Shown here: positions 1 to 64,000 of the stretch, in pieces
Layout of the letters: every line of letters starts with the position of its first letter
Position numbering within the stretch: position 1 is the first letter of the stretch
NCBI GenBank assembly: GCA_029551285.1
Contig: JAKPFT010000022.1
Location: 1-64,000, forward strand
DNA length: 64,000 bases
Direction of reading: 5' to 3'
DNA from: a bacterium
GTDB taxonomy: Bacteria > Ratteibacteria > UBA8468 > B48-G9 > DSTR01
The notes under the pieces: model-generated
Told to the model about the DNA's origin: nothing
What the model saw: the letters and a program-made list of their open reading frames with translations, nothing else
Databases searched by the model: none
Made by a program: the position numbers and the translations under genes

Positions 1-1
1 G

Positions 2-1480
2 GAGGAGACTGGCCTGGAGATTCCGAAGGAGTATAACTGGTCTTTACCGGCCTTCAAACACTGGGTGAAGTGGCGCTACGACATGTACAGCCGGTACTGG
101 CAACAACTGGTGGACGAGGTTCATCAGGCTGTCCCGGAAGCGACCATCGTTTTCAATCATTATCACAGGGACAATGTTGGCTGGCACGGAGCCATTCCAC
201 TGAGAGCTTTCGGTAGAAACTTCGTCAGCGGGACAGAAGCGGACGGCGAGCCTCTCCGGGGCGCGTTTTACACAAGATTGATGCGGGCCTACGGGCGGCG
301 TGACACCGAGGTCTGGATGGCCTTAGAACAGGGGCGAAAAGGTATCAGAAACGGCCGGGAAGTAGTTTTCAATCCCAGGGAAGTTGTTGACTTTGTCCTG
401 GCCTGCGCCACGGCCGGAGGTCATGCCAGCGTGGGTGGAGCTGATTTTGATGTGGAAGGACCTTCCCTGGCAGACATCGCTGGACTGCTCAAAGTTCGTG
501 CGCCTTATCTTGGCCTTCCTTCTGTTCCCTATATTGGACTGCACCTCTCCCAGCAGAGCGAGACTTTTGTCTTTGGTCGCAATCCAGATTACATTACCGG
601 CGACTGGCAGGACTATTACTGGAACAGCGCTACCGGCTGGCACCATCTGCTAACTTACAGCGGACTGACCTGTGACGTTCTTTTTGACGACCATCTGAAG
701 TCTTCCTTTCTGAAAAAGTATCCGGTGCTTATTCTACCTCTGGCCCTGGCGCTGACACGCCAGCAGTATCAGACTCTTCTGAACTATGTGGCGGCCGGTG
801 GCACCCTGATAACCGGTCCCTGGTTTGGTCTGTTTGATGAATGGGGGCAACAGTCAACTGGTTATCCTCTCGGCCAGCATCAGCTTTTTCCTTTCGGTCA
901 GAGTTTTCCCACCTGGGAAGAGTTGAAAAACAGGCCCCGTCTTGTCTTTGAAGGAACAGCGGTGAGCCCGCTCCACTGTTTAACCGGCCCTGACCGGTGC
1001 ATCTCTTTTTCGGTTTCGCCCGGTAACCAGGTCCTCAGCCGAAGAAAAGTGGGTCAGGGCCAGATTATCCAGATTGGCTTTGACCCGGGGACACTTTTCC
1101 GGTACCATCCGTGGAAGAACGTTGTCACCTCCTTCCGGGAGTTCTTCTTCACCGTGGTGGGAAAAAGGCCGCTGGTAGAAATACTGGACGCCGACAACCT
1201 GATTACCGGGATTTTCAAAAAGGGTCGGAAAACGACGGTGGTCCATCTTCAACAGTTTCCCGTCCCCTGGAGGCCGGAAGATTCCACGGTGAAAAAACCA
1301 GCCATCCGCTGGAAAACGCTCCTGCGGTGGAACGGAGAAAAACCGGTTTGCGTCAGATGTGCCCTGCCGGAGTTAAGCCCACCGCTGGCAGTGAAAAGGC
1401 AGAAAAACTATTATCTGGTGGAACTTCCACCGTTTGACTGGGGCCAGGTATTACTGATTGACACCGAGGGCAATTCCTGA
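2..1480 (+). CDS. putative beta-galactosidase / GH42-like glycoside hydrolase, 5' truncated by window edge
   Basis: Frame is open to the window start (EETGLEIPKEYNWSLPAFKHWVKWRYDMYSRYW). C-terminal part has a beta-galactosidase trimerisation-like segment (YPVLILPLALALTRQQYQTLLNYVAAGGTLITGP), as also seen in the 2764-4968 protein. Confidence 0.65.
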   Translation, partial: EETGLEIPKEYNWSLPAFKHWVKWRYDMYSRYWQQLVDEVHQAVPEATIVFNHYHRDNVGWHGAIPLRAFGRNFVSGTEADGEPLRGAFYTRLMRAYGRRDTEVWMALEQGRKGIRNGREVVFNPREVVDFVLACATAGGHASVGGADFDVEGPSLADIAGLLKVRAPYLGLPSVPYIGLHLSQQSETFVFGRNPDYITGDWQDYYWNSATGWHHLLTYSGLTCDVLFDDHLKSSFLKKYPVLILPLALALTRQQYQTLLNYVAAGGTLITGPWFGLFDEWGQQSTGYPLGQHQLFPFGQSFPTWEELKNRPRLVFEGTAVSPLHCLTGPDRCISFSVSPGNQVLSRRKVGQGQIIQIGFDPGTLFRYHPWKNVVTSFREFFFTVVGKRPLVEILDADNLITGIFKKGRKTTVVHLQQFPVPWRPEDSTVKKPAIRWKTLLRWNGEKPVCVRCALPELSPPLAVKRQKNYYLVELPPFDWGQVLLIDTEGNS

Positions 1481-1485
1481 AGAAG

Positions 1486-2559
1486 TTATCTTTTTACCCT
1501 GGCGTTTCCTTCCCAGATACTCCAGACTTCCTCTTCATTCAGCGGCTGGGCATAATCGGTAAGAAGCGTTACCACTAAAGCACCGCAGGCCCAGCCAAAC
1601 TGAACCCATTTCTCCGCCGGCCAGCCTTTCAGAATTCCGTAGAGTAACCCGCCCACAAAACCGTCACCGCCGCCGATTCTATCCAGCACAAAGATTTCTC
1701 TTGGTTCCACCACATACCAGTCGGTGCCGGAAGACATAATCGCTCCCCAGAGGTGTTGCTGGCAGCTGATGACTTCCCTTAAAGTGGTGGCAAAAACACT
1801 TGCCTGGGGAAAGGCTTTTTTAGCCCGTTCAATCATTCCCTTAAAGCCGTCAATCTGAGAGGCCAATCCCTTCCCGCCAGTTTCTGGCCCTTCAATTCCC
1901 AGACACAACTGGAAATCCTCCTCGTTGCCCACCAGAATGTCAGCCAGGCTGGCGATTTCTGTGAAAATGGCGCGCAGTTCCTGCTCCCGATTTTTCCAGA
2001 AAGAAGCCCGGTAGTTCAGGTCAAAAGAAATTATAGTTCCGTATCTCTTGGCAACTCTGGCGATTTCCAGGCAGAAATTTCCTGTCTCCGGGGAAAGCGC
2101 CCCAATCAACCCGGACATGTGCACAACCTGCACCCCTTCCTTTCCAAAAATTCTTTCCAGGTCAAAGTCAGCCGCCTGCAGTGTCCGGCCCACCTCGCCG
2201 GAACGGTCGTTCCATACCCTGGGCGCCCTTGAGCCGTAACCAGTATCACCAATGTTAATCTGGTGCCGGTAACCCCAGGGACCACCCTGAGCCACTTCCT
2301 TGGCCTCCACCACCATATGCCGGCTGGCCAAGTTGTCCTTGATAAATCTGGCAATGGGACTACCCTTCACCAGAGCGGTAAGAACCTTGACCGGTAAACC
2401 AAGATAGGAAACAACGCTGGCTACATTGGTTTCCGCACTGGTTGCCTGCATCATGAACTGGGTACTGGCATGTACCGGCTGATTATCCACCGGTGTTAAC
2501 CTGATACCCATGCTGGTCGGCACCAGCAGCGCAAACGAGCAATTCTTTTTCAGTTCCAT
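1486..2559 (-). CDS. PfkB-family sugar kinase, 2-keto-3-deoxygluconate kinase-like
   Basis: SFDLNYRASFW, VGNEEDF, GGGDGFVGGLLYG motifs. ATG at 2559 preceded by AAAGGACGAAC (SD), so the longer ORF start at 2622 is not preferred. Confidence 0.8.
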   Translation of the reverse strand: MELKKNCSFALLVPTSMGIRLTPVDNQPVHASTQFMMQATSAETNVASVVSYLGLPVKVLTALVKGSPIARFIKDNLASRHMVVEAKEVAQGGPWGYRHQINIGDTGYGSRAPRVWNDRSGEVGRTLQAADFDLERIFGKEGVQVVHMSGLIGALSPETGNFCLEIARVAKRYGTIISFDLNYRASFWKNREQELRAIFTEIASLADILVGNEEDFQLCLGIEGPETGGKGLASQIDGFKGMIERAKKAFPQASVFATTLREVISCQQHLWGAIMSSGTDWYVVEPREIFVLDRIGGGDGFVGGLLYGILKGWPAEKWVQFGWACGALVVTLLTDYAQPLNEEEVWSIWEGNARVKR

Positions 2560-2763
2560 GTTCGTCCTTTCGTTGGATCTGCTAACTGTCTTCCTGTGAC
2601 AAAAAATCTTATCCAGTTTCATTCACCCTGTCAAACATCTTTTCCCTGACGGCTAACAGGAAGTATAATCATAGCCAGTTAAGACCAGACCCTGTCTTTC
2701 GCGACTGCCACAGTTACTGCCTGTGTGAACCGCCGGTGAAGTTGCGGAAGACCTGAAGATAAT

Positions 2764-4968
2764 ATGGACATCAAAAAGTTTAGCACTCTGTTTCCTTTTG
2801 GTTCTCATCTCTGCCGGGAGCCGATGCCGGAAATGTCGGAACTCAAACGCGACATGGAAAACCTGAAGAGGCACGGCTTCAACCTGGTAAAACTCCAGGA
2901 ACACTGGATGCTGGATGAACCGGCTGAAGGCCAGTACGATTTTTCCAGGCTGGAAGAACTGATAGACTTTGCTAAAAAACTGGAGTTAGCCGTTTATCTC
3001 GGGCTAACCTGCCAGCAGGCTCCCCACTGGCTCTGGGAGAAATATCCTGACGCTCGCATGGTGGGAAAAAACGGTCTGCCCCTGACCTATACCGCCAACT
3101 GGACCTTGCCGGCTGATGGTAAACCTGGTCCCTGTCCGGACCACCCCGGGGTGGTGGAAGCCGAAAACCGCTTTCTGCGCCGGCTGGTGGCTGTCTTAGG
3201 AAAGTACGAGAATCTTGTGGTCTGGAATACCTGGCAGGAGATTGGTTACTGGGCCGAAGGCATCGCTGGCCAGTCAGTTTGTTACTGCCCCTATACCCTG
3301 AACTTCTTTCGCCGCTACCTTCAGGAAAAATACCAGGACCTTGACCGGCTCAACCACTGCTGGAAGACCAGATATACTGACTGGCGCTTTATCACTCCCG
3401 GCCGGCAGGTCAACCCTTACTTTGAAATCCAGACGCTGGAGTGGAATTACTTTATGGAAAACGTCCAGACCGCGGCCTGTTTGAAAAGACGCTGCCAGGT
3501 GATTAAAGAAACCGACCCGCTGCCGCGGCCAGTTTTCGCCCATAAAGGTTCGCCCTTAATCGGCTCGGCTGTTGACTGGACCTATGCCCGGTGTCAGGAT
3601 TTTCTTGGTTCCTCAAACTATCCTGCCTGGAGCCGGAGCCATCCCTGGGACGATGGTTCTCCCCGGGGAGAAGAAAGGCCGGATAAACACTACTCCCTGC
3701 ATGCGGAAATTTACGACGGCTGTGTCCTGAAATTTGATTACCTGCGTTCCTGCCAGGTTGAAGGTCAGCCTGTCTGGGCCGCGGAGTTTCAGGGTGGGCC
3801 GGCGGTCAGCGGACTACACCAGGGAAGGACGCCTTCCGGGAAAGACATCCGTCGGTGGGTTCTCTCCTGCCTGAGTTCCGGCGTCACCGGTATCTGCTTC
3901 TGGGTGACCAGAGCCGAAATTGCACCGCCGGAAATCAACGGCTTCAGCCTGTTAGACAGTACCGGTGAGACCACGGAAAGATTTGAGGAAGCCTCCAGAC
4001 TGGCTCAGGTTCTGAACCGGTTGCCGGCTTTGTTTAACCAGCCCAACCAGGAACCAGCGACGGTTGGCATCATCGTGGACGAGTGGAATTACCAGGGTTG
4101 CCGCCTGTTTGACCGGGCGGAAGGTCACCTCGTTTACAATTTAAGAACCTGGCACCGGCTTCTCTGGGAAAACAACCTGCCGGTGGATTTCCTCAGCCTT
4201 TCTCACAGCCCGGAAAGACTATCCCGGTATCAGGTCTTGATTCTGCCTTTCCCGCTTTTCCTTTCCAGAGAAAGCGGAAAGAAACTCTTAGAGTATGTGA
4301 ACCGTGGCGGAAATCTCATCAGCGGACCCTGTCCTGGCCGCCTCAGTGAATACGGTTTTTGCCAGCGCCGCGAACTTTCTCCTGAGGCTGAGAACCTTTT
4401 CGGAGTCAACCACGCAAGTCTTACCCTGGTGGCCGAACCTGGCGGAAAGAGCCGCTGGTCTTTTCCGGAATGGACCTGGGGAGAGTTTCTGAAACCCGAA
4501 TGGCTGACTGGCACCGGTCCGCTGGCCGGCCAGCGCCTCTGGCCCTACTTTTACCTGGAAACATTTAGCTGCCAGGCTGCTACCCCCTGCCTGATGTACC
4601 GGGGAAAAACTGCTGGCAGCAGGCTCAAACATAACAAAGGCAGCGCCTGGCTCCTCGGGACCTTCGCCAGTTACGGAGTAACCGCTTACCGGCGGAAAGA
4701 AAATGTTTCCTTCCTTCTAACTCTCCTGAGACTGTGCGGGGTAACACCGGACTACTCCGGCAAACTTATTCGGCGTCGCCGGGCCGGAGGAAAACATCAG
4801 GTCTGGTTCTTTACCAACCCGGGCCGGAAAAAAGTTACAGAGAAAATTGATGTCACTGGCTGGTCAAAGGTGGAAACCCTGTGGGGAGAAAAACTTTCCG
4901 TGGAAAAAGGCACGGTAATTTTAGCCGTGAGACCGCTGGAAGTCACCGCGCTGGTTTTAACTCAGTAG
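2764..4968 (+). CDS. GH42-like beta-galactosidase
   Basis: N-terminal GH42-type TIM barrel (FNLVKLQEHWMLDEPAEGQYDFSRLEELIDFAKKLELAVYLGL; NTWQEIGYW), trimerisation-like domain VLILPFPLFLSRESGKKLLEYVNRGGNLISGP. Confidence 0.85.
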   Translation: MDIKKFSTLFPFGSHLCREPMPEMSELKRDMENLKRHGFNLVKLQEHWMLDEPAEGQYDFSRLEELIDFAKKLELAVYLGLTCQQAPHWLWEKYPDARMVGKNGLPLTYTANWTLPADGKPGPCPDHPGVVEAENRFLRRLVAVLGKYENLVVWNTWQEIGYWAEGIAGQSVCYCPYTLNFFRRYLQEKYQDLDRLNHCWKTRYTDWRFITPGRQVNPYFEIQTLEWNYFMENVQTAACLKRRCQVIKETDPLPRPVFAHKGSPLIGSAVDWTYARCQDFLGSSNYPAWSRSHPWDDGSPRGEERPDKHYSLHAEIYDGCVLKFDYLRSCQVEGQPVWAAEFQGGPAVSGLHQGRTPSGKDIRRWVLSCLSSGVTGICFWVTRAEIAPPEINGFSLLDSTGETTERFEEASRLAQVLNRLPALFNQPNQEPATVGIIVDEWNYQGCRLFDRAEGHLVYNLRTWHRLLWENNLPVDFLSLSHSPERLSRYQVLILPFPLFLSRESGKKLLEYVNRGGNLISGPCPGRLSEYGFCQRRELSPEAENLFGVNHASLTLVAEPGGKSRWSFPEWTWGEFLKPEWLTGTGPLAGQRLWPYFYLETFSCQAATPCLMYRGKTAGSRLKHNKGSAWLLGTFASYGVTAYRRKENVSFLLTLLRLCGVTPDYSGKLIRRRRAGGKHQVWFFTNPGRKKVTEKIDVTGWSKVETLWGEKLSVEKGTVILAVRPLEVTALVLTQ

Positions 4969-4999
4969 AATTTTTTTGGCAAACGATGGTGCTGCAGGA

Positions 5000-6940
5000 A
5001 TGAAAAAACTACCTCTGCCCTATCTCCGGGTGAAACCGCAGGGAGAGGCTGCCTGGCAGGCGGCCGATTTGAAAATTGTTAGATTAAAAACTGAAGAAGA
5101 CGTGCTCTGTTATCAGGCAAAGTTAAGAGAAAAACACCGGCGGCTCTTCGGGCCTTTGTCTGACCCTGACAGAACTCCGGAATTTACCCGTGGAAAAACT
5201 TTCTGCTACCAGGATGTGGTGGTTCAACAGGTCCGGCTGGTGGCACCCGGTGGCTACCTGATTTCCGGGCTCTTTCTTTTACCGGAGCGAGTTAGAGAGA
5301 AACTACCCGGTCTGGTCTGGGCTTCCGGACACAATGAAGAAGCCTCCTTCAACGAACACTACCTTCAGTTCTGCCTTCTGGCCGCGACCAACGGGATGGC
5401 TGTCTTTGCCTTTGACCCGGCGGGACAGGGTTGCCGCCGCGAGGTTTTTCTCCCTGAGGATGACCCGGTTTACTGGTCGCCGTGCAATCAGCACCAGCAT
5501 CTCGGGGTGTTAACTGCTTTAGCCGGGTACCAGCTGGCCCATTTCTTTGCTTCTGACTGTGTCACAGCTGTCAGTTTTCTTCTCAGCCAGCCTGAGGTTG
5601 ACAGGGAAAAAATTGGTTTTGCTGGTCAGTCCGGAGGCGGCTTACAAACCTACCTGGCTATGGGTGCTGACCCCAGAATAAAGGTAGCCGTTCCCATGCA
5701 GGCGACCTCAACCCGCCGCGGGGCTTTTCGGCAACTTCAGGTCCGGGATCTGGAGCAGTGTTTCTTCAATTGCTGGGTGGAAGGTATTGACCATCATGAA
5801 ATGACACTCATCTTTGCGCCAAAGCCTGTCAGAATCGTGGCTGAGTTTGGTTACCAGGACCAGTTTGATGTTTACCGCAAACTAAAACCGGTTTACCAGA
5901 TACCGGGCGCTCCGGAAAACCTGGAAATTGTTTCGGCCGGCCCGGAGCACCGGATGAGAAGAAGCGAAAGAGAATTAGCCCTCTCCTGGTTAACCAGGCA
6001 CCTGAAACCAGCCGGTCTGCTTCGCTTTGACGTTGACTGGTCTGACTATCATTCCTTTCTGACCGAGTTGAAACAGCACCAGGCCCAGATAGACCTCAAG
6101 CACCATGGGCTTCTCTCCTTTTGTCGGAAAAGTATCGCGACCCGCCGACCGTTCTGGCGGGGTACGGCCGCTACCATCAGGCAGGTGCCGGCCCTCAAAA
6201 AAGCTTTCCAGGCGAAAGTTAGGCCGCTGGTTGACCTTCAGGGAAAATCTATCTTCAGATTACAACCCGGGAGGTATCGGCTGGTCTTTACTCCAGACTA
6301 CCGGATACCCGTGTGTATCTGCCGCGGTCAGGGAGAAAAGGGACTGGCCCTGCTGGTGGATGAGAAAGGTCTCGGGTCTGCCTGGACTCAGCGTCAGATA
6401 GAAAAGCTGGCCGCAGAAACAGCCTGGCTGGTGGCCATGGAGGTCTTCAACACCGGCCAGTTACGCACCAGTCTCAAACCCTGCCGGGAGGGAGTATTCC
6501 TGCAGCGGCACTGGCGCTACTATAGCCCGGACATCTATCATGCTGCCGATACTTTCATGCTGGGTTCTTGCCCGCTGGCTCTGACTATGGAAGAAGTTCT
6601 CACGCTGCTGGTTACCTTAAAGTCAGAAAAAGAAAGACTGGTCTTTTCCGGCAGAGGCTGGCCGGCCGTTGGTCTGATTCTGCTCAGTTCGGTTTTGCCT
6701 GCGGTGAAAAAATGTTTCGCGGAAAAAATTCCTTTCAGTTACCAGGAACTTTTTGATTCCGGCTACTTCTGGTTTGACATCAACCTGGTCATTCCCGGTA
6801 TCCTCAAATATACTGACCTTCCAGTCATCATCTCGGCCCGTACTAAAACCAACTTTTATCTAAAAAACAGGCTCAAACCGCCGGAAAGGAGGAAAAAAAC
6901 ATGGCGCTTCTTGACATCCACTTTCGCTCTGAGGTTTTGA
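5000..6940 (+). CDS. alpha/beta hydrolase, acetyl-xylan-esterase-like
   Basis: GHNEEASFNEHYLQFCLLAATNGMAVFAFDPAGQG and nucleophile elbow GFAGQSGGG. ORF can start at TTG 4976 or ATG 5000. Confidence 0.7.
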   Translation: MKKLPLPYLRVKPQGEAAWQAADLKIVRLKTEEDVLCYQAKLREKHRRLFGPLSDPDRTPEFTRGKTFCYQDVVVQQVRLVAPGGYLISGLFLLPERVREKLPGLVWASGHNEEASFNEHYLQFCLLAATNGMAVFAFDPAGQGCRREVFLPEDDPVYWSPCNQHQHLGVLTALAGYQLAHFFASDCVTAVSFLLSQPEVDREKIGFAGQSGGGLQTYLAMGADPRIKVAVPMQATSTRRGAFRQLQVRDLEQCFFNCWVEGIDHHEMTLIFAPKPVRIVAEFGYQDQFDVYRKLKPVYQIPGAPENLEIVSAGPEHRMRRSERELALSWLTRHLKPAGLLRFDVDWSDYHSFLTELKQHQAQIDLKHHGLLSFCRKSIATRRPFWRGTAATIRQVPALKKAFQAKVRPLVDLQGKSIFRLQPGRYRLVFTPDYRIPVCICRGQGEKGLALLVDEKGLGSAWTQRQIEKLAAETAWLVAMEVFNTGQLRTSLKPCREGVFLQRHWRYYSPDIYHAADTFMLGSCPLALTMEEVLTLLVTLKSEKERLVFSGRGWPAVGLILLSSVLPAVKKCFAEKIPFSYQELFDSGYFWFDINLVIPGILKYTDLPVIISARTKTNFYLKNRLKPPERRKKTWRFLTSTFALRF

Positions 6941-7629
6941 TAAAGCAGACCTCTCTGTACGTGGTGCTGCCGGAAAAACAGGGTCTATCCAGTTTTCGGG
7001 TCATCTATCTCCTGCACGGACTTTCTGATGATTACACCATCTGGCTGCGCCGCACCTGCGTGGAAAGGTACGCCGCAGAGTATGACTTCATGCTGGTAAT
7101 GCCGGATACCGGCCGCTTTTTTTACACCAACAGCGCTGACGGACTTCACCGGTACGAGGACCATATCCTGGAAGTGGTGGACTTCGTGGACAGAACTTTT
7201 CCCACAGTTAAAGTTGCTTCAGGTCGCGGCCTTACCGGAAACTCCATGGGCGGTTACGGAAGTCTCAAATTAGCCATCAAGTACCCGCATCTCTTCGGGT
7301 CGGTTTCGGCCCATTCTTCGCTGACCGATGTCGTCGGGTGGCTTCAGGGTCCGCCGGGCCGGGAGTTCAGCCGGATTTTTGGACAGCCGGTGAAACCGGA
7401 AAACGACCTTTTCTACCTCGCGGAAAAGGCTTCTTCCTGGCCAGCCGTGCGTTTTGATTGCGGCACCGAAGATGTTCTCCTGGAGCATAGCCGGCGCTTC
7501 CATGCCCATCTGAAGAAACTCAATCGCCCACATATTTACGAAGAATTCCCTGGCGCTCACGACTGGGCATACTGGGACCTGCATGTCCAGGATTCCTTTC
7601 GTTTCCACGCCGGGCTTAAAACTTCCTGA
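6901..7629 (+). CDS. esterase family protein (esterase D / S-formylglutathione hydrolase-like fold)
   Basis: YLLHGLSDDYTIW, GNSMGGYGSLKLA nucleophile elbow, HDWAYWD. Start overlaps the preceding CDS; SD AAAGGAGG. Confidence 0.8.
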   Translation: MALLDIHFRSEVLIKQTSLYVVLPEKQGLSSFRVIYLLHGLSDDYTIWLRRTCVERYAAEYDFMLVMPDTGRFFYTNSADGLHRYEDHILEVVDFVDRTFPTVKVASGRGLTGNSMGGYGSLKLAIKYPHLFGSVSAHSSLTDVVGWLQGPPGREFSRIFGQPVKPENDLFYLAEKASSWPAVRFDCGTEDVLLEHSRRFHAHLKKLNRPHIYEEFPGAHDWAYWDLHVQDSFRFHAGLKTS

Positions 7630-7631
7630 AA

Positions 7632-8615
7632 TCAGCCCTGGTTTTTCTTCCACTGACGCAGGGCTTCCAGCGCCACGGCCAGAGATTTCCTTCCTTCTTT
7701 TCCATCTACCAGCGGAATGCGGTCTTCTCTGACACAGTCCACGAAATGCTGCAACTGAGCGACAAAAGCCTTTCCCAGGCTGCCCGAAGAATGGCGGCCA
7801 ACCTTCCTTTGCCGGCCACCAGAAGTCACCAGGGTGAACCAGCGCGGTTTTTTCTCCTGGTAGGTCCCAAAAACAAGAAGACCGGACCGGCCCACCGCAT
7901 CCATGGTGTAACCAGCGGAAACGCCGGGCGGCAGACCCCAGGACCAGAAAAGATGAAGCCGGTCACCGGAAGCGAAAAACACATCTACCGAGCCGGTGTC
8001 CGGCGCGGTGCTTTCCTTGAAACGCAGCAGCGAACTTTTCACCTGTTTCACTTCCCCGAAAGTATAAATCGCAAAATCATAAGTGTGGACCGCTCCGTCC
8101 AGGAAAGGACCACCCCCTTTTTCCCAGTCAAAATACCAGGCAGCCTGTGGGCCGGAACCAAGTGCCAGCTGCCTCCAGATTACCGGATGGCCAATCACTC
8201 CCGAACGGACCAGTTCCCGAAACTTCAGCCATTCTTCGTCAAAGCGCCGGACAAAGCCAATCTGCAACTTGACCTTCATCTGCTCACAGGTCTTTATCAT
8301 CCGGTCAGCACCTTTCAACGTCCTGGCCATCGGCTTTTCACAGAAAACATGCTTGCCTGCCTGAGCCGCGGCCACCACAATCTCTTCATGGAGATAGGTT
8401 GGCGTAGCACAGATTACTCCGGTAATCTCCGGTAGTTCCAGCAATCTCCGGTAATCGCTGAACGTGCGTTCAATCCCGAAATCTTTTTTCACTCCGGCTA
8501 ACGTTTCGTCTGCCGGGTCAGCCGCAGCCGTTACCCTGGCTCCTTTTACCTGCTGAAGCATCCTCAGGTGATGCCGGCCGATGCCGCCACAACCAATCAG
8601 TCCCAGATTAACCAT
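7632..8615 (-). CDS. Gfo/Idh/MocA family oxidoreductase
   Basis: MVNLGLIGCGGIGRHHLRML Rossmann motif, FCEKPMARTL. ATG 8615 has SD AAAGGAGAG. Confidence 0.85.
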   Translation of the reverse strand: MVNLGLIGCGGIGRHHLRMLQQVKGARVTAAADPADETLAGVKKDFGIERTFSDYRRLLELPEITGVICATPTYLHEEIVVAAAQAGKHVFCEKPMARTLKGADRMIKTCEQMKVKLQIGFVRRFDEEWLKFRELVRSGVIGHPVIWRQLALGSGPQAAWYFDWEKGGGPFLDGAVHTYDFAIYTFGEVKQVKSSLLRFKESTAPDTGSVDVFFASGDRLHLFWSWGLPPGVSAGYTMDAVGRSGLLVFGTYQEKKPRWFTLVTSGGRQRKVGRHSSGSLGKAFVAQLQHFVDCVREDRIPLVDGKEGRKSLAVALEALRQWKKNQG

Positions 8616-8629
8616 GTCTCTCCTTTGTT

Positions 8630-9409
8630 TCAGAGGTGATAAATCTCCGGCCGTCTGTCCCGCAAGTGCGAACATTCCCCGGAACGAGTCCGGTCCACTT
8701 CGGTCAAGTCCACTTCGGTCACCACCAGTCTCTGATACCGCGACTGGTTAAAACTGATTACTTCCCCGTCCGGACCGGTGACCAGCGCCTGTTCCGGATG
8801 GGTAAAGACAATCACCACTTCGCTCTCGTAAGAGCGCGTCTTCATCATCTCCAGATTTCTCTGGTCATGCATCCCCCAGGAAGGATTGAAAATAACTCTG
8901 GCGCCTTTCAGGGACAGAGTTCTGACAGTTTCCGGCCAGCGGCGGTCAGCGCAGACCATCACCCCGAACGGGCCAAAGTCTGAAGAAAAAACAGGCAGAG
9001 CCTTTCCCGGAGTAAACTTCCGGTCATGGGTCTGGCAGTGGGTCTTATCGTACCAGCCGGCCAGCTGGCCAGCCCGGTCAAAAATCAGGACGCTGTTGAA
9101 AACATCTCCCTTCTCTTTTCTCATACAACCCAGGAGAAACCAGCACTTCTGCTTTCTCGCCAGGTCGGCTACTTCTCTTATATACGGTGAATCACCCGGA
9201 GAGACCGCATACTCAAAAAGCCTCCGGTGGCTGGCTTTTTTCTCTGTGGCCAGGTATCCGTCCAGAAAGCATTCTGGGGTAACAATGACATCCAGAGTCT
9301 GACTGGCTTCATCCCGGACAATGGTTTCCAACAGGCTGAAGTTAGCGGCCAGTTCCCCTTTAGCCGGTGTAACCTTTACCTGTCCAAGTCGCAACTTAGT
9401 TCTTTTCAT
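8630..9409 (-). CDS. carbon-nitrogen hydrolase (nitrilase superfamily)
   Basis: E-K-C triad context: TPECFLDGY, YDKTHCQTHDRKFTPG, GVMVCADRRWPE. Confidence 0.85.
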   Translation of the reverse strand: MKRTKLRLGQVKVTPAKGELAANFSLLETIVRDEASQTLDVIVTPECFLDGYLATEKKASHRRLFEYAVSPGDSPYIREVADLARKQKCWFLLGCMRKEKGDVFNSVLIFDRAGQLAGWYDKTHCQTHDRKFTPGKALPVFSSDFGPFGVMVCADRRWPETVRTLSLKGARVIFNPSWGMHDQRNLEMMKTRSYESEVVIVFTHPEQALVTGPDGEVISFNQSRYQRLVVTEVDLTEVDRTRSGECSHLRDRRPEIYHL

Positions 9410-9461
9410 GGTTGGTGAACTGCTCTGATTTTAGCCTATTCTCACAGTTCTTCCAAAGTCA

Positions 9462-9487
9462 GTGCCGCCCTTAATGGGCGCTGGCAC
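9462..9487. other. stem-loop GTGCC-GCCC-TTAAT-GGGC-GCT-GGCAC
   Basis: Perfect two-segment inverted repeat between nitrilase gene start and the promoter of the small ORF. Confidence 0.5.
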
Positions 9488-9515
9488 TCCAGGTCTCCGC
9501 GGACCAGCGCAGCCA

Positions 9516-9544
9516 TTGAAATCCAGACCCGAATGTGGTATCAT
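9516..9544 (+). promoter_or_regulatory. sigma70-type promoter TTGAAA-17-TATCAT for small ORF
   Basis: TTGAAA 9516-9521, TATCAT 9539-9544, 17-bp spacer, followed by AAGGAGGTG SD. Confidence 0.55.
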
Positions 9545-9566
9545 ATACCTGAAGGAGGTGAGAAAT

Positions 9567-9743
9567 ATGGGACGCAGGAAGGAAACCGCCGTGTGCTTTC
9601 GCAAGGAAAAGGCTAAGTCTTCGGTCTGCTGGTTCATTGACGGGGCCACACCTTCAGTTCCGGATGGCGCCGTCTGCTGTGTGCGGTTCTTGCCTGCCCG
9701 GAAAGGAAAAGAGATAGAAACGAAAGACGTTTCTTGCTCCTGA
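9567..9743 (+). CDS. small Cys-containing hypothetical protein (58 aa)
   Basis: ATG 9567 with strong SD AAGGAGGTGAGAAAT. MGRRKETAVCFRKEKAKSSVCWFIDGATPSVPDGAVCCVRFLPARKGKEIETKDVSCS. Dedicated promoter and downstream terminator. Confidence 0.65.
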   Translation: MGRRKETAVCFRKEKAKSSVCWFIDGATPSVPDGAVCCVRFLPARKGKEIETKDVSCS

Positions 9744-9809
9744 GGAAACACATTAGTTTATTGCCATATTCAGGTGTTTCTCAGAGGAAGACCTTCCTGA
9801 AAGGCAGGG

Positions 9810-9841
9810 AAAAAGGAGCTCGCAGCTGCGGGCTCCTTTTT
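9810..9841. terminator. bidirectional Rho-independent terminator
   Basis: AAAAAGGAGC-T-CGCAGCTGCG-G-GCTCCTTTTT, near-perfect palindrome with A/T tracts. Lies between the 58-aa ORF and the stop of the 1522-aa gene (convergent). Confidence 0.85.
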
Positions 9842-9842
9842 C

Positions 9843-12800
9843 TTACCGGATGATTTCGTAGAAGTGAACATCAAAGTCTGGCTGGTAGCGCAGGGTAAGT
9901 GAATTCCTGTCCCAATTCAGCGGATAAACCCGGTGCTTGCGGTAACCCAGCCAGTTCACGGCCCAGATTTCTGGCTCCCGGACAAAAGCCAGATTGAGCG
10001 TTACGGTAGCCTCGGTCCTGCTCCAGAGGGCTATCTGTTTGGCCGTCTGAAAACTTCCAGTGTCAAAAGGGATAGCCAGCAACTGGACCCGGTCAGAAGG
10101 ACTGGTTACGGAAAGCAAAGAAGTGCCGGTCTGCCTGGCCTTCTGACCCAGCCAGCCCTGAAAATCATCCCGGTCAACCTTCAACCGGCCTGCCTCAGTG
10201 CTGACCTCAATGGAGCGGTCCAGGGTAGCATAGACGCGATGAATCTCTTCCCGGGAAAAAGGTAGTTTCACTCCCCACTCGGTCAGGGTATCGTAAATAA
10301 TGCCGTTCAGTTCCGGGTCATCCACCAGGTCACAGTTGAAAGCTAAAAACTGTTCTGTCTTTTTCCAGCGTTCTCCAGGCTTGAAAGTAATCCCGTGGAG
10401 AGCAAACCACTTTTCCCTTTCTTTCTGGTCGCGGCCAGTCACATCGGTCTTCCCGTGACTCCACAAAATAGCGTGTTTTGCGCGCCGATAATCCCCGGAA
10501 GGGCTCCGGCCTTCGTGCAGAACTACCATGTCAGGGGGACCATCATACACCCGGTCAAATAGATAGTAATCCATCCTGACCTGGTCATAGAGGAAACAGT
10601 AACCACCCTTCAAGGGCTGGGTGTCGCACGGACTGTTTAATCCTCCATAGCAGGCTTCAGTCCTGGGCACTCCCACCAGCAGCCGCGGCGGCTCCACCGG
10701 TATTTTAGCCCTTCTGAAGGCCCAGCCAACGAAGGAAAAAGGTGCCCGGCGCTGGTCGGTGTCAGGATTAATGGAACTGGTAGCTTCTTCATCCAGACTG
10801 GGGTAGGCACCGTAGCCCAGCTTATGGTGGCTCCACTGGTCCAGACCGTAGGCCAGGCCAAAAAGCCCTGCAGTCACCAGTCCGTTGGTTGAAGCCGCAA
10901 CATCACCGCCCTGGTTCCAGGCACTCCATTCCCGCACATGGGTGGACTTGTTCCAGACATGGTTGAAAACGCCAAACTTGTACCAGCGTTCCAGGGAACG
11001 GAAATTGGTCTCTGCTCCGTATGCGCTTCCACCGAGGGAATCGCAGACCTGAAGGTAGGGATGCAGGTTAGTCATCTGAATCTCATAGGTACTGAAGCCG
11101 CACCAGGAGATAGAACATTTCACCCCGAGGGAGCGCAGATAATCGTGCATTGTCCTGAGGAAACTGTACACCTCGGTCCAGCACCACTCCAGGGCATCAG
11201 AAACCCGGGGACTGGCCACCCGACCTTCCGCGTCCCAGCGGTGAAAAAAATTCGGGGACTTCAGGACCGTCTTAAACTGCGGGGGAAAGTGAATGGTTCC
11301 CCTGGCTGGATCTTCTTCCGGAGTTAATGGCTCTATTGCCCAGGCTTCGGCCAGTTTTTCCCTGGTTTTATATTTCTGCAGAAGCCATTCGTTGAACCGC
11401 TGTCTGACCAGCGTTCTTTCCGGTTCTGCCAGTTCCTCAAAATCAAATTTTCTGGCTCCCAGGCCATAGTCTTCATTGGCAATCTCCACGGCTATCAGGG
11501 TAGGGTCATCCACCAGTCTTTTGCCGGTGTAGGGATTAACCGTGGTCAGCAGTTCTCTGGCGTAATTCTTCTGGGCCCTCAAGTAGGTCGGATTCCACAG
11601 ACGGCTGATGGGGCGGCCCCGGGGGTCCTGACCATTTTCTACTATGTAAAAGGCGCCGTCCGGGTCTGTGTACCACCCGTAACTGTGCAGACAGATGTCC
11701 AGATAAATCCCTGCCTGGCCAAACCTGGCTACCTGATAGAAAACATTGTCAAGAGCCTCTGGTTTCCACTGGCCAGTGGCCTGGTCCAGTTCACTTTCAC
11801 TGCCGTAAATCTGCCGGATAGAGCTGACCCCCATCCCTGGTAAAAGACGCACCGCCAGGTCAATTGTTTCTTTAGAGGGCACATGGTTCCAGTGGCCACC
11901 CCAGAGGAAAACTTGCTGGCCGTCCCGGTCAACATACTGGCCATCGCTGGCTCTGGTAGTAACAATTCCTGTCTTTTCGGTCGGCTGGAGGAGAGAACGA
12001 AACTGAATGGCGGCAGGTTGAAACTCTACCTCTGGTATTTTCAGGGTGACTGGTTCACCGCCATAGATGATGGTCACCTCGCCGCTTCCCTGGTAGAAGC
12101 AGTGATGATTGCTGAAGGCAAACACAGGCTGAGCGGTTTTCAGAAGAATAAAATGATAAAACGAGGCAGAAAAAGGCTTGCTTTCCAGGGAAAACTTAAA
12201 TGAGGTGGCATCTGCCAGAACCATCAGTTCGTTTTTGCCGGAACGGCCTTCGGGCAAGGGCAGTATCTGCTGGCCGCTGCGGAAAGGTGTTGTCAGCGGC
12301 TGTCCGTTGAAGAACATCTTGCTTTCCGGGAAATTCCCGAGGGTTTTGTAACAGAGAGTCCAGAAGCCACTTTCTGGCAGCTCAAAACTAATCCGGAAGG
12401 CTGCCCGGAAACCCCTCTCCAGGAAAAACTGATTTACCTTCTCCCAGCCATCAGTAAGACCGGCTAATTTTTCCAGAGTTTCTTCCTCATTGGAAAGCCG
12501 GCGCTCAAGGTTCAAGCGGGGTTGCTGACAGGTAACCTGACCTGCCGTAACGTAGTTACCCCGATGCCCTTCTCCAGAAAGGAACTGGCCGGTGACCCGG
12601 TCATATTTCCGGATAACAAAAGAGTCAGGGGATTTTCGGGCCAGGCGGTAAAGATATTTTCCATCAGGGCTGGTAAACTCCTTTTCGGGTAAAAGTTCCG
12701 GTCCGGTAAGAGAGGCCACACCAAACGAAGAAAAAAATTCAGAAATTTTCCCCGGTTCAACTCCCAGGGTCTGCAACTTCGGTGTCAACTCCGCATTGGC

Positions 12801-14411
12801 CAGACTGGCCAGTCGTTTTCTCTCCGCCGGCCTGGCCGACTTTAACCTGGCCAGCCGGTCTTCCAGTTCCTGGTTGACTGTGATTATCTCCGGCAGGCCC
12901 GGTAAAGCCTGTTTAATCTCCAGAGCAGCCAGTATTCGCTCCGTCTTAAAGGCATGAGTGGTGGGTGAATCCCAGACTTCAACCCGTTCCCGATAGCCAA
13001 TTTTAAGGTCAGCACCATTTCTGGCAACAAGCTGGGTGTTGTCTGGCCAGTAAAAGGTTCTTCCTATTTTTTCTGGCGAAAGATTGCCCACGGGAATGGT
13101 TCCGCTCAATGAGCCAGATGATGTTATCATCTGGACTTCCACCGAGCCTTTCCGGTCAATCCGATAAATGGTGGCCTGTGGTCTTTGACCGAGAAAGGAA
13201 GAATCCTCCTGGCCACTTATTTCTATTTCCACACCGTAGGTTAGTTTCCCGGCGGCCAGTGTTACCACGGGACGATAACCAAGAAGTACAGGCCTGGCTT
13301 TTTCCCCGAAAAATTTTACTTCGCTTAACACTAAACTGTCGCTGAGATACAGGTAACGAGCCAGCCTTCTAAAACCGGTATAGGTCAGGGTCATCAGCGA
13401 CTCAGCCCCCATCAGTTCCGGCCGGTAGCAGAGTTCCACGGGAGGCGTAAAAGAAACACCGTCGTCAGAAAAGGAAAGGTGCAACCTGCATGGTTCAAAT
13501 CTTTCCTGCCGCCGGTCCACCACATCCGGCACAGAAACAGTTAGAGTAATTTCCATTCCTTCCACCGCGCAGACTGAGCCCAGGTCAAATATAACCCCCT
13601 CAGGACAGGATTGAAGCAGATACCGGTTCGCAGGATATTTGGCGACACCGGCCAGCACCGGATTTATATCTCCCTCAGGACCCGGGTCCCGGATACCATC
13701 CACTAAAATAGCTTCCGGCCAACCCGCCTTCACCCAATTTCGCCGGTCCCGGGTATAAGCCACAACCGGAAGTGATGGTTTCTCCACAAAGGTGTCCCGA
13801 AAAAAAATCAGGTCGTCAGCCGTGACCCGGCCAACAGCATTTTGCAGCCCCCAGGCTATCCTGACTGTGCTGGTCCCCGGCGGCAGGGTAAACCTCCGGA
13901 AAATTCTGCCTTCCTTCGCTACCCGGTAAAGATGCATGCCCTGTCTCCGGCCGCGGAAAACGAACCGGCTGGCCTCGTCCAGCCTCTTTCCGGCAGCGTC
14001 ATAACAGCGCACTTCAATTACCCCGCCCCCGGTTTTTTTCTCATCCACGGGAATAACTTCGTCTTCCTGGCCAGGTCCTCCGGAAAATAATCCGGTCAGC
14101 ACCCATGTTCCTGAACTATCCCTGATGTTTACCGGTGGAGAAACAAGCATGGCTCCAGGACTATTCCGGTCAGTTACCTCCAGACCGGCGGCGTGATATG
14201 CGCCCCGATTAAAAAGGTAGCACCTGCCGGCACCCTCCAGCGCCCACCCGGCCGGAAGACCGCCCACCCCGCGGTTGAAGGTTCCGTTCTCCAGAAGATT
14301 CACCTGTTCCTCAACCGGCCAGTAAGTATTCAGACCACTGCCCGGTCTAACTTCACCGCTGGCCAGAACTGAGAGAAAGGATATAATCAAAAAGACAAGT
14401 ATCCTTCGCAC
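9843..14411 (-). CDS. large secreted putative clan GH-A glycoside hydrolase (1522 aa)
   Basis: Signal peptide MRRILVFLIISFLSVLASG. TIM-barrel-like block RDGQQVFLWGGHWNHVPSKETIDLAVRLLPGMGVSSIRQIY...IAVEIANEDYG with a candidate acid/base NE; N-terminal beta-rich accessory regions. Confidence 0.65.
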   Translation of the reverse strand: MRRILVFLIISFLSVLASGEVRPGSGLNTYWPVEEQVNLLENGTFNRGVGGLPAGWALEGAGRCYLFNRGAYHAAGLEVTDRNSPGAMLVSPPVNIRDSSGTWVLTGLFSGGPGQEDEVIPVDEKKTGGGVIEVRCYDAAGKRLDEASRFVFRGRRQGMHLYRVAKEGRIFRRFTLPPGTSTVRIAWGLQNAVGRVTADDLIFFRDTFVEKPSLPVVAYTRDRRNWVKAGWPEAILVDGIRDPGPEGDINPVLAGVAKYPANRYLLQSCPEGVIFDLGSVCAVEGMEITLTVSVPDVVDRRQERFEPCRLHLSFSDDGVSFTPPVELCYRPELMGAESLMTLTYTGFRRLARYLYLSDSLVLSEVKFFGEKARPVLLGYRPVVTLAAGKLTYGVEIEISGQEDSSFLGQRPQATIYRIDRKGSVEVQMITSSGSLSGTIPVGNLSPEKIGRTFYWPDNTQLVARNGADLKIGYRERVEVWDSPTTHAFKTERILAALEIKQALPGLPEIITVNQELEDRLARLKSARPAERKRLASLANAELTPKLQTLGVEPGKISEFFSSFGVASLTGPELLPEKEFTSPDGKYLYRLARKSPDSFVIRKYDRVTGQFLSGEGHRGNYVTAGQVTCQQPRLNLERRLSNEEETLEKLAGLTDGWEKVNQFFLERGFRAAFRISFELPESGFWTLCYKTLGNFPESKMFFNGQPLTTPFRSGQQILPLPEGRSGKNELMVLADATSFKFSLESKPFSASFYHFILLKTAQPVFAFSNHHCFYQGSGEVTIIYGGEPVTLKIPEVEFQPAAIQFRSLLQPTEKTGIVTTRASDGQYVDRDGQQVFLWGGHWNHVPSKETIDLAVRLLPGMGVSSIRQIYGSESELDQATGQWKPEALDNVFYQVARFGQAGIYLDICLHSYGWYTDPDGAFYIVENGQDPRGRPISRLWNPTYLRAQKNYARELLTTVNPYTGKRLVDDPTLIAVEIANEDYGLGARKFDFEELAEPERTLVRQRFNEWLLQKYKTREKLAEAWAIEPLTPEEDPARGTIHFPPQFKTVLKSPNFFHRWDAEGRVASPRVSDALEWCWTEVYSFLRTMHDYLRSLGVKCSISWCGFSTYEIQMTNLHPYLQVCDSLGGSAYGAETNFRSLERWYKFGVFNHVWNKSTHVREWSAWNQGGDVAASTNGLVTAGLFGLAYGLDQWSHHKLGYGAYPSLDEEATSSINPDTDQRRAPFSFVGWAFRRAKIPVEPPRLLVGVPRTEACYGGLNSPCDTQPLKGGYCFLYDQVRMDYYLFDRVYDGPPDMVVLHEGRSPSGDYRRAKHAILWSHGKTDVTGRDQKEREKWFALHGITFKPGERWKKTEQFLAFNCDLVDDPELNGIIYDTLTEWGVKLPFSREEIHRVYATLDRSIEVSTEAGRLKVDRDDFQGWLGQKARQTGTSLLSVTSPSDRVQLLAIPFDTGSFQTAKQIALWSRTEATVTLNLAFVREPEIWAVNWLGYRKHRVYPLNWDRNSLTLRYQPDFDVHFYEIIR

Positions 14412-14435
14412 GAGAGCCTCTGAAAAGATAAAAAC

Positions 14436-15896
14436 TTACCGGAACCGGTCCTGTCTGGTGCCCCAGATAAGTTGATGGATGTAGTCTTCAAGATACCGGG
14501 CGTCCCGTTCGGAAACTTCCGTAAAACGGACCGAGTATAAATATGTGTTCCCCTTTTCTTCAACCGTACAAAAAGAAAATTTCACCTCGCATGATTTTCC
14601 GCCTAACGACATCCGCAGGGTATATTCCCGATCCGCCTTCAACGCCTGGTTACTTCTCAGCCTGGCCCCGCCCATACTCAGGTTGAGGACGGTCGCCGGA
14701 AAAGTACCGGCCCGGAAAACTCCGGGAAGAACAATCTCGGCCGCCAACGACAGGGAAAAAACCCTGGCCAGTTGCCGACGCTCAGGCCGCGGCGCTTGCA
14801 CCTGGCTGACAATCAGGGTTCGGTTGTCGGCAGAACGGACCACGCCAGAAGCGACAAAAAAGCCGCCATTTTCTTCAAAAACGACCTCCCCTGGCGAAAG
14901 CAGAACCTGTTTTTTCAGGGACTCCTGACCGTCCAGGGTGAAAACAAGTTCGCCCCCGGGCTCCTTCCGCATCAGTTCCACCCGATACTCCTGGCTGGCC
15001 ACCCGGATTGAAAAATTTTTCGCCCTGGCTACCCGTTCGGCAAAAGAGTTGTTGTTTTGCTCTGACCTGAGTTTCGGCGGATCACTCCTGCTTGTCGCCA
15101 TTACCTGCTGGATCTGCCACGGGTCTGGATGAGGAGCCTCCTCCGTCATCTCCAGGGCATAAACCAATTCATCAACGCTCTGATAGCGCTCCTTCGGGTC
15201 CCGCCGAGTAGCAATCTCCACAATCCGGGCCATCCGGGCCGGAAGAGGTAGATTGGAATGCCGAAAAAGTGACCGGATGGTGCAGCCAAAGGCATAGATA
15301 TCGGTGCGCTCATCGTAATGTCCCTGATGCTGTTCAGGAGCAAAATAGCCGCGGGTACCTGAGGCCGTGTCCGGAGTGCCAGGCAGGAGATTACGCCAGA
15401 GGGGATTGCTCCGGCCGGCGATGCCAAAATCACTGATTTTCAGTGTGTCCAGAGACCAGGAAACCAGGATATTGGATGGGTTAAAGTCACGGTGCACCAC
15501 GCCCCGGCTGTGAGCATACTTCAGTCCAGCGGCAGCCCGTTTTAGAATGGAAATAATTTCTTCCAGAGTAAAAGGCCGTCTGGCCGTGAATCTTCGCAGG
15601 TCAGTGTCCAGATACTCCATGAAAATGAGGAAATTGTCCTCAATCTCCCTGAAGGCGTGTACCTTGATGATGTACTCGTGCTGTAACGAGAGAATGATTC
15701 TGGCTTCGTCCCGAAATCTGCCCACTTCGGAACGCTCCACCCGCCGGGGATGAAGAATCTTCACCGCCACCACCGGTCCGAAAGCACCCTGGCCGCCAGC
15801 GGCCCGGGCTTTATACACAGCCGCAAAACCACCCGCGCCAATCAGGTCGGTAAGGACATAACCATCCACAATTGAACCGGAACGCAATTTTTCCAT
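14436..15896 (-). CDS. Ser/Thr protein kinase with C-terminal PilZ domain
   Basis: VVHRDFNPSNILVS catalytic loop and KISDFGIAG. C-terminal RQLAR (RxxxR) followed by NLSMGGARL ([D/N]xSxxG). Confidence 0.85.
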   Translation of the reverse strand: MEKLRSGSIVDGYVLTDLIGAGGFAAVYKARAAGGQGAFGPVVAVKILHPRRVERSEVGRFRDEARIILSLQHEYIIKVHAFREIEDNFLIFMEYLDTDLRRFTARRPFTLEEIISILKRAAAGLKYAHSRGVVHRDFNPSNILVSWSLDTLKISDFGIAGRSNPLWRNLLPGTPDTASGTRGYFAPEQHQGHYDERTDIYAFGCTIRSLFRHSNLPLPARMARIVEIATRRDPKERYQSVDELVYALEMTEEAPHPDPWQIQQVMATSRSDPPKLRSEQNNNSFAERVARAKNFSIRVASQEYRVELMRKEPGGELVFTLDGQESLKKQVLLSPGEVVFEENGGFFVASGVVRSADNRTLIVSQVQAPRPERRQLARVFSLSLAAEIVLPGVFRAGTFPATVLNLSMGGARLRSNQALKADREYTLRMSLGGKSCEVKFSFCTVEEKGNTYLYSVRFTEVSERDARYLEDYIHQLIWGTRQDRFR

Positions 15897-15959
15897 CCTT
15901 CATCCTGCCGCCAGCCGAAAAATAATGGTTTCTACTTTTTCCAGTTAGACGACGACAAT

Positions 15960-15988
15960 AGTATACATTTTCCCGGCACTTTCGTCAA
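15960..15988 (-). promoter_or_regulatory. sigma70-type promoter TTGACG-17-TATACT upstream of kinase-PilZ gene
   Basis: Minus strand TTGACGAAAGTGCCGGGAAAATGTATACT; 64 bp upstream of the start codon. Confidence 0.6.
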
Positions 15989-16322
15989 TAGCAGCTCAGC
16001 AACCTTCCCCAGCCGGCTATCATTTTATGTGATTTTTTTCTCAATAACAACAAACCCGAAAGACAACATCGCCTCCCCAACCCGGAACATTTTACCCCTC
16101 TTCCTAATTGGTTGCGCGACTTTTCAAGTCAGACATACCCCCTTACTGCCCCGGGATTCCCACACACGGCCCTGCGCGTAAACCAGGAAGGATTGGAAGC
16201 CATCAGCCGGAAATCTTTCCGAAGTCGGAAACATTTCTTCACTGCTTTCGCCATTTCGGAATTTTCTGGCTACCCGAACCATTTGACAGCCGGTTTTGAA
16301 TATGGTTAACTCTTGCCTGTTT

Positions 16323-16340
16323 TTGTGAAATAAGGTACAA
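16323..16340. promoter_or_regulatory. candidate Rex operator (half-degenerate ROP-like site)
   Basis: TTGTGAAATAAGGTACAA: TTGTG...TACAA ends resemble the TTGTGAAxxxxTTCACAA Rex consensus; 7 bp upstream of rex ATG. Confidence 0.45.
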
Positions 16341-16347
16341 TATCGCC

Positions 16348-16977
16348 ATGATTGGTTACAGGAGCGTCATTCTCCGACTGTCGCACTACCGGCGTTGCCT
16401 CCGCCAGTTTGAGGAGCTGGGTTACACCCGTGTTTTCTCCAGGAATCTCGGCCAGGCCGCCGGGGTTTCCGCCGCGCAGGTGAGAAAAGACTTCTCGTTC
16501 TTTGGCCTTTCCGGGAGAAGGAAAGGTGGTTACATCATTGCCGAACTCCTGGAGAAAATCAACCAGATTCTTAAGAAGGACCGGATAGAGAAAGTCATTC
16601 TGGTGGGTGCCGGACACCTGGGTAATGCTCTTATCAAATACAAAGGATTTGAGAAGGAAGGAATGCAGATTGTAGCCGCCTTTGACGCTGATCCGGCCAA
16701 GCTGGGGAAAAAAGGTGAAGTTCCGGTTTATCCCATGGACGAACTTTTCCGTTTCGTCCGGGATTATGGCATCCGGGTAGCCATTCTCACCGTTCCGGCG
16801 GCTGTGGCGCAGGATGTCGGTGAGCGGCTGGTTTCAGCCGGAATCCGGGGTATTCTAAATTTTTCTCCCATTACCCTCAGACTTCCTGAGCGGGTCATCG
16901 TCAGTTACATCAACCTGGCCATTGAATTAGAGCATCTTCTTTACTACGTCAATGAAAGCCAAAGAGAAAACAGGTAA
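16348..16977 (+). CDS. rex: redox-sensing transcriptional repressor Rex
   Basis: YRRCLRQFEELGYTRVFSRNLGQAAGVSAAQVRKDFSFFG winged helix; VILVGAGHLGNALIKYKGF NAD-binding. Confidence 0.93.
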   Translation: MIGYRSVILRLSHYRRCLRQFEELGYTRVFSRNLGQAAGVSAAQVRKDFSFFGLSGRRKGGYIIAELLEKINQILKKDRIEKVILVGAGHLGNALIKYKGFEKEGMQIVAAFDADPAKLGKKGEVPVYPMDELFRFVRDYGIRVAILTVPAAVAQDVGERLVSAGIRGILNFSPITLRLPERVIVSYINLAIELEHLLYYVNESQRENR

Positions 16978-18883
16978 GCGGAAGTTTCATGTGCCGCTGC
17001 GGTTCAGAATCTTTGCTGGCTTCAGCCTGATCGTACTGCTGGTGGGAGTAATCATTTTTTTCTATGGCCGTTACTTCATTGCCCAGAATGTTATCGGCCG
17101 AGCCCAGCGGGAGGTTGCCAGGTCCCTTAAAGCAGCCTGGAGTGAGTACCGACACGAGCTGGACCGCCTGGCCCTGGTTACTGACTTCCTCACCCGTTTT
17201 CATGCCGTAAAGGCTATTGACAACAACCGGAGAGTTGAGGCAATTAAAGAACGTTACAATCTTGACTATGTCCTCATTGAGCATCCCACCGCAGAAAAAC
17301 TCCCTGCCGGCGTAACCACGGAAACAAAGATGCTCACGGCTGAAGAACTGAGGCGCATCTCTCCAGAACTGGCCCGGCGGGCTATCATTAAGGACCAACC
17401 CACGCCCATGGCCCGGACGACCGTCCTGGGAGAGCTGCGCGATGCTCTGGTGATAGAGGGTTCTGCGCCTATCTTTGATCAGCAGGGCATACCCCGGGGT
17501 ATCCTGCGCGTGGGTAAAATGCTCAATCGGAATTTTGCTTTAGTTGACCGGATACAGGAGACCATTTTCGGGAAACAAACTTCTGACGGAAAACCAACCG
17601 GGACCGTCACCATTTTTTTGGGAGAGCGACGTATTGCCACCACGGTTCTAACCGACACCGGAGAGCGAGCCATTGGTACCTTTCTTTCCTGCGCCGTTTC
17701 CGACAAGCTTTATGGCCAGGGACTTTCCTGGAATGACCGTGCCTTCGTGGTCAACGACTGGTATCTCACGGCCTATGACCCCATTCGCAGCCGGGACGGT
17801 AAAATTATTGGCATTCTCTATGTGGGTATTCTTGAACGTCCCTTCATTCGAATCAAAGAGCAGATGTATTTCAACCTCGGCCTTTTGCTTCTCTCCGTGG
17901 TTCTGGTGTGTCTCTTCCTTTCTTACCGCATCGCCAGCGGCATCACCATACCGGTGTTGAAAGTGACTTCGGCAGCCCAGGCCCTTTCCCGGGGAAACTG
18001 GGAAGTCCGGGTGAGGACACCAACCTCGGTGGATGAAATAAACATCCTCTCGGAAACTTTCAATATGATGGCTGAAGAACTTCAGCGGGAACGCCAGGCC
18101 TTAATAGAAGCCAATCAGAAACTGGAAGCGGCCAACAGAAACTATCTCAACATGGTCGGTTTTGTTTCTCATGAATTAAAAGGGGTGCTTGGCTCCATTA
18201 TTATGAACATTTACGCTCTCAAGGATGGCTACCTCGGGACGCTCAACCCATCTCAGCAGAAGGCTCTCAACGCAGCCGCGCGCAGCCTGGAACACTTTGA
18301 AATGATGGTCAAGAATTACCTTGACCTGTCTCGCATTGAAAAAGGGGAATTGAAATTGACCAGACAGACCCTGAACCTTTTTGAAGATGTCATCAAACCC
18401 TGTCTGGCTACCTTTGAGAAACCTCTTCAGGAAAAGAAGATGAGGGTGGAAAAGGAAGTACCGCCTGACCTGGTGCTTTCCGGAGACCGCAGTTTGCTTC
18501 AGATTGTTTTCAATAACCTTTTCTCCAATGCCATTAAGTATGGAGCAGCCGGCGGTCTGATTAAAATCACCTGCCGCAAAGAAAAGGGGCTGCTTTACGT
18601 GGAGGTTTACAATGATGGCCGGCCGATTCCGCCCGAGCAGTTGCCCCTTCTTTTCCAGCGTTTCAGCCGGCTTCCCGAGACAGGGCAGGTGAAGGGAACC
18701 GGTCTGGGTCTTTTCATTACCAAAGAAATCATTGAAAAACACGGCGGCCGTATCTGGGCTCAACCCGGGTTTACCGGCAATGCCTTTTGCTTCACACTCA
18801 ACCGAGGAGAAACCGATGGAACTGAGTGCCCTGGAAAAACTGAAGAAGGCAAGACAGAAGGCCATCCACGAAAATCTGAGTAA
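16952..18883 (+). CDS. sensor histidine kinase (cache-like extracytoplasmic sensor, HAMP, HisKA, HATPase)
   Basis: Two TM segments flanking a sensor region, HAMP-like ITIPVLKVTSAAQALSRGNWEVRV, H-box FVSHELKGVLGSI, N-box NNLFSNAIKYG, G-box GTGLGLFITKEIIEKHGG. Confidence 0.9.
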   Translation: MKAKEKTGKRKFHVPLRFRIFAGFSLIVLLVGVIIFFYGRYFIAQNVIGRAQREVARSLKAAWSEYRHELDRLALVTDFLTRFHAVKAIDNNRRVEAIKERYNLDYVLIEHPTAEKLPAGVTTETKMLTAEELRRISPELARRAIIKDQPTPMARTTVLGELRDALVIEGSAPIFDQQGIPRGILRVGKMLNRNFALVDRIQETIFGKQTSDGKPTGTVTIFLGERRIATTVLTDTGERAIGTFLSCAVSDKLYGQGLSWNDRAFVVNDWYLTAYDPIRSRDGKIIGILYVGILERPFIRIKEQMYFNLGLLLLSVVLVCLFLSYRIASGITIPVLKVTSAAQALSRGNWEVRVRTPTSVDEINILSETFNMMAEELQRERQALIEANQKLEAANRNYLNMVGFVSHELKGVLGSIIMNIYALKDGYLGTLNPSQQKALNAAARSLEHFEMMVKNYLDLSRIEKGELKLTRQTLNLFEDVIKPCLATFEKPLQEKKMRVEKEVPPDLVLSGDRSLLQIVFNNLFSNAIKYGAAGGLIKITCRKEKGLLYVEVYNDGRPIPPEQLPLLFQRFSRLPETGQVKGTGLGLFITKEIIEKHGGRIWAQPGFTGNAFCFTLNRGETDGTECPGKTEEGKTEGHPRKSE

Positions 18884-21800
18884 ATGGACTGCCAGTACCA
18901 GAATCAACATCGGCATGTCCACGTGCGAAATCGCTGCCGGGTCCAGAATAGTCTGGGACGTTATTACTGGCGAAATCAGAAAACGAAAAATTCAAGACGT
19001 CTATGTGGGGCAGAAGGGATGTGTGGGACGCTGCCACTGTGAACCGACGGTGGAAGTCTTCCAGTTCGGCCAGCCTCCTTTTAAGTACGAAAACGTTGAT
19101 GCGGCTAAAGCCAGAGAGATTGTCCACCGCCACCTGGTAAAGAAGACTTCACCCGGAGAAAAAACTGATCTGGCTCACAGCGTCAGCAGCCAGGTTCTAA
19201 CCGACAAATCCCGCTTCATCTTCGGAGACATGCCTTACTTTGTTAAACAGAGAAGGCTGGCTCTGCGCAACTGCGGGGTTATTGACCCTGAATCCATTGA
19301 CGACTATCTGGCCATCCGGGGCTACGAAGCCTTAGCCAGGGTTCTCACCGAGTACACCCCGGAGCGGGTCATTGAAGAAGTGAGCAGGTCCGGGCTGAGG
19401 GGCCGGGGTGGCGGCGGCTTTCCCACCGGGCTGAAATGGCGGCTGGTGGCTGAGCAACCCGGTGAGGAAAAATTCGTCATCTGTAATGCGGATGAGGGCG
19501 ACCCGGGCGCCTTTATGGACCGGGGAGTGATTGAAGGCGACCCGTTCACGGTACTGGAAGCTATGGCTATCGGAGGTTATGCCGTGGGAGCCCGACAGGG
19601 CATTGTTTACATTCGGGCGGAATATCCTCTGGCTGTGACTCGCCTGCGGAAAGCCATCGGGCAGGCGCGCCACCTCCACCTTCTTGGAGAAAACATTCTG
19701 GGAACTGGTTTTTCCTTTGACGTGGAGATTGTTTTAGGGGCAGGTGCTTTTGTGTGCGGTGAAGAGACCGCCTTGATTCACTCCATTGAGGGCAGCCGGG
19801 GTATGCCCCGACTCCGCCCGCCCTACCCTTCTGTCAAAGGTCTCTGGGGAAAACCAACCGTCATCAACAATGTGGAAACATGGGCCAACATCCCCGTAAT
19901 TATCCTGGACGGCTGGGAAAACTTTACCGCCGTCGGCACAGAAAAAAGCAAGGGGACTAAAGTCTTCGCCCTGGCCGGAAAGGTCCAGAATACAGGGCTG
20001 GTAGAGGTTCCCATGGGCATGACACTGGGCGAGGTGATTTTTGACATCGGCGGCGGAATTAAAAATGGGAAAAAGTTCAAAGCGGCTCAAACAGGGGGAC
20101 CCTCGGGAGGCTGCTTACCGGTCCAGTTTCTCAACACGCCCATTGATTACGAGTCTCTGACCAGAGCCGGCTCCATCATGGGCTCCGGCGGTTTGATTGT
20201 GATGGACGAAAATGACTGTATGGTGGACGTCGCCAAGTTCTTTCTGGAATTCACCCAGGATGAATCGTGCGGCAAATGCGTTCCCTGCAGAGAAGGTACC
20301 AAAAGGATGTTAGAAATTTTAGAACGGATTAGCCGCGGCCAGGGGAAAGAGGAGGACCTGGAGAAACTGGAACGTCTGGGGCAGACCATTAAGAAAACCG
20401 CTCTGTGCGGTCTCGGTCAAACCGCACCCAATCCTGTTCTTTCCACCCTTCGCTATTTCCGGCACGAGTATGAGAGCCACATCCGGGAGCGGCTGTGTCC
20501 GGCGGCAGTCTGTGCCGAACTTTTCGTTTCTCCCTGTCAGCATACCTGTCCAGCCCACATTGACATCCCTGTCTTTATCGGCCAGATTAAGCACGGAAAG
20601 ACCCGGGAGGCTCTGAGAACTATTCTGGACCGTAATGTTCTGCCTTCAGTCTGTGGCCGGGTCTGTCACCACCCCTGCCAGGCTCACTGCCGGCGGGCCA
20701 AAATTGATGAGCCTGTTTCCATCATGCTTTTGAAACGTTTTGCCGCTGATTACGACAGAGCAGGCGACATGCCGCTGGATACTGAGAAAAAACCAGCCCG
20801 ACCGGAGAAGGTGGCAGTCATCGGTAGTGGTCCGGCTGGCCTGGCGTGTGCCGCCTGGCTGGTCAGGTTCGGCTACAATGTCACCATCTTTGAAGCCGAA
20901 AAAAAGCTGGGTGGCATGCTGAGATTGGGCATCCCTGAATACCGCTTACCCAGAGATATCCTTGACCGGGATATAGACCGCATCAAAAAAGCGGGGGTGA
21001 AGATAAAAACCGGTGTCCGGGTAGGCCAGGAGATAACCCTGGAGATGCTCCGGCACCAGGGCTTTAAGGCTTTCTTCCTGGGAGTGGGCGCCTGGCAGGA
21101 GTCTCCCCTGAAAATACCCGGGACTGAGCTGACAGGCGTAGTAGGTTCTCTCAGTTTCCTCAAGGCTTACAATTGCGGTCAGATTAAAAAAATCAGGGAT
21201 GGTTGGACCTACCTCAGCGGTAATAAACCAGTGCTCATCTCCGGCCGCCGCGTGGCGGTCATCGGCGGTGGTAACGCAGCCATGGATGTGGCCAGGACCT
21301 GCCTGCGGCTGGGCGCCAGAGAGGTGCATGTCATCTACCGGCGTTCCCGGGAGGCCATGCCGGCCATTCCGGAAGAAGTGGCCGAAGCAGAAAAAGAAGG
21401 TGTTCGGTTCCACTTCCTGCTTGTTCCCGAGGAAATCAAAGGCCAGAATGGCAGCGTTGCGGAAATAGTTTGCGCCAGTACCCGCCCGGGAGAATTTGAT
21501 GAGACCGGCCGGCGTAAGGCAGTGGCAACAGAAGAAAAGATTGTTTTCCCGGTAGAAGTGGTGATTAGTGCCATTGGCGGCCGTCCTCAAATGTCTCCGG
21601 AGATGAAGGAGAAACTTTCCCTTACAGCCTGGGGAACAATCAAGATTGACCCGCTCACCATGGCCACCAGTCAACCGGATGTTTTTGCTGGTGGAGATGT
21701 CACTACCGGCGGAGGAACGGTCATTGACTCCATGGCTGACGGCGAAAAAGCGGCCATTTCCATTGACCGCTACCTCCGCGGAGAATGCCTTACCGGGAAC

Positions 21801-22004
21801 CGTTTTGTTTACCGCGGTGAACGCCAGACAGTTCCAGCCTCAGACCTGCCGGGGGACCTTTCCCGGGCCGATGCGGAAAAACCCCAACAACTACCCCTGA
21901 AGTATCGGCTGGCCGGGTTTGAAGAAGTGGAACGCGGGTATAACAGAAAACAGGCTATCAGCGAAGCCTCAAGATGTCTGCGCTGTGACCGAAAGGAGAG
22001 TTAA
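18816..22004 (+). CDS. hydB: HydB/NuoF-like diaphorase subunit fused to GltD/NfnB-like NADPH oxidoreductase
   Basis: N-terminal thioredoxin-like 2Fe-2S (STCEIAAGS...GCVGRCHCEP), NuoF GRGGGGFPTGLKW and SCGKCVPCREGT. C-terminal CQHTCPAHIDIP...CGRVCHHPCQAHCRR Fer4 cluster domain and VAVIGSGPAGLACA / VAVIGGGNAAMDVARTCLRLG...VIYRRSREAMP. ATG 18816 with SD GAGGAGAAACCG. Confidence 0.9.
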   Translation: MELSALEKLKKARQKAIHENLSKWTASTRINIGMSTCEIAAGSRIVWDVITGEIRKRKIQDVYVGQKGCVGRCHCEPTVEVFQFGQPPFKYENVDAAKAREIVHRHLVKKTSPGEKTDLAHSVSSQVLTDKSRFIFGDMPYFVKQRRLALRNCGVIDPESIDDYLAIRGYEALARVLTEYTPERVIEEVSRSGLRGRGGGGFPTGLKWRLVAEQPGEEKFVICNADEGDPGAFMDRGVIEGDPFTVLEAMAIGGYAVGARQGIVYIRAEYPLAVTRLRKAIGQARHLHLLGENILGTGFSFDVEIVLGAGAFVCGEETALIHSIEGSRGMPRLRPPYPSVKGLWGKPTVINNVETWANIPVIILDGWENFTAVGTEKSKGTKVFALAGKVQNTGLVEVPMGMTLGEVIFDIGGGIKNGKKFKAAQTGGPSGGCLPVQFLNTPIDYESLTRAGSIMGSGGLIVMDENDCMVDVAKFFLEFTQDESCGKCVPCREGTKRMLEILERISRGQGKEEDLEKLERLGQTIKKTALCGLGQTAPNPVLSTLRYFRHEYESHIRERLCPAAVCAELFVSPCQHTCPAHIDIPVFIGQIKHGKTREALRTILDRNVLPSVCGRVCHHPCQAHCRRAKIDEPVSIMLLKRFAADYDRAGDMPLDTEKKPARPEKVAVIGSGPAGLACAAWLVRFGYNVTIFEAEKKLGGMLRLGIPEYRLPRDILDRDIDRIKKAGVKIKTGVRVGQEITLEMLRHQGFKAFFLGVGAWQESPLKIPGTELTGVVGSLSFLKAYNCGQIKKIRDGWTYLSGNKPVLISGRRVAVIGGGNAAMDVARTCLRLGAREVHVIYRRSREAMPAIPEEVAEAEKEGVRFHFLLVPEEIKGQNGSVAEIVCASTRPGEFDETGRRKAVATEEKIVFPVEVVISAIGGRPQMSPEMKEKLSLTAWGTIKIDPLTMATSQPDVFAGGDVTTGGGTVIDSMADGEKAAISIDRYLRGECLTGNRFVYRGERQTVPASDLPGDLSRADAEKPQQLPLKYRLAGFEEVERGYNRKQAISEASRCLRCDRKES

Positions 22005-22008
22005 AGCC

Positions 22009-23793
22009 ATGAATGAGAAAAAAGTGACACTGACCATTGACGGTATTCAGGTCGTGGCCCGGGCTGACGCCACCATTATGGAAGCCGCGGAAATCGCTGG
22101 CCTTTGTATCCCCCGGCTCTGTTACCACTCCAGGCTGAGTGAGGCTGGCGCCTGCCGGGTCTGCATCGTTGAGGTTGAAGGAATGAAAAACTTTGTGCCC
22201 TCCTGTTGCACCAGAGTAGCCGAAGGGATGGTGGTCCGCACCAATAGCCCGGACCTGCTGAAGGCAAGACGGGACATCGTGGAGTTACTCCTTGACAACC
22301 ATCCGGAAGATTGCCAGACCTGCGCACGAAACGGCGATTGCGAACTTCAAACCCTGGCCCAGCAGTTCGGCATCAGGGAAAGGTTGTATCAGGGCGAGAG
22401 GAAGCATTTTCCGGTTGATATCTCCTCAGCTTCCATTGTCCGGGACCCTGACAAATGCATCCTCTGTGGCAAGTGCGTTCGGGTCTGTTCAGAAATTCAG
22501 GGTGTCAACGCCCTCTCCTTCAGCCACCGTGGTTTCAGGACCAACGTCGGGCCAGCCTTTGACCTGCCGGCCGCGGAAAGCGTCTGCGTCAACTGCGGGC
22601 AATGCACCCTGTTTTGCCCCACAGGCGCGCTCACGGAACGGGACGATACGGAAAAAGTCTGGCAGGCCTTAAGCGACCCGAGTAAAGTGGTTGTGGTCCA
22701 GATTGCACCGGCGGTCAGGGTGGCGCTTGGAGAACCCTTCGGTTTCCAGCCGGGAACAGACCTCACCGGCCAGACTGTGGCGGCTCTACGGCGGCTGGGC
22801 TTTGACCGTGTCTTTGACACGCAGTTCTCCGCGGACTTAACCATCATGGAGGAAGCCCACGAACTCCTGCACCGTCTCGCTCACGGCGGGAAACTGCCCA
22901 TGTTTACTTCCTGTTCCCCCGCCTGGATTAAATTCTGCGAGCACTTCCACCCTGATTTTCTGGAGAACCTTTCCACCTGCAAGTCTCCCCAGCAGATGAT
23001 GGGCGCATTAATCAAGACCTATTACGCGCGGAAACAGGGCTTAGAGGCGGCTTCCATCTACAGCGTAAGTATCATGCCGTGTACCGCCAAGAAATTTGAG
23101 GCGGCCAGACCGGAGATGAAAGCCAGTTCTTTCCAGGACGTGGATGCGGTTTTGACCACCAGGGAACTGGCCCGGATGATCAAACAGGCTGGCCTGAAAT
23201 TCTCCGAGTTAAAACCGGAAGAATTTGACGACCCGCTGGGCGAATCCACCGGAGCCGCCACCATTTTCGGGGTTACCGGTGGTGTCCTGGAAGCTGCTCT
23301 GCGAACTGCCTACGAAGCGGCCACAGGCAAGGAGCTGGAAAGAGTTGACTTTAACCAGGTCCGGGGATTTGAAGGTATCCGGGAAGCAGAGATTGACCTT
23401 GACGGCACCAGGATAAAAGTGGCGGTGGTCCACGGTCTGGCCAATACTCACCGGCTTCTTACCGAGATCAGAGCCGGTCAGCGGCATTATCATTTCGTGG
23501 AGGTTATGACCTGCCCCGGCGGCTGCCTGGGCGGAGGCGGCCAGCCGCGGCCACCTCAGGGGACCGAGCCCCTGGACAGGTCTTTCTATCAGAAACGAGC
23601 CGCCGGAATTTACACCATTGACAGCAGGAAAATCATCCGGCAATCCCATAAGAATCCCCAGATTAAACAGATTTACGCTGAGTTTCTGGGAACACCTCTG
23701 GGAGAAAAATCTCATCACCTTTTGCATACGCATTATCACCACCGGACCCCGAAAGGGTTTGCCAGTATTCGTGAGGAAATTTTTAACCTTTAA
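22009..23793 (+). CDS. hydA: [FeFe] hydrogenase catalytic subunit HydA
   Basis: L1 FTSCSPAWIKF, L2 MPCTAKKFE, L3 VMTCPGGCLGGGGQP; N-terminal 2Fe-2S, His-Cys cluster region and two CxxCxxCxxxC ferredoxin motifs. Confidence 0.95.
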   Translation: MNEKKVTLTIDGIQVVARADATIMEAAEIAGLCIPRLCYHSRLSEAGACRVCIVEVEGMKNFVPSCCTRVAEGMVVRTNSPDLLKARRDIVELLLDNHPEDCQTCARNGDCELQTLAQQFGIRERLYQGERKHFPVDISSASIVRDPDKCILCGKCVRVCSEIQGVNALSFSHRGFRTNVGPAFDLPAAESVCVNCGQCTLFCPTGALTERDDTEKVWQALSDPSKVVVVQIAPAVRVALGEPFGFQPGTDLTGQTVAALRRLGFDRVFDTQFSADLTIMEEAHELLHRLAHGGKLPMFTSCSPAWIKFCEHFHPDFLENLSTCKSPQQMMGALIKTYYARKQGLEAASIYSVSIMPCTAKKFEAARPEMKASSFQDVDAVLTTRELARMIKQAGLKFSELKPEEFDDPLGESTGAATIFGVTGGVLEAALRTAYEAATGKELERVDFNQVRGFEGIREAEIDLDGTRIKVAVVHGLANTHRLLTEIRAGQRHYHFVEVMTCPGGCLGGGGQPRPPQGTEPLDRSFYQKRAAGIYTIDSRKIIRQSHKNPQIKQIYAEFLGTPLGEKSHHLLHTHYHHRTPKGFASIREEIFNL

Positions 23794-23806
23794 TCAAGGA
23801 GAAACG

Positions 23807-24406
23807 ATGAAAAAAAATAGACTGGACACGGCTGAGGCCGGAGTTTCTCTGACTTCTCTTTCAGAATTTATTGACAGGGCCAGGCCGCTGCGCAACGCTC
23901 AGAGTCTACTCATGGGCACGCTCCACCATACCCAGGAACTTTTCGAATACATTCCCAGGGAAGCGGTGGAACTTATCTCGGAAAAGTTGAATCTGCCCAC
24001 GGCCCATATCTACGGTATGATTACCTTCTACAATTATTTCTCCCTCAAGCCAAGACCGGCCTACCAGATTCATGTCTGCAAGGGTACCGCCTGCTATGTC
24101 TCCGGTGGCTCAAGGGTTCTGGAAAGGCTCAAACAGGAATTAAAGATTGACGTGGGAGAAGTAACCCCTGATGGTCTGTTTGGCCTCAACGTGACGCGCT
24201 GTCTCGGTTGTTGCGGACTGGCACCGGTGATGCAGGTCAATGAGGATGTTTATGTCCGGGTGGTGCCGGAACGTTTGCCCGCTATCCTGAATTCCTATCG
24301 TCAGAAAGGAATTAGAGGAAAAGCCAGCACCAGGGTTGGCGCATTTGAACATCCCGGCCAGTCACGGTATGATAATAAAAGGCAAGCAACAGGCAGGCGG
24401 CGATGA
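23807..24406 (+). CDS. hydC: NuoE/HydC-like thioredoxin-like 2Fe-2S subunit
   Basis: VCKGTACYVSGG and CLGCCGLAPVMQVNEDVY. ATG 23807 with SD AAGGAGAAACG. Confidence 0.92.
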   Translation: MKKNRLDTAEAGVSLTSLSEFIDRARPLRNAQSLLMGTLHHTQELFEYIPREAVELISEKLNLPTAHIYGMITFYNYFSLKPRPAYQIHVCKGTACYVSGGSRVLERLKQELKIDVGEVTPDGLFGLNVTRCLGCCGLAPVMQVNEDVYVRVVPERLPAILNSYRQKGIRGKASTRVGAFEHPGQSRYDNKRQATGRRR

Positions 24407-24798
24407 TCAAACGGATTCTGATTATTGACGATGATGTGGATTTTGCCGAAGCCTGCTGTAATTTTCTGGAAGCGGCCGGATATGAGACCTCTTACGAGAC
24501 AGATGCCAGCAAAGCTCTGGAGAAAATCCAGGCCAGCAAACCAGACCTTATTTTGCTGGATGTGGTCATGCAGGAACAGGATAGTGGCTTCCGGCTGGCA
24601 GAGTTGCTGAACCGCGATTTGAAGTTGCGACAGATACCGGTAATCTTCCTTACCGGATACTTCAAAAAAACGGAGAGCCAGGAACAGCAAGAACTCATCA
24701 AGAAGTGGCCCAATGTATACGGAGTTCTGGACAAACCGGTTAAACCTTCAATCTTGATGGAGGTTGTCCAGAAGGTTAGCCCGGATACTGGGCGGTGA
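24403..24798 (+). CDS. stand-alone response regulator receiver domain protein
   Basis: ILIIDDDVDF, LILLDVVM phospho-acceptor, VIFLTGY, DKPVKP. ATGA overlap with hydC. Confidence 0.9.
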   Translation: MIKRILIIDDDVDFAEACCNFLEAAGYETSYETDASKALEKIQASKPDLILLDVVMQEQDSGFRLAELLNRDLKLRQIPVIFLTGYFKKTESQEQQELIKKWPNVYGVLDKPVKPSILMEVVQKVSPDTGR

Positions 24799-24819
24799 AA
24801 TCAACGAAAAGGAGAAAAA

Positions 24820-25206
24820 ATGGCCAGGAAAATTCTGGTGGTGGACGACGACCCTGATTTTGTAGAAGGTACTGTCAGTGTCTTACAGGCTGAAGGATTT
24901 AACGCCATCTCTGCCAGCAACGGCGCGGAAGGTTTTGCCAGAGCCAGGCAGGAAAAACCAGACTTGATCTTGCTGGACGTGATGATGACCCACAAAACTG
25001 AAGGCTTTGATATTGCCCGGAACCTCAAAAACGATGCGACCACCTGTGAAATACCGGTGGTAATTATCACCGGTATCCGAAAAGATATGAACCTGCCTTT
25101 TGGTTTTGAACCTGATGAGGACTGGCTGCCAGTTAAAGCCGTGCTGGAAAAGCCCATCAAACCTGAAACGTTGCTTAAGACCGTCAGAGAGGTCCTCGGT
25201 TCCTGA
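24820..25206 (+). CDS. stand-alone response regulator receiver domain protein
   Basis: ILVVDDDPDF, LILLDVMM, VVIITGI, EKPIKPETL. Confidence 0.9.
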   Translation: MARKILVVDDDPDFVEGTVSVLQAEGFNAISASNGAEGFARARQEKPDLILLDVMMTHKTEGFDIARNLKNDATTCEIPVVIITGIRKDMNLPFGFEPDEDWLPVKAVLEKPIKPETLLKTVREVLGS

Positions 25207-25212
25207 CATTGT

Positions 25213-26238
25213 TCACCAATTTTTCAGGGCTGTTTCTATCAGGGCCAGCAGATTCTCATCAGGGACATCTGCCTGCAGGGTAATACCGTTGCTGAGGATA
25301 TAGCCGCCGCCACACCCCATCACTTTCTTCAACCGGCGCACTTCTTCAACCACCTGTCCCGGGCTGGCCTTCACCAGAGTATCCTGCGTGCTTACTCCTC
25401 CAAAAAAGGTAAGCCTCTGCCCGTATCTCTTTTTCAGAAAGAAAATGTCCATACACTCCGGCTGAACTGGATGCAGCACATCACAGCCAATCTCAATCAA
25501 ATCCGGAATAATCTCCCTGATATCGCCGTCAGAGTGATGCATCACGAATCTGCCTTCCTTTCTGATTAACTGGTAAATCCTGGCCAGACGCGGCTTGATA
25601 AACCGGCGCCACTGGTGTGGAGAAATAAGCAGTCCATGCTGGGTTGGGTAATCATCGCTGATGGCTACGGCTTCAAAACGGAAATTTTTCAGAATAATTT
25701 CCGCTGTCTGAAGAAGATAGTCAGTGAGTTTATCCAGCAGGGCCTGAACAAAATCCGGATGCAGCATGAGGTCGGTCAGAAGCTCTTCCATTCCCCTCAT
25801 GAAGGTCGCCCTTTCTCAGAAATCCCCCATCCAGATTATCCGGAACTGACCCTCGTATTGCTGGCACCAGGCAGCCAGATGCTGGAAACGTGCAGGAACC
25901 GTCGCTTGCGGAAAGACGTAGCCGTTCAGCGTCGGCTGTCTGAGCCAGGGTTCAACAGGCGCTCCCCGATCCTGCTGGCTGCTCTTTCATAACACACCAA
26001 ATTCATCAGCCACAGTCTCGCCGTAAACTTCCGGGTCGGCAGAGAGAGGTTTTTGTCCCCGAACACCGTTGGCCACGACTGGATAGTGCAACATCTTTTC
26101 CAGGGGAGTACCAAAAAGCCGTTCGGCCTTCGCCCGGGCGGGTGGGGTGAAGTCAAAATAGTAGGGAAGAGACACCAGCAGCGAGTGAGCAAGCGCGGCC
26201 AGAACCCACTCTCTGTCTGTCATCAGCAGCGCTCCCAA
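25213..26238 (-). pseudogene. uroporphyrinogen decarboxylase (URO-D)-like protein interrupted by two in-frame TGA codons
   Basis: N-terminal ORF (to 25987) and C-terminal ORF (25800-25213) are in one frame: ...TVADEFGVL*KSSQQDRGAPVEPW...RIIWMGDF*ERATFMRGMEELLTDL...ISDDYPTQHGLLISPHQWRRFIKPRL. TGA at 25989-25987 and 25818-25816. Confidence 0.75.
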
Positions 26239-26244
26239 CCATCC

Positions 26245-27366
26245 TCACAAAATTCTGGCCGCCTGCCAGACCGCGTCAATAATCTGCTCCAGCCGTTCCT
26301 GACTCATCAACGCCTGAATTTCCAGAACGACCATCCTTTTGAGAAGCGCTTCCGTGCGGGGGAAGTAACCACCGCAGGCCGCCACATTGGCCGTAAAATG
26401 CCAGTAGCTGAGCACCCCCGGTGTTACGCCCTTTTCCACCATAATAGCCTTGAACTTTTCCACCTTCTGGCTATCCGGCAGAAAAAACACCAAGAAGGTG
26501 GCAATCTCCCCGGCCGGGTCGTGATGGAAACGAAAAGACAGTCCGGGAACATCCTTAAGCCCTTCCTTAATAATTTTCTTGTTGTGCCGCTGCCGGCTGA
26601 TCACCTCGTCCAACTTTTTTAACTGGACCAGGCCGAGAGCACCCTGCAACTCACTCATACGGTAGTTAAAACCATTCCGCCTTCTCTCTTCCAGACCGCG
26701 GCCGACGCCTGGCAGGTGGGGATGTCCGTGGTCGTGATAGAACTCTGCCTCCTTATAAATTCGTTCCTCATTGGTAGTGACCATCCCGCCTTCTCCCGTG
26801 GTCATCACCTTCACATAATCAAAACTGAAAGCCCCGGCGTCGCCGATGGTACCTAATTTGCGGCCTTTGTAGGAAGCACCGGTGGACTGACAGTTATCCT
26901 CCACCACCTTCAGCCCCTTCTCCCTGGCCAGAGACATCAGGCTGTCCATGTCACAGGCAGAACCGCACATATGAACCGGTAACAGAGCCACGGTTCTGCC
27001 GGTCACCTTACTTTCCACATCCGCCACACTCAGATTCAGACTATCATCCACCTCGCACAGCACCGGTTTCAGCCCGGCTTCCTGAACAGCCTCCACAGAA
27101 GCCACAAAAGTGAACGCAGGCACCAGGACCTCACCATTTTCTAAAAGATTCAGCGCTTTCAGGGCAATTTTAACCGCCGCTGAACCACTGGCCACAGCCA
27201 GGGCATACCGGCAGCCCATGGCCGCGGCAAAGGCTTTCTCAAACTCGGCGACCTTGAAGATTCCTTCTCTCTCCTTGTCAAAACCGTAACGGAAAAGAAC
27301 TTTTCTTTTCATCACCTCAAGTACAGCCTGAAGCTCTTCTTCTCCGAAAACTTCTCTGCCCGGCAT
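26245..27366 (-). CDS. DegT/DnrJ/EryC1/StrS family PLP aminotransferase
   Basis: GDAGAFSFDYVKVMTTGEGGMVTT PLP-lysine region, VEDNCQSTGASYKGRKLG, NYRMSELQGALG. Confidence 0.88.
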   Translation of the reverse strand: MPGREVFGEEELQAVLEVMKRKVLFRYGFDKEREGIFKVAEFEKAFAAAMGCRYALAVASGSAAVKIALKALNLLENGEVLVPAFTFVASVEAVQEAGLKPVLCEVDDSLNLSVADVESKVTGRTVALLPVHMCGSACDMDSLMSLAREKGLKVVEDNCQSTGASYKGRKLGTIGDAGAFSFDYVKVMTTGEGGMVTTNEERIYKEAEFYHDHGHPHLPGVGRGLEERRRNGFNYRMSELQGALGLVQLKKLDEVISRQRHNKKIIKEGLKDVPGLSFRFHHDPAGEIATFLVFFLPDSQKVEKFKAIMVEKGVTPGVLSYWHFTANVAACGGYFPRTEALLKRMVVLEIQALMSQERLEQIIDAVWQAARIL

Positions 27367-27379
27367 AAGTTCTCCTTTG

Positions 27380-27853
27380 CTAAGGTGCTTTCAGTGAGAG
27401 TCGCGCCTTTTTCCAGGAGTACATGCGGCTATAAGGTGGGCCGCAGCGCAAGGACATCTGATAGTAAGCTTCCAGACTTCTGGTCTGCTCATGAAAGGCT
27501 TCCCACATGATGCCCTCTTCGTAAAAAAGTCTCCAGGAAGAAGGATTCTTGTCCTGGCCATCTTTCAGGGTACAACTGGCCATTTCTAACTTCTGATGAT
27601 AGGGCCTTCCTTTCTGCATCAACTCATAGGCCTGTGACCACTGCAGCCATCCCTTCAGCAGGTAGGCTTCTTCGTCTGACGGTCTCAGCCAGGTAATCAC
27701 CGTCAGACAACGCTGGACTTTTTGATACTGACCGCGATGGAAAGCCCCATCGGCCTGACCCCACAGGAAACTAACCAGAAAAAACTGTCCCACATACCCG
27801 GAAGAGACAAGAATCACCAGCAGCAGACCGGCTACCAGACACTTCCTGCCCAT
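27380..27853 (-). CDS. hypothetical protein with N-terminal TM segment and TPR-like region
   Basis: Open ORF, hydrophobic N-terminus CLVAGLLLVILVSSGYVGQFFLVSF; same strand and compact spacing with neighbours. Confidence 0.6.
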   Translation of the reverse strand: MGRKCLVAGLLLVILVSSGYVGQFFLVSFLWGQADGAFHRGQYQKVQRCLTVITWLRPSDEEAYLLKGWLQWSQAYELMQKGRPYHQKLEMASCTLKDGQDKNPSSWRLFYEEGIMWEAFHEQTRSLEAYYQMSLRCGPPYSRMYSWKKARLSLKAP

Positions 27854-27895
27854 GCTGGCATTATATCACTTTCTCAACCCCTGGAGAAAACTCTT

Positions 27896-28831
27896 TCAGG
27901 GTCGGGAAGAAAGCCGGCCTATTACCGCCAGGACATCACCAGCAATTTCTGCGGCCCGCCGCCCATCACCGGAGAAACAAAAGACTATTATGCCGGCTCT
28001 GGGCAAACCTTCCTGCGGAGAAAAACCAACAAACATTCCGTGGGTTTTCCAGGAGCCGGTATCTTCAGAGCAATAGTAGGCAGCCGTGCCAGTTTTACCG
28101 GCGACGGACGCCTGCCCTGAAGATAAAAGTCCGCTTTTTCCTGACCCCTCGCTCCAGCACCGACTCATCCCGGACCTGATTACTCTCAAAATCTCCGGAC
28201 TGACCTTTACCCGCAGGAAAACACCTGCCGGTCCAGTATGGCTGGCCTCAAAAAGATAGCCGCCGTTGAATAGAGCACAATAGGCATAAAGAAGCGCCCG
28301 CGGGGAAACCTTCAACCTGATACCGGTTCCCACCATGACTTCCAGGGTTTCTCTGCGTGACCAGCGCAGATACTCTGCCAGACGTTGCCGTTTAATCAAA
28401 CCAAAGTCGGCCAGCGTTTCCCAGAAGTTAATCGGCTTGATCCGTTCGGCCATTTCCCGCAGATACCAGTTGCAGGATTGAGCCAGCGCTTCTTCTAAAC
28501 CGATCTCTCCGTGTCCCTGGCGGTACCAGCAGGTTTCAAAACTGCTGTTTGACCACCGGCTTGGCCGGCAGGTGGTCCGAAAATTCTTAAAAGAGGGGTC
28601 CTGCTTTAGTGCGGCAACCACGGTGAAAACTTTTATCAGGGAGCCGGTAGGAAATTGAAGGTCAAGATAACCTTTTTCGTCGTACTCCAGCAGGGGCCGA
28701 CCGCTGGATGGTTCAACCACCAGCAGGGATTCGTTGTTCTTCAGTTCCAGGCCAGGCCTGGCCGCCCTCACCGGGGAAATGGCTGCAAACAATATTACCA
28801 GCGGGGGAAAAACCATCCGCACCCAGTTCAT
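27896..28831 (-). CDS. penicillin-binding protein transpeptidase-like protein, exported
   Basis: SLIK (SxxK), SCN (SxN), GKTGTA (KTG) motifs in order; signal peptide-like N-terminus. Confidence 0.8.
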   Translation of the reverse strand: MNWVRMVFPPLVILFAAISPVRAARPGLELKNNESLLVVEPSSGRPLLEYDEKGYLDLQFPTGSLIKVFTVVAALKQDPSFKNFRTTCRPSRWSNSSFETCWYRQGHGEIGLEEALAQSCNWYLREMAERIKPINFWETLADFGLIKRQRLAEYLRWSRRETLEVMVGTGIRLKVSPRALLYAYCALFNGGYLFEASHTGPAGVFLRVKVSPEILRVIRSGMSRCWSEGSGKSGLLSSGQASVAGKTGTAAYYCSEDTGSWKTHGMFVGFSPQEGLPRAGIIVFCFSGDGRRAAEIAGDVLAVIGRLSSRP

Positions 28832-28888
28832 TGCGCTGTATCCCTGAACCTGCCTGGCCTCAGTCCACCGTAGAAGCGTCCCGTCAGG

Positions 28889-29875
28889 CTACACCTTAAC
28901 GACCTTCCCTTTCTGAAACGAGGCGTAAACCTTGTCCGAAAGAAGCGCCACCTTTTCAATGACCTCAAAAGGAGTTTGTGGTTGTTTTTTGCCTCTGAGG
29001 CACCAGATCAGGTCCTCAGCCGGCGAGTCTGGTTCCACTTTTGTCTCCGGCAGAGGCTCAGGTTCGGGGCTACCTGTGTAGTGGACATAGCAATCCTCTC
29101 CAGCCGCGCTGACCTTGACCACGCCCTTTTCTCCCCAGATGAGCAGCGCTTCTCTAAAGCCGGGGTCAATGCCTAAAATCCCGAAACTGCCGATAGCCTT
29201 CTCCTTAAAACTCACGGTAAAAGCGGTGTTAATATCCACCTTCATTCCGTGGTAATCAATGAAGGCAAAAACCTTAGCCGGAGTAAGCCCGGTCATAAAA
29301 AAAAGAGAGGCGACAAAGTGGCTGCCAGAATCGGTCAGTTGTCCTCCGCCGGCAAATTTAGGGTCAAACCGCCAGACCCGGCCGCTTTTTTTAACACCCG
29401 CTATCCAGTTCTGCGCCAGAAAGCCAGAGAGAAAAATAATCTTCCCTAATTTTTTCTCCTGCAGTATCTTTCTGACTGACAGAAAAGGTCCCAGATAATG
29501 CCTTTGGTACCCCACCACCAGTACCCGTCCGGTTTTCTTCAGTAACCTTCTGACGGCTCGGGCTTCGCGGTAGTTCACAACCGCTGGTTTTTCCACCAGA
29601 ACATGAACACCATTCTCCAGGGCCAGTTTTATCTGGGAGAAATGAAAGGTGTGCGGGGAATTGATCACTACCGCGTCCGGCTTTCCCTTTTTCACCAGCT
29701 GCCGGTCACTGCGGTAAACCTCAATTTCTCCTGCCTCCTGCCCGAATTTCTCCACATTCTCTTCTTTCGGGTCAAAAACTCCGAAAACCCTGACTCCTTC
29801 CATACTTTTCAGTTTGCGCAGATGGCCGTAGGCAATAGACCCGCAGCCAATAAACCCCACTCTTATCTCCTTCAT
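28889..29875 (-). CDS. Gfo/Idh/MocA family oxidoreductase
   Basis: IRVGFIGCGSIAYGHLRKL, VLVEKPAVVN. ATG 29875 with SD GAGGAGAGAAG. Confidence 0.85.
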   Translation of the reverse strand: MKEIRVGFIGCGSIAYGHLRKLKSMEGVRVFGVFDPKEENVEKFGQEAGEIEVYRSDRQLVKKGKPDAVVINSPHTFHFSQIKLALENGVHVLVEKPAVVNYREARAVRRLLKKTGRVLVVGYQRHYLGPFLSVRKILQEKKLGKIIFLSGFLAQNWIAGVKKSGRVWRFDPKFAGGGQLTDSGSHFVASLFFMTGLTPAKVFAFIDYHGMKVDINTAFTVSFKEKAIGSFGILGIDPGFREALLIWGEKGVVKVSAAGEDCYVHYTGSPEPEPLPETKVEPDSPAEDLIWCLRGKKQPQTPFEVIEKVALLSDKVYASFQKGKVVKV

Positions 29876-29960
29876 CTTCTCTCCTCTGTTAAGCAAAGTT
29901 CCTGTCAACCACCTTTTTCCGTAGCCACCACCTAATCAAAACTGTTTTTGAAACTCAGAA

Positions 29961-31352
29961 TTAGCCAGGCCGGCCCAGGATAAGAAAGTGAACGGCTTCC
30001 GCCGGCAAAGAAATTGTCTTCTCCTTTACTGGCAGAGATTGAATCCGGTCACTCGCCTGGCTAACCTGGAGCAGGGTTTCTGGCCAGGCCGGCCCGCCAG
30101 TAATAGTGTAGGAAACTGATTCCGCTGTCGTATTGGCAATCAGAAGAGCCACCTCGCCCGCCTTGTTTCTTCCCGCCAGTATCCAGATGATTTTCTCCGG
30201 TCCGCAGTCTACTCTTAACTTTTCAGGGAATTTTGTCATCCTGGCCCAGAGAGAAAAAGCCAGCGCCGTTCGCTTCGGCGTGCCGTCCGCATAGAAAATG
30301 CCGTAGAATTCCGGGGCCTCCATGGCCGGGTCAGTGCCACGATAGATAGTTGATACAGCAATGCCCATCTCCTGCATAGCTATCCAGGCTGCAGTAAGAA
30401 TGGCTGCTGCCTTACCCCCGGTTCGCAGGGCCAGCGCTTCCTCGCTTCTGTCAGGTAGCCCTCTTGTGGAAGTATGCCACTCCGTCACGTGCAGCGCCGT
30501 GCTTGTAAAACCGAGGCTATCCAGTTCCGAACGATAAAATCTGGCACCGTTTATCCAGTCCTGCGGATGGTTAGAGTACAGATGCCAGGAAAAAAAGTCA
30601 AGCGGGGCCCGACCTTGTTTAACATAGAGTAAAAAATCGTGGACCCACTTCTTTCCGTGGGACAAAAACAAAGCCGCCTGGGTCAGACCCGGACCACCGA
30701 TTGACAGATCAGGGAATGTCTGTTTCAGGGCTGTGGCAGTTTCCACATAGAGTTGAAAGTATAGTGCCGGAGTAAGTGGCCTCGGCCAGAACCGCGGATG
30801 GTCCGGCTCATTCCATATTTCCACAAATCGGAAATCAGTTTTGTATCCCTGCCACTGACCGCAATGGTAGTGCCGGACAACTTCCACGGCAGCCCGCACC
30901 CAGCTGGAGCGCTCCTGGGGTGTCACCGGAGGCCTGACATTATTCCAGGAGTCCCCCAGGCGAAAATATGGCTCAAAACCACCTTTAACAATAGATTGCC
31001 AGGTCCGGTCGCTGCCTGAAAAATCATAGGAGTCTTTACTGGCCGGGTCACGACCTCGGTCAGGATACATCACCGCCATGTCCAGAGGGCCGTAAAAATC
31101 GTGGGTCCGTATTAGATTGACCCCTATCGTCTGGTAAGCGTCAGTCAATTCCGCATTACCCGGCCAACGACCTGCGGGCAGTGGCCCGGCATTGATGCCC
31201 AGCAACGGCTGTATGGTCTTACCTTCAGCGTTTCCCACTTTAATAACCAGAACCTGCCTTCCCGGTGAAAAAACCATACTCTCCGTCTGTCCCGGGCTGT
31301 CACCAGCCAGAACGACAAGTAACCAGAAAATGATAAGGCTCAACCGGAACAT
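29961..31352 (-). CDS. secreted GH39-like glycoside hydrolase
   Basis: Signal peptide; LIRTHDFYGPLD, RFVEIWNEPDHPRFW acid/base motif, HVTEWH nucleophile-like region. Confidence 0.78.
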   Translation of the reverse strand: MFRLSLIIFWLLVVLAGDSPGQTESMVFSPGRQVLVIKVGNAEGKTIQPLLGINAGPLPAGRWPGNAELTDAYQTIGVNLIRTHDFYGPLDMAVMYPDRGRDPASKDSYDFSGSDRTWQSIVKGGFEPYFRLGDSWNNVRPPVTPQERSSWVRAAVEVVRHYHCGQWQGYKTDFRFVEIWNEPDHPRFWPRPLTPALYFQLYVETATALKQTFPDLSIGGPGLTQAALFLSHGKKWVHDFLLYVKQGRAPLDFFSWHLYSNHPQDWINGARFYRSELDSLGFTSTALHVTEWHTSTRGLPDRSEEALALRTGGKAAAILTAAWIAMQEMGIAVSTIYRGTDPAMEAPEFYGIFYADGTPKRTALAFSLWARMTKFPEKLRVDCGPEKIIWILAGRNKAGEVALLIANTTAESVSYTITGGPAWPETLLQVSQASDRIQSLPVKEKTISLPAEAVHFLILGRPG

Positions 31353-31505
31353 GTTCTCTCCTGATTACAAGACCACACCACTAACCGGCTATTATCCTGA
31401 CAGCAAAATTCAATAATGTCAAACCAGCCAGATGAATGGACATCTTTTTCCGGAAGATTATAATAACCTGAAGTTTGACCACAGGGCTAATTTAAGGAGA
31501 AAAAC

Positions 31506-34466
31506 TTGGCCAGCATTAAAAGGAACCGGCTCACCGCAGTCATTCCGGTCACAGCGGTTTTTCTTTCTCCCAATCCCCTCTTGCCGGAGAAACCAGCCGA
31601 AACGCGGCCTTCCTGGGTACTGCCCGTGGAAACTGCCAGTGTCCGCGCCGTCTGGTACTGTCCTTCTGAAATGCCGCCGGTGCGCCGGGTGGTGGATGAA
31701 AGCACCGGCCAGTGGGTCCTTGAATATCGCGAAATTTCTCCGCTGAAAGCCAGAATTTTCTACACCGAGTTTGACCGGGGGCTGCTCGCCGGACATGACA
31801 CCTTGAGATTCCGGTGGAAACTGATGGCCGACAACGCCTGGGTCCAGGTGCAACTTTCCGGGTATCCAGAGCCGGGACGGGAAAAACGCAACTATTATTT
31901 AAACAAAAGGCCACCGGTGAAAAATCAGTGGCAGGAAGTCTGGCTTGACCTCAACACAGACGATGACCTGGGTGCCGGCTGCCAGGAAGCAAGTCCCGGG
32001 AAGGTGCGATTAGCCTTCCTGATAAAACTCTGGGATATGGGAGAATTGAGTGACCCGCCTCAGGTAAGAGTAAGAATAGCCGATATCCGGCTGGAGAAAC
32101 ATCCCTTGAAAATTGAGGGTGATGTTTGGGGAGTGAAAAACATTGCCAGCGAGCTTTTCCTGGGCCAGAGCTACCCGCTAAAAATTACCAATCGCTCCGA
32201 GAAACAACAGACGGTGCTGTTAAGTTACGATTCCTCTGGCCTGAACAAATTCACGGTCAATTTCTCCGAAGACAGTTTTCTTCTCCAGCCTGGCAGCTTT
32301 CGTGTGATTACAGCGGAAATAAAAGTACCTTCTTCTCTTAGGGCAAACCTGCCGCCTCTTTATAGCGAACAGGTCAGCATCTTTGCTGCCACAGCGGAAG
32401 ACCCTGACTATCTCACCACCTGGTATCACGGCTTCATGCTTTACCCTCTGGTGGGTGCTCTTCCTCCAGGACGGACAGATTTCCCGCGGTTCAAGAACGA
32501 ACAGGAGCGAGCCGAGGTTTTAACAAAACGGGGTAAGGAAAAAACTTCCCGGGAAGCCGAGGCCCTTCTGAAGACACCTGTGCAGGTGCCGGAACTGAGA
32601 CATGGCTACTCAGGCGCCTATATGGACCCTGGACCACCCAGGAAGCCACTCCGCTTCCATGGCCCGGCTCGGCATTATTCTGAAAGAACCGGCACTTATG
32701 TGGACATTGGCACCATGCCGGAAGCTGTTCAGAAGGCGGCGGCTTTTGTCCATCACAGCTATCTTTCTGAGGCGGCTTATACCCTGGCTGATGCCTGGTG
32801 GCAGACAGGGAGAAAAGAGTTTGCCGCCAGGGCAGCCGAAATTCTGCTGGCCTATGCCGAGCGGTATCCGGATTTCTCCCCGGTAAGCCCGTTCGCCACC
32901 GGTTATCTTTCCAGGGTGGGACACGCGATGCTGGGAGAAGCCTGGTGGTTTCACCGTTTGCCGGAGGCTTTTGACCTGGTGAAAGCCTCCGGCGTTTTAA
33001 GTGCGGCTGAAGAAGAAAAAATTGTCAGGGGACTTTTGGTGCCAGCCATGATAACCTTGCGGCAGCACCGGGTGGCCGCTAACCAGCAGGCAGAAATCAA
33101 CGCTGCTTTCGGAAAAGCAGCCCTGGTAACTGACCGGTGGGACTACGCGGCGTTGGCCCTCGACGGAGAGTACGGAATCAGAGCCCAGTGGAGACTGGAC
33201 TTTGACAGGGATGGCTTCACCATGGAAAAGGAAATCCCTTACCACATGGCCGCCCTTGGTCCCTTTGTGGAACTGGCTAATTGTCTGGAGGCGATGGGCG
33301 TGAAGGTCTACGACCAGAACTTTAAAAAACTTTTTGATGCCCCATTAGTCTATGACCTCACCGGCCGGCCGCCGCGGCCAGACCTTTATCTTTGCGCCTA
33401 CCGGCACTACCGGGATAGCCGTTACCTGCCCCTGATAGCCCATCTTCTCAAACCGGAAGAAATTCCACCGACCGCCGAACTTTCCCGGGCTTTCCGCAAT
33501 TCCACCCTGGAAGCCGCTGGCTATACGGTGCTGCGTTCAGGCGATGAAAAAAGCGGGCTGAAAGCCCTGACCATGAACTGGGGTTGTCCCTCCCATAGAG
33601 GGGGAACGGTACTTCTAAATCCCTACCTTTACTGGAAAAAATATTCCCTGAACGAACATGTTTTGAGAATCGGCTACGGGTATGAACAGAGCGGTTTTTC
33701 CTACACAGCCGCTGCCGGAAATTCACTCGTGCGGGACGGGCAGCGCCACTCCATGTTAAGAGCCAACCAGGTGAGCCTGCTGGAGGGAGTGATACCGGCT
33801 GGCCGGTGGACCAGTCCTGGCGACCGACCCCTATATTCAGGTCTGGAATGGTCAAGGTCAGCCTTTATCTGTGGTGATAGTTTCGTGCTGGTTGACCAGG
33901 TCAAGAATGACCGACCAGCCAGGTTTGACTGGATAACCTATTTACCGGCCAGCCTTGTGGAAGAAAGACCGGTGCGGTCGTGGACCAGTTACCCTTCCCT
34001 GTCCTCTGAAGGTGATGGCTATCAATATCTGGTCAACCCGGAAAAGGCCACTCTGGAGAAACCCGCGGAAGAAATCTATCTTGCCTACCGGCTCCAGTTA
34101 GAGAAAGAAACCCCCTGCGGCGCCCTGACAATTCTTTCGCCGCCGGCCACATTGTTTCGGGCTCAGGCCTATGTTCACTGGCACCCCAAACTTGTACCGG
34201 CAGTAATCTGCCGCTACGGCGATGTAACTAATCTCTGGCTGGTCGCTATCTATACGGCTGAGGAAAAAACTTCCCCGCCGCTGGTCAAGGTAGAACTGTT
34301 GCCGGTCTCTTACCAGGGCGTGAAACTTCCTGAAAATGAGGCGCTGGCCTTACGACTCACAAACGCCAGCGGTACTTTTCTGGTTATGACATCAAAATAT
34401 GAGGGTGAGCACACGGCTGGGGAGAAAAACTTCCATGGTTACTTGGGTGCCAGCAAAGAAAAGTAG
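31506..34466 (+). CDS. heparinase II/III-like polysaccharide lyase family protein
   Basis: Alpha/alpha-toroid region (YTLADAWWQTGRKEFAARAAEILLAYAERYPDF...NQQAEINAAFGKAALV), C-terminal beta region with FDWITYLPAS. TTG start after AAGGAGAAAAAC. Confidence 0.7.
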   Translation: MASIKRNRLTAVIPVTAVFLSPNPLLPEKPAETRPSWVLPVETASVRAVWYCPSEMPPVRRVVDESTGQWVLEYREISPLKARIFYTEFDRGLLAGHDTLRFRWKLMADNAWVQVQLSGYPEPGREKRNYYLNKRPPVKNQWQEVWLDLNTDDDLGAGCQEASPGKVRLAFLIKLWDMGELSDPPQVRVRIADIRLEKHPLKIEGDVWGVKNIASELFLGQSYPLKITNRSEKQQTVLLSYDSSGLNKFTVNFSEDSFLLQPGSFRVITAEIKVPSSLRANLPPLYSEQVSIFAATAEDPDYLTTWYHGFMLYPLVGALPPGRTDFPRFKNEQERAEVLTKRGKEKTSREAEALLKTPVQVPELRHGYSGAYMDPGPPRKPLRFHGPARHYSERTGTYVDIGTMPEAVQKAAAFVHHSYLSEAAYTLADAWWQTGRKEFAARAAEILLAYAERYPDFSPVSPFATGYLSRVGHAMLGEAWWFHRLPEAFDLVKASGVLSAAEEEKIVRGLLVPAMITLRQHRVAANQQAEINAAFGKAALVTDRWDYAALALDGEYGIRAQWRLDFDRDGFTMEKEIPYHMAALGPFVELANCLEAMGVKVYDQNFKKLFDAPLVYDLTGRPPRPDLYLCAYRHYRDSRYLPLIAHLLKPEEIPPTAELSRAFRNSTLEAAGYTVLRSGDEKSGLKALTMNWGCPSHRGGTVLLNPYLYWKKYSLNEHVLRIGYGYEQSGFSYTAAAGNSLVRDGQRHSMLRANQVSLLEGVIPAGRWTSPGDRPLYSGLEWSRSAFICGDSFVLVDQVKNDRPARFDWITYLPASLVEERPVRSWTSYPSLSSEGDGYQYLVNPEKATLEKPAEEIYLAYRLQLEKETPCGALTILSPPATLFRAQAYVHWHPKLVPAVICRYGDVTNLWLVAIYTAEEKTSPPLVKVELLPVSYQGVKLPENEALALRLTNASGTFLVMTSKYEGEHTAGEKNFHGYLGASKEK

Positions 34467-34555
34467 TCCATAAAAAGGGAAACTTGGCAGCAGTTCAGTT
34501 TATGAAGTAAACTATGCGCGTTCGCTCGTTACCGGCACCAGAAAAGGGAGACAGT

Positions 34556-35383
34556 ATGAACAAATTTCCTACAACCGAGGTTGGAGGAATTAAGCTTTCG
34601 CGGCTGATCTGCGGAACAAACTGGTTTCTTGGCTATTCTCACACCAGTGCCGCCAAAGACAAATTTATCCGGGAACTTTTTGCTACTCCGGAAAAAATTG
34701 CGGCTGTGATTGAGACCTTCGCTCGCTATGGCATCAATGCTGTCATGGGTCCTGCCAATCCGCTTTTAGCCGATGCCATTCTGATGGCCAGCGACCGGGT
34801 TGGACAGAAAATCCACTACATCTGCACCCCCCACTACGAAATCGGCAGGCTGGATACCTGGAAACAGGCCATAGAAACTGCCAGGAAATACCAGGCCAGT
34901 TTCTGCTTTCCCCATCAGTGTATGACTGACCCCCAGATAGACGTCGCCAGACGCTGTCTCTCTGAAGAGCTGATGACTTGCCTTAAGCTTGTCCGGGAAG
35001 CCGGTATGGTGCCAGGACTGAGCAGCCATACCCCTCATGCTGTTATCTGCTCCGACGCCTGTGGAGCTGACGTGGAAAGTTATATCCAGCCTTACAATGC
35101 CGCCGGTTTTCTCTGCCAGATAGAAACGGACTGGCTCCAGAAATGCTTCCGGGAAGCGAAAAAACCGGTGATGACCATCAAGCCCCTGGCCGCGGGGCGC
35201 CTTTTACCGCCCACCGGTTTAACCTTCGTCTGGAATACCATCCGGCCCTGTGACCTGGTGACCATTGGTGTCCTCTCTTCTTACGAAGCCCAGGAATGCA
35301 TTGAACTGAGCCTGGCCTGTCTGGAGAAGCGGTCAGCCCAGGTGGAGCTGCAATTCACCCGCAGCAAGAAATCTCTGGTGTAA
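34556..35383 (+). CDS. TIM-barrel protein, aldo/keto reductase-like, function unknown
   Basis: MNKFPTTEVGGIKLSRLICGTNWFLGYSHTS; downstream MTIKPLAAGRLLPPTGLTFVWN. ATG 34556 with SD AAAAGGGAGAC. Confidence 0.6.
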   Translation: MNKFPTTEVGGIKLSRLICGTNWFLGYSHTSAAKDKFIRELFATPEKIAAVIETFARYGINAVMGPANPLLADAILMASDRVGQKIHYICTPHYEIGRLDTWKQAIETARKYQASFCFPHQCMTDPQIDVARRCLSEELMTCLKLVREAGMVPGLSSHTPHAVICSDACGADVESYIQPYNAAGFLCQIETDWLQKCFREAKKPVMTIKPLAAGRLLPPTGLTFVWNTIRPCDLVTIGVLSSYEAQECIELSLACLEKRSAQVELQFTRSKKSLV

Positions 35384-35417
35384 AGGTTCCAGCCCTGTTT
35401 TTCTTGAAAGGAGAACA

Positions 35418-38255
35418 ATGAATACCGGCCAGTTAGAAAAACTTTCTTCGGCTCTTTACCGCCTTCAAACCCAGTTGAACTTTGCGGAAAAACTTCTCTC
35501 CCTTCGTCCGGACCCGGTGGGGAAAATGGAAGTGGACCTGGTTAGAAAAAAGATGACAGAAGAAAAACCGCGACTTTCCGAGAAGAATGCCAGTGAATTT
35601 GTTGCCGGCTGCGAGAAACAGTTAAGACACACCGCCTCTCTGGCCAAACGGTTAACCGTTCACGCAGTAGGCCATGCCCACATTGACATGAACTGGACCT
35701 GGCCTCTGGACGAAACGCTGGCCGTAATTCACGACACCTTTTTCACTGTGCTCACCCTGATGCAACGGTACCCTGAGTTTACCTTCTCTCAGAGCCAGGC
35801 TTCTGTTTATCGCCTGTTAGAACTTTACCATCCGGAACTACTGGAAAAAATTAAAGAAGCGGTAAAGAAAAAAAGGTGGGAAGTCTCTTCGGTGACCTGG
35901 GTTGAAGCGGACAAAAATCTCACCTCCGGAGAGAGCCAGGTGAGACAGATTCTTTATGCCAGAAAGTACTTTCAGAAAATCTTCGGTCTGCCTGAAGAAA
36001 AAATGGTTCTGGATTTTGAACCGGACACTTTTGGCCATGCGGCTACTGTACCCTCCATTCTGGCTGCCGCCGGAGTGAAATATTACTACCATTGCCGGGG
36101 TTCTCAGGGTCCGAAATTGGCCCGATGGATTGGCCCTGACGGACAGGAAGTTCTGACCTATTTTGAAAAGGATAGCTGGTACATCAAGCACGGTGAGAAG
36201 GTAAGTCCGGAAAGTATTGGCGATTTTGCCTTAATGAGCCTTCAGCAGACAGGTTTTGACCAGGTTCTTTTTGTTTACGGAATTGGAGACCACGGTGGTG
36301 GCCCGACGGTCCGGGATATTGAAAATATCCTGCAGGCGGCTTCCTGGCCGGTCTTCCCTAAAATTATTTTCTCCACCTACCACCAGTTTTTCCGAACCGT
36401 GGAACCATTCCGGAATAAGTTGCCCGAAATCAGGGGAGAACTCAATTTCATGTTTACCGGCTGCTACAGTTCCCAGTCAGAAATTAAGAAGGCCCACCGG
36501 GACGGCGAGCGCTACCTGAAGGAAGCCGAGACTTCCTGTTCTCTAATTCATCGGTTGACCGGAAACTTTCCTTATCCTGCAACCATATTGGAAGGTGCCT
36601 GGGAGAAACACCTTTTTAATCAGTTTCACGACATCCTGCCGGGTTCAGGAACCGCTCAGACCAGAGAATATGCGCTCGGACAATTTCAGGAACTGGCTGC
36701 AGCTACTGCTGCTGTTAGAAAAAAAGCGCTGCAGTGTCTGGCTGGCCTGATTAACACCGAAGAGGCAGCCGTCCGTTCCGGCCTGAAACAACCCGCCTCT
36801 GACTTAGCCCTGGGTGGCGGCGCCGGCTTTCTTCAGAGGGAGCGAGGTCTGTCGGCGCCAGGCAGTGACGATGCTGGAAGCCGGGTCTTTGTCGTGTACA
36901 ACCCCTGCCCCTTTTCCAGAACAGAGGTGGTGGAGGCGATTCTCTGGGATATGCCGGCCCGGTACCCTGTGGTGGTCAAGGACAACCAGGGTAAGACCGT
37001 ACTCAGCCAGGTACTGAAAGATGACGGCCATTACTGGGGACACAATTACCAGCGCGTCCTTTTCCTGGCAGAACAGGTGCCGGCTTCAGGTTACCGCACT
37101 TACATCATAGGCGAAAGTCCAGAAGCTCAGCCTTGCCTCCGGCAAAGATATGATTATCGTCTGGAACAGCCCATGAATTTTATTCTGGAGAACGACAGGC
37201 TACTGGTACAACTGGATAATTCCTCTGGCGCCATTAAGCGACTTTTCCTGAAGGAAAGCAACCTGGAACTTGTTTCTCCAGAGAAACCTTTGGCCCTTTT
37301 TCGCCTGATAGAGGAACGTTTCCCTCTGGGAGCAGGAATGACAGCCTGGCTGGTCGGCAGTTATTCCCGTATAGAAAACCTGGAAGGAGTCTGCTTCTCC
37401 GCGGACTCTCTCTGTAATGGACCGCTTCGCCGGGCTATTACCTGGAACGCTAAAATACGACATTCCCGGCTTACCGTAACGCTTTCCCTGGATAGAAACT
37501 CCGCTGATTTATCCCTGAAAGGTCATTGCCTCTGGCGGGAATGGGGCGAAAAAGACCGTTTCGTCCCCCAGTTGAACCTTCAGTTCCCCCTCCGGATAAA
37601 AAGCCCGGTGCGGCATTATGAAATCCCGTTTGGCTGGGTCATGAGAAACGAAGAAGAGATGGACTTGCCAGCGCTGCGCTGGGCGGATATCAACGGGCTA
37701 ATTCCCGGGACCCGGCAGAAAGCCGGGTTGACTGTTTACACTGAGGCCAAACACGGCTTCCGCTCCGGCGAAGACTTCCTGGCGCTTACTCTTCTCCGCA
37801 GCAGCCACGACCCGGACCCGGTTCCAGAAATTGGCGAACACAGCTTCAGGATAATCCTTTCGCCTTACACCGGGCCCTTTCATCCGGAAAGGTGCTTCCA
37901 GAAAGCCGAAACCGCTGATTTCCCGATGACAGTCTTCCAGACTGATGCTCACGCTGGCTTGCTGCCTTCAGAAGGTTCTTTCCTGGAAATAGCGGAAAAC
38001 AACGTGGTGCTGGCCAGTCTGAAAAAGCCAGAGGACGGTTCCGGACTGGTGTTACGTTTCTACGAAGTGGCCGGTAAAAAAACAAACCTTCACCTGAAAC
38101 TTCACCGGAAGATTTTTCCTTCCGGGGTGGCTGTCACAGAAACGGATACCTGCGAGCACAAGAAAGGCAAAACAGTTCGTTTCTCAGGTCCGGAGATAAG
38201 GTGGGAAATCCCTTCAAGAGGATTGCTTACTCTTCTGCTGGAGCCTTCAGGTTAA
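35418..38255 (+). CDS. GH38 family alpha-mannosidase
   Basis: VGHAHIDMNWTWPLDET, LDFEPDTFGHAATVPSIL, WEKHLFNQFHDILPGSG. Confidence 0.9.
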   Translation: MNTGQLEKLSSALYRLQTQLNFAEKLLSLRPDPVGKMEVDLVRKKMTEEKPRLSEKNASEFVAGCEKQLRHTASLAKRLTVHAVGHAHIDMNWTWPLDETLAVIHDTFFTVLTLMQRYPEFTFSQSQASVYRLLELYHPELLEKIKEAVKKKRWEVSSVTWVEADKNLTSGESQVRQILYARKYFQKIFGLPEEKMVLDFEPDTFGHAATVPSILAAAGVKYYYHCRGSQGPKLARWIGPDGQEVLTYFEKDSWYIKHGEKVSPESIGDFALMSLQQTGFDQVLFVYGIGDHGGGPTVRDIENILQAASWPVFPKIIFSTYHQFFRTVEPFRNKLPEIRGELNFMFTGCYSSQSEIKKAHRDGERYLKEAETSCSLIHRLTGNFPYPATILEGAWEKHLFNQFHDILPGSGTAQTREYALGQFQELAAATAAVRKKALQCLAGLINTEEAAVRSGLKQPASDLALGGGAGFLQRERGLSAPGSDDAGSRVFVVYNPCPFSRTEVVEAILWDMPARYPVVVKDNQGKTVLSQVLKDDGHYWGHNYQRVLFLAEQVPASGYRTYIIGESPEAQPCLRQRYDYRLEQPMNFILENDRLLVQLDNSSGAIKRLFLKESNLELVSPEKPLALFRLIEERFPLGAGMTAWLVGSYSRIENLEGVCFSADSLCNGPLRRAITWNAKIRHSRLTVTLSLDRNSADLSLKGHCLWREWGEKDRFVPQLNLQFPLRIKSPVRHYEIPFGWVMRNEEEMDLPALRWADINGLIPGTRQKAGLTVYTEAKHGFRSGEDFLALTLLRSSHDPDPVPEIGEHSFRIILSPYTGPFHPERCFQKAETADFPMTVFQTDAHAGLLPSEGSFLEIAENNVVLASLKKPEDGSGLVLRFYEVAGKKTNLHLKLHRKIFPSGVAVTETDTCEHKKGKTVRFSGPEIRWEIPSRGLLTLLLEPSG

Positions 38256-38259
38256 TCTG

Positions 38260-40110
38260 TCACAGCGTGTACCTGCTTCCCTTCTTTCCTGAAAGCCAGC
38301 CTTCAAACCTTTCCTGGTGGATAAGAGATAGCCTTTTTAAGGCCTCCACGTGGACATAATCAGCCAGCAGTTTGCGATGCTCTTCCAGAAAAGACTGGAT
38401 TTCCCGTTCCTGTTTGATACCTTCAGCAAACTCCCGGCTTTGCTCCAGTCTCCGGCTGCGTTTTCCCATCTTCACATACTCTATCCATAGCCGATAGCGC
38501 TGGACGCGGTCTTCGCCGGGCCAATGCAGAAGTATTTCCCTGAGGTTCTCCAGTTCTCGCTCCGGAAAAAGCTCCTGGTCCAGAGCTTTTTCCACCGCAG
38601 CCAGCGCTCTGCCCAGAACCATTCCTTTATCTCCAGCCATGGCCTGATAATACTGCTGGAAAAGTTGCTCAGCCTTTTCCGCCAGGCTCCACAAAATCTT
38701 GCCCAGGGCCCAGTGGTGGTAACTGTCCGGCCAGCCAGCATAATGGGAGCACAGGTAAAAAACCCGGACATCCCTTTCCGCATACCATCTGGCTTCATCG
38801 TAACGGATATCAAGGGAAGGGTGGTAAAGATACCTGGGCCGGTCGTAACGTCTGGTCTCATCGTAGAAGGTGCCACCATACTCAAAAATGCCCATTCCCT
38901 GACCCGTCTGAGTGATGACCTTCTGCCACCGCTGGAATAATTCTCCGTACTCCCTTTCATCCAGAGGGTTGATACGGTCAGGTCCCGGGTAAAGAGTGCC
39001 GGTTACCAGTTCCGGCCCCCCGGGTTCGTAAATCCGATGCTGATACGGCCTCAGATAGGGACACAGCATCGTAAAACACCGCTCGTTAGCCTCAAGTCTT
39101 TGCCAGGGCAGATTCAACAAATTGGAATAAGCAATCAACTCAATCACCACGGAAGAATGTATTTTCCTGGCCAGCAAGGAAGCCAGACGGTAAAGCTGTT
39201 CATAAGGGGTCAGACGCTGGCACTTTTGACACTGGCACCAGTTATTCACGCCATCATGCGGCCACAGACCGAACATCTCCGCCTGGGGAAACTCTGCCAT
39301 GTGCGCAGCCATGCGCTCAGTAATGAACTCAGCAGCTTCGGGATTGGAATAACAGGGTTGAATCGGCAGTGCTGCATTAAGATGGGGACAGTCAGATATG
39401 ACTACCGGTGCTTTCAAGACGCGTTGACCATTCCTGAAACCAAACCAGTCTGGATGCCGCTGGAATTCCTCCGCCGGGAGAAAATAACTCATCGCGTGGT
39501 CACCCAGGGTGAGATGGATACATCTTGAGGCACAGGCACTGAGTATCTCCTGCCGGTAACTGCTGTCCTGACTGACCCAGTAAGCACTATTTCTCCGCCA
39601 GAGATTCCACCCGTTCCGGTTCATCCACCTTACAAACGCCTTTGCCCCTCCGGAAGGGGCTCCACCGTCCCGGCCCCGGTACGCGAAAAGTGGCTGCTGG
39701 ACTTTCTCCAGGAGAACCTTTTTCTGACCGAAAAGCATGTCCTGGTCTTTCAGCCCCGCCCAGATAACTCCGGTCAAACAGCGCAATACTTCCTGCACCC
39801 CATAAAGGGCTCCTTCATTTCCGCCAGCAATCACCCAGATTTTCAGCCCCTTGCGCCGCAACTGAAAACTCTGTCTCTCAGTTTCCCGGTCGCACCGTTT
39901 CTTAAAGGAAATCGGGGTTTCTGGTGCCGGTTTTTTTACCTGATGGGCTGGCAGATCTGCCGGCACACCAGGATTTTCCAGAGCCACCACCAGAAGAGAT
40001 AGTCCGGCCAGTTCTTTTTTCGCGTCCTCGCTCTGCGTTTCCACAGAAGCGATGTCCTCCCGGATGCTTTCTAAAATTACCTCCGGCACGTTGCTGAACT
40101 CAATCTTCAT
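38260..40110 (-). CDS. DUF4838 domain protein (alpha-glucuronidase N-terminal-like architecture)
   Basis: KIWVIAGGNEGALYGVQEVLRCLTGV; WPHDGVNNWCQCQKCQRLTP; no signal peptide. Confidence 0.72.
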   Translation of the reverse strand: MKIEFSNVPEVILESIREDIASVETQSEDAKKELAGLSLLVVALENPGVPADLPAHQVKKPAPETPISFKKRCDRETERQSFQLRRKGLKIWVIAGGNEGALYGVQEVLRCLTGVIWAGLKDQDMLFGQKKVLLEKVQQPLFAYRGRDGGAPSGGAKAFVRWMNRNGWNLWRRNSAYWVSQDSSYRQEILSACASRCIHLTLGDHAMSYFLPAEEFQRHPDWFGFRNGQRVLKAPVVISDCPHLNAALPIQPCYSNPEAAEFITERMAAHMAEFPQAEMFGLWPHDGVNNWCQCQKCQRLTPYEQLYRLASLLARKIHSSVVIELIAYSNLLNLPWQRLEANERCFTMLCPYLRPYQHRIYEPGGPELVTGTLYPGPDRINPLDEREYGELFQRWQKVITQTGQGMGIFEYGGTFYDETRRYDRPRYLYHPSLDIRYDEARWYAERDVRVFYLCSHYAGWPDSYHHWALGKILWSLAEKAEQLFQQYYQAMAGDKGMVLGRALAAVEKALDQELFPERELENLREILLHWPGEDRVQRYRLWIEYVKMGKRSRRLEQSREFAEGIKQEREIQSFLEEHRKLLADYVHVEALKRLSLIHQERFEGWLSGKKGSRYTL

Positions 40111-40143
40111 CCTGTCTCCTGCTGGCCGCAGACTGTGAACCGT

Positions 40144-41196
40144 TCAGAAGTTAACTTCCGCCCCTGTCTCCGCACTCTGATAAATACCCTCCAGCATCTT
40201 GATTACTTCCAGGCTTTCTTCCGGCTTCACCGGCACCGGCTTGTCTTCTTTTACCGCTTCCAGGAAGGCACGAATTTCTTCCGTGTGCGGTCTTACTTCC
40301 GGCATTTCTGAAAGATGAAGTTCAATATCCTGCAGCACTCCGCTTTTTTCTGTGGCCAGTTTCCCGTTAGGCCAGTGGAGGCCAGCCTCTGTTCCGTAAA
40401 GAATCGTGGAAAAGTCCTCTATAATGGTAATGTTAGCCAGGAAACTGCAGGAAAGAGAGATAGCCGCGCCGTTGGTAAATCTGATAAAACCAGCCGCAAA
40501 ATCCTCAACATCGTAAGCCTCTCTGTCCCATTCGCCCCACAGGCCATGGACATCCTCTCTTTGGGCCAGTTTGGTAAAGGTAACACCTTTAACTGACTGA
40601 ACTCTGGGACAACCCATAAACCAGTAAGTCAGGTCCAGAATATGCACGCCAATATCCAGCAAGGGACCACCTCCGGAAAGTTCCTTCTTAATGAAGGTGG
40701 GCCTGGCCGGTACTGAACGCCGCCGGAGTGCCTGAGCCTGAGCGAAGTAAATCTCTCCGAAAACGCCGTCATCAATTAGATTTTTAACTACCCGGCTTTC
40801 CCGGCGGAAGCGCTGATGCTGGGCACACATCAGTTTTTTCCCAGACTTCTGAGAAGCTTCAATCATCTCCACGACTTCGCTGGTTTTGATGGCTAATGGT
40901 TTTTCACACAGGACATGCTTGCCGGAAAGGAGAGCAGATACTGTGGCTGGACAGTGAACTGCATTCGGCGCGCAGACATCAACAATGTCCACTTCATCCA
41001 TTTCCGCAATTTTCCGGTAATCCGTGAAAACATGCGGAACGCCAAAGTCACCGGCAAACTCTTGCGCGGTCTCCAGATTATTATCGGCCACAGCCAGAAT
41101 CTCTGTTTCCGGAAGTTTCTGCCAGCCAGGCATATGAGCCCAGCGCGCAATGCCGCCGGCACCAACTATCGCAATCTGATATTTTCCATTCTTCAT
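40144..41196 (-). CDS. Gfo/Idh/MocA family oxidoreductase
   Basis: YQIAIVGAGGIARWAHMPGW, VLCEKPLAIKTSEVVEM. Confidence 0.88.
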   Translation of the reverse strand: MKNGKYQIAIVGAGGIARWAHMPGWQKLPETEILAVADNNLETAQEFAGDFGVPHVFTDYRKIAEMDEVDIVDVCAPNAVHCPATVSALLSGKHVLCEKPLAIKTSEVVEMIEASQKSGKKLMCAQHQRFRRESRVVKNLIDDGVFGEIYFAQAQALRRRSVPARPTFIKKELSGGGPLLDIGVHILDLTYWFMGCPRVQSVKGVTFTKLAQREDVHGLWGEWDREAYDVEDFAAGFIRFTNGAAISLSCSFLANITIIEDFSTILYGTEAGLHWPNGKLATEKSGVLQDIELHLSEMPEVRPHTEEIRAFLEAVKEDKPVPVKPEESLEVIKMLEGIYQSAETGAEVNF

Positions 41197-41232
41197 TATT
41201 CCTCCAGTTTCGTTCGGGTTCTCTCCTTGGTC

Positions 41233-44200
41233 TCACTTTTTCAATTTTGCCTGCAACTGCTCAATGGCCTCAGCCACCCTTTCCCGGCAATCTAAGATTA
41301 GCCGGTAGGGAGGACAGTAATCATTCAGAGTGGGAAAAACATCCTGCCAGATTTTTTCCAGGACAACTTCCGCCTTCCTGGCATCCTCTGCCATTTTCCT
41401 GTCTTTCGCTTCCTGAATCAGGCTCCTTAAGAGATTAACATACCAGGCATCTTCCATCCCTTCCCGGATAATCTCCCAGCGAATGCTGTCTAACGGAGCC
41501 GTATCCACCCAGCCCTTGCCTGATTTAAGCCAGGCTGGCTTATCCGGGTGAACTGGATACATCACCGAATTCCAGTGGCTGTACCGGGAGCGCCAGACTT
41601 CATCATGGTCATTCCAGCACTGAATTCCCCACCAGGAGATTAAGTCCAGGTCATACCTGGTGGCCTGCCAGAGATAACTGCGCCACTCCGAAGCTGGAGC
41701 AGAAGCCGCGGTGCGGGGTGGCGGACCACAATTATACCAGGAAACAAGGTCACCGGCAGCTTTCGCCTTCCTGAAAAACTCACTGTTGTGGTGCATATAG
41801 AGAATTTGCCATTGCTTGACAACGCCCAGGCCTTTCTCGGCCTCGCCGTAATCAATACTGTTGAAGGCTGTCATTACCGGCATCCCCGCCGCCACTGCCG
41901 CTGGCGCCACCTTTTCCCACCAGAAATCAAAACCCGGCGGTTCATCGCCCACCTTCAAAACAAACCGGTCCAGCCATCCTTTCCGCATCAGGTGCTTTTT
42001 GAACAGCCGCACCATCTCTTCCGCATAGTAATCAGAAGCCCAGGAAACCCCTTCTCTGATTGGCCGGCTGGCAAACCGGTTCGGAAAAATCTTTTTAAAT
42101 TCTCCGTACTGCCGGTGAACCAGAGCATTATTATAAACCATGTAGCGCAAACTCCAAGGCCGGCCAGCCGCCTCAATAGTCTCTACCAGCCAGTCAAAGT
42201 AACTTGTGTCCAGAGCCACGGTACCATCATCACTCACTTCCAGCCAGTCCAGACTGACATTCTTGTAACTACCTTCAGGGCTGAAGTGCCAGCGAAACAT
42301 TTCTGATGGCCCTAAATGAATAACCCTCATGCCATGCTCCACCAGATTACTCACCAGAGCGTCCACATCCCGTTTTTCTAATTCCCGGCGGCTATCCGGC
42401 GGAAACTGAGATAGATGAATGTAGGGGTCGCCACCCAGCCCTTTCCCGGGCAGACTAAAGTTCCTCACTGTCATCTCAATCGGAATACTCCGGGTCGTAC
42501 CGTCAGCAGTACAGGTGATACTGCTGCGGTAAAGACCTGGCTCGGCATTCTCGGAAGCAATTACCGTTAGCCACACCGCCTGAGTCTGACCGCCGTTGAG
42601 AGAAGAAATAGGTCTTTCCAGCAAAGCATCCGGGTAACCGCACCAGCCTTTTTCCCAGCGCTCAGGTTCAACCGGATAGTAGTAAACCCAGCGCAACCAT
42701 AAGGGTCCGTTTCTCTTTCGGAAGGATGTGGCATACCGGCGGTCAATCTCTTTTCCTGTTTTTGTGTTTACCAGGGGCGCCACGGTTATTTCCAGATTCT
42801 TGATTGGCTGGTAAGCAGTAATCGCCAGCTGTTCCACCTCGTACTCCCCCCTGGCCAGTTTCAAAGAAACTTTGTCGGTGGTCTCCCGAGGTGGCCGGCT
42901 GTAAGGATAAACCTTTGCCTCCGGCCCAGCCACCCAGAAGGCAAACCCCGGGATTTCCTTCGTCGTTCTAAGATATTCACCCACAAACTTTTCTGCAGCT
43001 TTTACCGTTCCCACCGGGTCACTCCCGCTAATCAGCAGCAATGGCTGCTGAGTGTCTTCATAAGAGTCATAAATCAGCAGAGCCCCTTTGCCCGGTCCAG
43101 GCCAGGTTTCACTAACGGAGTTTTTCCATAATCCAGCCTCCTTCACCACTACATTGGTAGCAGGATTACCCACCGCCAGCATCTTCCCGCCGGGATTAGT
43201 CCAGGCCAGACCGGCCCCTGTTCTTCTGGAAATAACGATAGCCTTAGCCTTCTCTTCTTCCGTGGAACTGGCCGAACAGTAAACAGTAAAGTTGCCATCA
43301 GTCAGAAACTGCTTTATCCTTTCTCTCGTCTGTTCCGGATGGTAAACACCGGTCTTCACCGCGGGTTTCACGGAAGGTTTTGCTTTCACCACCACCTGAC
43401 TAAGCAGAAACCTTCCTGAGGAGTCAACCTCGCCAATGACAGCTCCCTCGGTATCTACCGCCACCAGTTTCCAGTCCTGACTTACCGGCGCGGAGACAAC
43501 AAGCGCTTTCTCCGGGCATGCTTCAAATTCAGCTGCTCTGACCCCTGTCTTTTCTTCTACTCTGAGCCTGCCTGAGAACAGCGGGACAATCTTTCCCTGC
43601 AACAATGAGTTTTTCAGAACTAAGGGCGAAAGTACCAGATACAGGGGCGTTACCTGCCTTACCGGCTCGGTCACGCCGGTGCAGGAAGATAGATAGGCTT
43701 TTGTCTCCCAGGTATCACCTGGTTTTAATACGACACTTTTCAGCACCGGTTCCAGGGTAATGCCCGGACAGTTGTAAAAACCAACCAGGGTTTTTTCTTC
43801 CATCAGGACCACCAGGGCATCGCCACTACTCCGGTTAACCTGAGCGGCCCAGTTACCTTTAAGGATAGGTGTTTTCAATCGCCCGCTGACCCAGTGTCTC
43901 GCCGGCTCATCCTTCCAGGCCGGGCCAAAGAATTTGTCATCTCCATACTGCATCTGGTAGCGGGTACGGTTGAGCGACTGGTCCAAGGCTAAAAGCCCGG
44001 CTTCTGTCTCCAGGAAGATAGTATCGTCCTTCCTCTGATATTTTCCCCTGGCTCCCGGGCTGGCCGCGCCGTGAAAACGCAGAGAAAAACCAGAGGGTTC
44101 GGCCGAGAGATTTTCCAGCCGGTAGTTAACTTCAACGGTGGCCAGGTCCCGCCTCAGTATCCATGTCTTCGTAAGACGGTAACTTCCCTGACTTTCCTGA

Positions 44201-44568
44201 ATCAAAACCGCACCGGAACAGTTCTCAGCAGTACCGTGAACCCTTGGGACCAACAGTTTGCCCACATCCGGTGCCTTGCCCTGAAATTCTTTCCAGTTAA
44301 CCGGTTCCCACTGCTCCCCGAAGACGTGTCCCCTGACATAATCAGTCTGACCGTAAAGAACGTCCACCATTTCAAAACCGGTCGGTTTGAAAAACCAGCC
44401 CAGGATACCCTGAGCCTGACCGGGCCGGCTACTCACCCTCAACTTAATCAAACTGTTCTCCAGGGTAAAGGAACCGTCCGGATTGCTTTTCACCGTAAGC
44501 GACTGGTTGCTGGCCCTAAGGAAATTAGCGAACAAAAAGAACACACACACCCACCGTTTCAGGTTCAT
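41233..44568 (-). CDS. secreted DUF4091-containing glycoside-hydrolase-like protein (1111 aa)
   Basis: Signal peptide MNLKRWVCVFFLFANFLRA; C-terminal DUF4091-like block WWGIQCWNDHDEVW...SIRWEIIREGMEDAWYVNLL. Confidence 0.72.
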   Translation of the reverse strand: MNLKRWVCVFFLFANFLRASNQSLTVKSNPDGSFTLENSLIKLRVSSRPGQAQGILGWFFKPTGFEMVDVLYGQTDYVRGHVFGEQWEPVNWKEFQGKAPDVGKLLVPRVHGTAENCSGAVLIQESQGSYRLTKTWILRRDLATVEVNYRLENLSAEPSGFSLRFHGAASPGARGKYQRKDDTIFLETEAGLLALDQSLNRTRYQMQYGDDKFFGPAWKDEPARHWVSGRLKTPILKGNWAAQVNRSSGDALVVLMEEKTLVGFYNCPGITLEPVLKSVVLKPGDTWETKAYLSSCTGVTEPVRQVTPLYLVLSPLVLKNSLLQGKIVPLFSGRLRVEEKTGVRAAEFEACPEKALVVSAPVSQDWKLVAVDTEGAVIGEVDSSGRFLLSQVVVKAKPSVKPAVKTGVYHPEQTRERIKQFLTDGNFTVYCSASSTEEEKAKAIVISRRTGAGLAWTNPGGKMLAVGNPATNVVVKEAGLWKNSVSETWPGPGKGALLIYDSYEDTQQPLLLISGSDPVGTVKAAEKFVGEYLRTTKEIPGFAFWVAGPEAKVYPYSRPPRETTDKVSLKLARGEYEVEQLAITAYQPIKNLEITVAPLVNTKTGKEIDRRYATSFRKRNGPLWLRWVYYYPVEPERWEKGWCGYPDALLERPISSLNGGQTQAVWLTVIASENAEPGLYRSSITCTADGTTRSIPIEMTVRNFSLPGKGLGGDPYIHLSQFPPDSRRELEKRDVDALVSNLVEHGMRVIHLGPSEMFRWHFSPEGSYKNVSLDWLEVSDDGTVALDTSYFDWLVETIEAAGRPWSLRYMVYNNALVHRQYGEFKKIFPNRFASRPIREGVSWASDYYAEEMVRLFKKHLMRKGWLDRFVLKVGDEPPGFDFWWEKVAPAAVAAGMPVMTAFNSIDYGEAEKGLGVVKQWQILYMHHNSEFFRKAKAAGDLVSWYNCGPPPRTAASAPASEWRSYLWQATRYDLDLISWWGIQCWNDHDEVWRSRYSHWNSVMYPVHPDKPAWLKSGKGWVDTAPLDSIRWEIIREGMEDAWYVNLLRSLIQEAKDRKMAEDARKAEVVLEKIWQDVFPTLNDYCPPYRLILDCRERVAEAIEQLQAKLKK

Positions 44569-44577
44569 CCTGCCTCC

Positions 44578-44820
44578 TTAATGGGAATTGGGCACAACCT
44601 TTTTAAGCGCTCTTCGGATATTGTTTCTTACCTGCTGAAAAGTTTCTGGAGCGAGGTTGGGAAAGTCCTGCCTTTCTCCAGAAGGTGCCAGTACCGACGA
44701 CACTCCTGATATCATTCCTGGCCACAGAGCTTTGTTGTTCGGTTCTGGACAGTAAAACAGTAGCACTCCTTCCGGTGGCCTGGCTGGAGCAGACAGATTC
44801 TGTTCTTCACAGGAGCACAA
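44578..44820 (-). CDS. possible small ORF or detached C-terminal remnant (80 aa)
   Basis: Fills the gap between two same-strand genes exactly; coding-like codon use, but TTG start and no clear SD. Confidence 0.25.
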   Translation of the reverse strand: MCSCEEQNLSAPARPPEGVLLFYCPEPNNKALWPGMISGVSSVLAPSGERQDFPNLAPETFQQVRNNIRRALKKVVPNSH

Positions 44821-44821
44821 A

Positions 44822-47800
44822 TTATTCTTTCAGAGCCACCCATAGATTTTTCAGTCTTATCGCTGGATTCTCCACCGGCCGCAGTTCATTTCCATGGACG
44901 ATTTTATCCCTCATTTCTATGATGAGCCGCTCTAAGGTGATGGGGAAATCCATGATGCCATCGCCCTTTTCAAACTTCCAGTTCCTGTCTCTCGGGCCAT
45001 GATGACCTCCTGGATACCGACCGGGAAGTCCAAACTTTATGCAGCCCCAACCATCAAAGTTGATGTAACTTTCGCTTTCCCAGTCAGAAACATTCCAGCG
45101 GTCTGGCTCATAACCGATGGAAATCCAGCGTTCGCCCTTAGCGTCCTTAAACTCCCAGATAACACGACTCCAGCTGCTGTTCCCTTTAACCAGAACACCG
45201 CAGAAATCTGCCGCCTTGGGCACCAGCAGCGGCTTTATCGGTTTCAAAATCAGGTAACGGGGACAGACAGCCGGTACTTCTGGCTGAGCCAGCAGCGTAA
45301 CTTCAGTTACCATCCCGTGTTTCTCATCCATCACGCCAGAAAGTTTTCCTTTTCCGGCCCGGGCTGGATTGTCAAAAACATTTGTTTCCAATTCTTCATC
45401 CCTTTCCTCAGAAAGTATCCACGAACCGGGTGAGGCAAATGTATCCAGGATAAAGGCTCTGGCCGGCAAACTCTCATCCAGAAAAACGTTTCCGGCTTTC
45501 ACCTCGGATACAGTTTCCGGCAAAGTCAGATAAACAGGCATGGCCGAAACCCGGCAAATAAAAATGCCGCGGCTACTTTTGACCACCACGGTATTACCCA
45601 GGCTGTCAGTTAATGTAGCCGCACATGGCCTGGCTGGCCGCACCAGAATTTCCCTTTCGCCTCGCAGCGTCCACATCGCCAGCACCGTCTCCTTACCTTT
45701 TTGAAATTGAAAAGTGTAGAGGCTCGGTGAACCAGTATTCCACAGACGCTGAAACCTGGCCTGGTCAAGAACCTGCGTCAGGGTGGCCATCGTCACGTAG
45801 GACGGCTTGGGATAAAGTAGCGGATTGCGCCTCAGAAAGCCACTGGCTCCGTAAATCGTGTAGTAGTAGGCATCAGCCACATCATCCAACAACCCGATAT
45901 TGATGCTGGGCATCCCGTAGGCGAGCGCGTGCAGGGCATCCCGGACATAATAGGCCGCCTGGTCCTGGAACGACAGTGCTCCCGGCTGGGTGCAGCGGCA
46001 GATCCACTCAAAACCGGAAGAAACAGGAATGTCTTCATACCCATAGTGTTTTTTCAACTCCTGCAGCCACCAGACCTCCTGAAAATTTCCCAGCTCCGGT
46101 TGCCGCTCCGGCATCTTCCAGCCAGCCACTCCTTCCATTCCGAACGCATCCACGTATTCCTTGGGAAACTTCCTCCGCATGAACTGAACCATCAGCGGAG
46201 AGCTACTGTTACCAAAACTGATTTTGACTCCCGGAAGTTTCTCCCGATACAACTTACCTGCTTCCAGCGCCTGCTGCCAGAGTTTCTGAAACTTTTCTTC
46301 CTCAGCCGGCGTCAGTTCTGGAGCCGGTAGCCCTAACAGTTCCGGATAGAACATCTGTGCTAACCGGCCGGAAATTCCGGTTTCGTGAAAAATCATGGTC
46401 CAGCCGACCTGACGATGCCGGCTAAAAAAATCATTGATAATTTCCTCACGCCTGGCCCCATACCAGGGCGCCATAGAATAGGTGAGCTTGTACCTGGCCA
46501 GCTGCTCAGCAGTGATATTGCGCCAGTTGCCGGGACAGATATGGCGGATACCCATTTTTTGAAGGAGGGGTCCGACTACTTCCAGAGATGGGTTGCCCCC
46601 GTGGGTCGCGCCAAACCACCAGACACCAAAAGGAGATTCATTCCCAGCCTTTCTGGTATCAAGAGGCAGAAGAGCGTAACTAAAGGGTTGTTCCCAGAGA
46701 GACTCTCCCTGGCTGTCTGACAAAATCAACCTTGCCTGGAACCATCCGAAAGCTGGCTGGCTCAGGTCAAGTTCGGCCAGAAATTCTGAACTTTTTGTGG
46801 AACTGGCCGGAACAGAAACTGCTATTTCTCTGGCCTGGCTTTTTCCGTAGAAATCTGTTGTTTCCAGTCGTATTCTTCCGGAAAAAGGCCGCTCTTCTCT
46901 GTTTTTAAGCAAAACTTGAAGGGACGGCGCCTTCTCGCCGGCAAAAATAAAATCACCGTGCCTGGTCTGAGCCCGCACCTCCACCGGAGAATCTTCTAAG
47001 GTGAGCGCCAGAAGATGGACGCTACTGGGCAGACCTAACGGTTTCACCGAACAGTTCTGATAGGCAAAGAAATGGACGGCTGTCCGTAACTCCCTGGTCA
47101 CTTCCAGGTCCAGAAAATCACCCTCCCGTCCAAATTTCGGAAAGTTTTCTCCCAAAAGGTCGGCAATCTCTCCCGTGGGCAAAGTTACCGATACCAGCCA
47201 GACAGGCACCTTCACCTGCTTTTTTCCTTCAACAATTGTAGCCACCCCTACCTTTCTGATGTTTTCATCCGAACTATCCTCACCCTCTGGTAGATAAAGC
47301 ACACGATCGGCAAAAGCATCACCCCGGCCGCCACTGTCACCAAAATGGTTCCCCAGACGGGTAAGCCGTAAACCCAGAGCTGGCACTTTGTTCTTGCCTG
47401 GCTCCACCAGACAGAGCAGATGAGCCTTCCGATAAAATGCTTTTGGAATCCGGAAGATAATGGATTCTGGATTGCCGTCAAAGGCGCTGCGGGTCGTATA
47501 ATTATCACAGAAATCCGCCGGGTCGATGGTTTCTTCCAGCCACCGGGAAAGGCTTACATCAATATGCTTTCCCGGCCTCGCCACGTTGAAAGGTATCTGC
47601 TGAATAACTGTTTCTGCTACCAGATTAACCTCTTTCAGTTCCAGAGGCCCTGGACGGGCATAGGCTTCAAGGTCCAGCGCCACAAAGCGGCCTTTCCGGA
47701 GAGTTTCTCCCGTCTGAATGCTTTCTACCGGACACCCGGGTGAAACCTCAAGCAGCCCTGAATCTTTCTCTGAAAAACCCGGAAGACAATCTATCAGCCG

Positions 47801-48301
47801 GCCATCAAGCCAGACTTCCAGTCCTTCCGGGTGAGCGTCCAGTCTAATCTGAAAAACATGTCGGGTGGCTGGCGTAAAAAGGTGGTATTTGGCCAGGACC
47901 TGGTTCTGCTCCTGGAAAACATTTCGGTCCACAAACTGATAGAACCAGCCACCTCGTCTGGACTCACCGACATAAAACCTGGGATTAGGCTTGATATAAT
48001 AGTCCTGCTGGATGGCTGGCCGACCGGGACATGTCAGGAAAAATCTGAGGAAAGCTTCTCTGGCTTCTTTAGGAACCTGCACCGAAAGCGCAGCCCGGCC
48101 ACCTGCCTGTGTCCAGGAAAGTTTCATCACTGTTCCCTCCGTACTAAGGCCTCCCTTCAGGACAAGAGCATGGCCTACTTCTGGCAAAGAAAAATGGTAA
48201 CTGCCTTTTTCTTTTGCCGTAAAGGGCAGTTCTGGCAAAGGGGCTGACTCAGTCCTGCCAAGCATTATTAATGGTATCAGTGCCGCTATCACCCTTTTCA
48301 T
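44822..48301 (-). CDS. large secreted protein, putative glycoside-hydrolase-like (about 1159 aa)
   Basis: Signal peptide MKRVIAALIPLIMLGRTESA at ATG 48301 with SD AAGAAGGGAAG; central TIM-barrel-like region (SPFGVWWFGATHGGNPSLEVVGPLLQKMGIRHICPGNW). Confidence 0.65.
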   Translation of the reverse strand: MKRVIAALIPLIMLGRTESAPLPELPFTAKEKGSYHFSLPEVGHALVLKGGLSTEGTVMKLSWTQAGGRAALSVQVPKEAREAFLRFFLTCPGRPAIQQDYYIKPNPRFYVGESRRGGWFYQFVDRNVFQEQNQVLAKYHLFTPATRHVFQIRLDAHPEGLEVWLDGRLIDCLPGFSEKDSGLLEVSPGCPVESIQTGETLRKGRFVALDLEAYARPGPLELKEVNLVAETVIQQIPFNVARPGKHIDVSLSRWLEETIDPADFCDNYTTRSAFDGNPESIIFRIPKAFYRKAHLLCLVEPGKNKVPALGLRLTRLGNHFGDSGGRGDAFADRVLYLPEGEDSSDENIRKVGVATIVEGKKQVKVPVWLVSVTLPTGEIADLLGENFPKFGREGDFLDLEVTRELRTAVHFFAYQNCSVKPLGLPSSVHLLALTLEDSPVEVRAQTRHGDFIFAGEKAPSLQVLLKNREERPFSGRIRLETTDFYGKSQAREIAVSVPASSTKSSEFLAELDLSQPAFGWFQARLILSDSQGESLWEQPFSYALLPLDTRKAGNESPFGVWWFGATHGGNPSLEVVGPLLQKMGIRHICPGNWRNITAEQLARYKLTYSMAPWYGARREEIINDFFSRHRQVGWTMIFHETGISGRLAQMFYPELLGLPAPELTPAEEEKFQKLWQQALEAGKLYREKLPGVKISFGNSSSPLMVQFMRRKFPKEYVDAFGMEGVAGWKMPERQPELGNFQEVWWLQELKKHYGYEDIPVSSGFEWICRCTQPGALSFQDQAAYYVRDALHALAYGMPSINIGLLDDVADAYYYTIYGASGFLRRNPLLYPKPSYVTMATLTQVLDQARFQRLWNTGSPSLYTFQFQKGKETVLAMWTLRGEREILVRPARPCAATLTDSLGNTVVVKSSRGIFICRVSAMPVYLTLPETVSEVKAGNVFLDESLPARAFILDTFASPGSWILSEERDEELETNVFDNPARAGKGKLSGVMDEKHGMVTEVTLLAQPEVPAVCPRYLILKPIKPLLVPKAADFCGVLVKGNSSWSRVIWEFKDAKGERWISIGYEPDRWNVSDWESESYINFDGWGCIKFGLPGRYPGGHHGPRDRNWKFEKGDGIMDFPITLERLIIEMRDKIVHGNELRPVENPAIRLKNLWVALKE

Positions 48302-48376
48302 CTTCCCTTCTTGTTTCATGGTTGGTTCTGTCAAAATCCTCAACTATGTCCTTAGTCTTTATCCTTCCTCCCCCAC

Positions 48377-48634
48377 TGTCAAAAAGGGAAGGGAATAGCT
48401 GGCGAACGATTGGCGAAGGCACAGGTACAAGACAAGACGAAAAGCATAAGCGTTCGGTAAGCGGACCGACCAAGTTCAATCGGGACGCCATACCTTACTC
48501 GGCGGTGTCTGAATTCGCCACCTGGCGAATGAGTTCGCACCAGCAGCCGATTTCGGCGTAGTCCTTGTCTGTGCCGGAGCACTTTGAGTGAGCCAGTTTG
48601 TTCCCTTCCTTTTCATTCCTCTTCCTTTTTGACA
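48377..48634. repeat. element A: intergenic structured element bounded by 20-bp inverted repeats
   Basis: TGTCAAAAAGGGAAGGGAAT (48377-48396) versus reverse complement of 48615-48634 TGTCAAAAAGGAAGAGGAAT (18/20). Internal hairpins and a core homologous to element B. Confidence 0.65.
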
Positions 48635-48639
48635 CTACC

Positions 48640-51600
48640 TCATGGTTCTGGAGTCACGGCTAATTCATAAAGACTGGCCCGGGCCTGATGCCATAGCTCA
48701 GGATGGCTGGCATAGCCGTATTTGTAAGGCACGATGGTTTCCAGAAGAGAGTATAATTTTTGCTCAAGGGCGGTGGCCTTTTCCTTCTTTCCGGATTCAG
48801 TTATTGTCTTAATCCGGCGCTGAATGTACTCAATCAGTTTCATATCCTGAATTCCTTCAGCTTCCAGCTCACGCCGCGTCGTATCCAGCAACCTGCCGTC
48901 CGGGAGGTAGGCTATCCGGTGGTCCAGACCGTGGTCGTAGCGAAAGGGAACCGCCTGAACATGGATATTACTGTGCAAAGCCGCATAGTTCAAAGCACCG
49001 TCAAACTTCCACTTTTTGCTCAACCAGTAGAAAGGAAGATTTTCTACAGGGCTTCCGGTGATGCGGGTAGCCGGCACTCCACAACAGTACCACCACACTT
49101 CCTCTCCGGATCTCTGCCTTTCCCGGAAGAAGTCTCGCAAAACATTGTGCTGATAGTTAGGGCACCACGGTTCCATCACACCCACAGCTGCTTCAATATC
49201 CGGGTAGTTACCGGAATGACAGGTCATTGTTCTCAGTCTTGCTTCCCGGTACGGTTTTGCCCACATGGTCCACTCTTTAATATCCCTGGGCTCATCACTT
49301 ACCTTCAGAACAAATCTTTCCAAACGACCGCACTTCCTGAGAAAACTGCTCAGCTGACGGGCAAACATCCGCTGACAACCGCCCTGGTGCCAGTGAGCGA
49401 CACCAACAAGTTCTCCGGAAATTTCCCCGACTTCATAACTGAGTTGTGAGAGGAAAAGAGGCAAGGGCAGTTTCTTTTCCCGGTAAACCTGTTCTATCAG
49501 GCTCATCTGCTGCTCAAGCAAAGAGAAATCAACAGTAAAAGGCTCTCTTCGGTTTCCTTCGCTAAAGGCGACGATGCGGCCGATTTCCAGCTCATTTCCT
49601 GTTTTGCTGCGGAAACGAAGTCGGCTCATTGGTTCTTGCGGCCCAGTGAAAAAAAGACCGTACCAAAAAGGCTCTGCGGTGCCTTTCTCCCCTGATAATG
49701 GCTCTGGCGGCCCTTCTTCCAAATTAAGTTCTCTCCAGGAACCATCAGCCAGCCAGACTTCTACGGCTAAATCGGAAATCTTTCTGACTCTCGCACCTGT
49801 ACCCAGCTGCTGCACCCTGACCGCTGAAGAAAACTCTACTAGCAACACATGACCAGCAGGGATTTTTTTGCTTCCCGCATTAAAAGCAGTCCAGACCATC
49901 TTCTCGGCCACTTTCTCCTCAGCCACAAGAAGCTGTCTCACCGGCTCTTTACCCTCTTCACACTTCCAGTCAAGCAGCATCGGCAAGCTCACGACGCTAA
50001 CACTGTGGTCAGCTTCGTTCTCAGCTAACGATTTTACAGCTTTCCTCCAGGCCTCTGTGCCCCGGTGAAAAAACCAGGGCACAGCCGCAAAACTCATCGT
50101 CTTGGTTTTAGCCAAGGGTTCCAGAGACACAGGTAATACTCTGACTGAAAGAGGTACTGTCTCTGTTTGTCCCTCACCGCGAATCGTGAGCTCACCCCGG
50201 TAAAGACCTGGTTTGGTCTCAGCTTCGGTCTGGACCGTCACCCAGATACCGGTGGCTGTATTAGCCGGCAAAGAGACCGGCTCTTCAATCAGAAAATTGG
50301 GTAACCTTAAATCTCCAAAAAATGGCTCCCATTCATAAAAACCAACTGGCCTTACCTTAACCCCGGTCAGTACCTCTCCAGTATCAGAAACCAGTTTTAC
50401 AGAAGAAAGGGAAAGAGAAGATATTAGACGATTAGCCACAATGCCAAACTGAAGAGAACGCCGGTCATTCTGGCCGAGCGTGAGTGTCAGAGAATCTAAG
50501 TTTTTTCTTTCCATATGGAGTTGCCAGGGGTAAATCATCTCTAATGTATCTGCCGGGAAAAGACGAAAAGCAGTGGCTGGCCTCTGGTAGGTTTTCAACC
50601 TGCTCAGGAGGCGTTTGCCTGCTGCGACCACTGTCCGGGGTGTTTCCCCAGTGACAAAGAGCCAGTCCACCTGCTGGTCGCGGCCATACTTGAACCTGCC
50701 CACTATTCCCTCTTCCCTGTTAAGAAATTCCGGGTCACTCCAGAGCCCAACCGCAGCCAGAAGCTGACGACAGTAGCGATGTCTCTGCGGGGTACCCACT
50801 GCCAGTACCAGCCCAGGATAGAGATTCAGTCCGATGTCGTCAGAGACCAGATACACCCCGACCTTTTCCGCAATCTCTCTAGCCACTTCATACTCCTGGG
50901 AAGTACCCATCTTCGGATAAGAAACCACCACTGCTCGCTGATTAACTGCTTCCGCCACCTCCGCCAGTTCTTCCCGGAAAAAAGGCCGGTTCTCTTCCTG
51001 GTAGGCAGACACCTTTTCCCCTGCCTCTCCCGTAGCGACAATGGAGAAACTTTTCACTTCCGGGGATAACTGTCCCAGCACTGACCGGCTATCCAGAATG
51101 ACCTTTGTCTGACAGAGTATCGGTTTCCTTCCGGAAAGAGAGGCAACAGCAACCTTTTGTCCGGAAAAAACTGGTCCCAGCCAGGAACCCCAGGTTTTTC
51201 CATCACCAAACCTGACCAGACTTGCCACCCTTGTCTGCCCAAGAACTTTCACTCCATGTATCTCACAATCTCCAGCGCCATAGCTATCCTCTTTAGCCGG
51301 GAAGACTTCATTTTCCAGCCAGAGGTAATGTCTGCCTGCAGGTAAATCTTGAGCGAGGAGATGTTCTGACTTTTCTTTCTGGGGATGCTCAATCACCCCG
51401 GACTGACCGGTGTCCAGTTGCCAGCGAACCTTGCCGATACCTGCCAGGAGAAGACTGACATTTGTTCCGTAAAACTCTATTCCCGCGTAACCGCCAAGCT
51501 GACGGAGAGAAACTGCTGGCCGTTTCAGCCAGGGTGAGCGCCAGCGCATCACCGGAAAACCACGAAAAGACTCCATCTGGCAACTATAGGTTACCTCCTG

Positions 51601-53583
51601 CTGCTTTTCTTCCGCCAGCCAGTTAACCTGGACACTTGTTGCTTCCAGCGGCAACCTTATCTCTCTGGTCAGGGAACCGCAAGCTGCGTAAGGACACGGG
51701 TAAGCCTCCAGTTCGCTTATTCCGGCCTGCCCCAGGCTTTCTATCAATTCAAGTTTAAGATAGGCCACTTCTGGAACGGGTGCCACCTGTAGCGTAACTT
51801 CTTTCGGAGGGTATAGATTTCTGGTTTGCATGTGTTCCCAGAAATCCCAGTCTCGTTCATACCGGCTAATGGTCTGGCCGGAACTGTCCAGAAAGGAAAT
51901 GGTAAAGTAGGAATGCTCAGCCAGCCGGAGTACCAGCCGTTGGAGACTCGCTGGCTGCGGCAGGTTCACCACCAGCACAGCCGGGAGACTCTCCGGATGC
52001 CAGAAGGTCTCTTTTTTCCCATCAACTGCCAGGGAAGCTTGACCGCTACTGGCGATAGTGGTGGCGCCCTTCAAAAGATTTTCTTTAGGGTTAAACGAAA
52101 CCAGTCTGATTGTTTCGCCTTCAATTGTCACCGATTCGCCTTTTTTCGCTACAGAAAGTGGTAGAGAAGCTAAGCTTGGCGACTCTGGCGCTGGCTTTCT
52201 CGGTCTAGGTAAAGGACCCTGTACAATTCTTGTTTCTCCTCTTAACAGAGAGAGAAACCATTCGGCCTGCGTAGCTGGCAGAGACTCCGGGCAGAGTTTC
52301 ACGGCCTCTTCCAAAAATGAGGCAGCTTGGACCGGCTGGCTATCCCAGCTGTGTCGGCCAGCCTGGAAAAAGTATTCGGCAGCCGCGTCATAAAGCCCGA
52401 GCTTGCGGGCAATCTGCCCGCAGAACAACTGCACATCAACCAGAAGCTGGAAATGCCTGTCCAGGAAGGGCAACCGGGCCAGTTGCTTGAGTTTGGAACT
52501 ATCCCGGTAAATGTCACCGGCGTTTTTCTCCAGATACTTCTTCATCAAACCGGCTGATTCCAGCCGCCATTTCCACGTGTTGTGGAGATGAACAAAGTAC
52601 TCTTCGGCGGTGCGACCGGAAGGCATAAGGTCAAGGGCCAGTTCAAGAAAGACTTTCTGGCTGGATAACGGCATACCTTTAACAACCGTCAGAAAATCCC
52701 TCCAGAATCCCTCCGTCAATCCAGGCGGGAAATTTCTAATTTCTTTTAAGATTTCAAAAGCCTCGTAGTATACTTTAAGTTCGCATTTTTCTCTCACTCG
52801 TTCGGCTATCTGTTTTAACCCTTCTGCCGCTTTCTTCTCTTCCACCTCCACTTCCTTCAACTTCTGCTCCGCTACAGCCTCGCCTGACTGATGTTTTAAG
52901 ATAAGTAACTTCTTCCTGGCCTGTCTGGTTTCCGGCGAATCTTCCGGGTAGCGGTTGAGAAAACGCTCCAGTTCAGGAATGGCCTTTTCTCCCGGGACAG
53001 ACATGGTGTATCTATCCAGAAAGAACCAGAGAAAGGAGCGGCTATAAGGGTATGGTCCGCATTTTTCTTCACCCTTTCTGGCCAGCAAATATTTTTCTTC
53101 AGGAGAAAGGGAAAATGAAGAAAGACTATTCTGGGTCAGGGAAAGCAGCCAGGATGCGTGCTGACAATGCTGCAGGAAAACATCAAAGCAGCGCCGGCGA
53201 ATATCTTCAGAGACGCTCTTGTCGATGACAATTCTCACTAATTGATAGAGAAGACTGCCTTTAAGAGTGCCGAAGGAACCATAGCGCTGGCAGAACTGAC
53301 TAACGCCTTCAGCCACATCCAGATATCTTTTGCTGTCAAAAGCAGCCGAAACGCAGTTAGCAGCTAACTGAGCCGGCCAACCGGTATCCGGATAATGGCT
53401 GACCAGCCACTGCCAGCGTGAAGCCAGTTTTTCCGGAGTGGCTTCCTTTTCCAGAAGGATTTCTTCATAGAGCCGCCTGGCCTGGTCGTGTCTGGCCAGT
53501 TTCTCTTCAGGGTCGCCAAAAGAAAACTGGGCACAGAAGAAAAAAACCACACCAAATAGAACGCGCAGAAACTTTTTTTTCAT
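48640..53583 (-). CDS. giant secreted protein (1647 aa): helical repeat region, F5/8C-like domain, C-terminal DUF4091-like domain
   Basis: Signal peptide MKKKFLRVLFGVVFFFCAQFSFG; discoidin-like ATTIASSGQASLAVDGKKETFWHPE; C-terminal FVLKVSDEPRDIKEW...NLPFYWLSKKWKFDGALNYAA. Confidence 0.7.
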   Translation of the reverse strand: MKKKFLRVLFGVVFFFCAQFSFGDPEEKLARHDQARRLYEEILLEKEATPEKLASRWQWLVSHYPDTGWPAQLAANCVSAAFDSKRYLDVAEGVSQFCQRYGSFGTLKGSLLYQLVRIVIDKSVSEDIRRRCFDVFLQHCQHASWLLSLTQNSLSSFSLSPEEKYLLARKGEEKCGPYPYSRSFLWFFLDRYTMSVPGEKAIPELERFLNRYPEDSPETRQARKKLLILKHQSGEAVAEQKLKEVEVEEKKAAEGLKQIAERVREKCELKVYYEAFEILKEIRNFPPGLTEGFWRDFLTVVKGMPLSSQKVFLELALDLMPSGRTAEEYFVHLHNTWKWRLESAGLMKKYLEKNAGDIYRDSSKLKQLARLPFLDRHFQLLVDVQLFCGQIARKLGLYDAAAEYFFQAGRHSWDSQPVQAASFLEEAVKLCPESLPATQAEWFLSLLRGETRIVQGPLPRPRKPAPESPSLASLPLSVAKKGESVTIEGETIRLVSFNPKENLLKGATTIASSGQASLAVDGKKETFWHPESLPAVLVVNLPQPASLQRLVLRLAEHSYFTISFLDSSGQTISRYERDWDFWEHMQTRNLYPPKEVTLQVAPVPEVAYLKLELIESLGQAGISELEAYPCPYAACGSLTREIRLPLEATSVQVNWLAEEKQQEVTYSCQMESFRGFPVMRWRSPWLKRPAVSLRQLGGYAGIEFYGTNVSLLLAGIGKVRWQLDTGQSGVIEHPQKEKSEHLLAQDLPAGRHYLWLENEVFPAKEDSYGAGDCEIHGVKVLGQTRVASLVRFGDGKTWGSWLGPVFSGQKVAVASLSGRKPILCQTKVILDSRSVLGQLSPEVKSFSIVATGEAGEKVSAYQEENRPFFREELAEVAEAVNQRAVVVSYPKMGTSQEYEVAREIAEKVGVYLVSDDIGLNLYPGLVLAVGTPQRHRYCRQLLAAVGLWSDPEFLNREEGIVGRFKYGRDQQVDWLFVTGETPRTVVAAGKRLLSRLKTYQRPATAFRLFPADTLEMIYPWQLHMERKNLDSLTLTLGQNDRRSLQFGIVANRLISSLSLSSVKLVSDTGEVLTGVKVRPVGFYEWEPFFGDLRLPNFLIEEPVSLPANTATGIWVTVQTEAETKPGLYRGELTIRGEGQTETVPLSVRVLPVSLEPLAKTKTMSFAAVPWFFHRGTEAWRKAVKSLAENEADHSVSVVSLPMLLDWKCEEGKEPVRQLLVAEEKVAEKMVWTAFNAGSKKIPAGHVLLVEFSSAVRVQQLGTGARVRKISDLAVEVWLADGSWRELNLEEGPPEPLSGEKGTAEPFWYGLFFTGPQEPMSRLRFRSKTGNELEIGRIVAFSEGNRREPFTVDFSLLEQQMSLIEQVYREKKLPLPLFLSQLSYEVGEISGELVGVAHWHQGGCQRMFARQLSSFLRKCGRLERFVLKVSDEPRDIKEWTMWAKPYREARLRTMTCHSGNYPDIEAAVGVMEPWCPNYQHNVLRDFFRERQRSGEEVWWYCCGVPATRITGSPVENLPFYWLSKKWKFDGALNYAALHSNIHVQAVPFRYDHGLDHRIAYLPDGRLLDTTRRELEAEGIQDMKLIEYIQRRIKTITESGKKEKATALEQKLYSLLETIVPYKYGYASHPELWHQARASLYELAVTPEP

Positions 53584-53679
53584 TTACTCCTCGGAATGCC
53601 AGTCATCCAGACAGAGATTCCTGAGACTTCAGTTACCACATAACCAATTTGGGACTCAAAACTTATTTTCACGCTTTAC

Positions 53680-54354
53680 TTATGGAGCTACTGCGGCTGG
53701 CCACCAACTTTCCTGCGACGGAAAATCGCCCGCCACAAGTTCCCGCTTACTACCAACATGACCATCTGCGTAAAGAATATTCCCCAGGCCACTATGTCTG
53801 GTCTCAAAATTGGTAATTTTTGTGATACTGTTGAATTCATAAGCATTCTTGCTATCGTAAATCATCACGATTTTGTCCGGTATGGGTATCCGGCTCAGCA
53901 GACCAACATGTCTTCCCCCGGAAACATCCGCGAAAAGCTGATTGGTCACAACGACATTTCCGGCGTAGGACCAGCTGTAAGTCTTTGGCTTGCTGGGACA
54001 GCTAAAGACTGAATGGAGTTGCGGGCTACTGGTGGCCAGGGTAGCCAGGATATTTTTGTCGGCATAGGCAGAGATGATGTACTGAAAATTTCTGGTCTGC
54101 GTTCCGTATCTCTGGTTTCTTGGCGGCAGCATATCACTGTAATCCTGGGCGTACATGTGAATCCATGTCCCGATCTGCTTCAGGTTGTTCAAACAGGTGG
54201 TCTGCCGGGCCTTTTCCCTGGCTTTACTCAAAGCAGGTAGCAATATCGCTGCTAAGATGGCGATGATGGCTATCACCACCAGAAGCTCTATTAAGGTGAA
54301 ACCGGACTTTCTCTGTCTAACCCACAGGCTTCTCTTTGCCTTATTTCTTTTCAT
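53680..54354 (-). CDS. type II secretion/PulG-like pseudopilin with C-terminal H-X9-DG-type motif
   Basis: [45 protein letters not shown] and [11 protein letters not shown]. Confidence 0.9.
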
Positions 54355-54372
54355 GTTCCTCCTTTCCTCCTA

Positions 54373-55179
54373 TCAGTTGTAATGGGGATTGGCCATATTT
54401 CTGTCTGATGCCCCGGCTGCTCCTTTATAGTTGGGCACCTTGCTCCAGGGAATGTAGCCCTGTCTTCTCCCGTCTCCATACGGAATGCTGAACCGGTAGG
54501 CAGCAATCCACTCCGCATGACCATCCATGTAAATGGCGTTAATACCATATTCATTATGGTTACCCCCGCACCACGGTCCCTGGTAAATACTGATCCAGCT
54601 GTTACCGGCACCGTCAACCGATGGACCTCCCGGATAACCCCAGTGGTTACCACTGGGGAAAGGTGTTCCCAGACCAATGGCATCTGCCAGGCACATCCAC
54701 TCCCGACATTCCTGCCGGTTTCTGATAAACCGGCCATAAGCATAAGAAAGGTGGTTTCTCAAACCATCGGTGTAACCGTTGTGCCCGGTATAGGGTTGGC
54801 CGGTACCAACCACTGTTAGATTCTCGGGTCTGGCCGGATTCCAGCCACTCTCATATCCTGGACACAGAAATAATTCCAGACTTTTGAGGTAATCTGGCCA
54901 CAAAAGTGCCAAACTTCTGGTGACGTTCATTTCTACGTCGGCGGAGCTACTGTAAACAGCATCTGCCGGAAACCAGTCCTCATAATCACTGCCATACATC
55001 GTCAAAGCCACAAAAAGCTGCCTTAGATTTGACAGACAGGTGGCCTTCTTGGCCGTGTACTTGGCCCTGTTTAAGGCAGGCAATATCATGGCCGCCAGGA
55101 TGGCGATGATAGCGATTACCACCAGAAGCTCTATCAGCGTAAAACCCCGGCTGCAACTACTACTCTTTTTCCCTCCCAT
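54373..55179 (-). CDS. type II secretion/PulG-like pseudopilin with C-terminal H-X9-DG-type motif
   Basis: [44 protein letters not shown] and [12 protein letters not shown]. Confidence 0.9.
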
Positions 55180-55231
55180 ATTCCTCCTCTGTGAAAAGTT
55201 ACTTTCCCTCTACCGCACACCACGTCATTCC

Positions 55232-55975
55232 TTAAAGTGGCACCACCTCCTGAACCATCGGCCAGAGTGTTAAATGCTCCAGACACAAATGAGCCGGTAA
55301 CGAACAGACAAAGGCCACCAGTTCTCCAAGTTCTTCCGGCTGAATGCACTTAGTCTTTATCCGAGAGTTGAAACCCTTCCGCCCTGCAGCCTGGAGAAAA
55401 TCAGTGGCTCCCCAAGAAGGAAGGATTGAGCTGACCCGGACTCCAAAGGGGCGCAATTCCGTATAGAGACATCGGCTAAACTGCCAGAGCCCTGCCTTGG
55501 CGGCTGAGTAAACCGACCATTCTGGCCAGGCTTCCATGGCACAGACGCTTAAAATGTTGAGGATGATCCCGGCCTTCTGTTTTTTCATTACAGCCGCTGC
55601 CCGCCGGCAACCTAAAATGGCACCGGTGAGATTAACTTCAAGGGAACGTCTGATCTCTTCATCAGACTGCTGATCAAGCGCAGCAATCCTAATAGCCGCA
55701 CCAGCGTTGTTGACCAAAATATCCAGCCGGCCGTGTTTCTCTAAAACCCGGCTTAATAATTTATCCGAATCTTTTTCCCGGGTAACATCTGCCTGAAGCC
55801 AGTCTACCTTCACTTCCCGCGCGGTCCTGGCTAAATCCTGCCTATTTCTTCCAGTAATCCAGACCTCAGCTCCCTTCTTCTTCAGTACTGCGGCAATACC
55901 CTGGCCATACCCCCTGGTCCCACCGGTGACAATGGCTACCTGGCCCTTCAGCGCGGTTTCCTGCTGGTCTGACAT
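55232..55975 (-). CDS. short-chain dehydrogenase/reductase (SDR)
   Basis: VAIVTGGTRGYGQGIA, LVNNAGAA, YSAAKAGLWQFSR catalytic YxxxK. Confidence 0.9.
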   Translation of the reverse strand: MSDQQETALKGQVAIVTGGTRGYGQGIAAVLKKKGAEVWITGRNRQDLARTAREVKVDWLQADVTREKDSDKLLSRVLEKHGRLDILVNNAGAAIRIAALDQQSDEEIRRSLEVNLTGAILGCRRAAAVMKKQKAGIILNILSVCAMEAWPEWSVYSAAKAGLWQFSRCLYTELRPFGVRVSSILPSWGATDFLQAAGRKGFNSRIKTKCIQPEELGELVAFVCSLPAHLCLEHLTLWPMVQEVVPL

Positions 55976-57060
55976 TTCCTTCTCACTTCCCGGGTTGATT
56001 CCCGAATCATCAACTTCCCTGGAATAACTGTCCTTGTTTCCACCTGCTCTCCCCTCATCACCCTGGCCAATTTCTCTGCCGCCTTCTTGCCTAAAACTGA
56101 AGGAAAGATGTCGGCCGTGGTGAGGCTGGGTACGGTGTGCTGGGTAAAGGATGAATTGTGGCAGCCGCAGAGAGAAATATCCTCAGGGACGCTTAATCCT
56201 TTCTCCCGGATAGCCCTTAAGGCACCCATGGAAATAAAATCGTCAGCGCAAACTAAAGCCGTAATCGGCAGTTCCAGAAGTTTCCTGGCATTCTGGTAAC
56301 CGCTCACTTCAGAAAAAGGCCCGTATCTTACCAGCCGCCGGTTAAAACTAACTCCGTATTGCTCTAAAGCCTGCCGGTAACCTGTTAGTTTATCCTCACA
56401 GACTGTCAAATCGACCGGTCCATTGACCAGACCTATCTTTCTGTGTCCGAGTTTCAACAGATGCTCCGTTAAAAGAAAGAAAATTTCCCGGTGGTCAACG
56501 TCAACCGTATAAACATTTTCCTCTTCGGTCCGACCCAGCACCACCAGGGGCAGGCCCAACTTTCTGAGTTTGGCGACACGCCTGTCAGAAAAGGTGGGTT
56601 CGGTAAGAATAATCCCACCTGGCCGGCCATTTCGGGTAGCCTGGAGATAGTTCCGCTCGCTGTCGGTGTAAAGAAGAACATCCAGATGCTCCCGCGTGGC
56701 CACTGTCTTAAGCCCGATTAGAAAATCAGAGATAAATGGCGAGGTCAGCCCGCCATTGGTGGCGGGAATTACCACGCCAATGGGTAGTCTGTCTTCACCG
56801 GACAAAAAGAGACCTTCCGAAACGTAGGTCCCCTTGCCAGGAACACGAAGAAGAAAGCCATCCCTGGTCAGTTCCACCAGAGCCTCCCGGACACTGATGT
56901 GACTTACATTAAAAATTCGGCACATCTGCCGTTCGGAAGGGAGTATCTGACCACGCTTGAGACTCCCGCTGGCAATGGCTTCGCGAAGGGCTTCCTTAAT
57001 CTGAATATAGAGCGGAACCGGACTTTCGCGCAAAACTTTTCTGAATTTTATTCCGGACAT
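55948..57060 (-). CDS. AraR-like regulator: GntR HTH plus LacI-type sugar-binding domain
   Basis: PLYIQIKEALREAIASGSLKRGQILPSERQMCRIFNVSHISVREALVELTRDGFL; then LPIGVVIPATNGG...LVVLGRTEEENVYTVDVDHREI. Confidence 0.88.
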   Translation of the reverse strand: MSGIKFRKVLRESPVPLYIQIKEALREAIASGSLKRGQILPSERQMCRIFNVSHISVREALVELTRDGFLLRVPGKGTYVSEGLFLSGEDRLPIGVVIPATNGGLTSPFISDFLIGLKTVATREHLDVLLYTDSERNYLQATRNGRPGGIILTEPTFSDRRVAKLRKLGLPLVVLGRTEEENVYTVDVDHREIFFLLTEHLLKLGHRKIGLVNGPVDLTVCEDKLTGYRQALEQYGVSFNRRLVRYGPFSEVSGYQNARKLLELPITALVCADDFISMGALRAIREKGLSVPEDISLCGCHNSSFTQHTVPSLTTADIFPSVLGKKAAEKLARVMRGEQVETRTVIPGKLMIRESTREVRRKCQTSRKPR

Positions 57061-57069
57061 AATTGCCCG

Positions 57070-57117
57070 CTGTTTATATACAGTTATATTTTACGACCTG
57101 TGTGTCTTCCGTGTCAA
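57070..57117 (-). promoter_or_regulatory. promoter TTGACA-18-TAAAAT with adjacent imperfect palindrome CTGTTTATATACAG (57070-57083)
   Basis: Minus-strand -35 at 57112-57117, -10 at 57088-57093; palindrome abuts the -10 and is upstream of the regulator start. Confidence 0.5.
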
Positions 57118-57157
57118 GTCCCGGCCGGAAAACAGAAATTCCGACATAGACCCGGGG

Positions 57158-57370
57158 TGTCAACGAGGCAAGATTTCAAGGCAGGCTATCCGATGGCGCA
57201 GATACAGAACAAGCAGGCAGAGCGGCAGCGTTCAGTAAGCGTCCCGAAGAGGCAATTCGGGACGGCCACCTTACCAGTCTGTATCTAAGTTCTCCACAGT
57301 TCCGAAGGGCTGCGTAGCCCTGTCGGCGAGCAGAGCGTGCGTCGCCAATTCTCTCCCGAAGTCAGATACC
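57158..57370. repeat. element B: intergenic structured element homologous to element A
   Basis: GATACAGA/TCTGTATC, GTAAG/CTTAC, CGTCCCGAA/TTCGGGACG nested stems plus hairpins GGGCTGCGTAGCCC and GGCGAGCAGAGCGTGCGTCGCC; core aligns with element A. Confidence 0.62.
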
Positions 57371-57454
57371 TTTCTTCACCACCTTGGTTATATTGAAATT
57401 TCTTCGCGCTAAGAGCGAATTGGTCCCCGGTAAGAAAAATGGTAAGATTGATTT

Positions 57455-59053
57455 ATGCCGGGCAGACCCAATATTCTCTGGATTTCTTTTGAAGACACCA
57501 ATCCCTTCTACGGGTGCTACGGTGACCGCGTGGCCAGAACCCCCCACCTGGACAGGCTGGCTTCCGAAGGTTGTCTTTTTACTCACTGTTTTTCTACCGC
57601 GGGCGTGAGTGCTCCAGCCAGGTCAGCCATCATCACCGGCACGTACCCGACCAGTCTTGGCACCCACCACATGCGTACCACCTACCAGGATTCGCGAACA
57701 CCACAACTGCCCACTCCGTATGCTGCCGTCATTCCTCACTATGTTAAATGTTTTCCCGAGTGTCTCCGGGCAGAAGGTTATTACTGTACGAACAATTTTA
57801 AGACCGATTACCAGTTTGAGGTACCTTTTACCGCCTGGGACGAATGCAGTGAAAAAGCCCACTGGAGAAATAGAAGAGACAAGGAACAACCCTTTTTTGC
57901 CGTCTTCAACCTTGTCCGCACTCATGAAAGCGGAATGTGGCCGGAAAAGCGCCCCGGGATTGCTTTCGATCCGGCAAGGATAAAATTACCGCCCTATTTT
58001 CCTGATACCCCTAAAGTCAGGGAAGCCCTGGCCAGAATGTACACCAACATTGAGTTTAACGATAATATTCTGGGCCAGTTGCTGCAACAACTGCAAGAAG
58101 ACGGATTGGCTGGAAACACAGTGGTTTTTCACTGGAGCGACCACGGTCCTTTACCCAGAGGAAAACGGTGGTTGTATGATTCTGGCCTTCATGTACCTCT
58201 CATCATTCGCTGGCCCGGCAAGATTAAACCAGGAAGTATCAGCCATCGGTTAATCAGCACCATTGACCTGGGACCAACAGTTCTTTCCATCGCCGGGATT
58301 GCCCCACCCGCTTACATGCAGGGAAGAGCCTTCCTGGGAAAGTATGCCGGTCCTGCCCGCCGCTATGTTTATGCCAGCAGTGATCGCATTGATGAGTCTT
58401 ACGACATGGTCAGAGCCGTGCGGGATAAAAGGTTTAAGTACATTCGCAATTACTACTCGGGTTCCTTCTACACCAACTGGGGGGATTATCTGAACAAACA
58501 TCCCATCATGGAGGAACTGTGGCGCTTCCATCTGGCCGGCCAACTGAAGGGAGCGCAGCAGTTACTGTTTTCCCGGCGGCCAGCCGAAGAACTGTACGAT
58601 ACCCGCACTGACCCCTGGGAGATTAACAACCTTGCCGGCAAAAGGCATTACCGGCCGCAACTTTTCCGGTTGAGAAAAGCCCTGGAGCAGTGGATGAAAG
58701 ACGTTAACGACCTCGGGCCTGTACCGGAAACAGAAATGGTCCGCCGCTGGTACCCCGAAGGCCGCCAGCCCCGGACCGCTGCTCCTTTACTTATTCCCAT
58801 CAGTCAAAAATCTTGGGGCACTGAGGCGCTCACGGCAGGTGGCACCTACCGCCTTAAGGGGCCATTAATGGTCCAACTGTACTGTGCGACCCAGGAAGCC
58901 TCTATTGGCTATACTTTCGGCCAGGATAAGCACTGGCAAATTTATACCTATCCTTTGCTCCTGCCCCGGGGGAAAACTGTCCTCAGGGTGAAAGCCATAA
59001 GAATCGGCTACCAGGAAAGCGAGGAAAGAACCTTTACCCTCGTAGTTTCCTGA
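57455..59053 (+). CDS. sulfatase, Ser-type
   Basis: NILWISFEDTNPFYGCYGD, activation motif SAPARSAIITGTYP, HWSDHGPLPRGKRWLYDSGLHVPLIIRWPG. Confidence 0.9.
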   Translation: MPGRPNILWISFEDTNPFYGCYGDRVARTPHLDRLASEGCLFTHCFSTAGVSAPARSAIITGTYPTSLGTHHMRTTYQDSRTPQLPTPYAAVIPHYVKCFPECLRAEGYYCTNNFKTDYQFEVPFTAWDECSEKAHWRNRRDKEQPFFAVFNLVRTHESGMWPEKRPGIAFDPARIKLPPYFPDTPKVREALARMYTNIEFNDNILGQLLQQLQEDGLAGNTVVFHWSDHGPLPRGKRWLYDSGLHVPLIIRWPGKIKPGSISHRLISTIDLGPTVLSIAGIAPPAYMQGRAFLGKYAGPARRYVYASSDRIDESYDMVRAVRDKRFKYIRNYYSGSFYTNWGDYLNKHPIMEELWRFHLAGQLKGAQQLLFSRRPAEELYDTRTDPWEINNLAGKRHYRPQLFRLRKALEQWMKDVNDLGPVPETEMVRRWYPEGRQPRTAAPLLIPISQKSWGTEALTAGGTYRLKGPLMVQLYCATQEASIGYTFGQDKHWQIYTYPLLLPRGKTVLRVKAIRIGYQESEERTFTLVVS

Positions 59054-59102
59054 CCCAGAAGACCCGGCTCCTGACAATCTTTATGGTAAAATTTTCCAGG
59101 CC

Positions 59103-61427
59103 ATGAGAAATTATGACTTTTCCTCAGAAGTGGAAAAGATTGCCCTGGAGCGCTCCGGCAGACCACTGGCTTACCGGCCGGCTGAAAAAATCGGGGTGAT
59201 TGAAGTGCCGGACTTCCCTGCTTTGGGCAAGCTAGCTGCTCTCCGGTTCCTTGAATGGCTGCAGAAAAATCCAGAAGCAGTAATCGCCCTGCCCACCGGC
59301 AAGACCCCGGAACACTTCATCCGCTGCACCACCCATTATCTTAATTTCTGGTCAGAAAAAGAAATACAGCAGGAGTTGAGAGACTGGGGGTTAAAAAGTC
59401 AGAAGCCGGAAATGGGAAGTTACACCTTCGTTCAGATTGACGAGTTTTACCCGATGAACCCCGCCCAGGAAAACAGTTTTGCTTACTATCTAAGATGCTT
59501 CTACTTTGGCCAGTTTGGTCTTGATCCAGGCAAAGCTTTACTGATGAATACCTGGACCCTGGGAGCACCCGCCGGAAGAAATCTGGGCCAGATTTTCCCG
59601 GGAGACCGGGTAGATTTCTCCCTGCGTTTCCGGCTGCCGGCCAACCAGCAGGAAGAACAACAATACCGGGCTGTTTTAGCCGCTGACCACTTTGTTATGG
59701 AGTACGAGGAAAAAATCATCCGGCTGGGTGGATTAGGGTTTTTCCTCGGTGGCATTGGACCCGATGGCCATATCGGTTTCAATGTTCGTGGTTCTGACCA
59801 TTTTTCCACCACCAGACTGACGCCCATCAATTATGAAACAGCGGCCGCGGCAGCCACTGACCTTGGCGGAATGGAAGTCTCTCGCCATAAGGCGGTTATG
59901 ACCATCGGCCTGCAGACTATTACCCGTAATCCCACCGCGACCGCCATCATCATTTCCGCTGGAGAAAGCAAGGCGGCAGTGGTAAGGGACGCGGTCCAGA
60001 ATGAACCATCCATCCTCTATCCCGCCACTGCCCTGCAGAAGTTACCTGCCAGCCGGTTTTACCTTACAGGCGGTTCCGCGATGCTGCTTCAGGAAAGGAA
60101 GTATCACCAGTTAAAGCGGCTTTCCACTATTTCAGAAACAACCGCCGCCAGAATTGTCACCAACATTGCTGTGGCCAGGAAGAGGCAGTTAGGACACCTG
60201 ACGGAAGAAGACATCAGGCAGGATAGACTGGGGCAACTGCTGAGCAACTGGCCGAAAGTCGCCGAACGGCTGGTCACCGAGTACCAAGGAAGGATTAACA
60301 AAGGCATCCAGCCACCAGAAGCGACAAGATATCTTCACACCGGACCTCACCATGACGATATCATGCTGGGATACCTGCCTTTCATCGTGCATCTGGTACG
60401 TTCTCCCCGGACCACACACTACTTTGCCACATTAACCAGCGGGTTCACTTCTGTGACCAATGAATACACTGCCAATCACCTCACTAATTTAGAGAAACTA
60501 TTGGAAGCCGGCGTTCTCACGGATTTGCTGAAATCAGGCCACTTTTCTCAAAGGGATTGGGTCAGCCGCAACCGGGATGTTTTCCTGTATCTTGACGGCG
60601 TCGCGGCTAACCGGGCCGAAATGCAAAGAGAAGGAGAAGCCAGAAGGATGCTGCGCAACTTAGTGGAACTCACCGGCACGGAAGACCTGACTGTTTTGAA
60701 AAGCGAGATCAAGCGCCTCAAAACTTATTTTGCCACTGCCTACCCGGGTAAGAAAGACACTGCCCTGGTGCAGAAATTGAAAGGGATGGTTCGCGAATGG
60801 GAAGAAGAACTTCTCTGGGGGCACTTAGGCATCAACTGTGACCATATTTTTCATTTACGGCTGGGCTTCTACACCGGTGACCTTTTTACGCCTGAACCGG
60901 AGTGGGAGCGGGACATCCAGCCAATCTTGAACCTTCTGAAAACAACCAGTCCGGAAGTGGTCACGGTAGCCATGGACCCTGAAGCCAGTGGGCCGGATAC
61001 TCACTACAAGGTTTTCCAGGCAGTCTCCTGCGCCTTACAGAACTACCTTGAGAAAAATCCGGGAAAACAGATTACTGTCTGGGGTTACCGCAATGTCTGG
61101 CACCGGTTTCATCCCGCTGAAGCCAACATCTTCGTTCCTGTTTCCATGAACTCGCTGGCCATCATGAAGGAGGCGTTTCAGACCTGTTTTGGCTCTCAGC
61201 GGTCGGCTTCTTTTCCCAGCCATGAGTACGATGGACCCTTCAGCGAACTGGCGCAGAAAATTATGGTGGAACAGTATGCCATGATTAAAACCTGCCTGGG
61301 ACGAGACTTCTTTTACAGCAACCCGGTAGCCAGGCTTCGCGCCACCAGAGGTCTGGTTTTTCTGCGAGCGATGACACCTGAGGAATTTTTCCAGGAAGCC
61401 TCCTCCATGAAACGAATCATGGAATAG
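59103..61427 (+). CDS. NagB-like glucosamine-6-phosphate deaminase domain fused to LmbE/PIG-L-like deacetylase domain
   Basis: ALPTGKTPEHF, FLGGIGPDGHIGFNVRGS; C-terminal YLHTGPHHDDIMLGYLPF. Confidence 0.85.
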   Translation: MRNYDFSSEVEKIALERSGRPLAYRPAEKIGVIEVPDFPALGKLAALRFLEWLQKNPEAVIALPTGKTPEHFIRCTTHYLNFWSEKEIQQELRDWGLKSQKPEMGSYTFVQIDEFYPMNPAQENSFAYYLRCFYFGQFGLDPGKALLMNTWTLGAPAGRNLGQIFPGDRVDFSLRFRLPANQQEEQQYRAVLAADHFVMEYEEKIIRLGGLGFFLGGIGPDGHIGFNVRGSDHFSTTRLTPINYETAAAAATDLGGMEVSRHKAVMTIGLQTITRNPTATAIIISAGESKAAVVRDAVQNEPSILYPATALQKLPASRFYLTGGSAMLLQERKYHQLKRLSTISETTAARIVTNIAVARKRQLGHLTEEDIRQDRLGQLLSNWPKVAERLVTEYQGRINKGIQPPEATRYLHTGPHHDDIMLGYLPFIVHLVRSPRTTHYFATLTSGFTSVTNEYTANHLTNLEKLLEAGVLTDLLKSGHFSQRDWVSRNRDVFLYLDGVAANRAEMQREGEARRMLRNLVELTGTEDLTVLKSEIKRLKTYFATAYPGKKDTALVQKLKGMVREWEEELLWGHLGINCDHIFHLRLGFYTGDLFTPEPEWERDIQPILNLLKTTSPEVVTVAMDPEASGPDTHYKVFQAVSCALQNYLEKNPGKQITVWGYRNVWHRFHPAEANIFVPVSMNSLAIMKEAFQTCFGSQRSASFPSHEYDGPFSELAQKIMVEQYAMIKTCLGRDFFYSNPVARLRATRGLVFLRAMTPEEFFQEASSMKRIME

Positions 61428-61469
61428 GGACAAAAAGAACCGGGTTTGCCCTCTCAGTAGAGTGAACTT

Positions 61470-62406
61470 ATGGAATACCGAAAATTAGGTAAATGGGGGA
61501 TGAAGGTCCGCTGCGGCGAAACTCAGTCGCGCTCACTGGTAAAAATAGCCTGCGAGGCTGGCGTGAATTACTTTGACACCTCCACTGCCTATGCCGGCGG
61601 TCAGGCAGAATTCATGCTGGGTAAAATCTTCAGGGATTATCCTCCTACCTCACTGGTTTTGCTTACCAGGGTCTGGACGCCAATGGGACCAGGACCGAAC
61701 GACCGTGGCCTTTCCGCCAGGCACATCCGGGAACAGTGCCATGCCAGCCTGAAGCGGTAACAGACAGACTATATTGATATCTACCTCTGCCACCGCCCTG
61801 ACCCTGAAACTCCACTGGAAGAAACTATCCGCGCTATGGAAGACTTAGTTAGACAGGGAAAAATCATCTACTGAGGTAGCAGTGAATGGCCGCTTGCCCT
61901 GATGCTCCAGGCGCAGCGGATAGCGGAAAAACTTTCCGCCAGACCCATTGCTGTCAGTCAGCCCCGGTACAACCTCCTTTACCGTTTTCCGGAAAGTGAG
62001 CTCTTCCCGGTATGTCAGCAGGAAGGAATTGGCCAGGTAATCTTTTCTCCGCTGGCTCACGGAATGCTTACCGGTAAGTACAGGCCGGGTGAACCACCGC
62101 CGCCGGAAAGCAGAGCGGCCGACCCGGAAACCAATGCGGTGATGATGAAATTGTACTGGACAGAAGAAAACAAGCGGAAAGCGCAGGAACTGACGAAAAT
62201 TTCAGCCGAAATGGGGGTCAGTCGCGCCCGGCTGGCCATTGCCTGGTGTTCGCGGCGGCCAGAGGTTTCCAGTGTCATCCTCTGGGCCAGAACGAATGAA
62301 CAGATGTGAAGATAATCTGAAGGCAACCGGGATAAGAATTCCGGCCACCATCTTAAAAAAACTGGACGACCTCTTTCCGTCTCCGGTAACTTCGCCTGCA
62401 GTATAG
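61470..62406 (+). pseudogene. aldo/keto reductase pseudogene
   Basis: MEYRKLGKWGMKV...NYFDTSTAYAGG; in-frame TAA 61758-61760, in-frame TGA 61872-61874 (KIIY*GSSEW), then a 1-nt insertion after NEQM, with DNLKATGIRIPATILKKLDDLFP in the shifted frame to TAG 62404. Confidence 0.85.
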
Positions 62407-62512
62407 CCAGTGAGGTCCTGGTGGGGTAAAATAAGAGACGGCATTCAGATGAAAAAAAAGCGAAGGCAACACTGACCAACCAAAGACAGCATTAATCAGA
62501 AAGAGGGCAAGA

Positions 62513-62944
62513 ATGAACCAGAAAAAGAAGGGTCGCAACCGGCTTGACTTAACCTGGCCAGAGATTGTGGCTGGTTTTCGCCAGATTCCCTTCCCTCACC
62601 GGCTGGGTTTGCTCCTGGCGCTGGTCCATTTTACCCTGTTTGTGCTGATAGTTTCTTTCCTGGTGATCATTCCCGGTCAGCCCCGCTGGCGTCTGGCCTG
62701 GAGCATCCTGCTGCTGATTGACTTTCCAGTTTCTCTGATGCTTGCGCCCTTCCTTTTCTGCTGCCCTGATATCACCTTCTCCCATCTCATCTATCCCCTG
62801 ACTCACCTGAAAACTTTCTGGTTACCCTTCAGCTATCTTGGTCTGCTGGGCACCGCCTGGTATCTCTATCTACCGCGGATACTCCAGGGACGGAAACAAA
62901 CAGCCGGCAAGAAAAATCTCAGGCCTTCCTTACCTCCGAAATAA
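62513..62944 (+). CDS. small integral membrane protein, hypothetical (143 aa)
   Basis: Three to four hydrophobic segments (LGLLLALVHFTLFVLIVSFLVII; LLLIDFPVSLMLAPFLFCC; YLGLLGTAWYLYL). Confidence 0.6.
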   Translation: MNQKKKGRNRLDLTWPEIVAGFRQIPFPHRLGLLLALVHFTLFVLIVSFLVIIPGQPRWRLAWSILLLIDFPVSLMLAPFLFCCPDITFSHLIYPLTHLKTFWLPFSYLGLLGTAWYLYLPRILQGRKQTAGKKNLRPSLPPK

Positions 62945-63713
62945 AGTTTTCATACTGTCCCGTCTTTTCCGGAAATTCTAACACCAGCGGACCGGAATAT
63001 TTTATTTCCTTAAGCCTCCAAAAAAAATCACTCCAGTCAAAGGAACCTTCGCCAGGTGCCAGATGGCTGTCACTCAGCCGGTCGTTATCGTGGAGATGGG
63101 TATGCCAGAGACGGGAAGAAAAGTGGGTGAGTAAGCCTTCCGTCATACCCATAATATGACTGTGGCCGGTATCCAGATTAAGGCCCACCGCAGAAGCCGG
63201 CAAACGCTCAAAAAGAAAGAAAAAATCTTCCAGCTGACTGCCAAGAGCGAAGAGATCATAACAGATGGTGTTGTTCTCCAGGCAGACGGTCAAATTTCTT
63301 TTTTCTAATTCTGGAATAAATGTCTCCAGCACCTCCGCCACCTGACACAACGCCTGGCTTCGGGAACTCTTCTCCCCTGAGCGGCAGGAACCGGCATGCA
63401 GCGTGATACTGGTAGCTCCCAGACGGCTGCAATAATCAATGATTTCTCTCACCCTTTCTCTGGCTTCCTCCGACCTCACCAGGCCGAGGTTCCATTCGCC
63501 AAGGTAAGGAGCGTGGTAACTGGACACGACACCAACTTTTTCCTGATTTCTTCTGATGTTTTCAAAAATGTCCTGGCCGTATCTGGCCTGGTAGTCGGTC
63601 GCGACAAACCATTCTATTTCTCCAATTCCGTAATGAGCAAGCCTGGTCATGGTTTCTTCAAAAGGCAGAAGGCTCATCAGGTGGCAGGAGACGACCCCGA
63701 TTCTATTTTCCAT
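62919..63713 (-). CDS. sugar phosphate isomerase/epimerase (xylose isomerase-like TIM barrel)
   Basis: ITLHAGSCRSGEKS, VCLENNTICYD, VGLNLDTGHSHIMG, LWHTHLHDNDR, LVLEFPE. Confidence 0.85.
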   Translation of the reverse strand: MENRIGVVSCHLMSLLPFEETMTRLAHYGIGEIEWFVATDYQARYGQDIFENIRRNQEKVGVVSSYHAPYLGEWNLGLVRSEEARERVREIIDYCSRLGATSITLHAGSCRSGEKSSRSQALCQVAEVLETFIPELEKRNLTVCLENNTICYDLFALGSQLEDFFFLFERLPASAVGLNLDTGHSHIMGMTEGLLTHFSSRLWHTHLHDNDRLSDSHLAPGEGSFDWSDFFWRLKEIKYSGPLVLEFPEKTGQYENFISEVRKA

Positions 63714-63716
63714 GCC

Positions 63717-64000
63717 TTATCCCCGCCACTTTTCGTAAGCGTCCAGAAAGTCTTTGCCGGTAAAGCGGACAGTGGTGGCATTAACCTTCTCTGCCTCCCG
63801 GCGCTGCTGCCAGATGAAGGCGTCCGCTGAGGAGATAAATTCAGTCACCAGTTCCACTTTCCCCTTCAACTTTAAGGGTTTATATCTGGCAATGTTTTTC
63901 ACTGCCCGGGACGCCGCCTGCTCAATTACCTGACAGGCAGCCTGGTGAGAACGGGAAATAGCGCAGGTGCGGTTCAACCCCCACTTGACCACTGCCGTCT
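63717..64000 (-). CDS. M55 family D-aminopeptidase (DppA-like), C-terminal part, runs off window
   Basis: VKWGLNRTCAISRSHQAACQVIEQAASRAVKN...VELVTEFISSADAF...VRFTGKDFLDAYEKW. Only the C-terminus is visible. Confidence 0.6.
   Translation of the reverse strand, partial: TAVVKWGLNRTCAISRSHQAACQVIEQAASRAVKNIARYKPLKLKGKVELVTEFISSADAFIWQQRREAEKVNATTVRFTGKDFLDAYEKWRG

Follow-up and report, generated by a model that had tools for sequence, protein, structure and literature searches.

A GltD module in place of the ferredoxin-docking domain of HydB: a candidate [FeFe]-hydrogenase linking H2, NAD(H) and NADP(H)

The window analysed here, by which we mean the whole 64,000-nucleotide stretch of contig JAKPFT010000022.1 (assembly GCA_029551285.1) from a bacterium of the Ratteibacteria, contains a tight operon of seven genes at 16348-25206. 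The genes, all of which lie on the + strand, are as follows.

16348-16977, + strand: Rex-type redox-sensing repressor (NADH/NAD+ sensor), first gene of the operon (Pfam Put_DNA-bind_N and CoA_binding)
16952-18883, + strand: sCache sensor histidine kinase (Pfam sCache_3_3, HAMP, HisKA and HATPase_c)
18816-22004, + strand: hydB-gltD fusion gene, 1,062 aa, ATG start at 18816 (Pfam, single ORF, AlphaFold2 and Foldseek)
22009-23793, + strand: hydA, [FeFe]-hydrogenase subunit with NuoG-like N-terminal clusters, ATG start (Pfam, NCBIfam NF040763 and motifs)
23807-24406, + strand: hydC, NuoE-like [2Fe-2S] subunit with four of four Cys, ATG start (Pfam 2Fe-2S_thioredx and sequence)
24403-24798, + strand: response regulator receiver protein, its start overlapping the hydC stop (Pfam)
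24820-25206, + strand: second response regulator receiver protein (Pfam)

Intergenic gaps within the operon range from -68 to +21 nt, the 3′ end of the histidine kinase gene running 68 nt into the start of hydB-gltD, and a Shine-Dalgarno-like sequence precedes the start of each of hydB-gltD, hydA and hydC. A Rex homologue is also present in the corresponding operon of another locus in our sample (L149), and the sCache histidine kinase is retained at L035 and L149. We do not claim a Rex operator upstream of rex, as the candidate at 16323-16340 has three mismatches and matches across the window were no more frequent than in shuffled sequences. The surroundings of the operon (2764-61427) are abundant in carbohydrate-active enzymes (GH42, GH38, GH123-like and an acetyl xylan esterase-like protein), together with a sulfatase, and include several ORFs of 770-1,170 aa that matched no Pfam family. 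On the - strand at 25213-26238 there is a uroporphyrinogen-decarboxylase-like frame (family assigned by eye) that is interrupted twice by an in-frame TGA where Trp is expected (DEFGVL*, GDF*ERA). It looks like a decaying gene, because no other stop codon is as common in the window as TGA; general recoding of TGA, which these codons had suggested, was rejected, given that TGA terminates 18 of the 36 window ORFs checked.

The original prediction, of a HydB fused to a complete GltD and followed by HydA and HydC at 18816-24406, had its coordinates right, the fusion being a single ORF with the corresponding Pfam domains. The artefact that could have produced it, an assembly error or frameshift joining two ORFs, was rejected on the grounds that the identical junction occurs in independent genomes: the same architecture is found in the sister genome (G001; 84% identity) and in 46 further genomes, so the fusion is genuine. 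Along the protein, Pfam places Complex1_51K at residues 189-360, followed by SLBB, NADH_4Fe-4S at 471-555, Fer4_20 at 562-649 (in two stretches overall) and Pyr_redox_2 at 665-971. AlphaFold2, with 44 fusion sequences as input, returned a model with a mean pLDDT of 88.1 and a pTM of 0.86. In Foldseek searches, the N-terminal half matched StnB, NfnABC-B and HydB (TM-scores, taken by target length, reached 0.97); for the C-terminal half, the matches were to the GltD region in StnC and in its homologue from Caldicellulosiruptor. The parts of the fusion can be assigned as follows.

18897-19145, + strand: N-terminal Trx-like [2Fe-2S]-type domain, residues ~28-110, with three of the usual four Cys (C37, C69, C73) (alignment to StnB and NfnABC-B; conservation)
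19284-20483, + strand: NuoF/HydB core, with FMN and NAD(H) site, SLBB and a [4Fe-4S] cluster bound by C485, C488, C491 and C531 (Pfam and alignments)
20217-20513, + strand: Zn-hinge ligands C468, H555, C561 and C566 (homology to the 3Cys/1His Zn site of HydB; PMC9499530)
20526-20762, + strand: Fer4_20 segment of the GltD module, with C574, C578, C617, C621, C625 and, at the proximal-cluster ligand position, K640 (Pfam, conservation and alignment)
20823-20840, + strand: FAD-binding GxGxxG motif, G670, G672 and G675 (Pfam and 44-sequence alignment)
21249-21350, + strand: NADP(H)-binding Rossmann motif, Y841-R842-R843 in VIYRRSR (near-invariant in 44 fusions; aligned with NfnB and StnC)
21975-21986, + strand: C-terminal CLRC pair, C1054 and C1057, equivalent of the N-terminal RCLxC of NfnB (alignments)

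In the 44-fusion alignment, there is no variation at the four Zn-hinge ligands, at C485/C488/C491/C531 or in the FMN glycine loop.

Enzymes of the HydABC type are known to bifurcate electrons with ferredoxin as one partner. We aligned the fusion with ferredoxin-type HydB proteins, including a paralogue from genome G162 whose gene lies ~5 kb upstream of a fusion gene within one cluster (locus L150), and found that the two types are colinear through the Zn motif, H-x5-C-x4-C, and then diverge. Beyond this motif, ferredoxin-type HydB continues into CxxCxxCxxxCP motifs and the fusion into the SPCQHTCP of GltD; the latter begins straight after the Zn-hinge motif (CPAxVC), where ferredoxin-type HydB has its two-[4Fe-4S] docking domain. 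Judged from the alignment, the ferredoxin-docking C-terminal domain of HydB, which is absent from the fusion, has been exchanged exactly after the Zn hinge for an FAD module of the GltD/StnC type, a replacement that the original prediction did not contain. In characterised HydABC and Stn enzymes, the HydB-type C-terminal domain is the one that docks ferredoxin; it holds clusters B3/B4, and a swinging movement about the Zn hinge has been proposed for it (PMC9499530, PMC10482914).

Within the GltD module, C574, C578, C617, C621 and C625 do not vary among 54 fusions, of which 52 have K640. The earlier reading of residues 574-625 as a full Fer4 cysteine set needs correcting: the set is incomplete alone, as two of the eight ligands are C1054/C1057 and a third is K640. 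No FAD or NADPH ligand proved to be missing; the GltD ligands, the FAD site and the NADPH motif are all invariant or nearly so. The CLxC pair has moved to the extreme C-terminus in the fusion, as in StnC, whereas the RCLxC of NfnB opens the Fer4_20 domain. In addition, K640 aligns to K170 of StnC, at a position occupied by Glu in NfnB, and R710 aligns to R239 of StnC and R201 of NfnB, an Arg near N5 of the FAD (numbers counted from the alignments). By these alignments, the module belongs to a StnC-like subtype with a Lys ligand and a relocated C-terminal CLxC. Since the FAD of StnC has been shown to deliver electrons without bifurcating (PMC10482914), and K640 and R710 match StnC, the GltD FAD of the fusion is probably a plain NADP(H) port and not a second site of bifurcation.

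How widespread this arrangement is had been left as a question for a domain-architecture search. The single-ORF fusion was found in 48 of the 386 sampled genomes, spread over 37 families, with several partners besides HydA; seven of the 35 genomes from the window's own phylum have it, and its carriers include metagenome-assembled genomes of Candidatus Omnitrophota, Deltaproteobacteria and Syntrophorhabdaceae. In a NuoF-core tree built from 134 proteins (a quick tree with some long branches), the fusion label changes 15 times, with at least nine changes forced by well-supported branches, and gain and loss indistinguishable from the counts. The idea that the fusions are one ancient lineage was rejected, as a single clade is incompatible with the tree (p-AU 3e-5). 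The window's clade, comprising four genomes, is sister to the ferredoxin-domain HydB of L038 and L150 (SH-aLRT 96). Given that the fusions are not monophyletic, the HydB core appears able to change its output domain repeatedly.

The immediate partner of the fusion is an [FeFe] HydA in the window and in about 16 other cases. Elsewhere, we found Mo-pterin oxidoreductases of the formate-dehydrogenase type with NuoG-like N-termini (Pfam-verified in L100, L102, L135, L142, L162 and L167), a NuoG-like protein with a [NiFe]-hydrogenase large subunit (L133), a glutamate-synthase-like protein (L138, L148 and L157; Pfam) and, near the fusion of L096, a homologue of the complex I 49-kDa subunit. Such varied partners, from hydrogenases of both kinds to Mo-pterin and glutamate-synthase-like proteins, fit the expectation for a general NAD/NADP adaptor. 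Several loci have features of their own. A HoxU-like protein adjoins HydB-GltD in L138, L144, L148 and L157, and these loci, with the glutamate-synthase-domain protein of L138, L148 and L157, possibly encode an NAD/NADP-linked glutamate synthase complex. L162 and L168 (G142 and G278) have Mo-pterin subunits on both sides of the fusion (Pfam-verified in L162) together with a short NuoF, and a double formate-dehydrogenase-like complex is possible there. Finally, in the fusion operons of L151, L152, L130, L131, L145, L037, L081 and L153, a second NuoE and a short NuoF of the non-bifurcating type adjoin HydA, i.e., there are two NAD modules per operon.

HydA of the window has the Pfam domains Fer2_4, NADH-G_4Fe-4S_3, Fer4, Fe_hyd_lg_C and Fe_hyd_SSU and all three H-cluster motifs, L1-L3 (TSCSPAW, MPCTAKKFE and CPGGCLGGGGQP). 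We considered whether TSCSP, in place of TSCCP, is tied to the fusion, and rejected this; the motif tracks lineage, since TSCS also occurs in related HydA proteins that accompany a ferredoxin-type HydB and in A. woodii HydA1 (TSCSPGW). At L150 (5344-15386), two paralogous FeFe-hydrogenase sets adjoin, one with a ferredoxin-type HydB (13557-15386), whose HydA has the variant motifs TSCSSAW and MCCTAKKYE, and one with HydB-GltD (5344-8508), a natural pair to compare.

The predicted proteins have every cofactor ligand and both nucleotide sites, and sequence and operon together make it well supported that these sites are part of a single complex with the hydrogenase subunit. We consider it likely that this complex works with H2, NAD(H) and NADP(H) and does without ferredoxin. 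The reading that the evidence favours is a HydABC-type [FeFe]-hydrogenase in which NADP(H) replaces ferredoxin as the lower-potential partner, possibly with bifurcation, and we give it even chances; whether the two nucleotide reactions are tightly coupled is similarly balanced. Electrons from H2 would pass from the H-cluster through the HydA clusters and the HydB [4Fe-4S] cluster to FMN, where NAD+ would be reduced; in a second branch, they would leave FMN by way of the HydC [2Fe-2S] cluster (and the HydB N-terminal cluster, if present) for the two GltD clusters, FAD and NADP+. The net reaction would be 2 H2 + NAD+ + NADP+ <-> NADH + NADPH + 2 H+, reversible, and coupling would probably depend on the same hinge gating as in HydABC. 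The route to the GltD clusters via HydC and hinge, like the coupling, is one that we infer from HydABC and Stn. We count in support that Rex heads the operon and that the fusion is the sole HydB/NuoF, and hydA the sole HydA, found in the genome. Points against it are the GltD module, which is far bigger than the ferredoxin domain it replaces and might block the motion of the hinge; the HydB N-terminal cluster site, with three conserved Cys and not four in the window's clade; and the assembly of the H-cluster, for which neither HydF nor HydG was found in this genome or its sister (see below). More tentatively, and with somewhat less confidence than in the enzyme itself, we propose a ferredoxin-independent class of bifurcating enzymes, in which the FMN of HydBC would split electrons to NAD+ (high branch) and to NADP+ (low branch, via a GltD module attached at the Zn hinge where the ferredoxin domain would be), whilst interchangeable BfuA subunits would connect H2, formate, glutamate or other third substrates.

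The main alternative, which we regard as unlikely but far from negligible, is a dual-specificity, non-bifurcating hydrogenase in which H2, NAD(H) and NADP(H) equilibrate on one cluster chain, in effect an H2-linked transhydrogenase without energetic coupling. It draws on the loss of the ferredoxin domain, which accompanies non-bifurcation in the S. wolfei and S. aciditrophicus enzymes (PMC7311640, PMC9304861), on HydA, which scores above the cut-off for NCBIfam NF040763 (titled 'NADH-dependent, group A6'), and on the short NuoF of several fusion operons. One mark of the non-bifurcating class is a HydB without its two C-terminal [4Fe-4S] clusters; in the fusion that domain is absent and two GltD clusters occupy its place. 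The residues of the HydB core argue against uncoupled equilibration. Bifurcating beta-subunits are marked by A/E232, M234, F367 and GGPSG, and non-bifurcating ones by T/S232, K/S/A234, Y367 and no GGPSG (PMC7311640). The core of the fusion has A232, M234, F312 and GGPSG, and not the non-bifurcating, NADH-dependent set; A/M, F and GGPSG are retained by 47-49 of 51 fusions, and the short NuoF proteins mostly have the non-bifurcating T/K and Y. Furthermore, the fusion keeps the Zn hinge, which is missing from non-bifurcating Nqo1 (PMC9499530), and equilibration without coupling would amount to a short circuit between the pools of NADH and NADPH.

The original prediction had suggested that the enzyme may have four carriers, ferredoxin among them; in that view the GltD FAD would bifurcate as in NfnAB, or a double bifurcation would occur. 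The GltD homologue NfnB does bifurcate at its FAD, and the Arg near N5 is conserved, but the same Arg is shared by StnC, the proximal ligand is the Lys of StnC and not the Glu of NfnB, the operon has no NfnA homologue, and the known ferredoxin-docking domain is missing. What finds support in that proposal is the combination of NAD and NADPH sites with HydA and HydC, all with conserved ligands; its ferredoxin leg finds none, nor, given the StnC-type ligand, does double bifurcation, and we consider the four-carrier enzyme improbable. We attach just as little likelihood to a hydrogenase site that is unmatured in the window's genus, leaving an NADH:NADPH (or other donor) transhydrogenase only: neither HydF nor HydG was found over the cut-off in the window's genome (93% complete) or its sister (77%), and relatives with the same operon type have both, but these two are incomplete metagenome-assembled genomes, their H-cluster motifs are intact, and HydA shows the same degree of conservation between the two as the fusion does.

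Returning to an NADP(H)-linked hydrogenase of the HydABC type, we calculated equilibrium H2 pressures from physiological potentials of -280 mV for NADH, -380 mV for NADPH and -500 mV for ferredoxin (PMC9304861), and obtained ~145 Pa for a 1:1 combination of NADH and NADPH, compared with ~3 Pa if NADH is the only partner and ~15 kPa if it is combined with ferredoxin. The swap recurs in many unrelated bacteria, and through it hydrogen, NAD and NADP could exchange electrons in one machine without ferredoxin. Were this so, anaerobes would gain a direct valve between H2, NADH and NADPH; with an NADPH domain put in so exactly and repeatedly at the site of a ferredoxin domain, domain swapping would be a way of changing the low-potential partner, and the fusions would amount to a natural test of which parts of HydB bifurcate.

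The architecture itself is already in print. The trimeric [FeFe]-hydrogenase of Vallitalea guaymasensis L81, encoded by peg.3894-3896, was reported in 2018 to have an enlarged HydB in which GltD follows the FMN/NADH domain and replaces the two-[4Fe-4S] domain, and its authors suggested a second NAD(P)H site and a link to glutamate metabolism (PMC6163223). By its description, this protein has the same architecture as the window fusion; the account is one passing sentence in a genome paper, without residue analysis, distribution or mechanism. It is the sole direct match that we found in the open-access full-text literature, in which no report of an experimentally tested HydB-GltD enzyme was apparent, and in which the spread, the ligand logic, the repeated origin or loss and the range of partners do not appear to have been described.

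Other known systems share parts of the enzyme. [FeFe]-hydrogenases of HydDB group A2 are likewise associated with GltD, but in that group the protein encoded downstream of hydA has GltD and no NuoF (PMC5037454), whereas the window has a NuoF-GltD fusion gene upstream of hydA, with hydC downstream. NfnAB has the GltD fold, the FAD and NADPH site and the conserved Arg in common with the fusion, and differs in the Glu cluster ligand of NfnB and in its NfnA partner. As for NfnAB elsewhere in the window's genome, one GltD homologue (contig C34) has nothing NfnA-like beside it within the stretch that was read, and another (contig C28) sits in a large GltB-like ORF (both judged by eye). In the Bfu work, GltD is placed on BfuA and the full BfuB cluster set is required (PMC9304861); a text search of PMC9304861 gave no mention of GltD or fusions. 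The HydABC enzymes of A. woodii, T. kivui and T. maritima, which are the best PDB matches, share HydA, HydC, the HydB core and the Zn hinge, and differ from the window enzyme in keeping the C-terminal ferredoxin-docking domain of HydB where the latter has GltD. Stn, or Nfn-Bfu (NfnABC), shares both a HydB/HydC-like core and the same GltD subtype, with its Lys ligand and relocated CLxC (PMC10482914, PMC7483475, PMC9304861); C1054/C1057 align to the C-terminal CLEC of StnC, and the N-terminal Trx-like domain of StnB likewise has three of the usual four Cys. In Stn, however, GltD is carried by the NuoG-like StnC and serves as an entry point for electrons, the ferredoxin domain of StnB is retained and there is no hydrogenase, whereas the window enzyme has GltD on HydB, at the site of the ferredoxin domain, and HydA as its BfuA-type subunit.
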